Below, piece by piece: positions 1-42,011 of a stretch of DNA of 42,011 bases (the stretch's first letter is position 1; each line of letters starts with the position of its first letter). Where the stretch lies: the IMG/VR virus record IMGVR_UViG_3300025645_000150, positions 1 to 42,011 of that record; one strand, 5' to 3'. This DNA comes from a virus. The position numbers and the translations under genes are program-made. The notes beneath the pieces were generated by a model, which had not been told where the DNA came from, searched no databases, and was given only the letters and a program-made list of their open reading frames with translations.

Positions 1-88
1 TCGGCCCTCTGGGGTGATACACGTATTGTGTGCTTCTGAATGCAAAACTACTAAAAAATTTTTAACTACCAAAATCTTTGAGAGCGTA

Positions 89-145
89 GGGGTATTATGA
101 AACACACCCCACCTTAAGTAGAGTATTAACAGTACCCCCGGGTAC
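89..145 (+). other. Two inverted repeats in the leader before the first gene
   Basis: The 159 nt before the first start codon hold no gene. Two inverted repeats are visible: GGGGT (89-93) with ACCCC (106-110), and GTACCC (132-137) with GGGTAC (140-145), the second a near-perfect palindrome 14 bp upstream of the ATG at 160. They could be an operator or a leader hairpin. No Bacteroides-type TAnnTTTG promoter box was found here. Confidence 0.35.
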
Positions 146-159
146 ACAAAACTATTGAT

Positions 160-459
160 ATGCAAGAGAACATTGCAGGTGTAGTAGTAGGTTCAGTAGC
201 TCGTTCCTATGAAGGCAACACATACTACAGAGCTACAGCAAAGACAGCAGAAGGACTGATTTCCTTTAAGATAGCAGAGCGTCCAGCTTCAGGACAAAAT
301 GTATTGCTAGACATTTACAAGAAAGGCACCAAGCTACCATTTGGAGATGGTTCTATTCTTGAGAAAGATTTAGCAGTATGTAAGTTAGATAACTTCGATA
401 TTGAGGTTGTGAAGACAGCAGACGCATTGCTAAAAGAGCTAGAGGGTATTACATTGTAA
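160..459 (+). CDS. Hypothetical protein, 99 aa
   Basis: The reading frame starts at ATG 160 after an A/T-rich stretch and ends in TAA. The product is soluble with no membrane segment and no motif I recognise. Alternating polar and hydrophobic residues in the first 60 positions (IAGVVVGSV, YYRATA, LISFKI, NVLLDIY) suggest a small beta-rich fold, followed by a C-terminal helix (VVKTADALLKELEG). It stands alone ahead of the RNA-rich region, with more than 500 nt before the next substantial gene. Function unknown; the reading frame itself is convincing. Confidence 0.6.
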   Translation: MQENIAGVVVGSVARSYEGNTYYRATAKTAEGLISFKIAERPASGQNVLLDIYKKGTKLPFGDGSILEKDLAVCKLDNFDIEVVKTADALLKELEGITL

Positions 460-576
460 TACTCTTTATCTATCAACACAACATTAGTGTGTGAGTGTGT
501 CAACTAGACTGCATTCACCACTTTTGTGGGTCTTTCACATTTAGTGTCATTATTAACCATTACATTATATATCATT

Positions 577-639
577 ATGGACGAAGGCGAATGGCTAGAC
601 TGGATAATGGGAATTAGATTCCATAGTTATCCATACTAA
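577..639 (+). CDS. Possible 20-aa leader peptide just upstream of hammerhead 1
   Basis: An ATG at 577 opens a 20-codon frame (start MDEGEWLDWIMG) that ends in TAA at 637-639, two bases before the first stem of hammerhead ribozyme 1. It overlaps the hairpin at 601-633, so the peptide and the hairpin may be coupled, or the frame may be a chance by-product of a structured RNA. The upstream stretch 460-576 holds only a weak hairpin (CCAC/GTGG, 518-529) and no gene that I can support. Confidence 0.25.
   Translation: MDEGEWLDWIMGIRFHSYPY
601..633 (+). ncRNA. Long hairpin upstream of hammerhead 1
   Basis: TGGATAA (601-607) pairs with TTATCCA (627-633), and inside it GGAAT pairs with ATTCC around a TAG loop, giving 12 base pairs in two segments. 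It ends 7 nt before the first strand of the hammerhead. The two outer arms each resemble a DnaA box (TTATCCA core) in opposite orientation, so a DNA-level role is possible, but the RNA hairpin is the simpler reading. Confidence 0.5.
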
Positions 640-640
640 A

Positions 641-687
641 GATAATCTGATGAGCTTTTATTAAGCGAAACACTATGTGTCATTATC
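641..687 (+). ncRNA. Hammerhead ribozyme 1 (type I)
   Basis: All core elements are present in order. Stem I is GATAAT (641-646) with ATTATC (682-687), six perfect pairs. Then comes the invariant CTGATGA (647-653). Stem II is GCTT (654-657) with AAGC (663-666), closed by a five-base loop. GAAA follows (667-670). Stem III is CAC (671-673) with GTG (677-679). The cleavage triplet ends in T680-C681, so self-cleavage is predicted after C681. The open end is stem I, which makes it type I, the form common in bacteria and phages. It lies on the same strand as the neighbouring genes and partners a second copy 325 nt downstream. Confidence 0.93.
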
Positions 688-1009
688 AAAATATATAGAA
701 AGGTCGTGATATTCGACGTATTCCTAAGCAAGAAGACAAAAGGCTTTTTTAAAGATATTTAAGATTACAGGAGCTTAACATAATAGAGTGGTCGATCTCT
801 TTATGACAGGCAGGTTTGATCACCTGTGCCGACAGAGGCAGTTGAACTACAAGGTAGATTCAATCCTGTTGCTCCGTACAAAATAGCCTCACTCGTAAGA
901 CGGAAGGGAAGGAAGGATACCGATGACTAAATGTCAACGCAGAGTCTGGGCTTGTTTTTAACAAAGATATACTGATGAGTCTTCAATAGACGAAACACTG
1001 TAAAGTGTC
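682..1009 (+). ncRNA. Structured RNA released between two hammerhead ribozymes (328 nt)
   Basis: If both hammerheads cut, this RNA is freed with a 5'-hydroxyl and a 2',3'-cyclic phosphate. It contains no credible ORF but many helices: GTCG/CGAC near 703-717; CATAA-T-AGAG with CTCT-TTATG (779-805); CAGGT/ACCTG (811-826); GAGGC (835-839) with GCCTC (886-890) enclosing a hairpin of TTGAA-CTAC with GTAG-A-TTCAA (842-863); and TGAC/GTCA (924-936). GGAGC (770-774) can also pair with GCTCC (871-875), an acceptor-like closure. A purine-only run occupies 901-916. It matches no RNA family I recognise; it is not a standard tRNA because no T-arm forms. Function unknown. Confidence 0.7.
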
Positions 1010-1015
1010 TATATC
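966..1015 (+). ncRNA. Hammerhead ribozyme 2 (type I)
   Basis: Stem I is GATATA (966-971) with TATATC (1010-1015). CTGATGA follows (972-978). Stem II is GTCT (979-982) with AGAC (988-991) and a five-base loop. GAAA is at 992-995. Stem III is CACT (996-999) with AGTG (1004-1007), capped by a GTAA tetraloop of the GNRA class. The cleavage triplet ends in T1008-C1009, so cutting is predicted after C1009. Compared with hammerhead 1 the core is identical, while stems I and II differ by changes on both strands that keep pairing. The downstream product would begin 11 nt before the ATG at 1021. Confidence 0.94.
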
Positions 1016-1020
1016 AACCA

Positions 1021-1263
1021 ATGTTATATATTATGTCTTATTATACTTACGGCAGACTAAAGTTCTGCTATCAATTGTTAGCGTTTCTTACAGGTATTGT
1101 ATCTATAATACTTGCAATATTCGCTATTGTTAATACTTCAATTTTGTACGGCTGCGCAACAGCTGTTACAATAATGCTAACTGCAGCGTTCATCAAAAGA
1201 TCTGAGATGTATCAGACAAAGATGGACAACTGGAGTTACAAACACTATTTAGACAATGAATAG
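1021..1263 (+). CDS. Small two-helix membrane protein, holin-like candidate (80 aa)
   Basis: The product has two hydrophobic segments (about residues 18-37 and 42-55: LLAFLTGIVSIILAIFAIV, then ILYGCATAVTIMLTAAFI) followed by a charged C-terminus (KRSEMYQTKMDNW). Small size and two membrane helices fit a phage holin or another envelope protein, but there is no diagnostic motif. ATG 1021 gives the longest frame; ATG 1033 is an equally good start and sits further from hammerhead 2, which ends at 1015. The stop TAG at 1261 overlaps the start of the next gene (ATG 1256). With the two lipoproteins that follow it forms a three-gene overlapping cluster, so a lysis cassette is a plausible inference. 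Confidence 0.6.
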   Translation: MLYIMSYYTYGRLKFCYQLLAFLTGIVSIILAIFAIVNTSILYGCATAVTIMLTAAFIKRSEMYQTKMDNWSYKHYLDNE

Positions 1264-1396
1264 TAATTATACCCTCAAGGACTTAAGAGTACTAGTTGTA
1301 CTCTTTGTCCTTGCGGTGTGGTTAACATCATGTTCCTCACCGAAAACATTGACAGGAAATGGATATGTAAAATCACATTGTAAAATGAAACGATGA
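1256..1396 (+). CDS. Tiny lipoprotein, 46 aa
   Basis: The frame starts at ATG 1256 inside the end of the membrane-protein gene and stops at TGA 1394-1396. The product has a positively charged N-terminal segment (LKDLR), a hydrophobic stretch (VLVVLFVLAVW) and a lipobox LTSC at residues 23-26, so it should be lipid-modified at Cys26, leaving a mature peptide of about 20 residues (CSSPKTLTGNGYVKSH...). Overlap on both sides (8 nt upstream, an ATGA overlap downstream) implies translational coupling. Tiny phage lipoproteins beside a holin-like gene often act as outer-membrane spanins; that role is inference here. Confidence 0.6.
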   Translation: MNSNYTLKDLRVLVVLFVLAVWLTSCSSPKTLTGNGYVKSHCKMKR

Positions 1397-1581
1397 AATA
1401 TCTAATTATACTTATTTGTATCATAGCTCTAGGTAGCTGTGGTACAACACGTAGTCTTGAGCGTGCTAAGCTCGACTATGAACTTGACCAACTGTGGTCA
1501 GAATACAATTACAAAGCTGATTCTATTTGGATTCAGTATAATAATACAATCTCGGTGGATGCTCCTTCACTAACTGAATAA
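1393..1581 (+). CDS. Small lipoprotein, 62 aa
   Basis: The start ATG (1393) overlaps the stop of the preceding lipoprotein in an ATGA arrangement. Residues 1-16 are a lipoprotein signal (MKYLIILICIIALGSC) with lipobox LGSC and lipidation expected at Cys16. The mature part is about 46 residues, polar and probably helical, rich in Tyr and Trp (LDYELDQLWSEYNYKADSIWIQYN). A pair of overlapping small lipoprotein genes after a two-TM protein is consistent with a lysis or envelope module; no enzyme motif is visible. The end of the gene runs into the structured RNA region. Confidence 0.65.
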   Translation: MKYLIILICIIALGSCGTTRSLERAKLDYELDQLWSEYNYKADSIWIQYNNTISVDAPSLTE

Positions 1582-1611
1582 GCTTTACGCTAAAGGTTGG
1601 ACGAGATATAA

Positions 1612-1696
1612 TCAAGCAATGTATCCTGGGGGAGCAAGGCCAGTCGTGGCTACTGCTTAATATACCTACGAGAGGTAGTCCTACGGATACACTTGA
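1612..1696 (+). ncRNA. Structured RNA domain A
   Basis: A 12-bp closing helix pairs TCAAG-bulge-TGTATCC (1612-1626) with GGATACA-CTTGA (1685-1696), with a three-base bulge at 1617-1619. Inside are two hairpins: AGCA..GCCA with TGGC..TGCT (1633-1657) and CTAC/GTAG (1666-1678). This is a three-way junction 30 nt after the lipoprotein gene. No known ribozyme or riboswitch core was recognised. Confidence 0.55.
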
Positions 1697-1703
1697 CATA
1701 ATA

Positions 1704-1825
1704 TAATAACAGGTGTAACAATAAGCCTAGTGGTTAGTGATAACCTTCTAGAACTAGTGACGAACAGTAGAGGTGCCTCAAAGGGGAATGTAACATCGAG
1801 AAAAACGGCTGCTGACCTGTTATTA
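1704..1825 (+). ncRNA. Structured RNA domain B
   Basis: An 11-bp perfect long-range helix pairs TAATAACAGGT (1704-1714) with ACCTGTTATTA (1815-1825), enclosing 100 nt. Inside, CTAG-T-GGTTA pairs with TAACC-TT-CTAG (1727-1751) around a GTGA tetraloop of the GNRA class. The remaining interior (1752-1814) has no clear gene and weaker helices. The long closing helix is too regular to be easily explained by chance. Confidence 0.55.
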
Positions 1826-1832
1826 GTAACAT

Positions 1833-1921
1833 AAAGAGAGTTGGTTAGTGCACATAACCACCATCCCGATACAAGTGAAGCGGTGAAATACAGAAATAAG
1901 ACTAGGATCTGTACTCTCTTT
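1833..1921 (+). ncRNA. Structured RNA domain C, ending in a U-run
   Basis: AAAGAGAGT (1833-1841) pairs with ACTCTCTTT (1913-1921), immediately followed by more T residues, so the 3' side may also act as a terminator. The 71-nt interior holds TGGTTA/TAACCA (1842-1860), a weak CCG/CGG pair (1866-1883) and ACAGA/TCTGT (1890-1912), giving a clover-like layout. It is not a tRNA: no T-loop consensus is present. A further small hairpin, ACACT/AGTGT, follows at 1939-1954. The rest up to 2005 is A/T-rich and empty. Confidence 0.5.
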
Positions 1922-2005
1922 TTTATAATTAACAGAGGACACTGCTGAAAGTGTGTCATTGCTAACCACAATATATAATTACTAATTTATTAAATCTAAA
2001 AGAAA

Positions 2006-2248
2006 GTGAAAGAAAATGAAAGACTAATTTGGACAGTAACTTACAGTTGCGATGAATCGGGTGACACTACAGTGCCACTAAACTATCACACTTGCCAAAG
2101 AACATCAGTTTTTGGTAATAGTGAAGAAGCTCATGACTTTTATTCTCAATGCATTGGGCAGAAGGATATTAGACAGATAGCTATATCTTATGATGACTTA
2201 TGTCGTGCAAAATACGATGTTATAGACATAGACAAACTTAATTATTAA
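2006..2248 (+). CDS. Hypothetical protein, 80 aa (GTG start)
   Basis: The frame begins with GTG at 2006 in an A-rich context and ends in TAA. The nearby ATG at 2015 is in another frame and stops after three codons, so GTG is the supported start. The product is acidic, has four cysteines (Cys15, Cys30, Cys49, Cys66) and an aromatic N-terminus (LIWTVTYSC). No domain is recognised. It lies 18 nt upstream of the 212-aa gene and both probably share a transcript. Confidence 0.55.
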   Translation: MKENERLIWTVTYSCDESGDTTVPLNYHTCQRTSVFGNSEEAHDFYSQCIGQKDIRQIAISYDDLCRAKYDVIDIDKLNY

Positions 2249-2266
2249 TTTTTTAATCCATTAGAA

Positions 2267-2905
2267 ATGACAAATGCGATGAACAGTGGTAGTATCCCCA
2301 CTCTAAATGAGAATGATACACTATTGTACAGAATCTGGTCTACAAGTTCAGACAAAGTACAGCTAGAATTTATTGAAAATGTAAACAATCCATACAGAAG
2401 TGGTGGTGGTGCAGGTATAAACTTATTATATCTTGCTAACAAATCAGATGTAAGATTTACTCGTAGAGGGTATCGTGCATGGTTGACTGGTACTGCTGAA
2501 GATGTTTACCCATTATTCAACATTGATCCTAACCATGTAGCTAATAGCTGGCAACATGATGCTGAAAGAGATAAGAATTATGTTGAACTAAACATTGTTA
2601 ATCCAACTGTTGTTGGTGTAGCTAGTCCTGATGGCGAAGTTGTTCGTGCTAGAGTTCAGATTACTGAATCTACAGAGCCTAACGCTTGGCAAGCTGAAGA
2701 TCCAGAGAACCGCTGCAAGCGCAAAGGTAAAGATGGTGAAGTTATGCTACACAATGGAAAGAAAGTATTTATGAATGCACAAGTTGTATCATGTTATGGT
2801 GACACAGCTGCAGAGCAAACATTCTTGAAGACAGACACTGCTGTTGTACAAAACGCAGATGCCTTGGATAAGTTTGCAGATGTTGCAGGATTAAACCTAG
2901 GATAA
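2267..2905 (+). CDS. Hypothetical protein, 212 aa
   Basis: The start ATG at 2267 follows an A/T-rich stretch. The protein is soluble with a glycine-rich patch (YRSGGGAGINLLYLANKSD, about residues 43-61), a central region of apparent beta strands and a C-terminal charged region (CKRKGKDGEVMLHNGKKVF). No catalytic motif is seen. It is followed directly by a 12-bp hairpin at 2913-2948, so it is probably the last gene of its transcript. It may be a DNA-binding or structural accessory protein, but nothing in the sequence decides this. Confidence 0.65.
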   Translation: MTNAMNSGSIPTLNENDTLLYRIWSTSSDKVQLEFIENVNNPYRSGGGAGINLLYLANKSDVRFTRRGYRAWLTGTAEDVYPLFNIDPNHVANSWQHDAERDKNYVELNIVNPTVVGVASPDGEVVRARVQITESTEPNAWQAEDPENRCKRKGKDGEVMLHNGKKVFMNAQVVSCYGDTAAEQTFLKTDTAVVQNADALDKFADVAGLNLG

Positions 2906-2912
2906 TATAAAT

Positions 2913-2948
2913 AATTTAGGTATATCATTTGTTTGGTATACCTAAATT
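2913..2948 (+). terminator. 12-bp hairpin after the 212-aa gene
   Basis: AATTTAGGTATA (2913-2924) pairs perfectly with TATACCTAAATT (2937-2948) around a 12-base loop, starting 7 nt after the stop codon. There is no clean U-run, so it may be a processing or stability hairpin as much as a terminator. Its loop and right arm overlap the promoter that follows. Confidence 0.55.
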
Positions 2949-2959
2949 TACTATATTTG
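2928..2959 (+). promoter_or_regulatory. Bacteroides-type promoter for the AT-hook gene
   Basis: TTTG at 2928-2931, a 20-nt spacer and TATATTTG at 2952-2959 match the Bacteroides primary sigma consensus (TTTG, 19-21 nt, TAnnTTTG). It lies 49 nt upstream of the ATG at 3008. This is the only place in the left arm where I found both boxes at correct spacing, and it supports a Bacteroidota host. Confidence 0.65.
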
Positions 2960-3007
2960 TAAAGTTTTATAAAGAATATTTATACATAATTATCTAAATC
3001 ATTGAAA

Positions 3008-3199
3008 ATGAATACATTAATAAAAAGCGCAGGTAAGGTAGTAGCTACAGTATCTGCATCTCATAATGTCACAGTAACTGAAAAGCAGATTACTATTGAC
3101 TTATTTACTACCACGACTAAAACCAAAACCAAAAGACGTGGAAGACCTGTAGGGTCTAAAGCTAAGAAGTCTACTAAGACTACGAAGAAGACAGCCTAA
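3008..3199 (+). CDS. AT-hook DNA-binding protein, 63 aa
   Basis: The C-terminal half carries RRGRPVGSKAKK, a canonical AT-hook (GRP core flanked by basic residues) that binds the minor groove of A/T-rich DNA, embedded in a Thr/Lys-rich tail. The N-terminal half (MNTLIKSAGKVVATVSASHN) is short and of unknown role. ATG at 3008 is preferred over the in-frame TTG at 3002. It has its own Bacteroides-type promoter and is followed by a strong terminator, so it is a single-gene transcript read by host polymerase. It may be a nucleoid-like or regulatory protein; the target is unknown. Confidence 0.75.
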   Translation: MNTLIKSAGKVVATVSASHNVTVTEKQITIDLFTTTTKTKTKRRGRPVGSKAKKSTKTTKKTA

Positions 3200-3229
3200 T
3201 CAATAGACTGTTAATACTAATTGATAATG

Positions 3230-3248
3230 AAGGGGCCTTGTGCCCCTT
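3230..3248 (+). terminator. Terminator after the AT-hook gene
   Basis: AAGGGGC (3230-3236) and GCCCCTT (3242-3248) form a 7-bp GC-rich stem with a CTTGT loop, followed by TGTTGT. It lies 31 nt after the stop codon and separates this gene from the replication run. Confidence 0.75.
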
Positions 3249-3269
3249 TGTTGTCTAATTCTATTTATC

Positions 3270-3467
3270 ATGCAGAATACTACTTTAACTAGAGGAGAAG
3301 TATCTCTTCTTATACACAGCGTACAGCGCACTTTAATTAAGCTAGAGCAATATGATTCTAGTAGTGAGTTGGTTAGAAAGCATAGACTTCTTATCAACAG
3401 ATTATTAGATATAGAGCAGGCACTGAACGAAGAAATAAAGAAAGAACCAATAACAATATATAAATAA
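3270..3467 (+). CDS. Hypothetical helical protein, 65 aa
   Basis: The frame is open from 3240, but ATG at 3270 is chosen because it clears the upstream terminator and has an A/T-rich leader. The product is almost entirely predicted helix (GEVSLLIHSVQRTLIKLEQY, then LVRKHRLLINRLLDIEQALNEEIKK) and looks like a small coiled-coil or helical-hairpin protein. Its stop overlaps the next start (TAATG). No function is recognised. Confidence 0.6.
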   Translation: MQNTTLTRGEVSLLIHSVQRTLIKLEQYDSSSELVRKHRLLINRLLDIEQALNEEIKKEPITIYK

Positions 3468-3697
3468 TGGGAAAGATGAAAGAGTTATATGCAGCTATTC
3501 AAGAGGGAGAGATAGAAACCTTAAGACATAAGATTAGATCAGCTGAGCAACAAGGTCAGCCAGAATTAGAATGGCAAGGTAAATTTGTATCCACAACATA
3601 TGCTACATATCTAGTACAATTTAGTGATACATTCTTAAAAGAACTAACAGATGATAACATTAGTAACGCAAACAACAAGTCTGAGCGACTCATATAA
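3467..3697 (+). CDS. Hypothetical protein, 76 aa
   Basis: The start ATG overlaps the preceding stop by one base (TAATG), and the 3' end overlaps the start of the DNA polymerase gene by 47 nt in another frame, so the three genes are likely translated in coupling. The N-terminal part is helical and charged (MKELYAAIQEGEIETLRHKI). No domain is recognised. Its position suggests a small replication accessory, but this is inference from context only. Confidence 0.6.
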   Translation: MGKMKELYAAIQEGEIETLRHKIRSAEQQGQPELEWQGKFVSTTYATYLVQFSDTFLKELTDDNISNANNKSERLI

Positions 3698-5540
3698 GCT
3701 AGGCACTATTCAAAATGTGGTAGACTATTGCCACGACAAAGAAGTTCTAGGTGTTGATACAGAAACTGAAGGATTTGACTTTACTTGCAAGAAGATGATT
3801 ATGTTCCAGATTGGGGACGAGCATCAGCAGTTTGTTATAGACACTAGGTTTATTGATATTACACCTTTAAAAAATATATTAGAATCGCCTGCTATTATAA
3901 AGATATTTCACAATGCTAAGTTTGACTACAAGTTTATTAAAAAGTGGTCAGGTATAGAATGTGATGGAGTTTATGATACGTTTTTGGTTGAAAGAATACT
4001 ATCTTGTGGTCGTCACATAGGTTATGGACTGAAAGACCTCTGTAAACGCTACTTAAATGTAGAATTAAATAAGGAAATCAGAAACCAATTTATAGGGTTA
4101 TCCGGCCAAGCTTATCGTGATGACCAGATAGTATACGGTGCCAAAGACGTAGAATATTTATGTAAGCTTCGTAAGCTACAGTTGCCTAAGATAGAAGAGT
4201 TTAAACTACAGAGTGTAGTAGAACTTGAAAACCGTGCAGTGTTAGCATTCTCTGATATTGAATACAATGGTATTGATATTGATAGAGATGCTTGGGAGGT
4301 CATTGCACGTGCAAGCGAACAAGAAGCCTTGGACATGAGAGATAAATTAGATGACCTGGTAAAAATCGTCCCAGAGTTGTCGTGCTTTGTGTTAACTCAT
4401 GTTCAAGGTGACTTGTTTACTCCTATTGAAGATATACGTAAAGTTGGGGTCAAGTGGACTAGCCCTACACAAGTTCTAAAAGTATTTCAAAAACTAGTCC
4501 CTGAACTAGAAGATGTTAACGGTAAGAAAATGTACAAGTACAGACGTAAGCACAAAGTCATTGATTTGTATGTCAAATACAAAGAAAAGATGAAGCTTGC
4601 TACTTCTTACGGTAAAGACTTCTTTAAATTTGTTTCAAGCGATGGTAAAGTACATACGCAATTCAATCAAATACTTGACACTGGACGGGTCGCATCCAAG
4701 AAGCCAAACATGCAACAGATACCTGCGGATAATAAGTTCCGTAATTGCTTTTTGGCTCCTGACGGCTGGTGTTTCGTCAGCAGTGACTATTCTTCTCAAG
4801 AGCTTAATGTAATTGCATTTGGCTCTAGTGATCCTGTATGGATTAAAGCTCTTCAAAAAGGACAAGACTTACACAGTGTGTGTGCTGATCTTGTATACGG
4901 ACAAGAGTGGATAGATGCGGCTGAAGATGACTGTAGTTATATGAAGAACAAAAGCAAGTGTAAATGTCCTAAGCACGGTAAACTACGTACAAATGTTAAG
5001 ACTATTAACTTTGGACTAGCCTATGGTATGGGACCACATAAACTTGCGGATACTCTTGATATAAATACAAAGGCAGCTGAAGCTCTGATTAATAAATACT
5101 TTGAAGCGTTCCCAGCTATTGGCGGGTTCCTAGATAAACTAGGCAGCTTTGGCAAAAAGTTTGGTTATATCAAAACATTTCCACCCTACAACAGACGTCG
5201 TTGGTTTCCTACATGGTACCCTCGTATCTATAAAGACAAGAGCCAGGCTTTTGAGCTTGGTAGTATAGAGCGCGCTAGTAAGAATACACCTATACAAGGT
5301 GCATCTGCTGACATGACTAAGAAAGCTTTGATTCTTATCAGAGACCACATTAAACTGTATGACTTACCTGTAAAGATAGTTATGACAGTACATGACCAGG
5401 TAGACACTATATGTAAAGAGAGCATAGCAGAAGAGTGGGTGATTACAATGACAAGACTAATGGAGCAAGCAGCTCTTGAGGTAGTTACGAACGGTCTGTT
5501 GAAAGCAGACACAAATATTAGTAAATCATGGGAAAAATAA
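3651..5540 (+). CDS. Family A DNA polymerase with 3'-5' exonuclease domain
   Basis: This is the replicative polymerase, 629 aa. The N-terminal proofreading exonuclease has motif I (D36, E38 in VDTETEG), motif II (NAKFD, 88-92) and motif III (Y162 to D166 in YGAKD). The polymerase domain has TGRVASKKPNMQQIP (344-358), motif A (D379 in SSDYSSQEL), motif B (R446 to Y458, with K450 and F454) and motif C at 581-585 (HDQVD). In motif C the usual HDE is HDQ: the catalytic Asp582 remains but the neighbouring Glu is Gln. An insertion before motif B has C428, C437, C439 and H442, a possible zinc site. There is no 5'-3' exonuclease domain; a separate gene at 16780 supplies it. Confidence 0.96.
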   Translation: MITLVTQTTSLSDSYKLGTIQNVVDYCHDKEVLGVDTETEGFDFTCKKMIMFQIGDEHQQFVIDTRFIDITPLKNILESPAIIKIFHNAKFDYKFIKKWSGIECDGVYDTFLVERILSCGRHIGYGLKDLCKRYLNVELNKEIRNQFIGLSGQAYRDDQIVYGAKDVEYLCKLRKLQLPKIEEFKLQSVVELENRAVLAFSDIEYNGIDIDRDAWEVIARASEQEALDMRDKLDDLVKIVPELSCFVLTHVQGDLFTPIEDIRKVGVKWTSPTQVLKVFQKLVPELEDVNGKKMYKYRRKHKVIDLYVKYKEKMKLATSYGKDFFKFVSSDGKVHTQFNQILDTGRVASKKPNMQQIPADNKFRNCFLAPDGWCFVSSDYSSQELNVIAFGSSDPVWIKALQKGQDLHSVCADLVYGQEWIDAAEDDCSYMKNKSKCKCPKHGKLRTNVKTINFGLAYGMGPHKLADTLDINTKAAEALINKYFEAFPAIGGFLDKLGSFGKKFGYIKTFPPYNRRRWFPTWYPRIYKDKSQAFELGSIERASKNTPIQGASADMTKKALILIRDHIKLYDLPVKIVMTVHDQVDTICKESIAEEWVITMTRLMEQAALEVVTNGLLKADTNISKSWEK

Positions 5541-5965
5541 AATTATATAAACTAGATGCAAACGTTGCAAGAATACTTGCTACTGTGTCTAGACTTACTG
5601 AGGTCCCAATCAGTAAGATTAGAGGTAAAACCAGAAACGGTGAAGTAGTTGCGGCTAGACGTATATGTATGGTGCTTATTAATGATAAGTTAAAATACAG
5701 CTCTACTGTAAATGCTGCTATATTTCATAGAGATCATGCTACAGTGCTGCACGCATTTAAAGTGCATGCAGATCTTATGGATGTAGATAAGGCATATGCA
5801 GAGTTCTTTAATATATGTGAAATAGCTATAGGAATTAAAGGTATGTCAGATTCTAATGATAAAGATGAAATGATAAAAAAGTTTGCAGCTCGTGTGGAAT
5901 ATCTTGAGCATGAAAATGAAGAACTGCAAATGCAAATTAGTAAAATACAAGTAATATTATCATGA
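5528..5965 (+). CDS. DnaA domain IV-like DNA-binding protein, 145 aa
   Basis: Residues about 10-80 match the C-terminal duplex-binding domain of DnaA: a helical region with ISKIRGKTRNGEVVAARRICMVL, then FHRDHATVLHAFK (R68-A76), the equivalent of the DnaA signature (RDHSTVxHA) that reads the DnaA box. No AAA+ ATPase region is present. The C-terminus (about 113-145) is a heptad-like coiled coil (MIKKFAARVEYLEHENEELQMQISK), suggesting dimerisation. It overlaps the polymerase gene by 13 nt, fitting an origin-recognition or replication-regulating role. It could instead act as a competitor of host DnaA. Confidence 0.85.
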   Translation: MGKIKLYKLDANVARILATVSRLTEVPISKIRGKTRNGEVVAARRICMVLINDKLKYSSTVNAAIFHRDHATVLHAFKVHADLMDVDKAYAEFFNICEIAIGIKGMSDSNDKDEMIKKFAARVEYLEHENEELQMQISKIQVILS

Positions 5966-6066
5966 ACAAACCAAAACACGAATTTGACTACAACATGTTT
6001 GCCTGTACTATAGGCTTTCTAGGTATAATAGTATTAATATTAACAATGTTAATTATAAATAATTAA
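5962..6066 (+). CDS. Single-TM mini-protein, 34 aa
   Basis: The ATG at 5962 overlaps the previous stop (ATGA), and a TAA ends the frame 3 nt before the next gene. After a short polar N-terminus (MNKPKHEFDYN) nearly the whole rest is hydrophobic (FACTIGFLGIIVLILTMLII), one membrane helix. Good coupling and tight packing between two genes support it as real. It could target the host membrane, but no function is recognised. Confidence 0.5.
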   Translation: MNKPKHEFDYNMFACTIGFLGIIVLILTMLIINN

Positions 6067-6069
6067 ATT

Positions 6070-6348
6070 ATGTTACACGAAATAGAATTAGAAAATGGAT
6101 ACACGGTCCAAGTTGATTATGAATATGAATCATCTGAATTAGACTACAGTGGTACAGGTTACCACGGCGGTGTTACAATTAATGCCTTATGGGCAAACTT
6201 AACAGACACTAATGGTAACCTGTTAAAGGTAGATATTCTGCATTTTATGCAGGGTTTTGAAGAGTTTGATAAAGATGAACTTGAAGGTATAATACAAGAA
6301 AACTACGAAGACTATGAGCCAGATCCAGATAGATTTAGGGATGAGTAA
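6070..6348 (+). CDS. Hypothetical acidic protein, 92 aa
   Basis: The product is strongly acidic, with a beta-rich N-terminal half (MLHEIELENGYTVQVDYEYE) and an acidic C-terminal tail (EDYEPDPDRFRDE). No catalytic motif is present. It lies 3 nt after the mini membrane protein and its last codons overlap the start of the SF2 helicase gene, so it is co-translated with replication genes. A DNA-mimic role is possible from charge alone but unsupported otherwise. Confidence 0.65.
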   Translation: MLHEIELENGYTVQVDYEYESSELDYSGTGYHGGVTINALWANLTDTNGNLLKVDILHFMQGFEEFDKDELEGIIQENYEDYEPDPDRFRDE

Positions 6349-7507
6349 ACTAATAAAAGTAAAAGATACAGAGCAAAAGAAAGCTCTTAACAATTGGGCA
6401 AAGAAAGGTTTTAACGGTAGTATTATCGCTGGTACAGGCTTTGGTAAGTCTAGGTGTGGTGTTATAGCTGTAGCTAAAACCTTATCTGATGGTGGCAAGG
6501 GACTTGTACTAGTTCCTACCCATCAGTTGCAAGACCAATTTAAAGAGGAGTTTATTAAGTGGGGCTATGAGTCTGCGCTAGATAATGTAGACATCTTATG
6601 TTATGCTTCTGCTTACAAGCTAGAGGATCAGCACTATGATGTTGTGGTCTGTGATGAGATACACCTTGGTCTGTCACCTGAGTATCGCAAGTTCTTTGAG
6701 AACAATACTTGGGACAGATTATTGTGCATGACTGCTACATTACCTGAAGATTACGAGTATAAAGAGTTGTTGTACAAGATTGCTCCTCTAGTGTATATGA
6801 TAAGTCTTGATGAATGTGTAGCGCTTGGCCTTGTTTCTCCTTATGAGATAGTTTGCATACCTATACAGCTAACTGATGTTGAACAGAAAGAGTACAAGAA
6901 AGCTAATAATACATTTGTATATGCTAAATACTGTCTTGGACAGTTTGGTGCATTTGATAAAGCAAAGCATATTATGGGTGCAGGTAAACACACGGCTAGC
7001 TCTGAAGATAAAGCTGCTGCTGCACAGTTCTATCGCTCTATTAGAGCACGTAAAGCTGTGGTAGACCATGCCGATGGTAAAATTGCAGAGTTGCAAAAGA
7101 TTGTTGTCAAGAACATAGGTGAAAAGATACTTGTGTTTGGTGGTAGCAATGAGTTTACTAACAAACTTGCAGATGCAACAGAAACATTCTCTACTGTATA
7201 TCACAGTGGGAAAACTAAGAAACAAAAAGAACAAGCACTGAAAGATTTTAGATCAGGTGACAAGCCTGTGCTGTGTTCTACAAAAGCTTTGAACCAGGGC
7301 TTCGATGTGGCTGATGCTACAATGGCTGTTATATGTGGCTTGACTAGCAAGTCCTTAACTATGATACAACGTGTAGGTAGAATTATACGTTATCAAGAAG
7401 GTAAGATAGGCAAGATACATATCTTGTATGTCAAGGATAGTCAAGAAGAAAAATGGTTGAAAAGTAGTGTGAAAAATCTAGATAATGTGACCTGGTTACC
7501 TTGTTAA
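6341..7507 (+). CDS. SF2 DNA helicase (388 aa)
   Basis: This is a DEAD-like superfamily 2 helicase. Walker A is GTGFGKS (31-37), Walker B is DEIH (105-108), motif III is TAT (131-133), and the second RecA-like lobe carries a motif V region (STKALNQGFDVADATMAV) and motif VI QRVGRIIR. It resembles the compact phage helicases of the UvsW/type III restriction subunit kind, which remodel branched DNA in replication and recombination. ATG 6341 is preferred over the in-frame ATG 6314 because it overlaps the previous stop (ATGAGTAA), an arrangement repeated at other gene junctions here. Confidence 0.93.
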   Translation: MSKLIKVKDTEQKKALNNWAKKGFNGSIIAGTGFGKSRCGVIAVAKTLSDGGKGLVLVPTHQLQDQFKEEFIKWGYESALDNVDILCYASAYKLEDQHYDVVVCDEIHLGLSPEYRKFFENNTWDRLLCMTATLPEDYEYKELLYKIAPLVYMISLDECVALGLVSPYEIVCIPIQLTDVEQKEYKKANNTFVYAKYCLGQFGAFDKAKHIMGAGKHTASSEDKAAAAQFYRSIRARKAVVDHADGKIAELQKIVVKNIGEKILVFGGSNEFTNKLADATETFSTVYHSGKTKKQKEQALKDFRSGDKPVLCSTKALNQGFDVADATMAVICGLTSKSLTMIQRVGRIIRYQEGKIGKIHILYVKDSQEEKWLKSSVKNLDNVTWLPC

Positions 7508-7538
7508 TCAGGCGCATTTTTCGTAAATTTATAAGCTT

Positions 7539-8084
7539 ATGCAATTAGAAATTGACATTAATTTATTAACTGAAAATGAGATAAGTGCAGATGATTATCT
7601 TGCTTTGTATGCTATATACAGAAAAGGATTTAAGACTCTGTCTAATCTAAAATTAAACCCTAACTGGGATGACTTACAAGAGAAAGGATTCGTTAAGATT
7701 GGCCCTGAAGGCTATGACACATACATTGTTAGGCAGAAGTTTATTGATTTGTTTGCTTCTGATTTTGATCAGATGTTTGCTCAGCTTTTGGCTACGTATC
7801 CTATGAAAGTTAGAACATCTAATGGTATCAGGGTATTACATGCTTCAGATCCAGATGCCAAGACAAACTTTAAAGCCAAAGAAAGGTATAGAAAGATTGT
7901 TTTGGATAGAAGGCACGTGCATGATCGTATTATGAAACTATTACATGTTCAGCTGAAGGTAGACAAACAAAGATTAGAATACTTACAAAATCTTGAAGTG
8001 TGGATAAACAATCACACTTGGGAAAAATACACAAATATAGACGACGATGCAGGAGAACAAGAAAGAATCACAAGAAGACTCTAA
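7539..8084 (+). CDS. Hypothetical replication protein, possible helicase loader (181 aa)
   Basis: The protein has an N-terminal part that could be a small winged-helix-like region and a basic, helical C-terminal half ending LQNLEVWINNHTWEKYTNIDDD. The layout YPMKVRTSNGIRVLHASD, then K..RYRKIV, then L..LEVWINN..WEKY resembles phage replisome-organiser and loader proteins found next to DnaB-type helicases. The gene overlaps the DnaB-type helicase start by 38 nt, which strengthens that reading. There is no ATPase motif, so a DnaC-type AAA+ loader is excluded. Confidence 0.6.
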   Translation: MQLEIDINLLTENEISADDYLALYAIYRKGFKTLSNLKLNPNWDDLQEKGFVKIGPEGYDTYIVRQKFIDLFASDFDQMFAQLLATYPMKVRTSNGIRVLHASDPDAKTNFKAKERYRKIVLDRRHVHDRIMKLLHVQLKVDKQRLEYLQNLEVWINNHTWEKYTNIDDDAGEQERITRRL

Positions 8085-8994
8085 CGTATTTCAAACTAGA
8101 GGATTTCAAAGAATAGACAGGGCGGTAAATCAATCTGTTGCTATAGTCAAACAGGCTAAGAAAGGGCAACGGAACGTACTAGCTACGTCCTGGAAAAGAC
8201 TTAACAGGAATCTTCTAGGTGGCCTACAAAAGGGTAAGATGTATGTAGTTGCTGGTCGTCCTGGTGTTGGTAAATCAGCATTCAGCAACCAGCTAATCTT
8301 TGATGTGCTTGATACTAACAGGCACAAGAAAATAATTGTATTGTATTGGACCTTTGAGATGCCCGGTTACCAGCAGGTGATGCGGTCAGCATCAAAGGAT
8401 GTTCAAAAACAAATGGCTGAACTACTGTCTGTAGATAATACATTGTCTGATAAAGACTTTGGTATCTATGCGGCAAAAGTTCAGAAGTATAAGAACTATC
8501 CTATATACTTTAACAATGTTCCTCGTAGTATGGAATACATAATGAATACTAACGAAGAACTATTTAGTCAGCATCCTGAGCACACAGTGATCAACTTATT
8601 TGACCACTCACGTTTGATACGTGGCAATGAAGAAACAGAGTTGCGCAGACTAAACACAGTATCTAAGGGTTGCATGTGGATGCAATCAAAACTTGGAGTT
8701 ATTAATATATTATTATCACAGCTCAATCGTAACATAGAACAAGAACATCGTGCTAAGAATCAGTACCAGCCACTACTAACAGATTTGTTTGGTGGTGATA
8801 GTATTGGCCAGGATGCACATGTAGTTATGATTCTTAATCGTCCTTATGACTTGTATGGTATCACAGATACATACTGCGGTGAGAACCCGCAAGGGTTACT
8901 CGCATGTCATATGGAAAAGAATCGTGACGGCTTGCTTGGTATGATTGGTTATGAAGCAGACATGAGTACATTTAATATTAAAGAAAGAAAATGA
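8047..8994 (+). CDS. DnaB-type replicative helicase (315 aa)
   Basis: RecA-fold hexameric helicase of the DnaB/gp41 type. GGLQKGKMYVVAGRPGVGKS holds Walker A (G70-S77); WTFEMP has the catalytic Glu104; VINLFDHSRLI contains the Walker B Asp186; and LLSQLNRNIEQ (Q225) is the DnaB motif sensing ATP. At 315 aa it lacks the N-terminal primase-binding domain of cellular DnaB, as in many phage helicases. It overlaps the loader candidate upstream by 38 nt and the Sak4-like gene downstream by 4 nt, so the three are translated as a unit. Confidence 0.93.
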   Translation: MQENKKESQEDSNVFQTRGFQRIDRAVNQSVAIVKQAKKGQRNVLATSWKRLNRNLLGGLQKGKMYVVAGRPGVGKSAFSNQLIFDVLDTNRHKKIIVLYWTFEMPGYQQVMRSASKDVQKQMAELLSVDNTLSDKDFGIYAAKVQKYKNYPIYFNNVPRSMEYIMNTNEELFSQHPEHTVINLFDHSRLIRGNEETELRRLNTVSKGCMWMQSKLGVINILLSQLNRNIEQEHRAKNQYQPLLTDLFGGDSIGQDAHVVMILNRPYDLYGITDTYCGENPQGLLACHMEKNRDGLLGMIGYEADMSTFNIKERK

Positions 8995-9692
8995 TGGAGT
9001 TACCAAAAACTGTGGTTAAGGCGAGCCGTAAGTCGCCTAAGAACATGATAATCTATGGTCCACCTAAGATAGGTAAGACTACAGTATTGTCACAATTAAA
9101 GGATTGTTTAATCATTGACCTTGAAGAAGGCTCAGACATGGTTGATGCCTTGAAGATTAAAGTTAGCAGCTTAAAAGAACTTGGTGAAGTTGGGAAAGCT
9201 ATCATAAAAGATGGTAGACCATACAAGTATGTGGCTATTGACACTATCTCCAAGTTGGAGGAATGGTGTGAAGCTGAAGCTAAAACTATATACATGCAAA
9301 CTCCTATGGGTAAGAACTTTGAACAGAAGAACCCTGGTGCATCAGTCCTATCATTGCCAAACGGCGCTGGCTATTTATATTTACGTATAGCCTACAAGAA
9401 ATGGATAGACAGACTGAATAAACTAGCGGATCATGTTATCTTAGTTGGCCACCTAAAGGACAAGATGCTTGAGAAGAAAGGCAAAGAGGTTGCTGTAAAG
9501 GACCTTGACTTGACTGGTAAGATCAAGCAGATTACATGTGCTAACGCTGATGCTGTTGGTTATATTTACAGAGAAGAGGATGAAACTATGGTTTCTTTCA
9601 ACTCTTTGGATGATGTAACAGCTGGTTCACGTTGTCACCACCTAAAAGGTAAGACCATGCCTCTAAATTGGTCAGAAATATTTATTGATTAA
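8991..9692 (+). CDS. Sak4-like RecA-fold recombination ATPase (233 aa)
   Basis: A single RecA-like ATPase domain: Walker A GPPKIGKTT (23-31) and Walker B YKYVAIDTI (about 77-85). Later comes DHVILVGHLKDK, the strand typical of the phage AAA_24/Sak4 family. These proteins bind ssDNA and promote annealing together with a phage SSB. An SSB-like gene lies two genes downstream. It overlaps the helicase gene by 4 nt (ATGATGG). The alternative, a generic phage NTP-binding protein, differs only in name. Confidence 0.88.
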   Translation: MMELPKTVVKASRKSPKNMIIYGPPKIGKTTVLSQLKDCLIIDLEEGSDMVDALKIKVSSLKELGEVGKAIIKDGRPYKYVAIDTISKLEEWCEAEAKTIYMQTPMGKNFEQKNPGASVLSLPNGAGYLYLRIAYKKWIDRLNKLADHVILVGHLKDKMLEKKGKEVAVKDLDLTGKIKQITCANADAVGYIYREEDETMVSFNSLDDVTAGSRCHHLKGKTMPLNWSEIFID

Positions 9693-9711
9693 CCGCGTAA
9701 AATTTTAAATC

Positions 9712-10092
9712 ATGATTGAAGCACGCACAAACAACCCTGGCGAGGTCACGCAGAAAAACGAAACACCAAACACTATTACAGTATCTATGATTCTGGAAGA
9801 CTTGGACAACGGCGTTGACCGTCCAGGTATTCAAGAGAAGTATGGTCTTGAGAAGTGGGAAGTAACACAGATGTTCCAGCACCCAGCATTGAAGGGTAAG
9901 AAAGCTAGAAAGGTCCGTAAGTTGTCTTTCAACTTTGTTGATGATACAGCTGCAGATCCTAATCAGACTAGTATTCCTGTAGAAGAACCAGATGTACACC
10001 AAGAAGCTATGTCTACTATAGCAGCTACACCTGAGTTACAACAGGAAGATCCTTTTATAGGAGAGTATGGTGAAGATGAAGATGAATTTTAA
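9712..10092 (+). CDS. Hypothetical protein with acidic tail, 126 aa
   Basis: Residues about 20-70 look like a small helical, possibly helix-turn-helix region (ITVSMILEDLDNGVDRPGI, then KYGLEKWEVTQMFQHPALKGKKARKVRKL). It is followed by a disordered segment and a strongly acidic end (FIGEYGEDEDEF). It sits between the Sak4-like ATPase and the SSB-like protein, so a role as a recombination or ssDNA-loading accessory is plausible. No family is recognised. Confidence 0.65.
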   Translation: MIEARTNNPGEVTQKNETPNTITVSMILEDLDNGVDRPGIQEKYGLEKWEVTQMFQHPALKGKKARKVRKLSFNFVDDTAADPNQTSIPVEEPDVHQEAMSTIAATPELQQEDPFIGEYGEDEDEF

Positions 10093-10110
10093 TTATTAAA
10101 CTAATTTATT

Positions 10111-10860
10111 ATGGCTATTAAAAGCAATGACAGTAATGTCGAAGTTGCAGGCGGAGGTATTAAACTATTTTCAGGCCTTGGCAACTTCAAAGTAATCGCA
10201 GTAAACCCTACAATGGCTGAGCTGCACGAATTGGGCATCATGGTAAAACAAGACCCAAACTATTTTGTTGAACTAAACGGAACTGAGTATTTCAAACTAA
10301 CTTTCTGGATTAAGAATGAAGATCTTACTACAAGATTTGATCTTCTTATGAACGGATCAGAGCGTGTATCTCAGACAGGTAAGAACCAGTGGATTAATGC
10401 TATTGGTCAGTCTACTTGGTCTGACGGTGAGCCTGAGTATGATTGGTTCAAGAAAGAAGGTTTGCGTAAAGCATTGACCGGTGAAGAAACTCTTATCAAT
10501 TTTGTTAAGCAGTGGGCTAACGTTGCTAATGGCGATGAGGCTTACTTTGATAGTATAGCTAAGATTGTTAAGGGTGATGTAACTGAGGTTAAAGCTTTGG
10601 TTAAACTTCTAGAGAGTAATGAAGTTAGATTACTGATTGGTGTTAAAGATGGTAAGTATCAGACTGTGTACACAAAAGTATTTGGTCGTGTAAAACCTCA
10701 ACGTGATGACTTGTTCGTTAAGAATCTTAATGATGATTATGGAACATTCAATGCAGAGTTTGACACGACGTTAGCTTGGGGTGCATTTAGTCCTGAACTA
10801 GCCGTTGTTACTCCAGATGCTGACTCTGATAATGTATCAGAAGATGAAGACTGGGTGTAA
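10111..10860 (+). CDS. Probable single-stranded DNA-binding protein (249 aa)
   Basis: The protein resembles phage SSBs of the T7 gp2.5/T4 gp32 kind in layout: an N-terminal globular, beta-rich domain (FKVIAVNPTMAELHELGI, YFKLTFWIKNEDL), a middle part with conserved aromatics (GKNQWINAIGQSTW) and an acidic C-terminal tail (DADSDNVSEDEDWV) ending in an aromatic residue, typical for SSB partner binding. No zinc motif is seen. Location after Sak4 and before a terminator fits. Family assignment is by architecture, not by a strict signature. Confidence 0.72.
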   Translation: MAIKSNDSNVEVAGGGIKLFSGLGNFKVIAVNPTMAELHELGIMVKQDPNYFVELNGTEYFKLTFWIKNEDLTTRFDLLMNGSERVSQTGKNQWINAIGQSTWSDGEPEYDWFKKEGLRKALTGEETLINFVKQWANVANGDEAYFDSIAKIVKGDVTEVKALVKLLESNEVRLLIGVKDGKYQTVYTKVFGRVKPQRDDLFVKNLNDDYGTFNAEFDTTLAWGAFSPELAVVTPDADSDNVSEDEDWV

Positions 10861-10874
10861 CATTATAGTAGTAT

Positions 10875-10947
10875 GGCCTTGTAACCTAGTGGTTATATGG
10901 CCTAGTTAATCAAATAATAAAGGGTAGTGTAAAAGCTACCCTTTTTT
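10875..10947 (+). terminator. Hairpin plus strong intrinsic terminator after the SSB-like gene
   Basis: AAAGGGTAG (10919-10927) pairs with CTACCCTTT (10936-10944) and runs into T residues to 10947, a textbook terminator. Just before it, GGCC..TAACC pairs with GGTTA..GGCC (10875-10902). This ends the main replication transcript before the primase-like gene. Confidence 0.88.
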
Positions 10948-10965
10948 ATTTTAAATTCGCAAACT

Positions 10966-11958
10966 ATGATTAAAAGCAGAAGTAGTGAGGATGTATTGAC
11001 GCCTGATAGAATACTATCAAAGATTAGTGAGGTAGATATATTTGCATACTATTGTAATTCTTTTAAACAGTTGGGTGTTAAATTTTGCAGTGAGATTAGA
11101 CAGGATAAGAAACCAGGTGTTTATATTATACTTTGGAAAGGTAGACTTTTGTACAAAGACTTTGCTTATCCGGATCATAAATTTGATTGCTTTGGTTATG
11201 TCATGGCAGCATACAATGTTTCTTTTTATTCTGCTCTTCGTATAATTGACAATGACTTTGGTCTTAATCTTGCATCAAGCAAAGAGGAGATGGCTTTCAC
11301 CAAAGGTTACCTTGGGTATCAATCTAAAATAAAGATTGAAAACAAAAAAGTAACTATAATTAAAAAGAAGTCTAGGCCTTGGAAGCGTAAAGATGCAGAT
11401 TTTTGGTCTCAATACTTGATTAGTAAAAAAACTTTGACTAAGTTTGCAGTTAGCCCTATCTCACACTACTGGATTAATGACAGTAGATTTACATGTAAGC
11501 TTAGCTATGCATATAAAATAGGTAGGAAATACAAAATTTATTCACCTTACGAAGAAGTAAAGTGGATGAGCAATACTAACTCTAAACAAATTCAAGGATA
11601 TGATCAATTACCTAACAAAGGGGATCTCTGCATTATCGCATCATCTCTCAAAGATGTTATGTGCCTTTTCGAGATGGGTATCTCTGCAGTCGCCATGCAA
11701 TCAGAAATGCAATTGCCACTGCGCAGTACAATCGAAGAACTAAAACAGAGATTTAAACAAGTTGCAGTCTTTTATGATAATGACTTTACTAATCCCAACA
11801 ATCCTGGTCAGACCATGGCTAAAAAGATTTGTAAAGAATATTATCCTATGAAGAACATTCTCATACCTGACGAGTATCAATTAAAAGATCCGTCAGACTA
11901 TGTTGCGCACTTTAAACAAACAGAAGGATTACAAACATTGATAGACATACAATTGTGA
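10966..11958 (+). CDS. TOPRIM-domain DNA primase-like protein (330 aa)
   Basis: The C-terminal third is a TOPRIM domain: LCIIASSLKDVMCLFEMG (about 221-238) is motif I, VFYDNDFTNPNNPGQTMAKK (268-287) carries the DxD motif (D271, D273), and LKDPSDY (306-312) is the usual tail motif. In motif I the canonical catalytic Glu position reads Ser (SSLKD), a variant of the usual EGxxD. The N-terminal region (about 20-110) resembles a CHC2-type primase domain without its zinc cysteines. It probably primes DNA synthesis with the DnaB-type helicase. The terminator upstream suggests its own transcript. Confidence 0.82.
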   Translation: MIKSRSSEDVLTPDRILSKISEVDIFAYYCNSFKQLGVKFCSEIRQDKKPGVYIILWKGRLLYKDFAYPDHKFDCFGYVMAAYNVSFYSALRIIDNDFGLNLASSKEEMAFTKGYLGYQSKIKIENKKVTIIKKKSRPWKRKDADFWSQYLISKKTLTKFAVSPISHYWINDSRFTCKLSYAYKIGRKYKIYSPYEEVKWMSNTNSKQIQGYDQLPNKGDLCIIASSLKDVMCLFEMGISAVAMQSEMQLPLRSTIEELKQRFKQVAVFYDNDFTNPNNPGQTMAKKICKEYYPMKNILIPDEYQLKDPSDYVAHFKQTEGLQTLIDIQL

Positions 11959-12398
11959 AGCGACGTACACGAAAACCAAAAAACAAAAAAGTAAGAAACG
12001 CTACCGCTAAGGTTTATAAGGGTATTAAGTTCAGGTCTAAGCTTGAACTTTTTACGTATAAGAAACTAGAAGATGCAGAGATTAAATCTTTGTATGAAAA
12101 GAAGAAGTATGTTTTACTAGAAGGTTTTCATTATACAGCTGAGTGCCACGAGCCTCACAAAACAAAAGGTTATATCGATAGTGGATATAAGGTTAGGGAT
12201 ATTACATATACTCCTGACTTTGTAGATCCTAATGGTAAATGGATTATAGAAGTAAAAGGTTTTGCAAATGATGTCTTCCCTTTGAAGTGGAAGATGTTTA
12301 AGAAACACCTCATGGAACTGGAGAATCCTCCAGTATTATACCTGCCTAAAAATCAAGGCCAGGTGCTACAAACAATAGAATTAATTAAACAACTTTAA
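11955..12398 (+). CDS. PD-(D/E)xK endonuclease, resolvase-like (147 aa)
   Basis: The small basic protein has the nuclease layout FRSKLE (E31), YTPDF (D88) and IIEVKG (E99, K101), then a lysine-rich helix (LKWKMFKKHL). This matches the phage PD-(D/E)xK family related to DUF1064 and T7 endonuclease I, usually assigned to cutting Holliday junctions or branched DNA. The start is GTG at 11955, overlapping the previous stop (GTGA). It fits between primase and recombination genes as a junction-resolving nuclease. Confidence 0.85.
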   Translation: MKRRTRKPKNKKVRNATAKVYKGIKFRSKLELFTYKKLEDAEIKSLYEKKKYVLLEGFHYTAECHEPHKTKGYIDSGYKVRDITYTPDFVDPNGKWIIEVKGFANDVFPLKWKMFKKHLMELENPPVLYLPKNQGQVLQTIELIKQL

Positions 12399-12401
12399 TT
12401 T

Positions 12402-12713
12402 ATGGAATACACAGAAGATTTGGTCCTCCGTCTGGATGGGCTTGGGATAGATATGTCCAAAGGTCACAGTGATACAGCCAAGCAACTTAATAAGTTGTAT
12501 GAAGAAACAAGGTACAATACATTTGGATACCTTGAAGATCTTGAGAAGTTTGATAAAGTCTTTGAACCGGTATATGGTTTGGAGTTTTTCATACTAGTCA
12601 GAGATGTACAACAACAATTCTTTAGAGAGATTAAGTATGCTGAGCTATCAGCTGAACTAAATGAAATACACGAACAAAGTAAAATAAATAGACATGAGTA
12701 TAAAAACGATTGA
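12402..12713 (+). CDS. Hypothetical protein, 103 aa
   Basis: A helical, acidic protein with no recognised motif. The middle (TRYNTFGYLEDLEKFDKVFEP) and C-terminus (YAELSAELNEIHEQSKINRH) are likely helices. It starts 3 nt after the nuclease gene and overlaps the rIIA-like gene by 20 nt, so it is translated with both. Function unknown. Confidence 0.65.
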   Translation: MEYTEDLVLRLDGLGIDMSKGHSDTAKQLNKLYEETRYNTFGYLEDLEKFDKVFEPVYGLEFFILVRDVQQQFFREIKYAELSAELNEIHEQSKINRHEYKND

Positions 12714-15435
12714 TAAGCAGATCAAAGGATCTGAAGGCCTTGCTAAGAAGATTAACAAGGGCGCTGAAAAGATGGTATTTGACATCTTGCAGTCTACACA
12801 GTACTCTACACCTATCCCGTCTACAGTGCGTGAGTTGGCTACCAATGGTGCCGATGCGCAACGTGAGAAGGAGATGGCTATAGAGATACTAACTGGTAAA
12901 GCTAAAGCAGAAGATTACTACATTGAGCGCCACGGCGAGCAATATAATGATAGTAACTTTGATATTAACTATTACAATCTGGATCATTTAGATACAGAAA
13001 ACAACGACGTACTAATTACATACAAAGAGAATGAAGGAACAGGATACTGCGATGTAGTTACGATAAAAGACCACGGTGTTGGTATTGGTGAACGTCGTTT
13101 GGAAGGTGTGCTTGAGCTTGGTTATTCAACTAAGCGTAATACAGCTGAGAACTTCGGTGCGTTTGGTCTTGGTGCCAAGGTTGCATTGTCAACTGGTGTG
13201 GATTTCTATACTATAGAGACTGTACATAATGGTAGGAGGTTCAAAATGAACTGTTACAATTACAAGACAGACTTTATTATACCTGCGTTTAATCCAGGAC
13301 TAGGGCAGCCTAATCCTTACATTACACTTAGTGATGGAACTAAGGTATACTATGAAGATGCCAAAGCAAAGAATCAAACCATAATATCGTTTGGGGTCAA
13401 AAAGCACAACAGACGAGATTACCGTGATGCGGTAGAAGAGCAGTTGATGTATATGCCTAACATTAAATTTAAGCGTATTGCAGAAGATGGTTATGAAAGG
13501 GAAGAAAACATTCACCCAAGAGTTATGCACAACTCTGATAACTTGATTATCTCTGATACATATTTGTTTAGTAAACCGCACATTGTATTAACTAAAGATG
13601 TAGGCGCACCAACCGGTGTTAACTATGGCTTTGTTGATTTCCGTGAGTTGGAAATGCAGCAGATGTGGGGACCAATTGCTTTCAAATGTCCTGCAAGACA
13701 AGTAATCAATGACCCAGATACTGGTGAAGAGATTGTATTGCAAGATGGTGTAGATGTTACGCCGTCACGTGAGAAGGTAATATGGAATGAGAACACTAAA
13801 GCATACATCAAGTCTGTAATTGAAGCAGCTGCTGATGAGGCTAGTGAGATTGTACAAGAAGAGCTTAAGCAAACAGACTTTGTGTCTTGGTTGATAGCTT
13901 GTAAGAAAGTCTTAACTAAAGCTGACAGCGGTAGTGTGCTTGGTAGATTGTCTAACATTATTGACCAGGAACAACTCAAGCCTAAGTTTGGGCCTGACCC
14001 AAGACTTAAGAATGAATCTGTAAAAGCTTTATTCAGAGGTATGAAGGTTGAGGTTGTAACTAAGAGCAGAGATTATGGTACTGGTGAAGATACTATTGAG
14101 AGAAATGCTATTGAAAACTACAGCCAATTGAGAGAGAATAACATCTTTATCATGGGTGAAGAGAATCATAGCAAGTACAAAGATATGTATCTTATACACG
14201 AGTGTGATGGTCCTGTTATTTGTATTAAGCCTGTAGAGAACTGGGAGCCTAGTACTGTTGTTAGTACTGAGTCTGTTAAAGCAAGCAAGAAAGCACTTGC
14301 TAAACGTGCTAGAGTTCTTGAGTTAATTACTGAGTCTACTCACAGTCGTAACTATGACGACATAGAGGTAAATGAAGAGTGGTTAGAAGAATACAAAGAT
14401 GAGATTGCTAAAGCAAAGGAGGTTGCACAGTTCGAGAACATTACACCAGCTGAACGTCGTAAGATAGAAGAGCGTATGGTTGCATACACTTTTAGATACA
14501 ACGAAAAGCATTGGCATAGTTCTGGTAGTGACAACCGCTACATCAGAGACAAGATTGAACCAAAGGTAAAAGATCTTATGAAGACTCAGCGTACTACCTA
14601 TTACGGTACTGCAGCTGATGATGATAAACTGATGGTAGCTTGTGGTATGATACATCCTTTTGCTCCTAACATTCGTCAAGTATACAAAGATATGCCTGGA
14701 TGGAGAACTGAAGGTCAAGACGATAGACTGTTTTTCTTTGATACTCCAGCTGTTAGACTTGGTACTGGTGAGTTTACAAAACCAACTACTACAGTCAACA
14801 GTGATGACGGTACGGTATATCACAATACTAATTTTGATTGGGATACACCACAGGTTATCAGAGTCTCACAGAGCAATGTTAAACACATTAGCATGAATCC
14901 TAATGTTAAACACATTGATGAATTCTTTTTACAATTAACACCTAATGGAGGATATACTATGGATGAATACGCAATTAAGTGGTACACTGCAGACAAGATG
15001 AAGAGTATCACAGATAAGACATATTTATATTGTCTTAAGGACATTAATCCAGACTTGTTTGAAAAGTATCAGGATGTATACAATGCATCTGATGTGGATG
15101 TAAGAGTAAGTCAGTGGATGAAAGATACTGATATATTTCCTATGGTCGAGAAGATTGTGGAAATGCATAACTTCTGCAAAGACAACGATGACGCCGCTGC
15201 TATACAGCAGAAGAGTCGTGAACTCTTTGTGCTAGATGTACCAGAAGCTATTGGTCAAGATCAAGAGTTGATGGATAAGTTTAATGAGCTTCAAGAGTGG
15301 TCTGAGGGTGTGCATACACTATTGGATTGTATTAGTGAAGTATCATACTGTCCTAATAATGATCATGATTTAGATCAGGATCTTATTAAAGAAATCAAGG
15401 TTTACCTGGACGCTAAAGGCAGGCTAGACTGGTAA
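12694..15435 (+). CDS. rIIA: rIIA-like GHKL ATPase (913 aa)
   Basis: The N-terminal quarter is a GHKL (gyrase/Hsp90/histidine kinase) ATP-binding domain. The N box is ELATNGADA (E47, N51, D54), G1 is DHGVG (126-130), a conserved YSTKRN follows, and G2 is GAFGLGAK (155-162). The large remainder is mixed helical. Phage T4 rIIA, a membrane-associated protein controlling lysis inhibition and excluded in lambda lysogens, has the same GHKL start. The gene is followed by a terminator and then an rIIB-like gene, the T4 order. At 913 aa it is longer than T4 rIIA (725 aa). Confidence 0.85.
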   Translation: MSIKTIDKQIKGSEGLAKKINKGAEKMVFDILQSTQYSTPIPSTVRELATNGADAQREKEMAIEILTGKAKAEDYYIERHGEQYNDSNFDINYYNLDHLDTENNDVLITYKENEGTGYCDVVTIKDHGVGIGERRLEGVLELGYSTKRNTAENFGAFGLGAKVALSTGVDFYTIETVHNGRRFKMNCYNYKTDFIIPAFNPGLGQPNPYITLSDGTKVYYEDAKAKNQTIISFGVKKHNRRDYRDAVEEQLMYMPNIKFKRIAEDGYEREENIHPRVMHNSDNLIISDTYLFSKPHIVLTKDVGAPTGVNYGFVDFRELEMQQMWGPIAFKCPARQVINDPDTGEEIVLQDGVDVTPSREKVIWNENTKAYIKSVIEAAADEASEIVQEELKQTDFVSWLIACKKVLTKADSGSVLGRLSNIIDQEQLKPKFGPDPRLKNESVKALFRGMKVEVVTKSRDYGTGEDTIERNAIENYSQLRENNIFIMGEENHSKYKDMYLIHECDGPVICIKPVENWEPSTVVSTESVKASKKALAKRARVLELITESTHSRNYDDIEVNEEWLEEYKDEIAKAKEVAQFENITPAERRKIEERMVAYTFRYNEKHWHSSGSDNRYIRDKIEPKVKDLMKTQRTTYYGTAADDDKLMVACGMIHPFAPNIRQVYKDMPGWRTEGQDDRLFFFDTPAVRLGTGEFTKPTTTVNSDDGTVYHNTNFDWDTPQVIRVSQSNVKHISMNPNVKHIDEFFLQLTPNGGYTMDEYAIKWYTADKMKSITDKTYLYCLKDINPDLFEKYQDVYNASDVDVRVSQWMKDTDIFPMVEKIVEMHNFCKDNDDAAAIQQKSRELFVLDVPEAIGQDQELMDKFNELQEWSEGVHTLLDCISEVSYCPNNDHDLDQDLIKEIKVYLDAKGRLDW

Positions 15436-15442
15436 TAATCAG

Positions 15443-15478
15443 CAAGTTACAGGGGTGAAATATCCCCTGTATTACTTG
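15443..15478 (+). terminator. Terminator between the rIIA-like and rIIB-like genes
   Basis: CAAGT (15443-15447) pairs with ACTTG (15474-15478), and inside it ACAGGGG pairs with CCCCTGT around a seven-base loop. It begins 8 nt after the stop codon. A run of T residues follows at about 15491. Confidence 0.78.
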
Positions 15479-15526
15479 TATAAACAAAATTTTTATATTA
15501 TTTTTAACCCTAATTAATTAATTATC

Positions 15527-16705
15527 ATGATTACAATTAATGTTATTGAGAACCAAATATCTGGTTCGTACGGCGACAAGCCGTTTAGTGTCAACTACTC
15601 CGAGGACACTTATAGAAAAATGATGGAGTTATCTGACAGACAACAGTCTGTTACAACTATGGACGAGTACAATGCACTCATGGAAGAGTTTGCTAAGCTT
15701 ACTGTCCAAGACTACAAAACAACTGTAGAAACTGCGTGCCCGTGGATTTATGTCAACGAAGGTACAGGCGAGTTCTTTTTGAAGCACGAAGGTGTAGTAT
15801 CTAGTATACCTATGCCACAAGCTTTGGTTGACCGTATCTTTGAATCACTTGACAAGGGTGTAGATTTTGAACCACTTGTAAAAATGTGGATTAGATTCTT
15901 ACGTAACCCTATTCTTCGTCAGAAGATGAACAACTGTAACTGTGAGAAAGGTGAGAAGTTCACTGAGAAGTTTTTTAACTTTGTTAACTTACAGTATGTA
16001 CATCCTAAACTGAAAGAAGAGTTAATAGAAGAACACGGCTTGAGTGAAGAAGTTGCTGAGCGTAGAGCTACTATGTATCAGATGAAGATTACTCAAGAAG
16101 GTTTGCTTAATGGCTACAAGGTATCTCACGAAGTTATGTATGCGTATGACACAGAGACTGGTGAAGTAGTAGATCGTTACAAGCGTACATTCAATCCTGA
16201 TACAGGTGAGATTGAAGAAGGCGGATTGCCTGAGCATGTAGAAGATAGATTGTTTCAGCCTGCTATCATGGGTACTAGCGGTGATGCATTTTACTGTGAG
16301 GGCCCTAATGGTTACGCTAATCCAGGACACTTTATCAAAGTTGGTTGTACACACAGATTACCAGATTGGTCTTATGTAAATACAAACGACAATGCATCTT
16401 GTGTTAAAGGTTTACACTTCGGTGGTCTTAAGTACATTGCATACTACAGCGGTGAGATCCACAACATTTTTGTTGATCCTATGCATGTTGGTGCAGTGCC
16501 TGATGACGAGACTGGTGCAATCAGATGTTTACAGTATTTTGTACATTCATCTCTGGCTGGTGTAAATGGTAGTATCTATCACAGTTCTACCTATGCAGCT
16601 AAGACTGATGCTGAGTGGGAAGAGATGCGCAAAGAAGCGGTCGCTGATTACTCTGACATTAAAACAGAGATTGATAAAGATATTGCAGAGGTTAATTCTC
16701 TGTAA
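15527..16705 (+). CDS. rIIB: rIIB-like protein (392 aa)
   Basis: The protein carries the region typical of phage rIIB relatives: CVKGLHFGGLKYIAYYSG (about residues 290-307), followed by IFVDPMHVGAVPDDETGAIRC. The central part has an unusual CNCEKGEKF segment (about 136-144). It lies 91 nt after the rIIA-like gene, so the pair probably acts together, as in T4. N-terminal strands (MITINVIENQISGSYGDKPF) precede a helical region. No enzyme motif is known in this family. Confidence 0.82.
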   Translation: MITINVIENQISGSYGDKPFSVNYSEDTYRKMMELSDRQQSVTTMDEYNALMEEFAKLTVQDYKTTVETACPWIYVNEGTGEFFLKHEGVVSSIPMPQALVDRIFESLDKGVDFEPLVKMWIRFLRNPILRQKMNNCNCEKGEKFTEKFFNFVNLQYVHPKLKEELIEEHGLSEEVAERRATMYQMKITQEGLLNGYKVSHEVMYAYDTETGEVVDRYKRTFNPDTGEIEEGGLPEHVEDRLFQPAIMGTSGDAFYCEGPNGYANPGHFIKVGCTHRLPDWSYVNTNDNASCVKGLHFGGLKYIAYYSGEIHNIFVDPMHVGAVPDDETGAIRCLQYFVHSSLAGVNGSIYHSSTYAAKTDAEWEEMRKEAVADYSDIKTEIDKDIAEVNSL

Positions 16706-16731
16706 TGTTTGTGTATTCATGATTCTAGTGG

Positions 16732-16750
16732 GGGGACGAAAGTCCCCTTT
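16732..16750 (+). terminator. Terminator after the rIIB-like gene
   Basis: GGGGAC (16732-16737) pairs with GTCCCC (16742-16747) around a GAAA tetraloop, followed by TTTCT. Outer CTAG repeats can extend the stem. It lies 27 nt after the stop codon. Confidence 0.82.
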
Positions 16751-16779
16751 CTAGTCTCTTAACTTTAAATCCTATTAAC

Positions 16780-17523
16780 ATGAGTAAGATAGTACTTATA
16801 GATGCAGATAGCCTACTGTATTTTGAGATGGGTAAAGATACCCTAGAAGAGGCAATTGATGGAATAAACCAAAGAATACAACAGATACTTATTGAAACAG
16901 AAGCTGAAAGCTATATAGGATATTTAACATTAGGTAAATGTTTTAGGTATGATGTCGCTAAGACCGTGCCTTACAAACACAACAGAAAAGGTGGTTTAAA
17001 GCCGCCTATATTTTATGCATTACGTGTCTATGTACAGCAGGCCCACGGGTTTAGAGCTGTAGATGGATATGAAGCAGATGATATGGTTGGTATAGCAAAA
17101 GATTATTTTATATCACAAGGTCGTGAAGCTGTTATATCTAGTCCCGATAAAGATGTGTTACAACAGATTAGGGGCAGACATTACAACTATCAGAAGGCTG
17201 AGTTTGTAGAGACTACTGCTGAAGACGCTAAGAAGTTTCTTTGGAAGCAGGTTCTAATGGGCGACAGTACTGATGGCATACCAGGCATACCAGGTCTTGG
17301 ACCTAAGACTGCAGATGCTATCATTGATAACATGCCAAAGTCAAAGTTAGCTTATCACGAGGTAGTATTGTCTCATTATATGGCTAAGTTTGATTTGCCT
17401 GAAGCTGTAGATAGATTTGCAGAAACATTTAAACTTGTATACATACTTAAAAGTCTAGAAGACTTACATGAGTCTGCATATCTTGATGCGTTTAACCTTC
17501 AAACTTTTAACACTGATGAATAA
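16780..17523 (+). CDS. 5'-3' exonuclease / flap endonuclease (247 aa)
   Basis: FEN-type nuclease of the T5 exonuclease / Pol I 5'-domain family. The first acidic pair is in LIDADSLLY (D8, D10). The second cluster is in DGYEADDMVG (about 92-101). SSPDKDVLQQI contributes the third. GDSTDGIPGIPGLGPKTA (about 164-181) is the last acidic cluster plus helix-hairpin-helix DNA-binding motif. It removes primers and flaps and complements the polymerase, which lacks this domain. Its stop overlaps the next start (ATGAATAA). Confidence 0.93.
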   Translation: MSKIVLIDADSLLYFEMGKDTLEEAIDGINQRIQQILIETEAESYIGYLTLGKCFRYDVAKTVPYKHNRKGGLKPPIFYALRVYVQQAHGFRAVDGYEADDMVGIAKDYFISQGREAVISSPDKDVLQQIRGRHYNYQKAEFVETTAEDAKKFLWKQVLMGDSTDGIPGIPGLGPKTADAIIDNMPKSKLAYHEVVLSHYMAKFDLPEAVDRFAETFKLVYILKSLEDLHESAYLDAFNLQTFNTDE

Positions 17524-18253
17524 TACAGATAAAAAACAAGTTAAGTGGGCCCTAGAAAGCCCACTAGCCTTGTCCCTTGAGGGCGAGCTTAAGTTTAACA
17601 ATAGTAAAGATGTTATTACTAGTGTTTCTTTTAATAATCCAGAACTTACTATTTCTTTAGGCGATACTCAGATGTTTCGCAAGATGCCATTTAAGGTAAA
17701 CATTATTGAGAAGACATCTTCTACAAAGTGTGAGCTAAAGGTTGCACCTAGAACAAAGTCTTCTGTGTTTATTATGCCTATGCTTAGTGGTAGTAAAGAG
17801 TTATATTTTTATGATTCTTTATTCTTGAACTGTTTTATAGGCACTAAAGATCATCCTAACAGTGTTGTTTTATTGTATAGATTTTCTGGTAGCGCTCTGT
17901 TCCTTAAGTTTGAGCAGGCTCTTAAGAAGTTTACGACGTTTATAGATATGCAAGATCCAAGTCCACATCATGTTATGTTTATCTTTGATATACCTAGTAA
18001 GTATAAAGATGATTATAACAGATTTATTCTTGGTAAGTATTCTCATTTTTCTCCTGAGTTGAAGGATGCTATATTTAAGTTTCACAAAACAGATATGCAT
18101 TCATCGCTTGGCCAGATACTTTACAAAAGTGAGAAGCGTCGTTTAAGACTGAGTCAGAATCTTGGTATGGAGATACCTACAGACATGGAATTGTTTGATG
18201 TGCCAGATCCTGAAGATGAAATATATAACCCAAAAATTTATACAAATGAGTAA
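17516..18253 (+). CDS. Hypothetical protein, 245 aa
   Basis: ATG 17516 is chosen over 17468 because it overlaps the previous stop in the ATGAATAA pattern and gives a sensible polar N-terminus (MNNTDKKQVKWALESP). The first half is beta-rich (LSLEGELKFNN, ITSVSFNNPELTISLGD). The second half holds LKKFTTFIDMQDPSPHHVMF and a charged end (DVPDPEDEIYNPKIY). No catalytic motif is recognised. It lies between two DNA-repair-type enzymes with overlapping ends and may be an accessory to them. Confidence 0.65.
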   Translation: MNNTDKKQVKWALESPLALSLEGELKFNNSKDVITSVSFNNPELTISLGDTQMFRKMPFKVNIIEKTSSTKCELKVAPRTKSSVFIMPMLSGSKELYFYDSLFLNCFIGTKDHPNSVVLLYRFSGSALFLKFEQALKKFTTFIDMQDPSPHHVMFIFDIPSKYKDDYNRFILGKYSHFSPELKDAIFKFHKTDMHSSLGQILYKSEKRRLRLSQNLGMEIPTDMELFDVPDPEDEIYNPKIYTNE

Positions 18254-18965
18254 AGGAATAGAAAAGCAAGTAGGGGATTGGTATCCCTTGCTTGAACCAA
18301 TACTAAGTTCAAGTTACTTTAATAGCTTGACTACAACAATAAAGAAAGGTAAAGCAGAAGGTAGGATTATATATCCTGATACAAAGCTTACCTTTCGTGC
18401 ATTTAAACTCTGTCAACTAAAAGATCTTAAGGTAGTTATCCTTGGACAAGATCCTTATCATGATGGCAGTGCAACCGGGTTGGCTTTTGCTAACAACGGT
18501 GACGGTCCTAGAATTAGTCCTAGCTTGGCTTGGATTAAGAAAGCTCTAGAACATGATTATGATACACTATGTCTTGACTTTGACTACGATCTTACTAGTT
18601 GGGCTGACCAAGGTGTGTTGTTATTGAATACTGCACTAACTGTAGAGAAGGGTAAAGCCGGATCTCACACGGTGTTGTGGAATACATTTACTAAAGAATT
18701 ATTAAATTCGTTAACAAATACCAAAGATGATATTATATTTGTACTATGGGGCAAGAAAGCCCAAGACTATGCAAAGTTCATTAAAGGAAATAATAAGATT
18801 GTCACTGCTCCGCATCCCGCTGCTGATGCTTATACTGGTGGGTCTGCTGGGTTTCATACTAGTGGTACCTTTCGTGCTATTAATGACTTTCTTAATATTC
18901 CTATTAAGTGGAATACACATTGTGGTGAGCCTTTGCCTCTTGAGCGTAGCGAAGTTCCTTTCTAA
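18246..18965 (+). CDS. ung: Uracil-DNA glycosylase, family 1 (239 aa)
   Basis: UNG removes uracil from DNA. The catalytic water-activating loop is present (VVILGQDPYHDG), with the uracil-pocket segment GLAFAN, the LLNTALTVEKGKAGSH strand, and the leucine-loop region HPAADAYTGGSAGF instead of the cellular HPSPLSAHRGF, a variant common in distant phage UNGs. ATG 18246 is chosen because it overlaps the previous stop (ATGAGTAA); an upstream ATG at 18162 would place 28 unrelated residues in front. Its role may be repair of deaminated cytosine. Confidence 0.93.
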   Translation: MSKGIEKQVGDWYPLLEPILSSSYFNSLTTTIKKGKAEGRIIYPDTKLTFRAFKLCQLKDLKVVILGQDPYHDGSATGLAFANNGDGPRISPSLAWIKKALEHDYDTLCLDFDYDLTSWADQGVLLLNTALTVEKGKAGSHTVLWNTFTKELLNSLTNTKDDIIFVLWGKKAQDYAKFIKGNNKIVTAPHPAADAYTGGSAGFHTSGTFRAINDFLNIPIKWNTHCGEPLPLERSEVPF

Positions 18966-18975
18966 ATTTTAAATT

Positions 18976-19533
18976 ATGAAACAGTTAGCAAGAATTATTA
19001 AAGACTGTGGTCACCGTGGAAAGGTGGGCCACATTTATGAAGTGATAGAAAAGAATCCAGGAGATGGATTTAGATTAGTAATACCAGGTCAAACTCAATT
19101 TACATTTTGGTATCCGGAAGATTGCATAGAAGAGGTTGAGCTTGGGGCGTGCACTGTGCCGTCCTTTGATGTAGGTAAGTGGACAGAAAGTATAAAAGCT
19201 TTAGAAGAAACTACTACTGGCCTAGATTTAGAGGATATAAAGAAAAAATCTACTTGGAAAGTCCCTGAGAATGCAGATTTTGCATGGCACTTGGACAAAG
19301 TTACTGAATCTATCACGGATTTATTAAAGGAAAAGAACGCTGCGTATGGAAACACGGCGCTCAATCCTCTTGGTATCTTTAGCAAGCTTGGTGCAGCTGA
19401 AGCTATCAAGGCTAGGATAGATGACAAGTTAGCCCGCATATCTAACAAGGGTCTTAACGATGATACAGAAGATACAGCTAGAGATCTAGTTGGTTATCTT
19501 TTGTTATTGTTAATGGCTATCGATAGGGATTAA
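18976..19533 (+). CDS. Nucleotide-modification-associated (Nmad1/DUF1599-like) protein, 185 aa
   Basis: The C-terminal half (LLKEKNAAYGNTALNPLGIF, then ARIDDKLARISN, then DTARDLVGYLLLLLMAID) has the all-helical pattern of the DUF1599/Nmad1 family, a MazG-like domain found in phage and often next to base-modification genes. The N-terminal 60 residues (ARIIKDCGHRGKVGHIYEVI, then LVIPGQTQFTFWYPEDC) look like a small beta barrel. This is the last plus-strand gene; its final 17 bp overlap the end of the minus-strand block. No modification enzyme is seen in the window. Confidence 0.72.
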   Translation: MKQLARIIKDCGHRGKVGHIYEVIEKNPGDGFRLVIPGQTQFTFWYPEDCIEEVELGACTVPSFDVGKWTESIKALEETTTGLDLEDIKKKSTWKVPENADFAWHLDKVTESITDLLKEKNAAYGNTALNPLGIFSKLGAAEAIKARIDDKLARISNKGLNDDTEDTARDLVGYLLLLLMAIDRD

Positions 19534-22500
19534 CCTTGTTTTGTTCGTACACTTCTAGTATACGTGACATCTGCTTATAACCAGGGAAGAATGGCAACGA
19601 GTAATATCCCCATGGGGTCTTATCTCTGTTGTCTTCTCTTTGGGTTATAGCATCTACTACCTCATCCCATGTATTGTTTGTAGCTTTTAATGCATCTATT
19701 ACTACACCTGTCATTGGTACAGGAGTTCTGATAAAGCTTACCATTTCATTTGGATTACTTAAGAATCCAAGTTCCATTGCTGTTCTTGATAGCGATGCAT
19801 ACATTTTTCTTGTAGCCCAAGTTTTAGTATATAGTCTTTCATCGTCGTCTCCTTTCATACCAAGGGCCATCAGTGATAGTGCTAGTAATAATACCATTCG
19901 TAGTTCTGCAGCTGCTGCTCTGATCTGTCCCTGTCGCATTGAGAAGTACTCATTGAAAGACATCTTTTGTATGTTTGGATTATCAGGATTGTCTTGTATG
20001 TATTGTTTGAATAGTTTTTCTGCTACCTCTTTGTTAGCTTTCATTTTATATCCTAAACCAAAAGTAGTTGCTTCAGCTGATAGTTTTAGTGCTGTAGCCA
20101 GAGTTCCTTTTATTTTACCAAAGAAGTTCTCTTCTATTTGCCACGCTTCACCTGCTACTACACTGTAACGACCTTGTTCGTATACATCTGCTACAGGGTT
20201 GTATCTAAATGTACCTAGCCTTTCTCTAACTAGACGTGGCATCCAGTTTTTAAACTGCATAACAACATTACCAGTTAGAGTTGTGTTAACTACATTAATA
20301 TCTTCATCAGACATCTGCCCTTTTACAGATCCTCCAACGTATCTTGCTATGCCTCTGAATTTATTCATGCCTTCTTCAGACATTCCTTCTATTTTTAGAC
20401 CATCTTCATTTATAGTTGTTAACTCAAAGATAGACTTGCTTCCTTCTGGTAGCAGTTCTAATCTTTTAGGCATGCCGTCTTCGTTTACGCCATAGTTCTG
20501 GGACATAGCTATCAAGATATTGTTATCAATCATCTCATCCGCCTTACGATATGGGTAGTAAAGTTTATCCATAGTAGCAGTCTTTACTAGTTTACTAGCA
20601 GATAAGTTGTTTGCTACACGCATAGTAAAGTCATCTTGCCAAGGTTGGAAGAAGTTTACTAGTCCTAAGTATTTATCTTTTTGTTTGTAGAATAGACGAT
20701 GTGTTTCCGCCATCTGCTTGTTTGTATAGTGTAATCCTTTAGCTCCCTCCATATATGCAGAAGCTTTGGCTGCTAAGTATGCAGCTGAACCCGGTATGAA
20801 TGCAAGGCCTAATACTTTAGCAGAGAAGTATTGTTTAGCTCCTAGTATTACTTTGTTCTTACTATAACCTCCCCAGTCTGCATCTTTTGTTTGGATACGC
20901 TGTCCATATAGATAGAAGTTTACATACAGTTGTTCAAATGTTTCTAGTGTGTCTCTAGAATTCATTTTTTCTGCTAGTTTACCTGTCTTGTCTAAGAATG
21001 CGTTGCCGGTTGCATCACGTAGTGCAGCTGGATTATCAATTAAGAAACTTTGTAGTGCTAGTATGTGCGCTTCAATCTCTGACTTGTGTGCATAGTTGTG
21101 TACGGATTTACCCATCAAATATAATGCGCGTCCTAAATCTTTTGTTTTTAAACTATTATCTACCTCACCATTAGCATTTCTAACTGGAGCCATGTACAGT
21201 GCAGGTATAGTTGCAATAGGTAAACCAGTAATCTCATCTAACATTCCGCCTTTGAAGTTATCATCTTCACGGATCTTCAATCCTTCTAGTAGTGTGTCAG
21301 AACTTAAGTCGTAGTTACCTGCAGCAATAGAATCAATTATATCTTGATGTATGTTTGCTATGAAGTTACCTTTAATACCTAGGCCTGACATCTCTGCAAA
21401 CTTTCTATTTGTTTTTTGATAGAAGTCAAAGAATTCTTTTAATGGCTTTCTATCATTTAAGTACTTGTATTTATCAGAATAGTACAGCGCTTCTTTTTCA
21501 GGCTTAATCTCTAAGTGATACCAAGCTTTTGGACTTGTCCATGCTGAATCTCTACTGAGGTCATGTGTGTTTAACCAGGCCTGCTTCATTGCTTCACGCT
21601 TCTTTCCACGAACATTATTTGGATCAGGTACCTTCTCATACTTACCTGTCTTCTCATTATACTCTTCGTAGTCTGCAAACATTTCATCTATTCTTGCAAA
21701 CTCTCTTTCTTTCCACTTATCAAACTTCTCTTGGTAACCCTCTTTCTTTTGGAATGTTTCTTTTGCCCATGCCACATCTTTGTTTTTTGCGGCATCACGA
21801 ACTCTTTCATAGTACTCAGGCGTATATTTACCAACCAGGCTGCCAGTGTTCTCATCTATCATTAGTCTGTAAGCATCCATCAGTGACATGCCATTGTCTT
21901 TGGCCCACTGTTCTACGCCGCCCTGATATTTTTTTATTTCTTTTTCTAATTCATTCTGTGCACGACGTGTTCTTTGCTGTGCCTTGTCTATGTATCCCCA
22001 AGCTGTTTGGAATACAGGATGGTCAAACTCTGACGCAGTGGCAAATGTCTTAGTTAAGAAGCTAAACTCTTTTACTAATCTAGTTGGATCTCCTACACCA
22101 AACTCTTGTCCCATACCAACAACTCTATCAGCCAGCTCAGCCTTTAAGTCTTCGTGTGTTCTTTGTATAACACCACTAGCTCTATCAAATCTTTGTACTA
22201 ATTTATTATATGCAGCCTCATCAGACTGTTGTAAATCTTTGAAGAAGTCTCTTGAATATTTAGACATACCTGTATATAAACCAAACTTATCTATCAGGTC
22301 TACCAGTTCGTCCATTTCTATGTAGTCCGCATTTTCTGCGCCGTCTGGCAAGAACTTATCTTTTACTCCTATTCTTTTTTCTAAAGATCTAACCTGTCTT
22401 GCAACTTCAGTAAGAACAGTATCTAATCCTCCATTCAATTGTAGAGCGGTTAGACTTTGTTGTATAGATTCTATCTCTGCAGATAGTTTATCATATTTTT

Positions 22501-24508
22501 GTGGATTGTTTCTTACCTTACTTCTTTTTTGTACCAGTGCGCCTTTTCTAGATGTAAGTCTTTTTATAAGTTTATCTATACCTTTATCACCAAACATCTC
22601 ATTTGCTAATGGTATTTGTTGTAAGAACTCATTGCCTGATAAACCTGCTGCTTTACCACCGGCTTCCATCTTGACTACTTTACCAGTTAGCTGGTATTTA
22701 CCATTTATCTTTTTACTTTCATACTGTACATGTATAGGTATAACACGAGATTTTCTTACATGTTTTATACCGTACTGTCTTTGTAGTATATCTTTATATG
22801 CACCTATCTGCATATTGTACTGATCCATCTTGCCTACGTGTGGATTCTCTACAATTCTAGCATTCTTTCCATAACTAACTACCTGTTCTGGTCTCGGTGT
22901 AATAAACTTGTAGTCTAGTATATCTACTGTACCATCAGAGTATACAAACATAAGGTCAACTGTACCTGCAGTTTCTTCTGCCACTAAACCTTTTCTACCT
23001 ATAGGGTCATACACAATCTGCTCTGTCTTTACTACAAGCTCTCCCTCAGGATCTATCTTTGCTTGCATTTCTTTTGCATTTGCATACTGCTCAGCTGCTA
23101 AAGAATACAGTACATTGAACTGACCTTCAGTTAAACCAGACTCTTTTTGTATTTGTTTTTTATCACCCTTCTTTTCAGATAAAAGAATCATTACACGCTC
23201 CATAGTACTATGATGTTGTGTACCACCGCTTCTTTTTACCTCGTTATTTTTGTTTGCATTTAATTCTATTGCACGCTCTTTACCCACGTTACGTATAAAT
23301 GCTGCGCTGGGCCTATCACTTACCCTGTTAGCAATAATTTTATCTGCTTCTGTATCATAGTAACGTGGAGTTGTTCCTGCGGGATCTAATACTATCTGCT
23401 TACCAAGTGCAGCTAGCTCTTCAACCTTTGCATTCTTTACATCTCTGCTTTCTAGTCTTCTACTAGTTTCGTCTAGTTGATCGAGTATCTTTTCAGTTCG
23501 CTGCTTGTCTGACATTGGATTTGTGTCTTCCGCCTGGAAGAACTGCTCTGTTCCTAAGTCAACGTTCTTTAATTCTTTTATACCGTTAAGCTGGTCATTC
23601 ATTATAGCAAACGACGCCTGCGCAAACGGATCACTCTTAGGCATCTTAAATGTTTTTCTGATAAAGTTCATCACCTTATCAAACCATCTTCTAAATCTTG
23701 ACACTTTCTGTGGTGTGTCAGCCCCGGTCTCTTGTGCTACTATTTGTTGTGCAATTACTTTACCTATTGCCTCTTCCCTCATTAGTATAGGATCATTCTC
23801 ATACTGCTTTTGATAGACAGGATTGTTCATTACATTCCCAAACGCCTCATACTGTTCTATCTCACGCATCATAGATTTGTACAGCGGGCTACCTTTTGCT
23901 CGTAAATATTTTACAAAGAAGTGAGCTGCTTCTTCTGGTAGAGTATCTAGTCCGGCCTTGCCTTCTATGACTTCAACAACTCTGTTTAACATGTCAGCTT
24001 TTGCTACAACATCTATTGGGCTACCATTTGCATCTAGTATCTCATCTACTGCTTTATACTCTACACCTATTGTGTCTAAGAAGCTTCGCATTTTATTGTT
24101 TAGCTCTATACCGGGATCTCCCTTGGCAGCTACCTGATACTGTGGCGGTAAGAAGTCTCCGACATCATTGAACTCACCAACAGCTGTAGCAAATGGCTCT
24201 GCTATATATTTATCTCTGTTAAAGTTTTCTACTATATCATACGAGTACAAAGTAGATTGGCCTAACTTTTTATAATTAATACGATGCCTAGTATTCATCA
24301 AAGCATTGTATTCTTTTAATTTTTTGTTTACATTTCTTACCTGCGCGTTAGACAAACCTTTGTTAGGGTCTTTAGGTAATCTTAGATCTACCTGGACGTT
24401 AGGAGTCTTATTGTTGTTCTTTGTATACATGCTATACGCTCCATACAAACCAACGTTTGATACTAACTTAATCCAGTCTGGGTGTTTTCTATTGGGACAT
24501 GTAGCCAT
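19517..24508 (-). CDS. Giant virion protein with RecB-like nuclease domain (1663 aa)
   Basis: This protein begins MATCPNRKHPDW, and residues 186-200 contain LDTLPEEAAHFFVKY, a degenerate HExxH-type zincin motif with Glu instead of the first His (EEAAH, 192-196). Residues about 500-575 are a PD-(D/E)xK nuclease of RecB type: VDLMF (D518), DILDYKF (D532, K534) and the partner motif QIGAY (Q567, Y571). The rest is long helical and coiled regions with no other recognised domain. It sits next to the virion RNA polymerase gene with no gap, so it is most likely packaged. The nuclease may trim or protect DNA on entry; that is inference. Confidence 0.8.
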   Translation of the reverse strand: MATCPNRKHPDWIKLVSNVGLYGAYSMYTKNNNKTPNVQVDLRLPKDPNKGLSNAQVRNVNKKLKEYNALMNTRHRINYKKLGQSTLYSYDIVENFNRDKYIAEPFATAVGEFNDVGDFLPPQYQVAAKGDPGIELNNKMRSFLDTIGVEYKAVDEILDANGSPIDVVAKADMLNRVVEVIEGKAGLDTLPEEAAHFFVKYLRAKGSPLYKSMMREIEQYEAFGNVMNNPVYQKQYENDPILMREEAIGKVIAQQIVAQETGADTPQKVSRFRRWFDKVMNFIRKTFKMPKSDPFAQASFAIMNDQLNGIKELKNVDLGTEQFFQAEDTNPMSDKQRTEKILDQLDETSRRLESRDVKNAKVEELAALGKQIVLDPAGTTPRYYDTEADKIIANRVSDRPSAAFIRNVGKERAIELNANKNNEVKRSGGTQHHSTMERVMILLSEKKGDKKQIQKESGLTEGQFNVLYSLAAEQYANAKEMQAKIDPEGELVVKTEQIVYDPIGRKGLVAEETAGTVDLMFVYSDGTVDILDYKFITPRPEQVVSYGKNARIVENPHVGKMDQYNMQIGAYKDILQRQYGIKHVRKSRVIPIHVQYESKKINGKYQLTGKVVKMEAGGKAAGLSGNEFLQQIPLANEMFGDKGIDKLIKRLTSRKGALVQKRSKVRNNPQKYDKLSAEIESIQQSLTALQLNGGLDTVLTEVARQVRSLEKRIGVKDKFLPDGAENADYIEMDELVDLIDKFGLYTGMSKYSRDFFKDLQQSDEAAYNKLVQRFDRASGVIQRTHEDLKAELADRVVGMGQEFGVGDPTRLVKEFSFLTKTFATASEFDHPVFQTAWGYIDKAQQRTRRAQNELEKEIKKYQGGVEQWAKDNGMSLMDAYRLMIDENTGSLVGKYTPEYYERVRDAAKNKDVAWAKETFQKKEGYQEKFDKWKEREFARIDEMFADYEEYNEKTGKYEKVPDPNNVRGKKREAMKQAWLNTHDLSRDSAWTSPKAWYHLEIKPEKEALYYSDKYKYLNDRKPLKEFFDFYQKTNRKFAEMSGLGIKGNFIANIHQDIIDSIAAGNYDLSSDTLLEGLKIREDDNFKGGMLDEITGLPIATIPALYMAPVRNANGEVDNSLKTKDLGRALYLMGKSVHNYAHKSEIEAHILALQSFLIDNPAALRDATGNAFLDKTGKLAEKMNSRDTLETFEQLYVNFYLYGQRIQTKDADWGGYSKNKVILGAKQYFSAKVLGLAFIPGSAAYLAAKASAYMEGAKGLHYTNKQMAETHRLFYKQKDKYLGLVNFFQPWQDDFTMRVANNLSASKLVKTATMDKLYYPYRKADEMIDNNILIAMSQNYGVNEDGMPKRLELLPEGSKSIFELTTINEDGLKIEGMSEEGMNKFRGIARYVGGSVKGQMSDEDINVVNTTLTGNVVMQFKNWMPRLVRERLGTFRYNPVADVYEQGRYSVVAGEAWQIEENFFGKIKGTLATALKLSAEATTFGLGYKMKANKEVAEKLFKQYIQDNPDNPNIQKMSFNEYFSMRQGQIRAAAAELRMVLLLALSLMALGMKGDDDERLYTKTWATRKMYASLSRTAMELGFLSNPNEMVSFIRTPVPMTGVVIDALKATNNTWDEVVDAITQREDNRDKTPWGYYSLPFFPGYKQMSRILEVYEQNKVNPYR

Positions 24509-27500
24509 TTAACATTCAAATATTGTGCGCAACGTATCTAAGTGTGCTGTTAACGCAGGGTTAGTGCTATCAGGTATAACTAGTTTTATGTTTGGATTAG
24601 CGTCGAGTAAACTTTTTATTATAACTACTCTAGAATCTATTTCTTGTTGAGTAGATTTGTTACCAGGTTCTAATCCTAGTGGTGGTAGCAAGAAGGTCTT
24701 ACCTGGGTTCTTCTTTGCTAGCGTATCTATTTTACCTATACTGTCTGCAAATATAGCAAAATCTACCGGTTCTCCATACTGTGCTTTTGTAGGCGCAGAT
24801 ATTACATTAGCTTTAGCTGTAAATTTTTTTGCTATTGGCAAACCTTTTGCTTTGGCAACTCTAGCTAAACCATTTGCAAATGTTCCTGACTGATCCACTG
24901 GCACAATTGGTATGCCGGCTATATTAAATATGTCGCCTGTAACAGTTTGCTTGCCTCTACGCATCTCTTTTACATTTGGATCTAGAGTTTTATCAGTATG
25001 GTCTTTGCCATCTAATGTGATATTATTAGAGTTAACCATTGATATTATTCCCTCTGGCCCATACTCTTGTAAATACATTCCATTACCTAGTGTAGTTATT
25101 TGCTCCCATACCATAGTCCATGCGTTACCTATTTCCTTTCTCTTGCCTTCAGATAGTTTTTTAACTACAGTTTTATAGTTTGCTTTAGAGTCTTCAGTAA
25201 GTTTAAATAGTTTTTTAATTGTAGTTTTTTTGCCTGCTTTTATTAATCTTGCTTTCTGCTCTCTTGACAATGATGTATCAGGAATTTCTACAGATATAAA
25301 CTCTTGAGGAGGCCTATTAGGAGAGGCTATTTGTAATGCTCTAGCCCCAACTATTCTAACCTTATTGCTTAATCCAGGGGGTATTTGTGTTTTTCCTGTG
25401 TCTGCCTCAAATCCATACGTAGCCTCATCAACCTTTTGTTTCATATATTGAGGAACTACGAATGGATTTTTAAAATTGTTTTTATAGAACTGTAATCTAA
25501 AGTTATCTAGATTAACATTGCTTTGTTCTTTTGTTCCTGCTAAATACTTTTTTAATATAGGATCAACTATGTCTATGTATTGCTGAGCCGGTATCAAATC
25601 CATAAAAGATACAGGGGATGTTTGCTGTCCTGATTGTAGTATTATAAACTTAACAATATCTTTTGCAAGCTCTGGATCTTTCTCCATTAGTACTTGCATG
25701 TCTTCTATTAATGCATTACGCTCAAAAGATGTAAGACGTTTGTTAAACTTCTTTATATTTTCCGTGGCATACTCAGGGTGTGTAGGATCATATGTCTGCA
25801 GTATTGGGAATAACTCATTTAGTATTAATGACTTCTTAGTATCCTTCTTCAATTGCATTACTCTTCTAGCTAAACTAGGACTGTCTTTAGTACCTTGGAA
25901 TAATCTAGAAGCATCCTTAAATAACTCTTGCTGATTTTCTGTTCTAACTGTTTGTAGTATATAGTTTACTAGTGAGTTTTCTACAAGGCCTGCAAATCTT
26001 GCCTTATCATCATTTCCTATATCTCTACGATTTATAATATCTACTATTAAAGAGTCTAAAATAAATTCAGCATCTGCTTTACGTGTAGTAGCAAACAGAC
26101 TATCAAACATTCTAGATGAGCTTTCTAAAGATTGCTCAAATGATTTTTGAAAACTTTCATCTAGATACTTATCTAAGTTTACAAATTTGTTTTCAGCTTT
26201 TAATGTATTTAACTTCATTACCTGCATTTTAGCTTCCATTCTATTTTTAGGAGCTAAACCAGATCTGTCACCGGTAACTGCTTCAGATAGCTCTTGCATT
26301 GGAATAGTTAAGCCGTCACGGATATCAATATACTTTTTCATTGCCTGCATTTGGAATGTATGATAATCAATTAGGTCTTGCGGCGTAAACTGATCTAACA
26401 GTTTTGCTTTCTGCTCAGGAGCCATGCCATTAGACATCTCTTCAAACTGTCTTGCCTTTTCACCTAGAGCTAACATTCTTTCCATTGCTGGAATAGTATA
26501 CTCAACTGTTGCATCAAAATCTGTAGGTAGCCCTGATAGTGCAGCAATGTCTTTAGCTTTATTTTCATGTTCTTTTTGAAGAGTCTTACTTATTTCACCT
26601 AAACCAGTAGCCGGGTTCTCTGTCTTTGTGGCAACCATCTCGAATAGAACAGGCTGTGTCATAAACTTAGATACAAACTCTAAAGGAACACCTGCTCTAA
26701 GCATAGATATGTACGTACTAGCAGTAGTCAAGTTACCGTTTATATCAAATACAAATGGATCTTTGGATACATCTACAAAGGCATTGATAAACTCCCCTAT
26801 AATTTCTGACACATAGTTTAATCCTAACGCATCCCTAGTTCCTCCCATTGGAATAGCTAGGCTCCCATCTTCTAGCTCTATCATTTCATATGCAGGCATG
26901 CCTATAGAAAAGTCTGGGTCTACTCTTAACGCTAGTCCGGCACGTTGTGCTTTTATCTGGTGTGTATTAGCTACAGCTGCAACACCTAAGGCCTTCTTAC
27001 CTGCTAAGAATCTGTTACCCATTTCCTGTATAAACTCAAACTTAAGAAGATCGCTAAATCTAGGGGATTGATTAGACTTTCCTTGCAGGCCTCTAATAAC
27101 ATTAGCCATGTCTTTTAGTCTCTGAGCTCCAACCGGTCTAACTAGTTGTTCATAGTTAGCCTCATTTAAAACAATTTTTCTAGAGTTAGTTAAGATTTGA
27201 TTCTGAATAGCTTGTGTAGCATTCTGTCTTTCTAATGGTATGTCTTGTTTGTCGACTGCATTAGCTATTTGTGAATCAATCTTTTCAAACTCTTTAGATA
27301 TTTTATCTTTAACACTTTGAATAGATACATCCATGCCAGTGTCCGCATCTTGTATCTTAGCCATCCTGCGCATCTCTAGTAGTCCTATCTCAAAGTCAAT
27401 GCTATCTCTTTGTGATCTAGGGGCTTTCTTTCTCTTCTTATACAGATTATCAATCTGTTTGCTTACTTCTTGTACCTCTGGGTTCTGATAGTTTTGATAA

Positions 27501-30500
27501 TCTAGTTGTTTTAGTTTAGCAAACTCTTTATTCATTGCTACAACTTTATCTACAACAGATTCGCCCAATCCTACCTGCTGTGCTAGTGTAGCATACTTTC
27601 TAGGATTTAAAGTTCTAAGAGCTTGTACTCTTTGAGTGCTTGTAGAGTTTGCATTAGTTAGGAATGGTACAACATTTAGTTCATTCTTACTACGGTTATA
27701 TGTATAGTTAGGTAGGAATATAGATAGTTTATCAATATCGTAGTCACTACCAGCTTTAACTACAATCTCTGAAGGTACCATGATAGCATCACCAGCCTCT
27801 TGCGGTAAGAAGCCTGCTATCTCAATTGCTTCTATAGAGTTCAATGCTGACGTTGGAATACGGAATCCATATACTTCAAGCATCTCTTTACCTCCTATCT
27901 TTTCACCGTCTCTATATACACCATCTTCTCTTATAGTAACATTCTCTCCAATCAGCTCTTTAAAATAATGTGGTAACATTACCTGCATTGCTTTTACCTT
28001 ACCATCTTCTTTTCTATAGAACTGTAGTGCAGCAACGTTCGCCCCATACTTATGTTTATCTTGGTATACAGTACGTTGTTCTACCTCTATACCTGCAGAT
28101 GATACTTGCACCTTAGCGCCTCCAAATGTTTTATAGTTTACAATACGATTAGATACTAAAGAGTATAGAAGGTTTTCTATCTTAGGCTTATTACCTAATA
28201 CATCTAGCACTCTAGTTTCTCCTGATAAGAATTCTTCTAGACCATCTAAGTATGCATCGGACATGTCTCGTCTTTCAGCCTCACCTCTTAATACTTCTGT
28301 AAGCTTTTCATATCCTTCCTCACTGATAGTAAACTCATTGCCTGCGTCTTCTATTCCAAACTCTCGTTTTAAAGACTCAAACTCCGCATCAACTAGTTCA
28401 TTTTCTAATACCTGTAGTCTTTTATCTATAGCAGCAACTTCTTTATTTACAACCTTACCATTCTCATATGCATTAGAAGCAAGTAGTGCTCTTTGCTGAC
28501 TACCTTTAGATACTTTTGTTTTTACTGGGTTCTGAGTTTCAACTTGTATACCCATAAAGTCGTAGTACAACTCTGATACATTAGCCTGGTCTATTCCCGC
28601 ATAGTCTCCAGACTCATCATAGAAGTCATTAGATGCATTATCTGCTCCTACAACTTTACCTACTTTAACACCACTTTCAAATACCGCTAGCCCCACCTGA
28701 TTATCTATCATGTCGTCTAGCATCTTACCTAAATTACTACCCTTACCAATAGACTCTACTAGTTGTGGGTATATAGGTAATACAGATAGCTTGATAAATG
28801 CAGGTGAATATATACCTGTAGCGTATGTAGGCCCGTAGTACTGTGGTTTTAGTGGAGGGAATACTGCCATCTCTTGTGCAGATAGTGGTTGACCCTCTCT
28901 AACTTTTTTATATGCAGTTCTTTGATCTGGCGTAACATTACCTACACGCTCTAAGAATTCCATATACTCATCAATAGTCATGTAACCTTGCGCATCTGCC
29001 TCATCAAACTCTAAGTATGGTCTTAGTATTTCGTATACTTCTTCTGTCTTAGGGTCTAGTTGTACATTAGGTGTTTCTAATTTAATTTGTATAGCCGCAG
29101 GATCTGCTCCATATGCTTCAGCATACTCTAAAAATCTTTCATTAGTTATAGAAGCTTTTACATCTCTATAAGTTATGTGGCGCATCTTGCCGTCTGCAGT
29201 CTTACCATCTAATCTTTCATAGTTTTGGTTTAACCAGTCATTTACTTCTACACTGTTATCTGCAAAGAGCTTAGGCCCGTGTGGTCCTGATGTACGTTTA
29301 AAGAATGAGTCTGGCTTAAAGAATCCTAAGTCTCCTAGTACAGCTATAGTCTGCTCTATGTTACCTGCTTCATGCAGCATCACAAACTTCTTAAGCATGT
29401 TCATTACATCTCCCTCTAGCATAGAGTTGTGAGTACCACTCTTCTCAAAATCTAAATTGTTCTTAGCAAGTATTTGATCTGATACCTCAACGTTATATTT
29501 TATATTGTTTTCAGGATCTAGCTTAATTAATTTATTTTCTATGCCTGCTCTAAACAGTTCTTCAGCTCTAGTTTTTAGATGTGTTCTTAAGTCTGCTTCT
29601 ATAGCCTCTTTATTCTCAGCCATATATGCATCTATGTTTCCTACTCCACCTACATCTTGTAAATTTACTGAGGTTACATAGTCAAATACTCTTAATTGTC
29701 CCTTGTTTCTATTGTAACCATCTATAGAGTTACCATGATTACTAAGAGCTTTGTATATTTCTTGTCTTAAATACTTTGACATTTGACCTACATACTCTGC
29801 TTCTGTCTTAGGCATAAGATCTATAAGTGCAGAGCCTTCTTCATTTCTTGCATTTAAGTCAAATACAAATTGTGATTTCTTTTCTGCTGGTCTTATCTGT
29901 GGTATTCTACCATCTAGCACAGCATTGAAGTCTGTTCTAAATCTTCTAGAAGGCGAGTTGTTTTCATATACAAACCCTCTACGGTTACCTTCTTTCTTGA
30001 TACCATTCAATGTACCCATACCTATCTTCATACCTCCCATACTTCCTTCTAGGAATATAGAACCTCTAACAGATTCCATTAGCTCCCCGGTTTCAGGATC
30101 TATAAAGAACTCAGGTACACGACCATTGTTTAGTCTACCTACTATATTAGTTGTAAAGTTATTTGTTATTACACCGTAAGCAGTTTTACCATCAGCTGTT
30201 TGGAATTGTAGGTCCACAGACTTTTCAGTTCTATCAGCTTGTATATCTATAATCTTTTTAAATCTACTAAACGCTCCACTCTCTCTACTAAATATATCCT
30301 CTATACTAACACCCTCTTCACCAAGCTCTACTAGTTTAGATAGTATACCTGTACCCTCTGATGGTACAAGCTCTGAAAGAATATTCATTCTTTGTTTAGT
30401 ACTAAGAGACTCTGGGTTAGTAAACTCTACACCCATGTAGTTTAATATTGCAAGAGCATCAGCCTCATTAATGTTGGCTCCTTTACCTGCAAGCTTAGCA

Positions 30501-33500
30501 AGAGTCATTTGACGACCATTAACATTAAATGCTTTATTCGGCTCTATCACTACTCTACCAGTTTCTGGATCTACAGAGAAAGGTCCTTTACCTTCTTGTA
30601 CTCTTTCTTTAAAGTTAGCTCTAAACTCTGACATGATAAGAGCAGACTCTCTATCTGCGTTAGCAGGCATAAATGTAACATGTCCATTCTCTGCGTCGTA
30701 TATAGCTATAATATCTTCACTATTAAATTTATGGAACTGCTGTCTAAACTGTCTTTGTAGTTTAAACTCATTAGCAGTTAATGCAGATGCATCTTTAGTT
30801 ACCTGCAGTCTGTTTATAAGAGTTGTAATAGGACCAGGTGTACCAGCTATGTCAGCGTACTCTGGGTGTTCTATAGCTAACTCTCTTAGTTTATTTATCT
30901 GATCTGCAAATGACTCAGTGCCTGCTAGTCTTTTAAGAACTAGATTGAAGAAAGGCTTGTAGTCTACTAGTCCTAAACCATAAGCACTATTTGTATTCTT
31001 CATACTTCTAGATGCAGGCAGTGTAGCAATTAATAGTTTTACAGCAGCTGGGGCAGTGTCCTTTAGATTAATTTCATTATTCTCATTTATATTGTAGCTA
31101 TCTCTTAGCTTAGTAGACTCTGCATTTTCTTTTATCTCTAGTTGTACCTTAAACTGCTCTAGAAAGTCAAATACAGATTGTGTAACAGCTGTTGTATTGT
31201 GATAAACCATCGCAGCTAAGTTGTCTATATCCTGCTGTACTTCTGCGCTTGCGTTTTGTCTTATCTTATTTAGATTTGTAAAGTATGTACGATACGTAAC
31301 ATTCATTAACTCCTGCATCTTTTGTTTCTTTGCATCTGAGTTATTCTTAGATGACAAGTCTAACAAGTCAGCCATACTGAATCCAGCCACCTGACCATTA
31401 AACAAGTGTCCAAACATTATACGAGTTAGTGATTCTGTAATAGCCTTGCTTTGATCTACGCTTATCTTAGAACCATCTGCTAGTGTAATACGCTTATCCA
31501 TGGACATTGCAAAGTCCGGGTTGTTTACAGGTTGTACAAATCTGTTATCTCTAATACTATCAAAGAACTGTTGTAATCTTTGTCTGTCCGCTGCTGGCCC
31601 TCTACCAAGCATTGTGTTAAAGAACTCTTTGATTGCATTAAAGAATCGTTTTATAAAATTACTATCCTTATTTGTTTTGTTGCCTATCTTATACTTATCT
31701 CCTACTAACATGTAAGATCTAAACTCTTCAGCAAGTCCCTCTTCTATATTTTCTGTTTGACCAGTAAGTCTTGTGAATGCATCTTCTATCTCCTGCTTAG
31801 TTTCAGGAGTAGTAAATCTACCTGATACTACGTGGTACGCCTCGTGATATACTGTACCTTCTTGTGCTAGATCTGATAGTAATACTCTAGCAGCATTTAA
31901 AGTTCTACCATATGACTTACCATCAATAAGTCCGTCTATTACTTTGATTGGTATGTTAGGAAACTTACCTTCAAACCATGCTATCTCTGCAGGTATGTTA
32001 GCAGCTTTGTATTGTTCTGTAACTTCAGAAGCTAACAAGTCTTGTACTTCAGGTCCCATAGTAGGATCTTCCATCTGCCCACCGAACTTAGCTAATATGT
32101 CTACAGTAGACGGAGCTTGCTTTGATTCGGAGTCTTGTGCACTGTACGCTTCTAGTATAGCCTGATCCACACTAGTAGGATTAGTCTGTTTAGCAGCATC
32201 TACTTTTGGTGGAACTATAACATTCTTTTCTGAGATTTCAAATCCAGCGGTAAGGCCAGGGCTTACTTCTTTTATTTTAGATACAGCGCCCATAAATGAT
32301 AAATCTTTCTGAGCATTATAGAAGTCAATAATCTTTACAACATTAGTGTCAACATCATCACTCTTAACAATTATCTTGTTATCATTACCTTTACTTATCT
32401 CATAGGTTCCTATAAGTGAGCCATCCGCTTTGGTAACAGTAAGATTGTAGTCTTGTCCAACTACCATATCAGGAGTATCAAGACCGGTGTCTTCTTGTGC
32501 TCCTTCAGTAAGGTCTGTAGGTGCATCTGTTTTTGCTACAGGAGTAATAGGAGACTGCTGAGCTACAGATTGACCATAGTCATACTTTAGGTATGTTCTC
32601 TTTATCTGTGTATTGTTTACATCTTTAGACATTGGAACTATACCTGTAGTAAGTGGAGGTGTGGTGCCATCCTCTCTTTGTAGGAACAGATAGTCATTGT
32701 AGCTATCATATGTAACACCAGGTTGTGTACCTTCAGGTGTTACAACTACAGATGTGTATGGCTTATTAGGCTTGTTTAAAAGGCTCTTATCTATGTTGTG
32801 ATTCTTTGTAGCTAAGAACTCTTTTAACAATTGTACGTTTGCTTCGTTATATATATCTACAGTTGTACTGATTGGATTCCCATCAGCGTCAGTGCTGTTA
32901 ACTACATCAGCTGGGGCGTTTGGATCTAGACTTCTTATATCTATCTTATTACCGCCAAAGTTTAGGTATGTTACATCGCCTTCTCTTGCTGCATATATCT
33001 CAAATGACTTAGAGTTAGGACTGTCTGTAGCTCTTCTGTTAAATCCAATTAAACTATTAAGGTATGGACGAACTTGAACATCAGTGCCTTCTATAATGTT
33101 GGCAGCAGCTGCAACATCTTTATCAGTTGAATGTAGCTTTGTACCATATGCTGCAAGTATTTGTACAGCAGTTTCTATTTCTGTATCAGTAAGTGTTCTA
33201 GTTTCTAGTGGTACCGGGTAGCCTTTGTGCGCCGCATATGGCATACCTCTAACTACCTTATACTTATTACCACCTTCTTGTATAGTTGTAAACCCATCAG
33301 GACCTGTTACACCTGTGGCTATATTAACTTTTATTTTCTTAAGTTTCTTTTCATCATTTGTTATTCTACCTAGAGCAGCACCCTTTACGTAGTTACCATC
33401 TGCGTCTTTCTGCATAACAGCGGTGCCTCTACCTTTACCTGAAATTCTAAACGACACAGGCCCTCTAGACAATAAAATCTTTTTTCTAGAAACTTTATAT

Positions 33501-36500
33501 GCCTCTGTAAGAATATCAAACTGAGCTTTGTTGTCTTCGTTTACACCAGAAAACTTACTACCATCTTCATTGGGCAATAGTTGTTTTGTGTATATAAGTC
33601 CGCCATCCTCTGATCTAACATATTTTTTATTTACTTTGTCGTAAACTGCCAGTACTATATCAGCGTTTTCCGGTGTAGCTTCTGAACCTGTAAAGAATTC
33701 GTCTTGGTTTAATGCATCTATGTCTTTCTGCTCTAAACCTGCACTTTCTACATTTCCTCTGTGGAATGCACGAAGTTCATACTTATCATTTCTTATATCA
33801 GTAGGTAGTATACTGTCAACAAACTTAAAGAATCTTCTTTGGTCTAAAGACATGTTCTCCTCACTGGTATCCTCAAACTTATTCTCTACGTCTATACCAC
33901 CAGTCTTACCATATCCTATATCAAATGCATTAGGTTTAGTATGTGTCTTATCTTCATTAGAAATAAAGTCAGCTGTTCTACTAGGACCATCTATTGTTAC
34001 AGCCTCATTAGATTTAGGAGCTGGCGCAATTACACCCCTGCCCATCACCTGGTCGTATACTCTACCTTCTTCTATAACTATAGCTGAGAGCTTCTTCTGT
34101 AAGGCGTTATAGTTTGTACCAAATATAATACTACGCTGTACTTTCTCCATGCCTTTGTATTTATTATCTAAGGCATCAATCATAGCTGCTTCTCTTTGCT
34201 TAGCGGCACGCAATGTTGTTTCTAGTTTTTCTAGCTTCTCTTCTGTGGCAAAGAACTCGTCCTCCAAGAACCTTTGATCTTCTCTTTTCTTATACAAGTC
34301 CTGGAACTCAGAATACATCTTTGGTCTATTTACCAATAGATCTGCAAACTCAGGATATTGATTAGCTAGATCAGCTTGTTCATTAGAAAACTCTATAAAC
34401 TTAGCAGCATCTAGAGGATTTGCTCCTGGATATGTTTCTTTGAATTTTGTATATGCATTGAAGAACCTGTCTTCCATAAGTATATCCTTCAGCACATCAT
34501 AATAATTCTTTGCTTTTTGTGCACTATCTTCAAGAACAGCTATCTGATCCATCAACTCTTCTAAAGCCTGCTCAGTTCTACTTATAGATCCTTGAGCATT
34601 TGTATCTAACTCAGTTCTAGTTGACAGCTTAACGCTACCATCAGGCTGTAAGGTGGTGCCTGATATTCCTAATTGTTGTAGGCCTTGTTCTTTTAGTTGT
34701 TTTTCTAACTCAAGTCTATCTTCCATAGGAAGCATAAATGCAGACTCAGTCTCTTTCAACATCTGATCTAGGAACTTAGCATTCTCTTTTATAAGCTCCG
34801 CGTCTTCTTGCAGTTTATCTCTCTTTTCACCAAGCTCTTGATACAGGGACTCTGCCAGCATCATATCACTCTCTAGTTGGTTTATACTTACAAACCTACC
34901 TTTTTCATCACGACGAGTTTCATATCTCTTAAGCTGGGCTCTCATAGCCTCAGCTCCATAGTTCAGTCTTTTATCTAGTTCCTCTATTTCTTTCTGTATC
35001 TCTACTAGTCTTGAGGTATCAGTTTTCTGTATTCTTTCTATAGCCTCTGCTACTTTACGTCTTTCTATTGCATTCTGATTTAGTATAGATACGCCAGGTC
35101 TATAATCACCATTTGACATAATATCATCCATTGATATTTTGTCATTAGCATCTTTTACATTATATAAGGTAGTCGGATCTAAGAATCTATAGAACTTTTC
35201 TTTACCGTCTTTGCCTAATATTCCAACTTCGTTCTCTCTGTTTTCATTATAGAACCTTACTTTATCATTCTCTCTAACAGCTTGCTGAGTTGCTACTGCC
35301 TGGCGCTCAGCTTCTTCCTTATTATAGTCGTCCATGTAGTACTCAATCTGCTGGAACGCCTCTCTCTGACCTTCAGGGTCAGTCAGATTATTATATAAAT
35401 CAATAAACTGCTCACGTCTAGCTCTAAGCATTCTAAGATCTCTAAGTGTGGAAAGCATCTCTTCTTGAGATTCTGTTTTAGCAGCTTCGTTAGGATTATT
35501 ATTTATAAACTGATTCATAATGTCAGCATCCTCACGAGTGTTCTGACCAAAACCATTTAAAGCACTTTGTTGCAGGGCATCTCTTGCAACTTCTAACTCC
35601 GCTCTAGCTTCTGGTGATAGTTTGTCAGGACTACTGTCTTCTAATGTATCATCCTTTCTAAGCACATCCTCTATCTGTTGTAACTCCCTATTGACTGTAG
35701 GAGCCTTTTGACTATATGCAGCATCAAAATCTATAGTAGTACCAGCTAGCTCGTTTACTCTTTTTTGTAAATCAGCTTCTCTTAAATCTACATTGTCTGC
35801 TACAGCTACTGCATGTGTTAGCATGTCTCTTACCTCTTTTGAATACTGCGCAAACTTTGGGTTATTGTTTATCTGATCATGGGCCTTCTTTATCTTCTTA
35901 GCCTTTTCTATTGCAGAATCTACTACTTTATTCTTTCTATCAGTAAGTTCTTGCTCAGTCATAGTAGAGGTATCGTAGCCCATATCTCTTGCAAACTGTT
36001 CATTACTAGATTCTCTAACAGCCTCAAAGTCTTCCATTACATGCTCAAACAATCCAGCCTGTATTCTAGAATCTACATAGCTATACATCTGATCATTCTC
36101 TGCATTTTTATATGCAAACATGTTTTGTTCTGCTAACGCCGCATCCATCTCCTGCTGTAAGTTTGTAGCTTTAGAGAAGTTCTCGAAGTTAGTCTGCATG
36201 TTCTTTATAGTAGCAGCCGCATTAGGGTTTTTATTTAGATAATCTACTAATCTATCTGTACGTCTTCTCTTATCCTTCTGCTCTCTGATGGCACCTGCGA
36301 TACCCCCTTGTATTTCAAACTGTCTTTTACCAGTAGTTTGAGACTTAGCATATGTAGGTATACCCATAGCACCTAGCAAGAACCCTAAACCTATTTCTTT
36401 CTGTGTATCTTTAGCTCCGTACGTTTCTATGAATGTATCATCCAAAGATCTTATCAAGTCTAATGCTGCGTTAACACCATGAGGTCTATCCTTTTTAGAA

Positions 36501-37786
36501 TAGTACTCAGCTGATGCGTGCCTACCTGCATTACTTAACCATGACTGTCCACCTTCTTCTACAAAACCTTCGTAGAATGGATTCTTAAGAGCGTGGTATG
36601 CAGCACTAACGTACTTACCTTTACCCATAGATCTATATGCTGCTCTATAAGGAGCTGCTACTTGCTTCCCTGCATCTCTTATGATCTTTCCAAAGCTTCC
36701 AGACATAGAACGTGCTCCAGGTCCAAATATTTTTGGGAACTGTAGCATGTTACCACCACCTACAAGAGCGAGGTTAGTTGTAAATACAGAGTTAGCTGAT
36801 TGTGTAGCTAGGTCTTTTATAAAAGCTAGCTCTTCATCTGTAGGCTGTCTTCCATTCTTAGAAACAAAGTCCTCTACACCGTCTTTTACTACACTGTCTA
36901 AGTGATGTCTTGCTTCTACACCTGCCTCATACCCAGCACCTGTAACAAGCTGTCTCATTACCTTGGATGCACTCCTAGCTTTTTGCATAGCTGATAGCCC
37001 TCCACGAGTTAGCCTGGCAGCATCACCCATCTTATCAGTTGTCTTTGCAGTTTTACCTGCAATTTTAAATATCTTTTTTGCTTTTGATAGCAAGCTTGCA
37101 GTTGCTACAGCTTGTGCAGGAGCTGCGCCACCAAAACTTGCAGCGGTAGTAGCTGTCAAAGCCGCCTCTGTTAGGATAGCACCTGCTATAAAAGATAGCC
37201 CATTAGTAAAATCATTTGCCCAGAAGTTCCCTGTACCTAAGCTTTTAAAAAACCCTAAGTCTCTTTCTTCTTTTGCTATATAGTTAGGTAAGTTGTAGTC
37301 TAAGGCTTCGTTTATATCATCAAGACCACGTGTAAACTCATTATCAAATACAGACTTAAAAGAGTCTGCTGCATCAGCGTCTGTCATTGCATACTTACCC
37401 AAACCATGCAAACTTGTAAATATAGTTCCTATACCACCAACTGTAGCTGTAGCAGTTTTACCAGCTAGTTTACCTACAGCGTTACCCCACTCTGTAGCAT
37501 TGCTTTGACCATACGCAGCTAGATCTGTAAGGTCATCATTCTCAATATTAATTGGGGCTCTTAGAAAGTCTGGAGTTTCATATAGCTTTGCAGCTCCCTC
37601 TGAAGCATCTTCAAATAACTTTTGATCTGCAGATGTTCTACGAGTAAGACCCATAAAGCTTTGACCTTCAACTGGATCTACGTCCAACGAAGTCTCAGCC
37701 TCTTTTGCTTTTGTTAACCCCTCTTCTAAACCTGTATCTTTATCTATCTCAGATTTAAACTCCATTAAATTTTTTAGTATACCCAT
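24509..37786 (-). CDS. Giant virion RNA polymerase polyprotein with metallopeptidase domain (4425 aa)
   Basis: This very large protein carries GSDYDIDKLSIFLPNY with D3348, D3350 and D3352, the DxDxD catalytic motif of the double-psi beta-barrel RNA polymerases of crAss-like phages (relatives of phi14:2 gp66 and, distantly, of RNA-silencing polymerases). The preceding segment IPTSALNSIEAIEIAGFLPQ fits the same domain. A zincin motif HEAYH (1981-1985) with a later acidic helix (EEGLAEEF, 2015-2022) suggests a metallopeptidase. N-terminal residues include a hydrophobic stretch (FIAGAILTEAALTATTAASF). The last 150 residues contain GIPIVPVDQSGTFANGLARV, loosely like a macro-type fold. It probably enters the cell with the DNA and transcribes early genes. 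Confidence 0.9.
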   Translation of the reverse strand: MGILKNLMEFKSEIDKDTGLEEGLTKAKEAETSLDVDPVEGQSFMGLTRRTSADQKLFEDASEGAAKLYETPDFLRAPINIENDDLTDLAAYGQSNATEWGNAVGKLAGKTATATVGGIGTIFTSLHGLGKYAMTDADAADSFKSVFDNEFTRGLDDINEALDYNLPNYIAKEERDLGFFKSLGTGNFWANDFTNGLSFIAGAILTEAALTATTAASFGGAAPAQAVATASLLSKAKKIFKIAGKTAKTTDKMGDAARLTRGGLSAMQKARSASKVMRQLVTGAGYEAGVEARHHLDSVVKDGVEDFVSKNGRQPTDEELAFIKDLATQSANSVFTTNLALVGGGNMLQFPKIFGPGARSMSGSFGKIIRDAGKQVAAPYRAAYRSMGKGKYVSAAYHALKNPFYEGFVEEGGQSWLSNAGRHASAEYYSKKDRPHGVNAALDLIRSLDDTFIETYGAKDTQKEIGLGFLLGAMGIPTYAKSQTTGKRQFEIQGGIAGAIREQKDKRRRTDRLVDYLNKNPNAAATIKNMQTNFENFSKATNLQQEMDAALAEQNMFAYKNAENDQMYSYVDSRIQAGLFEHVMEDFEAVRESSNEQFARDMGYDTSTMTEQELTDRKNKVVDSAIEKAKKIKKAHDQINNNPKFAQYSKEVRDMLTHAVAVADNVDLREADLQKRVNELAGTTIDFDAAYSQKAPTVNRELQQIEDVLRKDDTLEDSSPDKLSPEARAELEVARDALQQSALNGFGQNTREDADIMNQFINNNPNEAAKTESQEEMLSTLRDLRMLRARREQFIDLYNNLTDPEGQREAFQQIEYYMDDYNKEEAERQAVATQQAVRENDKVRFYNENRENEVGILGKDGKEKFYRFLDPTTLYNVKDANDKISMDDIMSNGDYRPGVSILNQNAIERRKVAEAIERIQKTDTSRLVEIQKEIEELDKRLNYGAEAMRAQLKRYETRRDEKGRFVSINQLESDMMLAESLYQELGEKRDKLQEDAELIKENAKFLDQMLKETESAFMLPMEDRLELEKQLKEQGLQQLGISGTTLQPDGSVKLSTRTELDTNAQGSISRTEQALEELMDQIAVLEDSAQKAKNYYDVLKDILMEDRFFNAYTKFKETYPGANPLDAAKFIEFSNEQADLANQYPEFADLLVNRPKMYSEFQDLYKKREDQRFLEDEFFATEEKLEKLETTLRAAKQREAAMIDALDNKYKGMEKVQRSIIFGTNYNALQKKLSAIVIEEGRVYDQVMGRGVIAPAPKSNEAVTIDGPSRTADFISNEDKTHTKPNAFDIGYGKTGGIDVENKFEDTSEENMSLDQRRFFKFVDSILPTDIRNDKYELRAFHRGNVESAGLEQKDIDALNQDEFFTGSEATPENADIVLAVYDKVNKKYVRSEDGGLIYTKQLLPNEDGSKFSGVNEDNKAQFDILTEAYKVSRKKILLSRGPVSFRISGKGRGTAVMQKDADGNYVKGAALGRITNDEKKLKKIKVNIATGVTGPDGFTTIQEGGNKYKVVRGMPYAAHKGYPVPLETRTLTDTEIETAVQILAAYGTKLHSTDKDVAAAANIIEGTDVQVRPYLNSLIGFNRRATDSPNSKSFEIYAAREGDVTYLNFGGNKIDIRSLDPNAPADVVNSTDADGNPISTTVDIYNEANVQLLKEFLATKNHNIDKSLLNKPNKPYTSVVVTPEGTQPGVTYDSYNDYLFLQREDGTTPPLTTGIVPMSKDVNNTQIKRTYLKYDYGQSVAQQSPITPVAKTDAPTDLTEGAQEDTGLDTPDMVVGQDYNLTVTKADGSLIGTYEISKGNDNKIIVKSDDVDTNVVKIIDFYNAQKDLSFMGAVSKIKEVSPGLTAGFEISEKNVIVPPKVDAAKQTNPTSVDQAILEAYSAQDSESKQAPSTVDILAKFGGQMEDPTMGPEVQDLLASEVTEQYKAANIPAEIAWFEGKFPNIPIKVIDGLIDGKSYGRTLNAARVLLSDLAQEGTVYHEAYHVVSGRFTTPETKQEIEDAFTRLTGQTENIEEGLAEEFRSYMLVGDKYKIGNKTNKDSNFIKRFFNAIKEFFNTMLGRGPAADRQRLQQFFDSIRDNRFVQPVNNPDFAMSMDKRITLADGSKISVDQSKAITESLTRIMFGHLFNGQVAGFSMADLLDLSSKNNSDAKKQKMQELMNVTYRTYFTNLNKIRQNASAEVQQDIDNLAAMVYHNTTAVTQSVFDFLEQFKVQLEIKENAESTKLRDSYNINENNEINLKDTAPAAVKLLIATLPASRSMKNTNSAYGLGLVDYKPFFNLVLKRLAGTESFADQINKLRELAIEHPEYADIAGTPGPITTLINRLQVTKDASALTANEFKLQRQFRQQFHKFNSEDIIAIYDAENGHVTFMPANADRESALIMSEFRANFKERVQEGKGPFSVDPETGRVVIEPNKAFNVNGRQMTLAKLAGKGANINEADALAILNYMGVEFTNPESLSTKQRMNILSELVPSEGTGILSKLVELGEEGVSIEDIFSRESGAFSRFKKIIDIQADRTEKSVDLQFQTADGKTAYGVITNNFTTNIVGRLNNGRVPEFFIDPETGELMESVRGSIFLEGSMGGMKIGMGTLNGIKKEGNRRGFVYENNSPSRRFRTDFNAVLDGRIPQIRPAEKKSQFVFDLNARNEEGSALIDLMPKTEAEYVGQMSKYLRQEIYKALSNHGNSIDGYNRNKGQLRVFDYVTSVNLQDVGGVGNIDAYMAENKEAIEADLRTHLKTRAEELFRAGIENKLIKLDPENNIKYNVEVSDQILAKNNLDFEKSGTHNSMLEGDVMNMLKKFVMLHEAGNIEQTIAVLGDLGFFKPDSFFKRTSGPHGPKLFADNSVEVNDWLNQNYERLDGKTADGKMRHITYRDVKASITNERFLEYAEAYGADPAAIQIKLETPNVQLDPKTEEVYEILRPYLEFDEADAQGYMTIDEYMEFLERVGNVTPDQRTAYKKVREGQPLSAQEMAVFPPLKPQYYGPTYATGIYSPAFIKLSVLPIYPQLVESIGKGSNLGKMLDDMIDNQVGLAVFESGVKVGKVVGADNASNDFYDESGDYAGIDQANVSELYYDFMGIQVETQNPVKTKVSKGSQQRALLASNAYENGKVVNKEVAAIDKRLQVLENELVDAEFESLKREFGIEDAGNEFTISEEGYEKLTEVLRGEAERRDMSDAYLDGLEEFLSGETRVLDVLGNKPKIENLLYSLVSNRIVNYKTFGGAKVQVSSAGIEVEQRTVYQDKHKYGANVAALQFYRKEDGKVKAMQVMLPHYFKELIGENVTIREDGVYRDGEKIGGKEMLEVYGFRIPTSALNSIEAIEIAGFLPQEAGDAIMVPSEIVVKAGSDYDIDKLSIFLPNYTYNRSKNELNVVPFLTNANSTSTQRVQALRTLNPRKYATLAQQVGLGESVVDKVVAMNKEFAKLKQLDYQNYQNPEVQEVSKQIDNLYKKRKKAPRSQRDSIDFEIGLLEMRRMAKIQDADTGMDVSIQSVKDKISKEFEKIDSQIANAVDKQDIPLERQNATQAIQNQILTNSRKIVLNEANYEQLVRPVGAQRLKDMANVIRGLQGKSNQSPRFSDLLKFEFIQEMGNRFLAGKKALGVAAVANTHQIKAQRAGLALRVDPDFSIGMPAYEMIELEDGSLAIPMGGTRDALGLNYVSEIIGEFINAFVDVSKDPFVFDINGNLTTASTYISMLRAGVPLEFVSKFMTQPVLFEMVATKTENPATGLGEISKTLQKEHENKAKDIAALSGLPTDFDATVEYTIPAMERMLALGEKARQFEEMSNGMAPEQKAKLLDQFTPQDLIDYHTFQMQAMKKYIDIRDGLTIPMQELSEAVTGDRSGLAPKNRMEAKMQVMKLNTLKAENKFVNLDKYLDESFQKSFEQSLESSSRMFDSLFATTRKADAEFILDSLIVDIINRRDIGNDDKARFAGLVENSLVNYILQTVRTENQQELFKDASRLFQGTKDSPSLARRVMQLKKDTKKSLILNELFPILQTYDPTHPEYATENIKKFNKRLTSFERNALIEDMQVLMEKDPELAKDIVKFIILQSGQQTSPVSFMDLIPAQQYIDIVDPILKKYLAGTKEQSNVNLDNFRLQFYKNNFKNPFVVPQYMKQKVDEATYGFEADTGKTQIPPGLSNKVRIVGARALQIASPNRPPQEFISVEIPDTSLSREQKARLIKAGKKTTIKKLFKLTEDSKANYKTVVKKLSEGKRKEIGNAWTMVWEQITTLGNGMYLQEYGPEGIISMVNSNNITLDGKDHTDKTLDPNVKEMRRGKQTVTGDIFNIAGIPIVPVDQSGTFANGLARVAKAKGLPIAKKFTAKANVISAPTKAQYGEPVDFAIFADSIGKIDTLAKKNPGKTFLLPPLGLEPGNKSTQQEIDSRVVIIKSLLDANPNIKLVIPDSTNPALTAHLDTLRTIFEC

Positions 37787-37787
37787 G

Positions 37788-40004
37788 TTATAGTCCTAAT
37801 AGTTTTGGATCGTATGTTGTGCTAAAGTAACTTTTTTCTATAGCCTTATACTGATTGTGTTTTGGATGATCTTGATTACTCTCTATTTCTCTAAGCTCAC
37901 TTAAACTGCTTATACCCATTTGAGTTCCAATCAAATTTAGTAAATTATTTTCTATGTTAATTAAATTAGTTAACGTGTAGGCAGCTAAAGCTTGTTGTTT
38001 TGATGGAAGTTTTTTATGATCAAACGCCATAGGATCTTGTACCATTTGCATAATAGTGCTCATATCAAATCCTGCTCGAACTAGTGGAGCTAGTTGCTGC
38101 TGTTGTTTTTTATTATTAAAGTCAGCAAACGTCATTTCACCATGAATTAAAGCATCATAGTCCCCTTCATTACTTTCAAACTGCTGTGAAATTCCTAAAC
38201 TCTCTGCAATGCTAGACATAAGATCATGATGTTTTGCACCTTCACTAACATTTTTAGGTTCCACTGTGTAGAATTTACCTTTATAGTTTAATGTTAAAGT
38301 TGCCTGCGTGCCTGTAAACATATCGGGCATAGTAAGTCCTGCAAATGTTGCACCGCCTTCTGTTCCAACGCTTTCTATTATTTCTTCCATATCGTTTGTG
38401 CTAGCAAAAGTACCATCTGCTCTCAAAAAGCTAAAGTCATTCATAGATAGTTGGCCTCTCATCACATTATTTACTTTATTAAGTTCTGAAGAACCTTCAG
38501 GTGCAAAAGCTATTCTATCTGAAGTTTTAATTGAAGCTGTATTAGTATGATGCTCATATAACTCATCCCCGCCTTTATCTTTATGTATAGTATAATATTG
38601 TTCAGCAATCTTTTCAATATTAGCTAAATCATCCTGAGTGTAGTTAGTGCCAAACATGTCATTAATATCATTAATACCTTTTCCTAGTTGAAGCATTAAA
38701 TTCTTAAGCTCACCTTTACGCCCTAGCATTGGAGATCTTACATTTCTAAAGCTAGTACGAGTAAATAGAGTGTTATCTGCAGTATAAATAGATCTCTTAA
38801 CGTCTCCACCAAAAGCTCTATCAGTGCCAAAGAATGATTGATCTGCAACCAACTCCATAAGCAGTGGTTCTATAACCTGATACTTAGAGTTGTCACCCTT
38901 AAATAAACCTTGCATTAGCTTGTAAGCATTTTTTGCATCTTTACCTGCACTCTTCATAGAGTTAGCGAACATGTTGGTACGCTTATTAGTTATGTTAGCT
39001 AGCTGTATCTGAGCATCTCTTTTCTCTTCATTAGTTTTTGCATCTCGCATTGCATTTAACGCTGCAGCATAATCCTTTTCCACTTGCTCGAATGTGCCCA
39101 TACCTGCATCAATAGCACTGTTACCTGGTAGTACCATTACATTACTAAGATCTCCAAACCCTGATGCACCGCTTTGCTCTGGAGCCTGCATATAAGAAGG
39201 AACCATACCTACCTGCTTCTCAGCTACATCTCTCATGCTTTGTACTATACTGTTGTATGCTTCTTCTTGACTTAGCCCGTCAAGCTGTGTAAGCTTTTTT
39301 AGTTCTTGTTGTCCTTCTGATGTTGATATGTATTCTTCTAGTAAACCTTCAGCTATTCTATCAGCTTTAGCACCACTAACACCCGTCCATCTTTCTAGCA
39401 GTCCTAAAATATCACTAGGACCTAGTTCTGATCCAGACTTAGCAATGCCTTGTAGCATCTGTTGCTTCTTAGCATCATAGTCCATCATTAACTCTGTACC
39501 ACCGTGGTATATATTACGAGTCATAGAACCATCTTCATTTTGATAAAAAGATTTGTGTGCATCAAAAGCATGCCCAATTATTTCTCCAGTCTCTTCATCT
39601 CTAACCACGTTGAAGTCTAGCACTTTTCTACCAGTCTTCATCTCTATCTCACGAGCAGCTTTTATCTCTGCCTGTCTATTTGCATAAGATTGTGACGCTA
39701 GCTTAAGTCCTTCATTCATAGCAAAGTCTTGAGCAATACCATCTACAATAGCACCAGAGTTTTCGTAGTCTCCTACCATAACTGTGTTTGCCATCTTATC
39801 ATTTATATCAGCTATAGCATTATCCTTTATATACTGATCGCCACCACCCACTTGAACGCCAGCTAAGCTTCTCTCTACTAAGTCATGCTTCTGCTTGTTA
39901 TTATCATAACGCTGTCTTAGTAATTGATTTACTTGTACACTTTGTGGGTCTACGTATTGAGATACATAAGGTGTAAGACTATATTTACTATACTTGTTTG
40001 CCAT
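37788..40004 (-). CDS. Probable inner-virion (cargo) protein, 738 aa
   Basis: The protein is largely helical and polar with a distinctive N-terminus (MANKYSKYSLTPYVSQYVDP) and no catalytic motif. It is directly upstream of the RNA polymerase gene (one base between the two frames) and directly downstream of the glycine-rich protein, in the tight minus-strand block. In crAss-like phages the genes beside the virion polymerase encode cargo proteins packaged in the head or tail. The assignment here is from position and composition only. Confidence 0.65.
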   Translation of the reverse strand: MANKYSKYSLTPYVSQYVDPQSVQVNQLLRQRYDNNKQKHDLVERSLAGVQVGGGDQYIKDNAIADINDKMANTVMVGDYENSGAIVDGIAQDFAMNEGLKLASQSYANRQAEIKAAREIEMKTGRKVLDFNVVRDEETGEIIGHAFDAHKSFYQNEDGSMTRNIYHGGTELMMDYDAKKQQMLQGIAKSGSELGPSDILGLLERWTGVSGAKADRIAEGLLEEYISTSEGQQELKKLTQLDGLSQEEAYNSIVQSMRDVAEKQVGMVPSYMQAPEQSGASGFGDLSNVMVLPGNSAIDAGMGTFEQVEKDYAAALNAMRDAKTNEEKRDAQIQLANITNKRTNMFANSMKSAGKDAKNAYKLMQGLFKGDNSKYQVIEPLLMELVADQSFFGTDRAFGGDVKRSIYTADNTLFTRTSFRNVRSPMLGRKGELKNLMLQLGKGINDINDMFGTNYTQDDLANIEKIAEQYYTIHKDKGGDELYEHHTNTASIKTSDRIAFAPEGSSELNKVNNVMRGQLSMNDFSFLRADGTFASTNDMEEIIESVGTEGGATFAGLTMPDMFTGTQATLTLNYKGKFYTVEPKNVSEGAKHHDLMSSIAESLGISQQFESNEGDYDALIHGEMTFADFNNKKQQQQLAPLVRAGFDMSTIMQMVQDPMAFDHKKLPSKQQALAAYTLTNLINIENNLLNLIGTQMGISSLSELREIESNQDHPKHNQYKAIEKSYFSTTYDPKLLGL

Positions 40005-40006
40005 AA

Positions 40007-42011
40007 TTAAATATATTTTTTAACTCCGCCGTACATAGCGCTTTGTTGCTCTTGCTGATTCTTAAGCATTTGCATGTAGTAATCCTGAACTGCCTTCTTA
40101 TACTCTGCACTGCTCGGATCTAGACCAAGACTATCTTGTACCATCTTTCCAATCTGCTCTCTTGTATATACACCCGTGCCTCCAGAGATAGCTCGTGCTA
40201 ATCTTTCTTGAGCATCATACTTAAGCCTATCAGTATTCATAGTAGCCATAGATTTAAACGCATTGTCTAACGCCATCAACTTTCTATCTTCTACTGCAGC
40301 ATCAGCAGATCTGTTAAACTCATCAGTATACATAGCATTCTTTATGTTGTTTAATCTAGCTTGCTGGTTAGCCATCTTAGTTTGCATAGCTATTTGAGCT
40401 TCTTGATTACCAATCTCAGTGTTTACTCTAGATTCTTGTGCAGCAATCTTTAAATCGCCAGTCTGCTTACGTCCATAAGCTGCCATCTTAGCAATGATAC
40501 CAGCTGGTCCAATACCACTAGTCTCAATAAATCTGTTCATAGCCCTAGCGTCAGCTGCATTCTGAGCACGCTCTGTGTTATAACTTACTCTATCTAATCT
40601 TTCAGCTCTTATGTTATTAACCTTTCCAGGTTCAGACATGTACTTAGGCTTAGTAGCAAATGCTGCGGCTGCAGGTATAAGCTGACCTATCTGTGCTGCA
40701 CTTGTAAGTAGATCACTGTTCTTTAAACCTTTCTTAAACTGATCTTTAAGGTACTCACCCCTAGGTAATACTCTCTTCTTTTTCTTTTGATTATCATCAT
40801 CTTTCAAGTCATCAGGCAACACAGCCGGTATTAACTTAATCTCAGACTCTGGAAGATCTATCTTATCAATTGTCTTAGGCTCAATATACTCTATAGTCTC
40901 TTCTTTTCTTTTATTAGTGTTAGTAGTAGTAGACTTCTTTTCCTCTTTCTTTTCCTCTTCAGGTTTTACATACACACCATTTTCAGCATCCCATATATAC
41001 CCCTGATTTATCATATTAAAATGCTCTTCTCTTTGTCTACGAGCTTCATCAGTCATAAAACTTTGTGTTTCATCATCCCAGGACACAGGACTGTCTACAG
41101 TATTATATGAGGTTTGTGTAAAGTCCATAAACTCTCCTCCCTTATCATACATATTGTATCCACCTGCTCCTAGTTTTACAGCATTAGGATCTCTACCTGC
41201 TTTATCTTCTTGTAGCTTGGCTAGAGCATCAACATCTCTTTGACTTCCACCATTCTTTAGTATCTCTTTATGTCTCTGTGCAAATGACTTACCTCCCATC
41301 TTTAAGTGTTGTGAGAAGAAGTAGTCTCTTTTACCGCCCTTCTTAGCTATAGTAACTTGATCCATAGTCTCTCCACCTTCTACTTCAGTCATAGGATCTA
41401 CCATGATACCACCCTCATCGTGTGATTGCCCTTTAAACTCTACAGCATCAGATCCTGGTATAGGATTCATGCTACCGCCCGGTAGCTGTACACCACCCAT
41501 TTGATAGTAACCACCGTACTTGGCTACATCAGTACCAAAGTCAAAGCCTGAGTACTCTTTAGACTTCATTTCCTCTGTTCGTCTTTTTGCTCCTATTCTT
41601 CCTAACTCTCTCTTCTTTTTATCTTCAGCTTTTCCTTCTTCTCTTCTAGCTTTACCTCTTTGTATAAGTCCTTTACCTAAACCGTATATAGCTCCACCTA
41701 CAACACCGGCCGCCGTACCTACAGGACCTAGTGTTGATCCCATTAGTGCTGCAGTTGTCATGGCTGCACCAATACCTGTACCAATACCTGATAAAGCTGA
41801 ACCAGTTGTCTCTCCTACATTCATTGTAGTAGCATCTTGATCATCAGATGCCATCTTAATACCTTCACCTGCAAGTGATGCAATAGCTCCAACGCCACCC
41901 ATACCTATACCTGCTCCTGCTCCGGCAGCAGTGCTAGTTGTAGCCTGTGCTAACTGGGCAGTTCCTTCTTGTGCAGCTTTCATACCTGCAGTTTGTACAC
42001 CTGTAACTACT
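40007..42011 (-). CDS. Probable inner-virion protein with glycine-rich hydrophobic N-terminus (partial at the 5' end)
   Basis: The frame stays open to the window edge beyond the first in-window ATG at 41983 (VVTGVQTAG reads in), so the true start may lie outside. Near the N-terminus are glycine/alanine-rich hydrophobic stretches (GAGAGIGMGGVGAIASLAGE; GTGIGAAMTTAALMGSTLGP; TAAGVVGGAIYGLGKGL), which could insert in membranes. A conserved-looking segment follows (DAVEFKGQSHDEGGIMVDP then EVEGGETM), seen in many Bacteroidota-phage virion proteins. The middle is Lys/Glu-rich and the C-terminus helical. It fits a protein ejected into the host envelope with the polymerase; inference from context. 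Confidence 0.65.
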   Translation of the reverse strand, partial: VVTGVQTAGMKAAQEGTAQLAQATTSTAAGAGAGIGMGGVGAIASLAGEGIKMASDDQDATTMNVGETTGSALSGIGTGIGAAMTTAALMGSTLGPVGTAAGVVGGAIYGLGKGLIQRGKARREEGKAEDKKKRELGRIGAKRRTEEMKSKEYSGFDFGTDVAKYGGYYQMGGVQLPGGSMNPIPGSDAVEFKGQSHDEGGIMVDPMTEVEGGETMDQVTIAKKGGKRDYFFSQHLKMGGKSFAQRHKEILKNGGSQRDVDALAKLQEDKAGRDPNAVKLGAGGYNMYDKGGEFMDFTQTSYNTVDSPVSWDDETQSFMTDEARRQREEHFNMINQGYIWDAENGVYVKPEEEKKEEKKSTTTNTNKRKEETIEYIEPKTIDKIDLPESEIKLIPAVLPDDLKDDDNQKKKKRVLPRGEYLKDQFKKGLKNSDLLTSAAQIGQLIPAAAAFATKPKYMSEPGKVNNIRAERLDRVSYNTERAQNAADARAMNRFIETSGIGPAGIIAKMAAYGRKQTGDLKIAAQESRVNTEIGNQEAQIAMQTKMANQQARLNNIKNAMYTDEFNRSADAAVEDRKLMALDNAFKSMATMNTDRLKYDAQERLARAISGGTGVYTREQIGKMVQDSLGLDPSSAEYKKAVQDYYMQMLKNQQEQQSAMYGGVKKYI

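Follow-up and report, generated by a model that had tools for sequence, protein, structure and literature searches.

The window, by which we mean the whole 42,011-nucleotide stretch of viral DNA analysed here (IMG/VR record IMGVR_UViG_3300025645_000150), has genes for DNA polymerase A, helicases, a primase and rIIA/rIIB-like proteins on its plus strand, whereas its minus strand holds very long ORFs (4425 and 1663 aa). A sister contig (IMGVR_UViG_3300034375_003182), identical to the window over positions 56–3600, carries head, portal and terminase proteins on its minus strand. The head protein of this contig matched 144 phage records, the best 6 of the 144 all being Crassvirales (30–31%). The window primase matched 124 phage records, seven of the best eight being cr-numbered phages and three of these classed as Crassvirales, and the window polymerase matched 4778 records from many phages, with 12 of the best 15 crAss-like at 27–30% and one from a cyanobacterial phage. 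Together the three sets of matches support a crAss-like identity, and the sister contig's major head protein and the window primase back the crAss-like assignment made in a sequence-only reading of this DNA. Searches by DNA found no named relatives in a phage collection (sensitive search) or a plasmid collection (near matches only). Each end of the sister contig (82.7 kb) carries a 99-aa gene of the window (160–459; L028, L035), at 100% and 96% identity, and the genome seems to hold two copies of it near the contig ends.

Two predicted compact type I hammerhead ribozymes, HH1 (641–687) and HH2 (966–1015), lie on the plus strand, each recognized by a stem finder and by the profile models R1 and R2. 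In HH1, stem I is GATAAT/ATTATC (641–646/682–687), the core CTGATGA occupies 647–653 and GAA 667–669, stem II is GCTT/AAGC with loop TTATT and stem III is ACAC/GTGT with loop TAT. HH2 has stem I GATATA/TATATC (966–971/1010–1015), its core at 972–978 and GAA at 992–994, stem II GTCT/AGAC with loop TCAAT and stem III ACACT/AGTGT with loop GTAA. Both copies have three stems with stem I open, stems I, II and III comprising 6, 4 and 4 pairs in HH1 and 6, 4 and 5 in HH2. The type I core (C3 U4 G5 A6 N7 G8 A9, G12 A13 A14, A15.1–U16.1 and H17, a residue list taken from a passage of PMC3088659) is complete in both. The six-pair stem I, four-pair stem II and full core described in the sequence-only reading were found in both copies exactly where it had placed them, and the letters of both stems confirm that stems I and II differ between the copies by changes on both strands. 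Cleavage is predicted after C681 (681/682) and C1009 (1009/1010), and these sites from the stem finder agree with those first proposed. Judged by its letters, the pair is confirmed as two complete type I hammerhead ribozymes.

Folding-energy models, which leave tertiary contacts out of account, return the hammerhead fold for HH2 alone. For HH1 by itself, and for the two copies in longer context, they favour different folds. Stem I of HH1 is short and A/U-rich, and the local fold places its 5′ strand on an upstream AGTTATC. Pairing with this alternative partner (window 625–646) is a possible on/off fold.

Taken by itself the core pattern is weak evidence, since its 3 matches in the window compare with 0.67 expected and 4 of 100 shuffles reach 3. 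When stems were required as well (I at least 5 bp, II at least 4 bp, III at least 4 bp), the real window gave 2 matches and 300 dinucleotide-shuffled windows gave 0, in keeping with the earlier view that a chance origin is very unlikely. The stem finder did not report the third core match, at 40781–40815 on the minus strand. Across 1.04 Mb of new loci the stem finder returned 182 hammerheads, a number enriched by design because these loci had been selected for core and stem II, and the same DNA read backwards returned 0; false matches are therefore rare. Model R1 scored HH1 at 55.6 bits and HH2 at 63.1 bits. Model R2, trained on 59 hammerheads of other phages (alignment A2) with the window and its near relatives excluded, scored HH2 at 62.5 bits (E 3.1e-13) and HH1 at 54.3 bits (E 4.6e-11) over 255 kb. 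HH1 and HH2 are a real pair of ribozymes and very probably active.

In the covariance-model search that had been suggested for this pair, R2, built from other phages, matches both copies. Counting against the pair, Rfam at gathering thresholds had no match anywhere in the window. At a loose E-value, Rfam returned Hammerhead_3 in the window in a different register (27.0 and 18.0 bits) and the RAGATH-1 hammerhead at HH2 with 23.4 bits. The window does not reach the RF00163 gathering score of 34 bits, which is a search threshold of Rfam and not a chemical feature.

The two ribozymes sit beside short genes. A 20-codon ORF (577–639, plus strand) ends with the stop TAA at 637–639, one base before HH1, and other ORFs take its slot in relatives. 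HH2 precedes a plus-strand gene at 1021–1263, which encodes 80 aa from ATG 1021 or 76 aa from a conserved in-frame ATG at 1033. The predicted HH2 cut would leave a leader of 11 nt (ATG 1021) or 23 nt (ATG 1033); the start context is kept in L024, L026 and L027, and the distance of ATG 1033, which relatives share, suits the family. HH2 is, by its position, the putative leader ribozyme of the gene at 1021/1033.

A 328-nt RNA (682–1009, plus strand), delimited by the two predicted cut sites, would be released with a 5′-OH and a 2′,3′-cyclic phosphate end. It would contain the two parts of a conserved non-coding element, E1 (696–750, the 5′ part, shared with L036, L177, L178, L183, L185 and L140) and E2 (884–959, the 3′ part, shared with L175, L177, L178, L183 and L185), both on the plus strand and kept in relatives with variable inserts. 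E1 reads as a hairpin (GTCG/CGAC and AAGC/GCTT) plus a T run, and E2 ends GGGCTTGTTTTT. Judged by eye, pairing is conceivable between GTATTCC and GGAATAC of the element and, across it, between AGCC..ACTC and GAGT..GGGCT, in a possible pseudoknot, and GACG/CGTC is exchanged for GTCG/CGAC. The insert of the window haplotype, X (770–875, plus strand), has a predicted multibranched single-sequence fold closed by GGAGC/GCTCC and is absent from all four relatives aligned in A3; the region around it (761–880) has a folding z of −2.6.

A structured RNA had been claimed between the copies. What stands is a non-coding element kept in relatives, whereas the 328-nt region as a whole folds no better than shuffles (z −0.97). 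The z of the supposed RNA is higher than that of coding stretches nearby, and energy alone was therefore discarded as a criterion; as proof of structure it is unconvincing both for the 328-nt region and for 1580–1930. Membership of a known family was rejected likewise, the window being without an Rfam match at gathering. For the bracketed RNA, Rfam gave nothing beyond hammerhead families at E up to 5, and its counterparts in L183, L178 and L185 had no Rfam match at E up to 3. Two further observations concern non-coding stretches. In locus L140 an E1 copy is followed, about 470 nt downstream, by a compact hammerhead. Window 1580–1930 also looks non-coding; L036 and L033 have different content there, and part of the stretch resembles L179 near 1735–1800.

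Among relatives of the locus, those at 99–100% identity have both HH1 and HH2. In three lineages that are 87–94% alike over the matching stretches (L024/L036, L026/L033 and L027), HH2 is kept with stem II or III changed and HH1 is absent; window ~586–964 is replaced there by an ORF plus E1 (L024/L036), by another ORF (L026/L033) or by almost nothing (L027). For relatives of the downstream gene at 57–63% identity (L175–L178), neither the locus nor the complete record, which is fragmentary in part, contains a hammerhead. The corresponding slot holds E1 and E2 in L177 and L178 and E2 alone in L175/L176, and L179 lacks E1, E2 and the ribozymes. Absence of the core from related phages had been named as evidence against the pair: the core is present in both copies at 99–100% and in HH2 at 87–94%, but in neither at 57–63%. 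As a predicted ribozyme, HH2 is more widely shared than HH1. Because hammerhead-free relatives carry the E element, the ribozymes were either gained on both sides of a non-coding RNA that is older than they are or lost in other lineages.

The same compact hammerhead recurs widely in phages. A pattern derived from HH1 and HH2 matched 25 viral stretches and a looser pattern at least 120. From 153 sequences (152 loci and the window, the window pieces L001 and L002 being left out) we counted 195 copies in viral loci, distinct over the ribozyme plus 10 nt either side. Stem I has exactly 6 bp in 188 of the 195 and stem II has 4 bp in 183. An alignment of 96 of 142 short copies (A1, 59 of which form A2) shows an A preceding stem I and mostly AA after it, flanks that are conserved, and a G–C outer pair of stem I in 90/96. 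Pairs in stems I and II are exchanged on both strands, that is, they covary, and loop II follows UNNWU, with letters partly fixed by the scan pattern. Since stem I pairing was a selection criterion of the finder and part of loop II consists of scan-pattern letters, these two features are no evidence by themselves. The conserved flanking A and AA, together with UNNWU, suggest that the stem I region may make a tertiary contact with loop II. An independent test used matches to a loose scan pattern that fixed only core and stem II letters: in the new loci, locus ends excluded, 127 of 132 matches also showed, in register, a stem I no shorter than 5 bp and a stem III no shorter than 3 bp.

Rfam thresholds were not reached by these copies in the loci scanned. 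None of 58 hammerheads in 17 hammerhead-rich loci was found at any Rfam cut-off, and RF00163 at a loose E-value found 4 of 11 finder hammerheads in four loci, at 30.0, 28.8, 27.1 and 22.6 bits against the required 34. As Rfam at its cut-offs missed the window pair as well as the copies of the 17 loci, phage annotation probably overlooks the subtype. Forty records searched whole have 1 to 7 copies each, these records and the 17 Rfam-scanned loci having been picked because they hold hammerheads. A close pair had been thought unusual; this does not hold, as the set contains 63 adjacent pairs no more than 3 kb apart (median spacing 536 nt) and clusters are described in passages of Perreault 2011 (PMC3088659). 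Stem I is identical in 21 of the 63 adjacent pairs (for example L037, L046 and L136), where religation or exchange between messages is conceivable.

In host chromosomes (genome_contigs), the pattern gave 43 matches in 39 stretches, 21 of them with stems and 11 with a downstream ORF, fewer stretches than the at least 120 that the same scan found in viral contigs. Two loci of a Polaromonas MAG (L216, L227) have four similar hammerheads, each followed by nearly identical 40 nt without an ORF, an arrangement that resembles an interspersed repeat more than a leader.

The copies in phages are placed with some regularity. An ATG-opened ORF (at least 30 codons, or reaching the locus end) begins no more than 60 nt after the cut in 174 of 192 hammerheads, at a median distance of 26 nt, compared with 1324 of 3840 random same-strand positions (34%) and 37 of 193 opposite-strand positions; the 192 are the 195 copies minus three whose cut lies less than 60 nt from a locus end. 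HH1 is among the 18/192 that lack such an ORF. The complete downstream ORFs are short (median 77.5 aa, n=164); a DNA ligase and an anti-restriction protein of the ArdC-like kind are among those recognized when 14 of the longer ones were scanned. Upstream, taking the longest ORF and the 177 copies that have a 6-bp stem I and lie at least 300 nt from the locus start, a stop codon falls at −15 to +12 of the ribozyme start in 137 of 177, against 409 of 3900 random places. In 27 of the 177 the stop is the first TGA of CUGAUGA, such that catalysis and termination use the same letters, and in 27 it lies inside stem I. The stops outside the interval comprise 17 further upstream and 15 further inside, and 8 copies have no 30-codon ORF. 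Related phages occur in this set of loci, which had been retrieved with a core/stem II pattern, so these placement counts are not independent samples.

The typical context is a gene junction just before a start codon, not a tRNA gene. An association with tRNA was rejected: there is no tRNA in the window and none in 24 of the 25 loci scanned. In L152, a hammerhead with no ORF after it is followed at a distance of about 35 nt by a tRNA-like call (7527–7597, minus strand).

Named phages also carry the subtype. Eleven T7-like Pelagivirus genomes were searched whole, ten chosen as relatives of L135 (which has four copies) and HTVC022P for its RNA-seq; nine have a match, 11 matches in total, and all 11 lie upstream of the phage RNA polymerase gene. 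One of them, HTVC031P 306–361, is weak (26.8 bits) and was missed by the stem finder. No hammerhead match was found in HTVC105P, HTVC121P or HTVC027P, the last from another group. The annotated gp05 start (1121) of HTVC109P (L153) falls inside a hammerhead at 1103–1166, and this annotated gene start is therefore probably wrong. HTVC022P has its match at 2295–2361, and RNA-seq of its infection is public (PRJNA1253180; described in the relevant passage of PMC12753301). As cultured, named phages carry the subtype and these reads are available, the claim can be checked without new experiments.

Named Crassvirales genomes were taken from the polymerase, primase and head-protein matches plus phi14:2, and were chosen before any hammerhead search there. 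One of the ten, cr272_1, has two matches, and the other nine have none. The cr272_1 hammerheads (NC_055903.1, L249) lie on the minus strand at 5500–5556 and 6850–6904, and one of them is a RAGATH-1 hammerhead above the Rfam cut-off, at 73.2 bits. Downstream of this copy come about 780 bases with no annotated gene, where, by eye, similar blocks seem to recur.

From the observed structures, the conservation of HH2 and of the E element, and the placement rule at junctions, we infer that the pair is probably active and cuts the phage transcript at both junctions, which would free a 328-nt RNA and trim the leader of the next gene. Both ribozymes would act during transcription. HH1 begins one base past the stop of the 577–639 ORF; through the HH2 cut the gene at 1021/1033 would gain a new 5′-OH end, with its start codon 11 or 23 nt further on. 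The two cuts together would release an RNA of E1, X and E2 ending in HH2's own hairpins, and the benefit would be that a polycistronic transcript becomes separate units with no need of a protein nuclease. Against this, the E element and the gene occur without a hammerhead in relatives at greater distance; these relatives and the nine Crassvirales genomes without matches indicate that the ribozymes are dispensable there.

The bracketed RNA might instead be incidental, each hammerhead serving its own junction and HH1 being the leader of a gene later replaced by E1-X-E2. The ORF that follows 174/192 hammerheads fits this account, as does the slot from ~580 to HH2, whose content differs with each relative (ORF and E1 in L036, an ORF in L033, almost nothing in L027). 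We nevertheless consider it doubtful, because E1 and E2 are kept in relatives in the same slot, which makes the RNA more than debris, and because a cr272_1 hammerhead likewise stands before ~780 bases that lack annotated genes. The position of upstream stops at or inside the ribozyme (27/177 in the leading TGA of CUGAUGA, another 27 within stem I), together with the alternative upstream partner of the HH1 stem I strand, would also suit a regulatory switch, in which upstream translation or alternative pairing gates cleavage and so sets downstream expression. Such a switch is unlikely: the alternative pairing of HH1 is known from one sequence alone, and Rfam at gathering finds no known riboswitch in the window.

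That the motifs are relics, with neither activity nor benefit, is very improbable. HH1 is indeed missing in close relatives and both copies in more distant ones, but the core letters are intact in both, the stems are compensated, and the HH2 fold is kept while letters of stem II or III change among relatives. Two ribozymes bracketing an RNA also recall retrozymes and viroid-like agents, in which the excised RNA would be religated into a circle; in other pairs, stem I is identical in 21/63 and the three core-proximal chimeric pairs are kept in 39/63. For the window pair, however, the chimeric stem I (GATATA with ATTATC) forms 4 of 6 pairs and loses both core-adjacent ones, and the circle model fails on this account. 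Direct repeats of at least 14 nt in 400–1400 are sparse, being the ribozymes themselves and one 20-nt pair (80%), and no reverse transcriptase family was found among the 12 window ORFs scanned. We hence rejected a circular RNA or retrozyme here as very improbable.

In the early region of T7, RNase III cuts between early genes to yield single-gene messages. If the cutting model is true, compact hammerheads would be message cutters that often overlap the upstream stop codon and do the job of RNase III in T7. With a stop codon on one side and a start ~26 nt past the cut, this job would be a specific one, the making of single-gene phage messages. A tentative generalization, to which we give somewhat less than an even chance, is that compact leader hammerheads are general protein-free message cutters of phages, one at each of several early junctions, and that some crAss-like phages also use them to excise non-coding RNAs. 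Phages may thus slice their own messages without a protein enzyme, the same compact type recurring at many phage gene boundaries.

Both the hammerhead class and the idea that it processes phage messages are already known. Passages of Perreault 2011 (PMC3088659) describe clustered hammerheads that flank prophage genes, singly or in short blocks, and propose that they process long phage transcripts; three clustered arrangements cleave in vitro and one, from A. tumefaciens, in E. coli. The same passages place a hammerhead variant of haloviruses HF1/HF2 13 nt before a start codon, with its cut no more than 3 nt from a mapped 5′ end. According to the relevant section of a 2017 review (PMC6155905), prokaryotic hammerheads lie close together, flank ORFs for small proteins and are often phage-linked, and their role is an open question. 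No paper on the compact subtype, or on hammerheads in crAss-like or Pelagibacter phages, was found among the matches listed, in a search with preprints and most subscription journals outside its scope.

The compact subtype shares with RF00163 (Hammerhead_1) the core CUGANGA...GAAA...UH, an open stem I and capped stems II and III, and differs in its 6-bp stem I, 4-bp stem II with UNNWU, flanking A/AA and sub-gathering scores. RAGATH-1 (RF03152) has a similar core, and cr272_1 carries one in an unannotated context; HH2, however, scores 23.4 against a cut-off of 56.3, and the upstream hairpin of the model is not formed. Theta ribozymes, HDV-like RNAs of gut phages, are likewise small self-cleaving RNAs thought to process phage transcripts, but they have an HDV-like fold and cut at tRNA 3′ ends, as the corresponding passages of PMC10879173 state, whereas the window copies stand in a gene-junction context. 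The window has no HDV family match at gathering and no tRNA.

Like the clusters in the passages of Perreault 2011 (PMC3088659), the copies reported here are multiple hammerheads around genes for which transcript processing is proposed; they differ in forming a narrow compact subtype at a regular distance from start codons in crAss-like and T7-like phages, and in the non-coding RNA that two of them bracket. What appears to be new is the compact subtype below Rfam thresholds, some members of which may be in Perreault Dataset S1, and its stop–ribozyme–start placement. Two further points appear to be new: that the subtype sits in the early region in T7-like phages that have been isolated, and that in a crAss-like phage it brackets a non-coding RNA. 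Finally, the Pelagivirus hammerheads lie in the region corresponding to that of the T7 RNase III sites, upstream of the RNA polymerase gene, and may be their equivalents; they would differ in that the cut is RNA-catalysed, with predicted 5′-OH and 2′,3′-cyclic phosphate ends.
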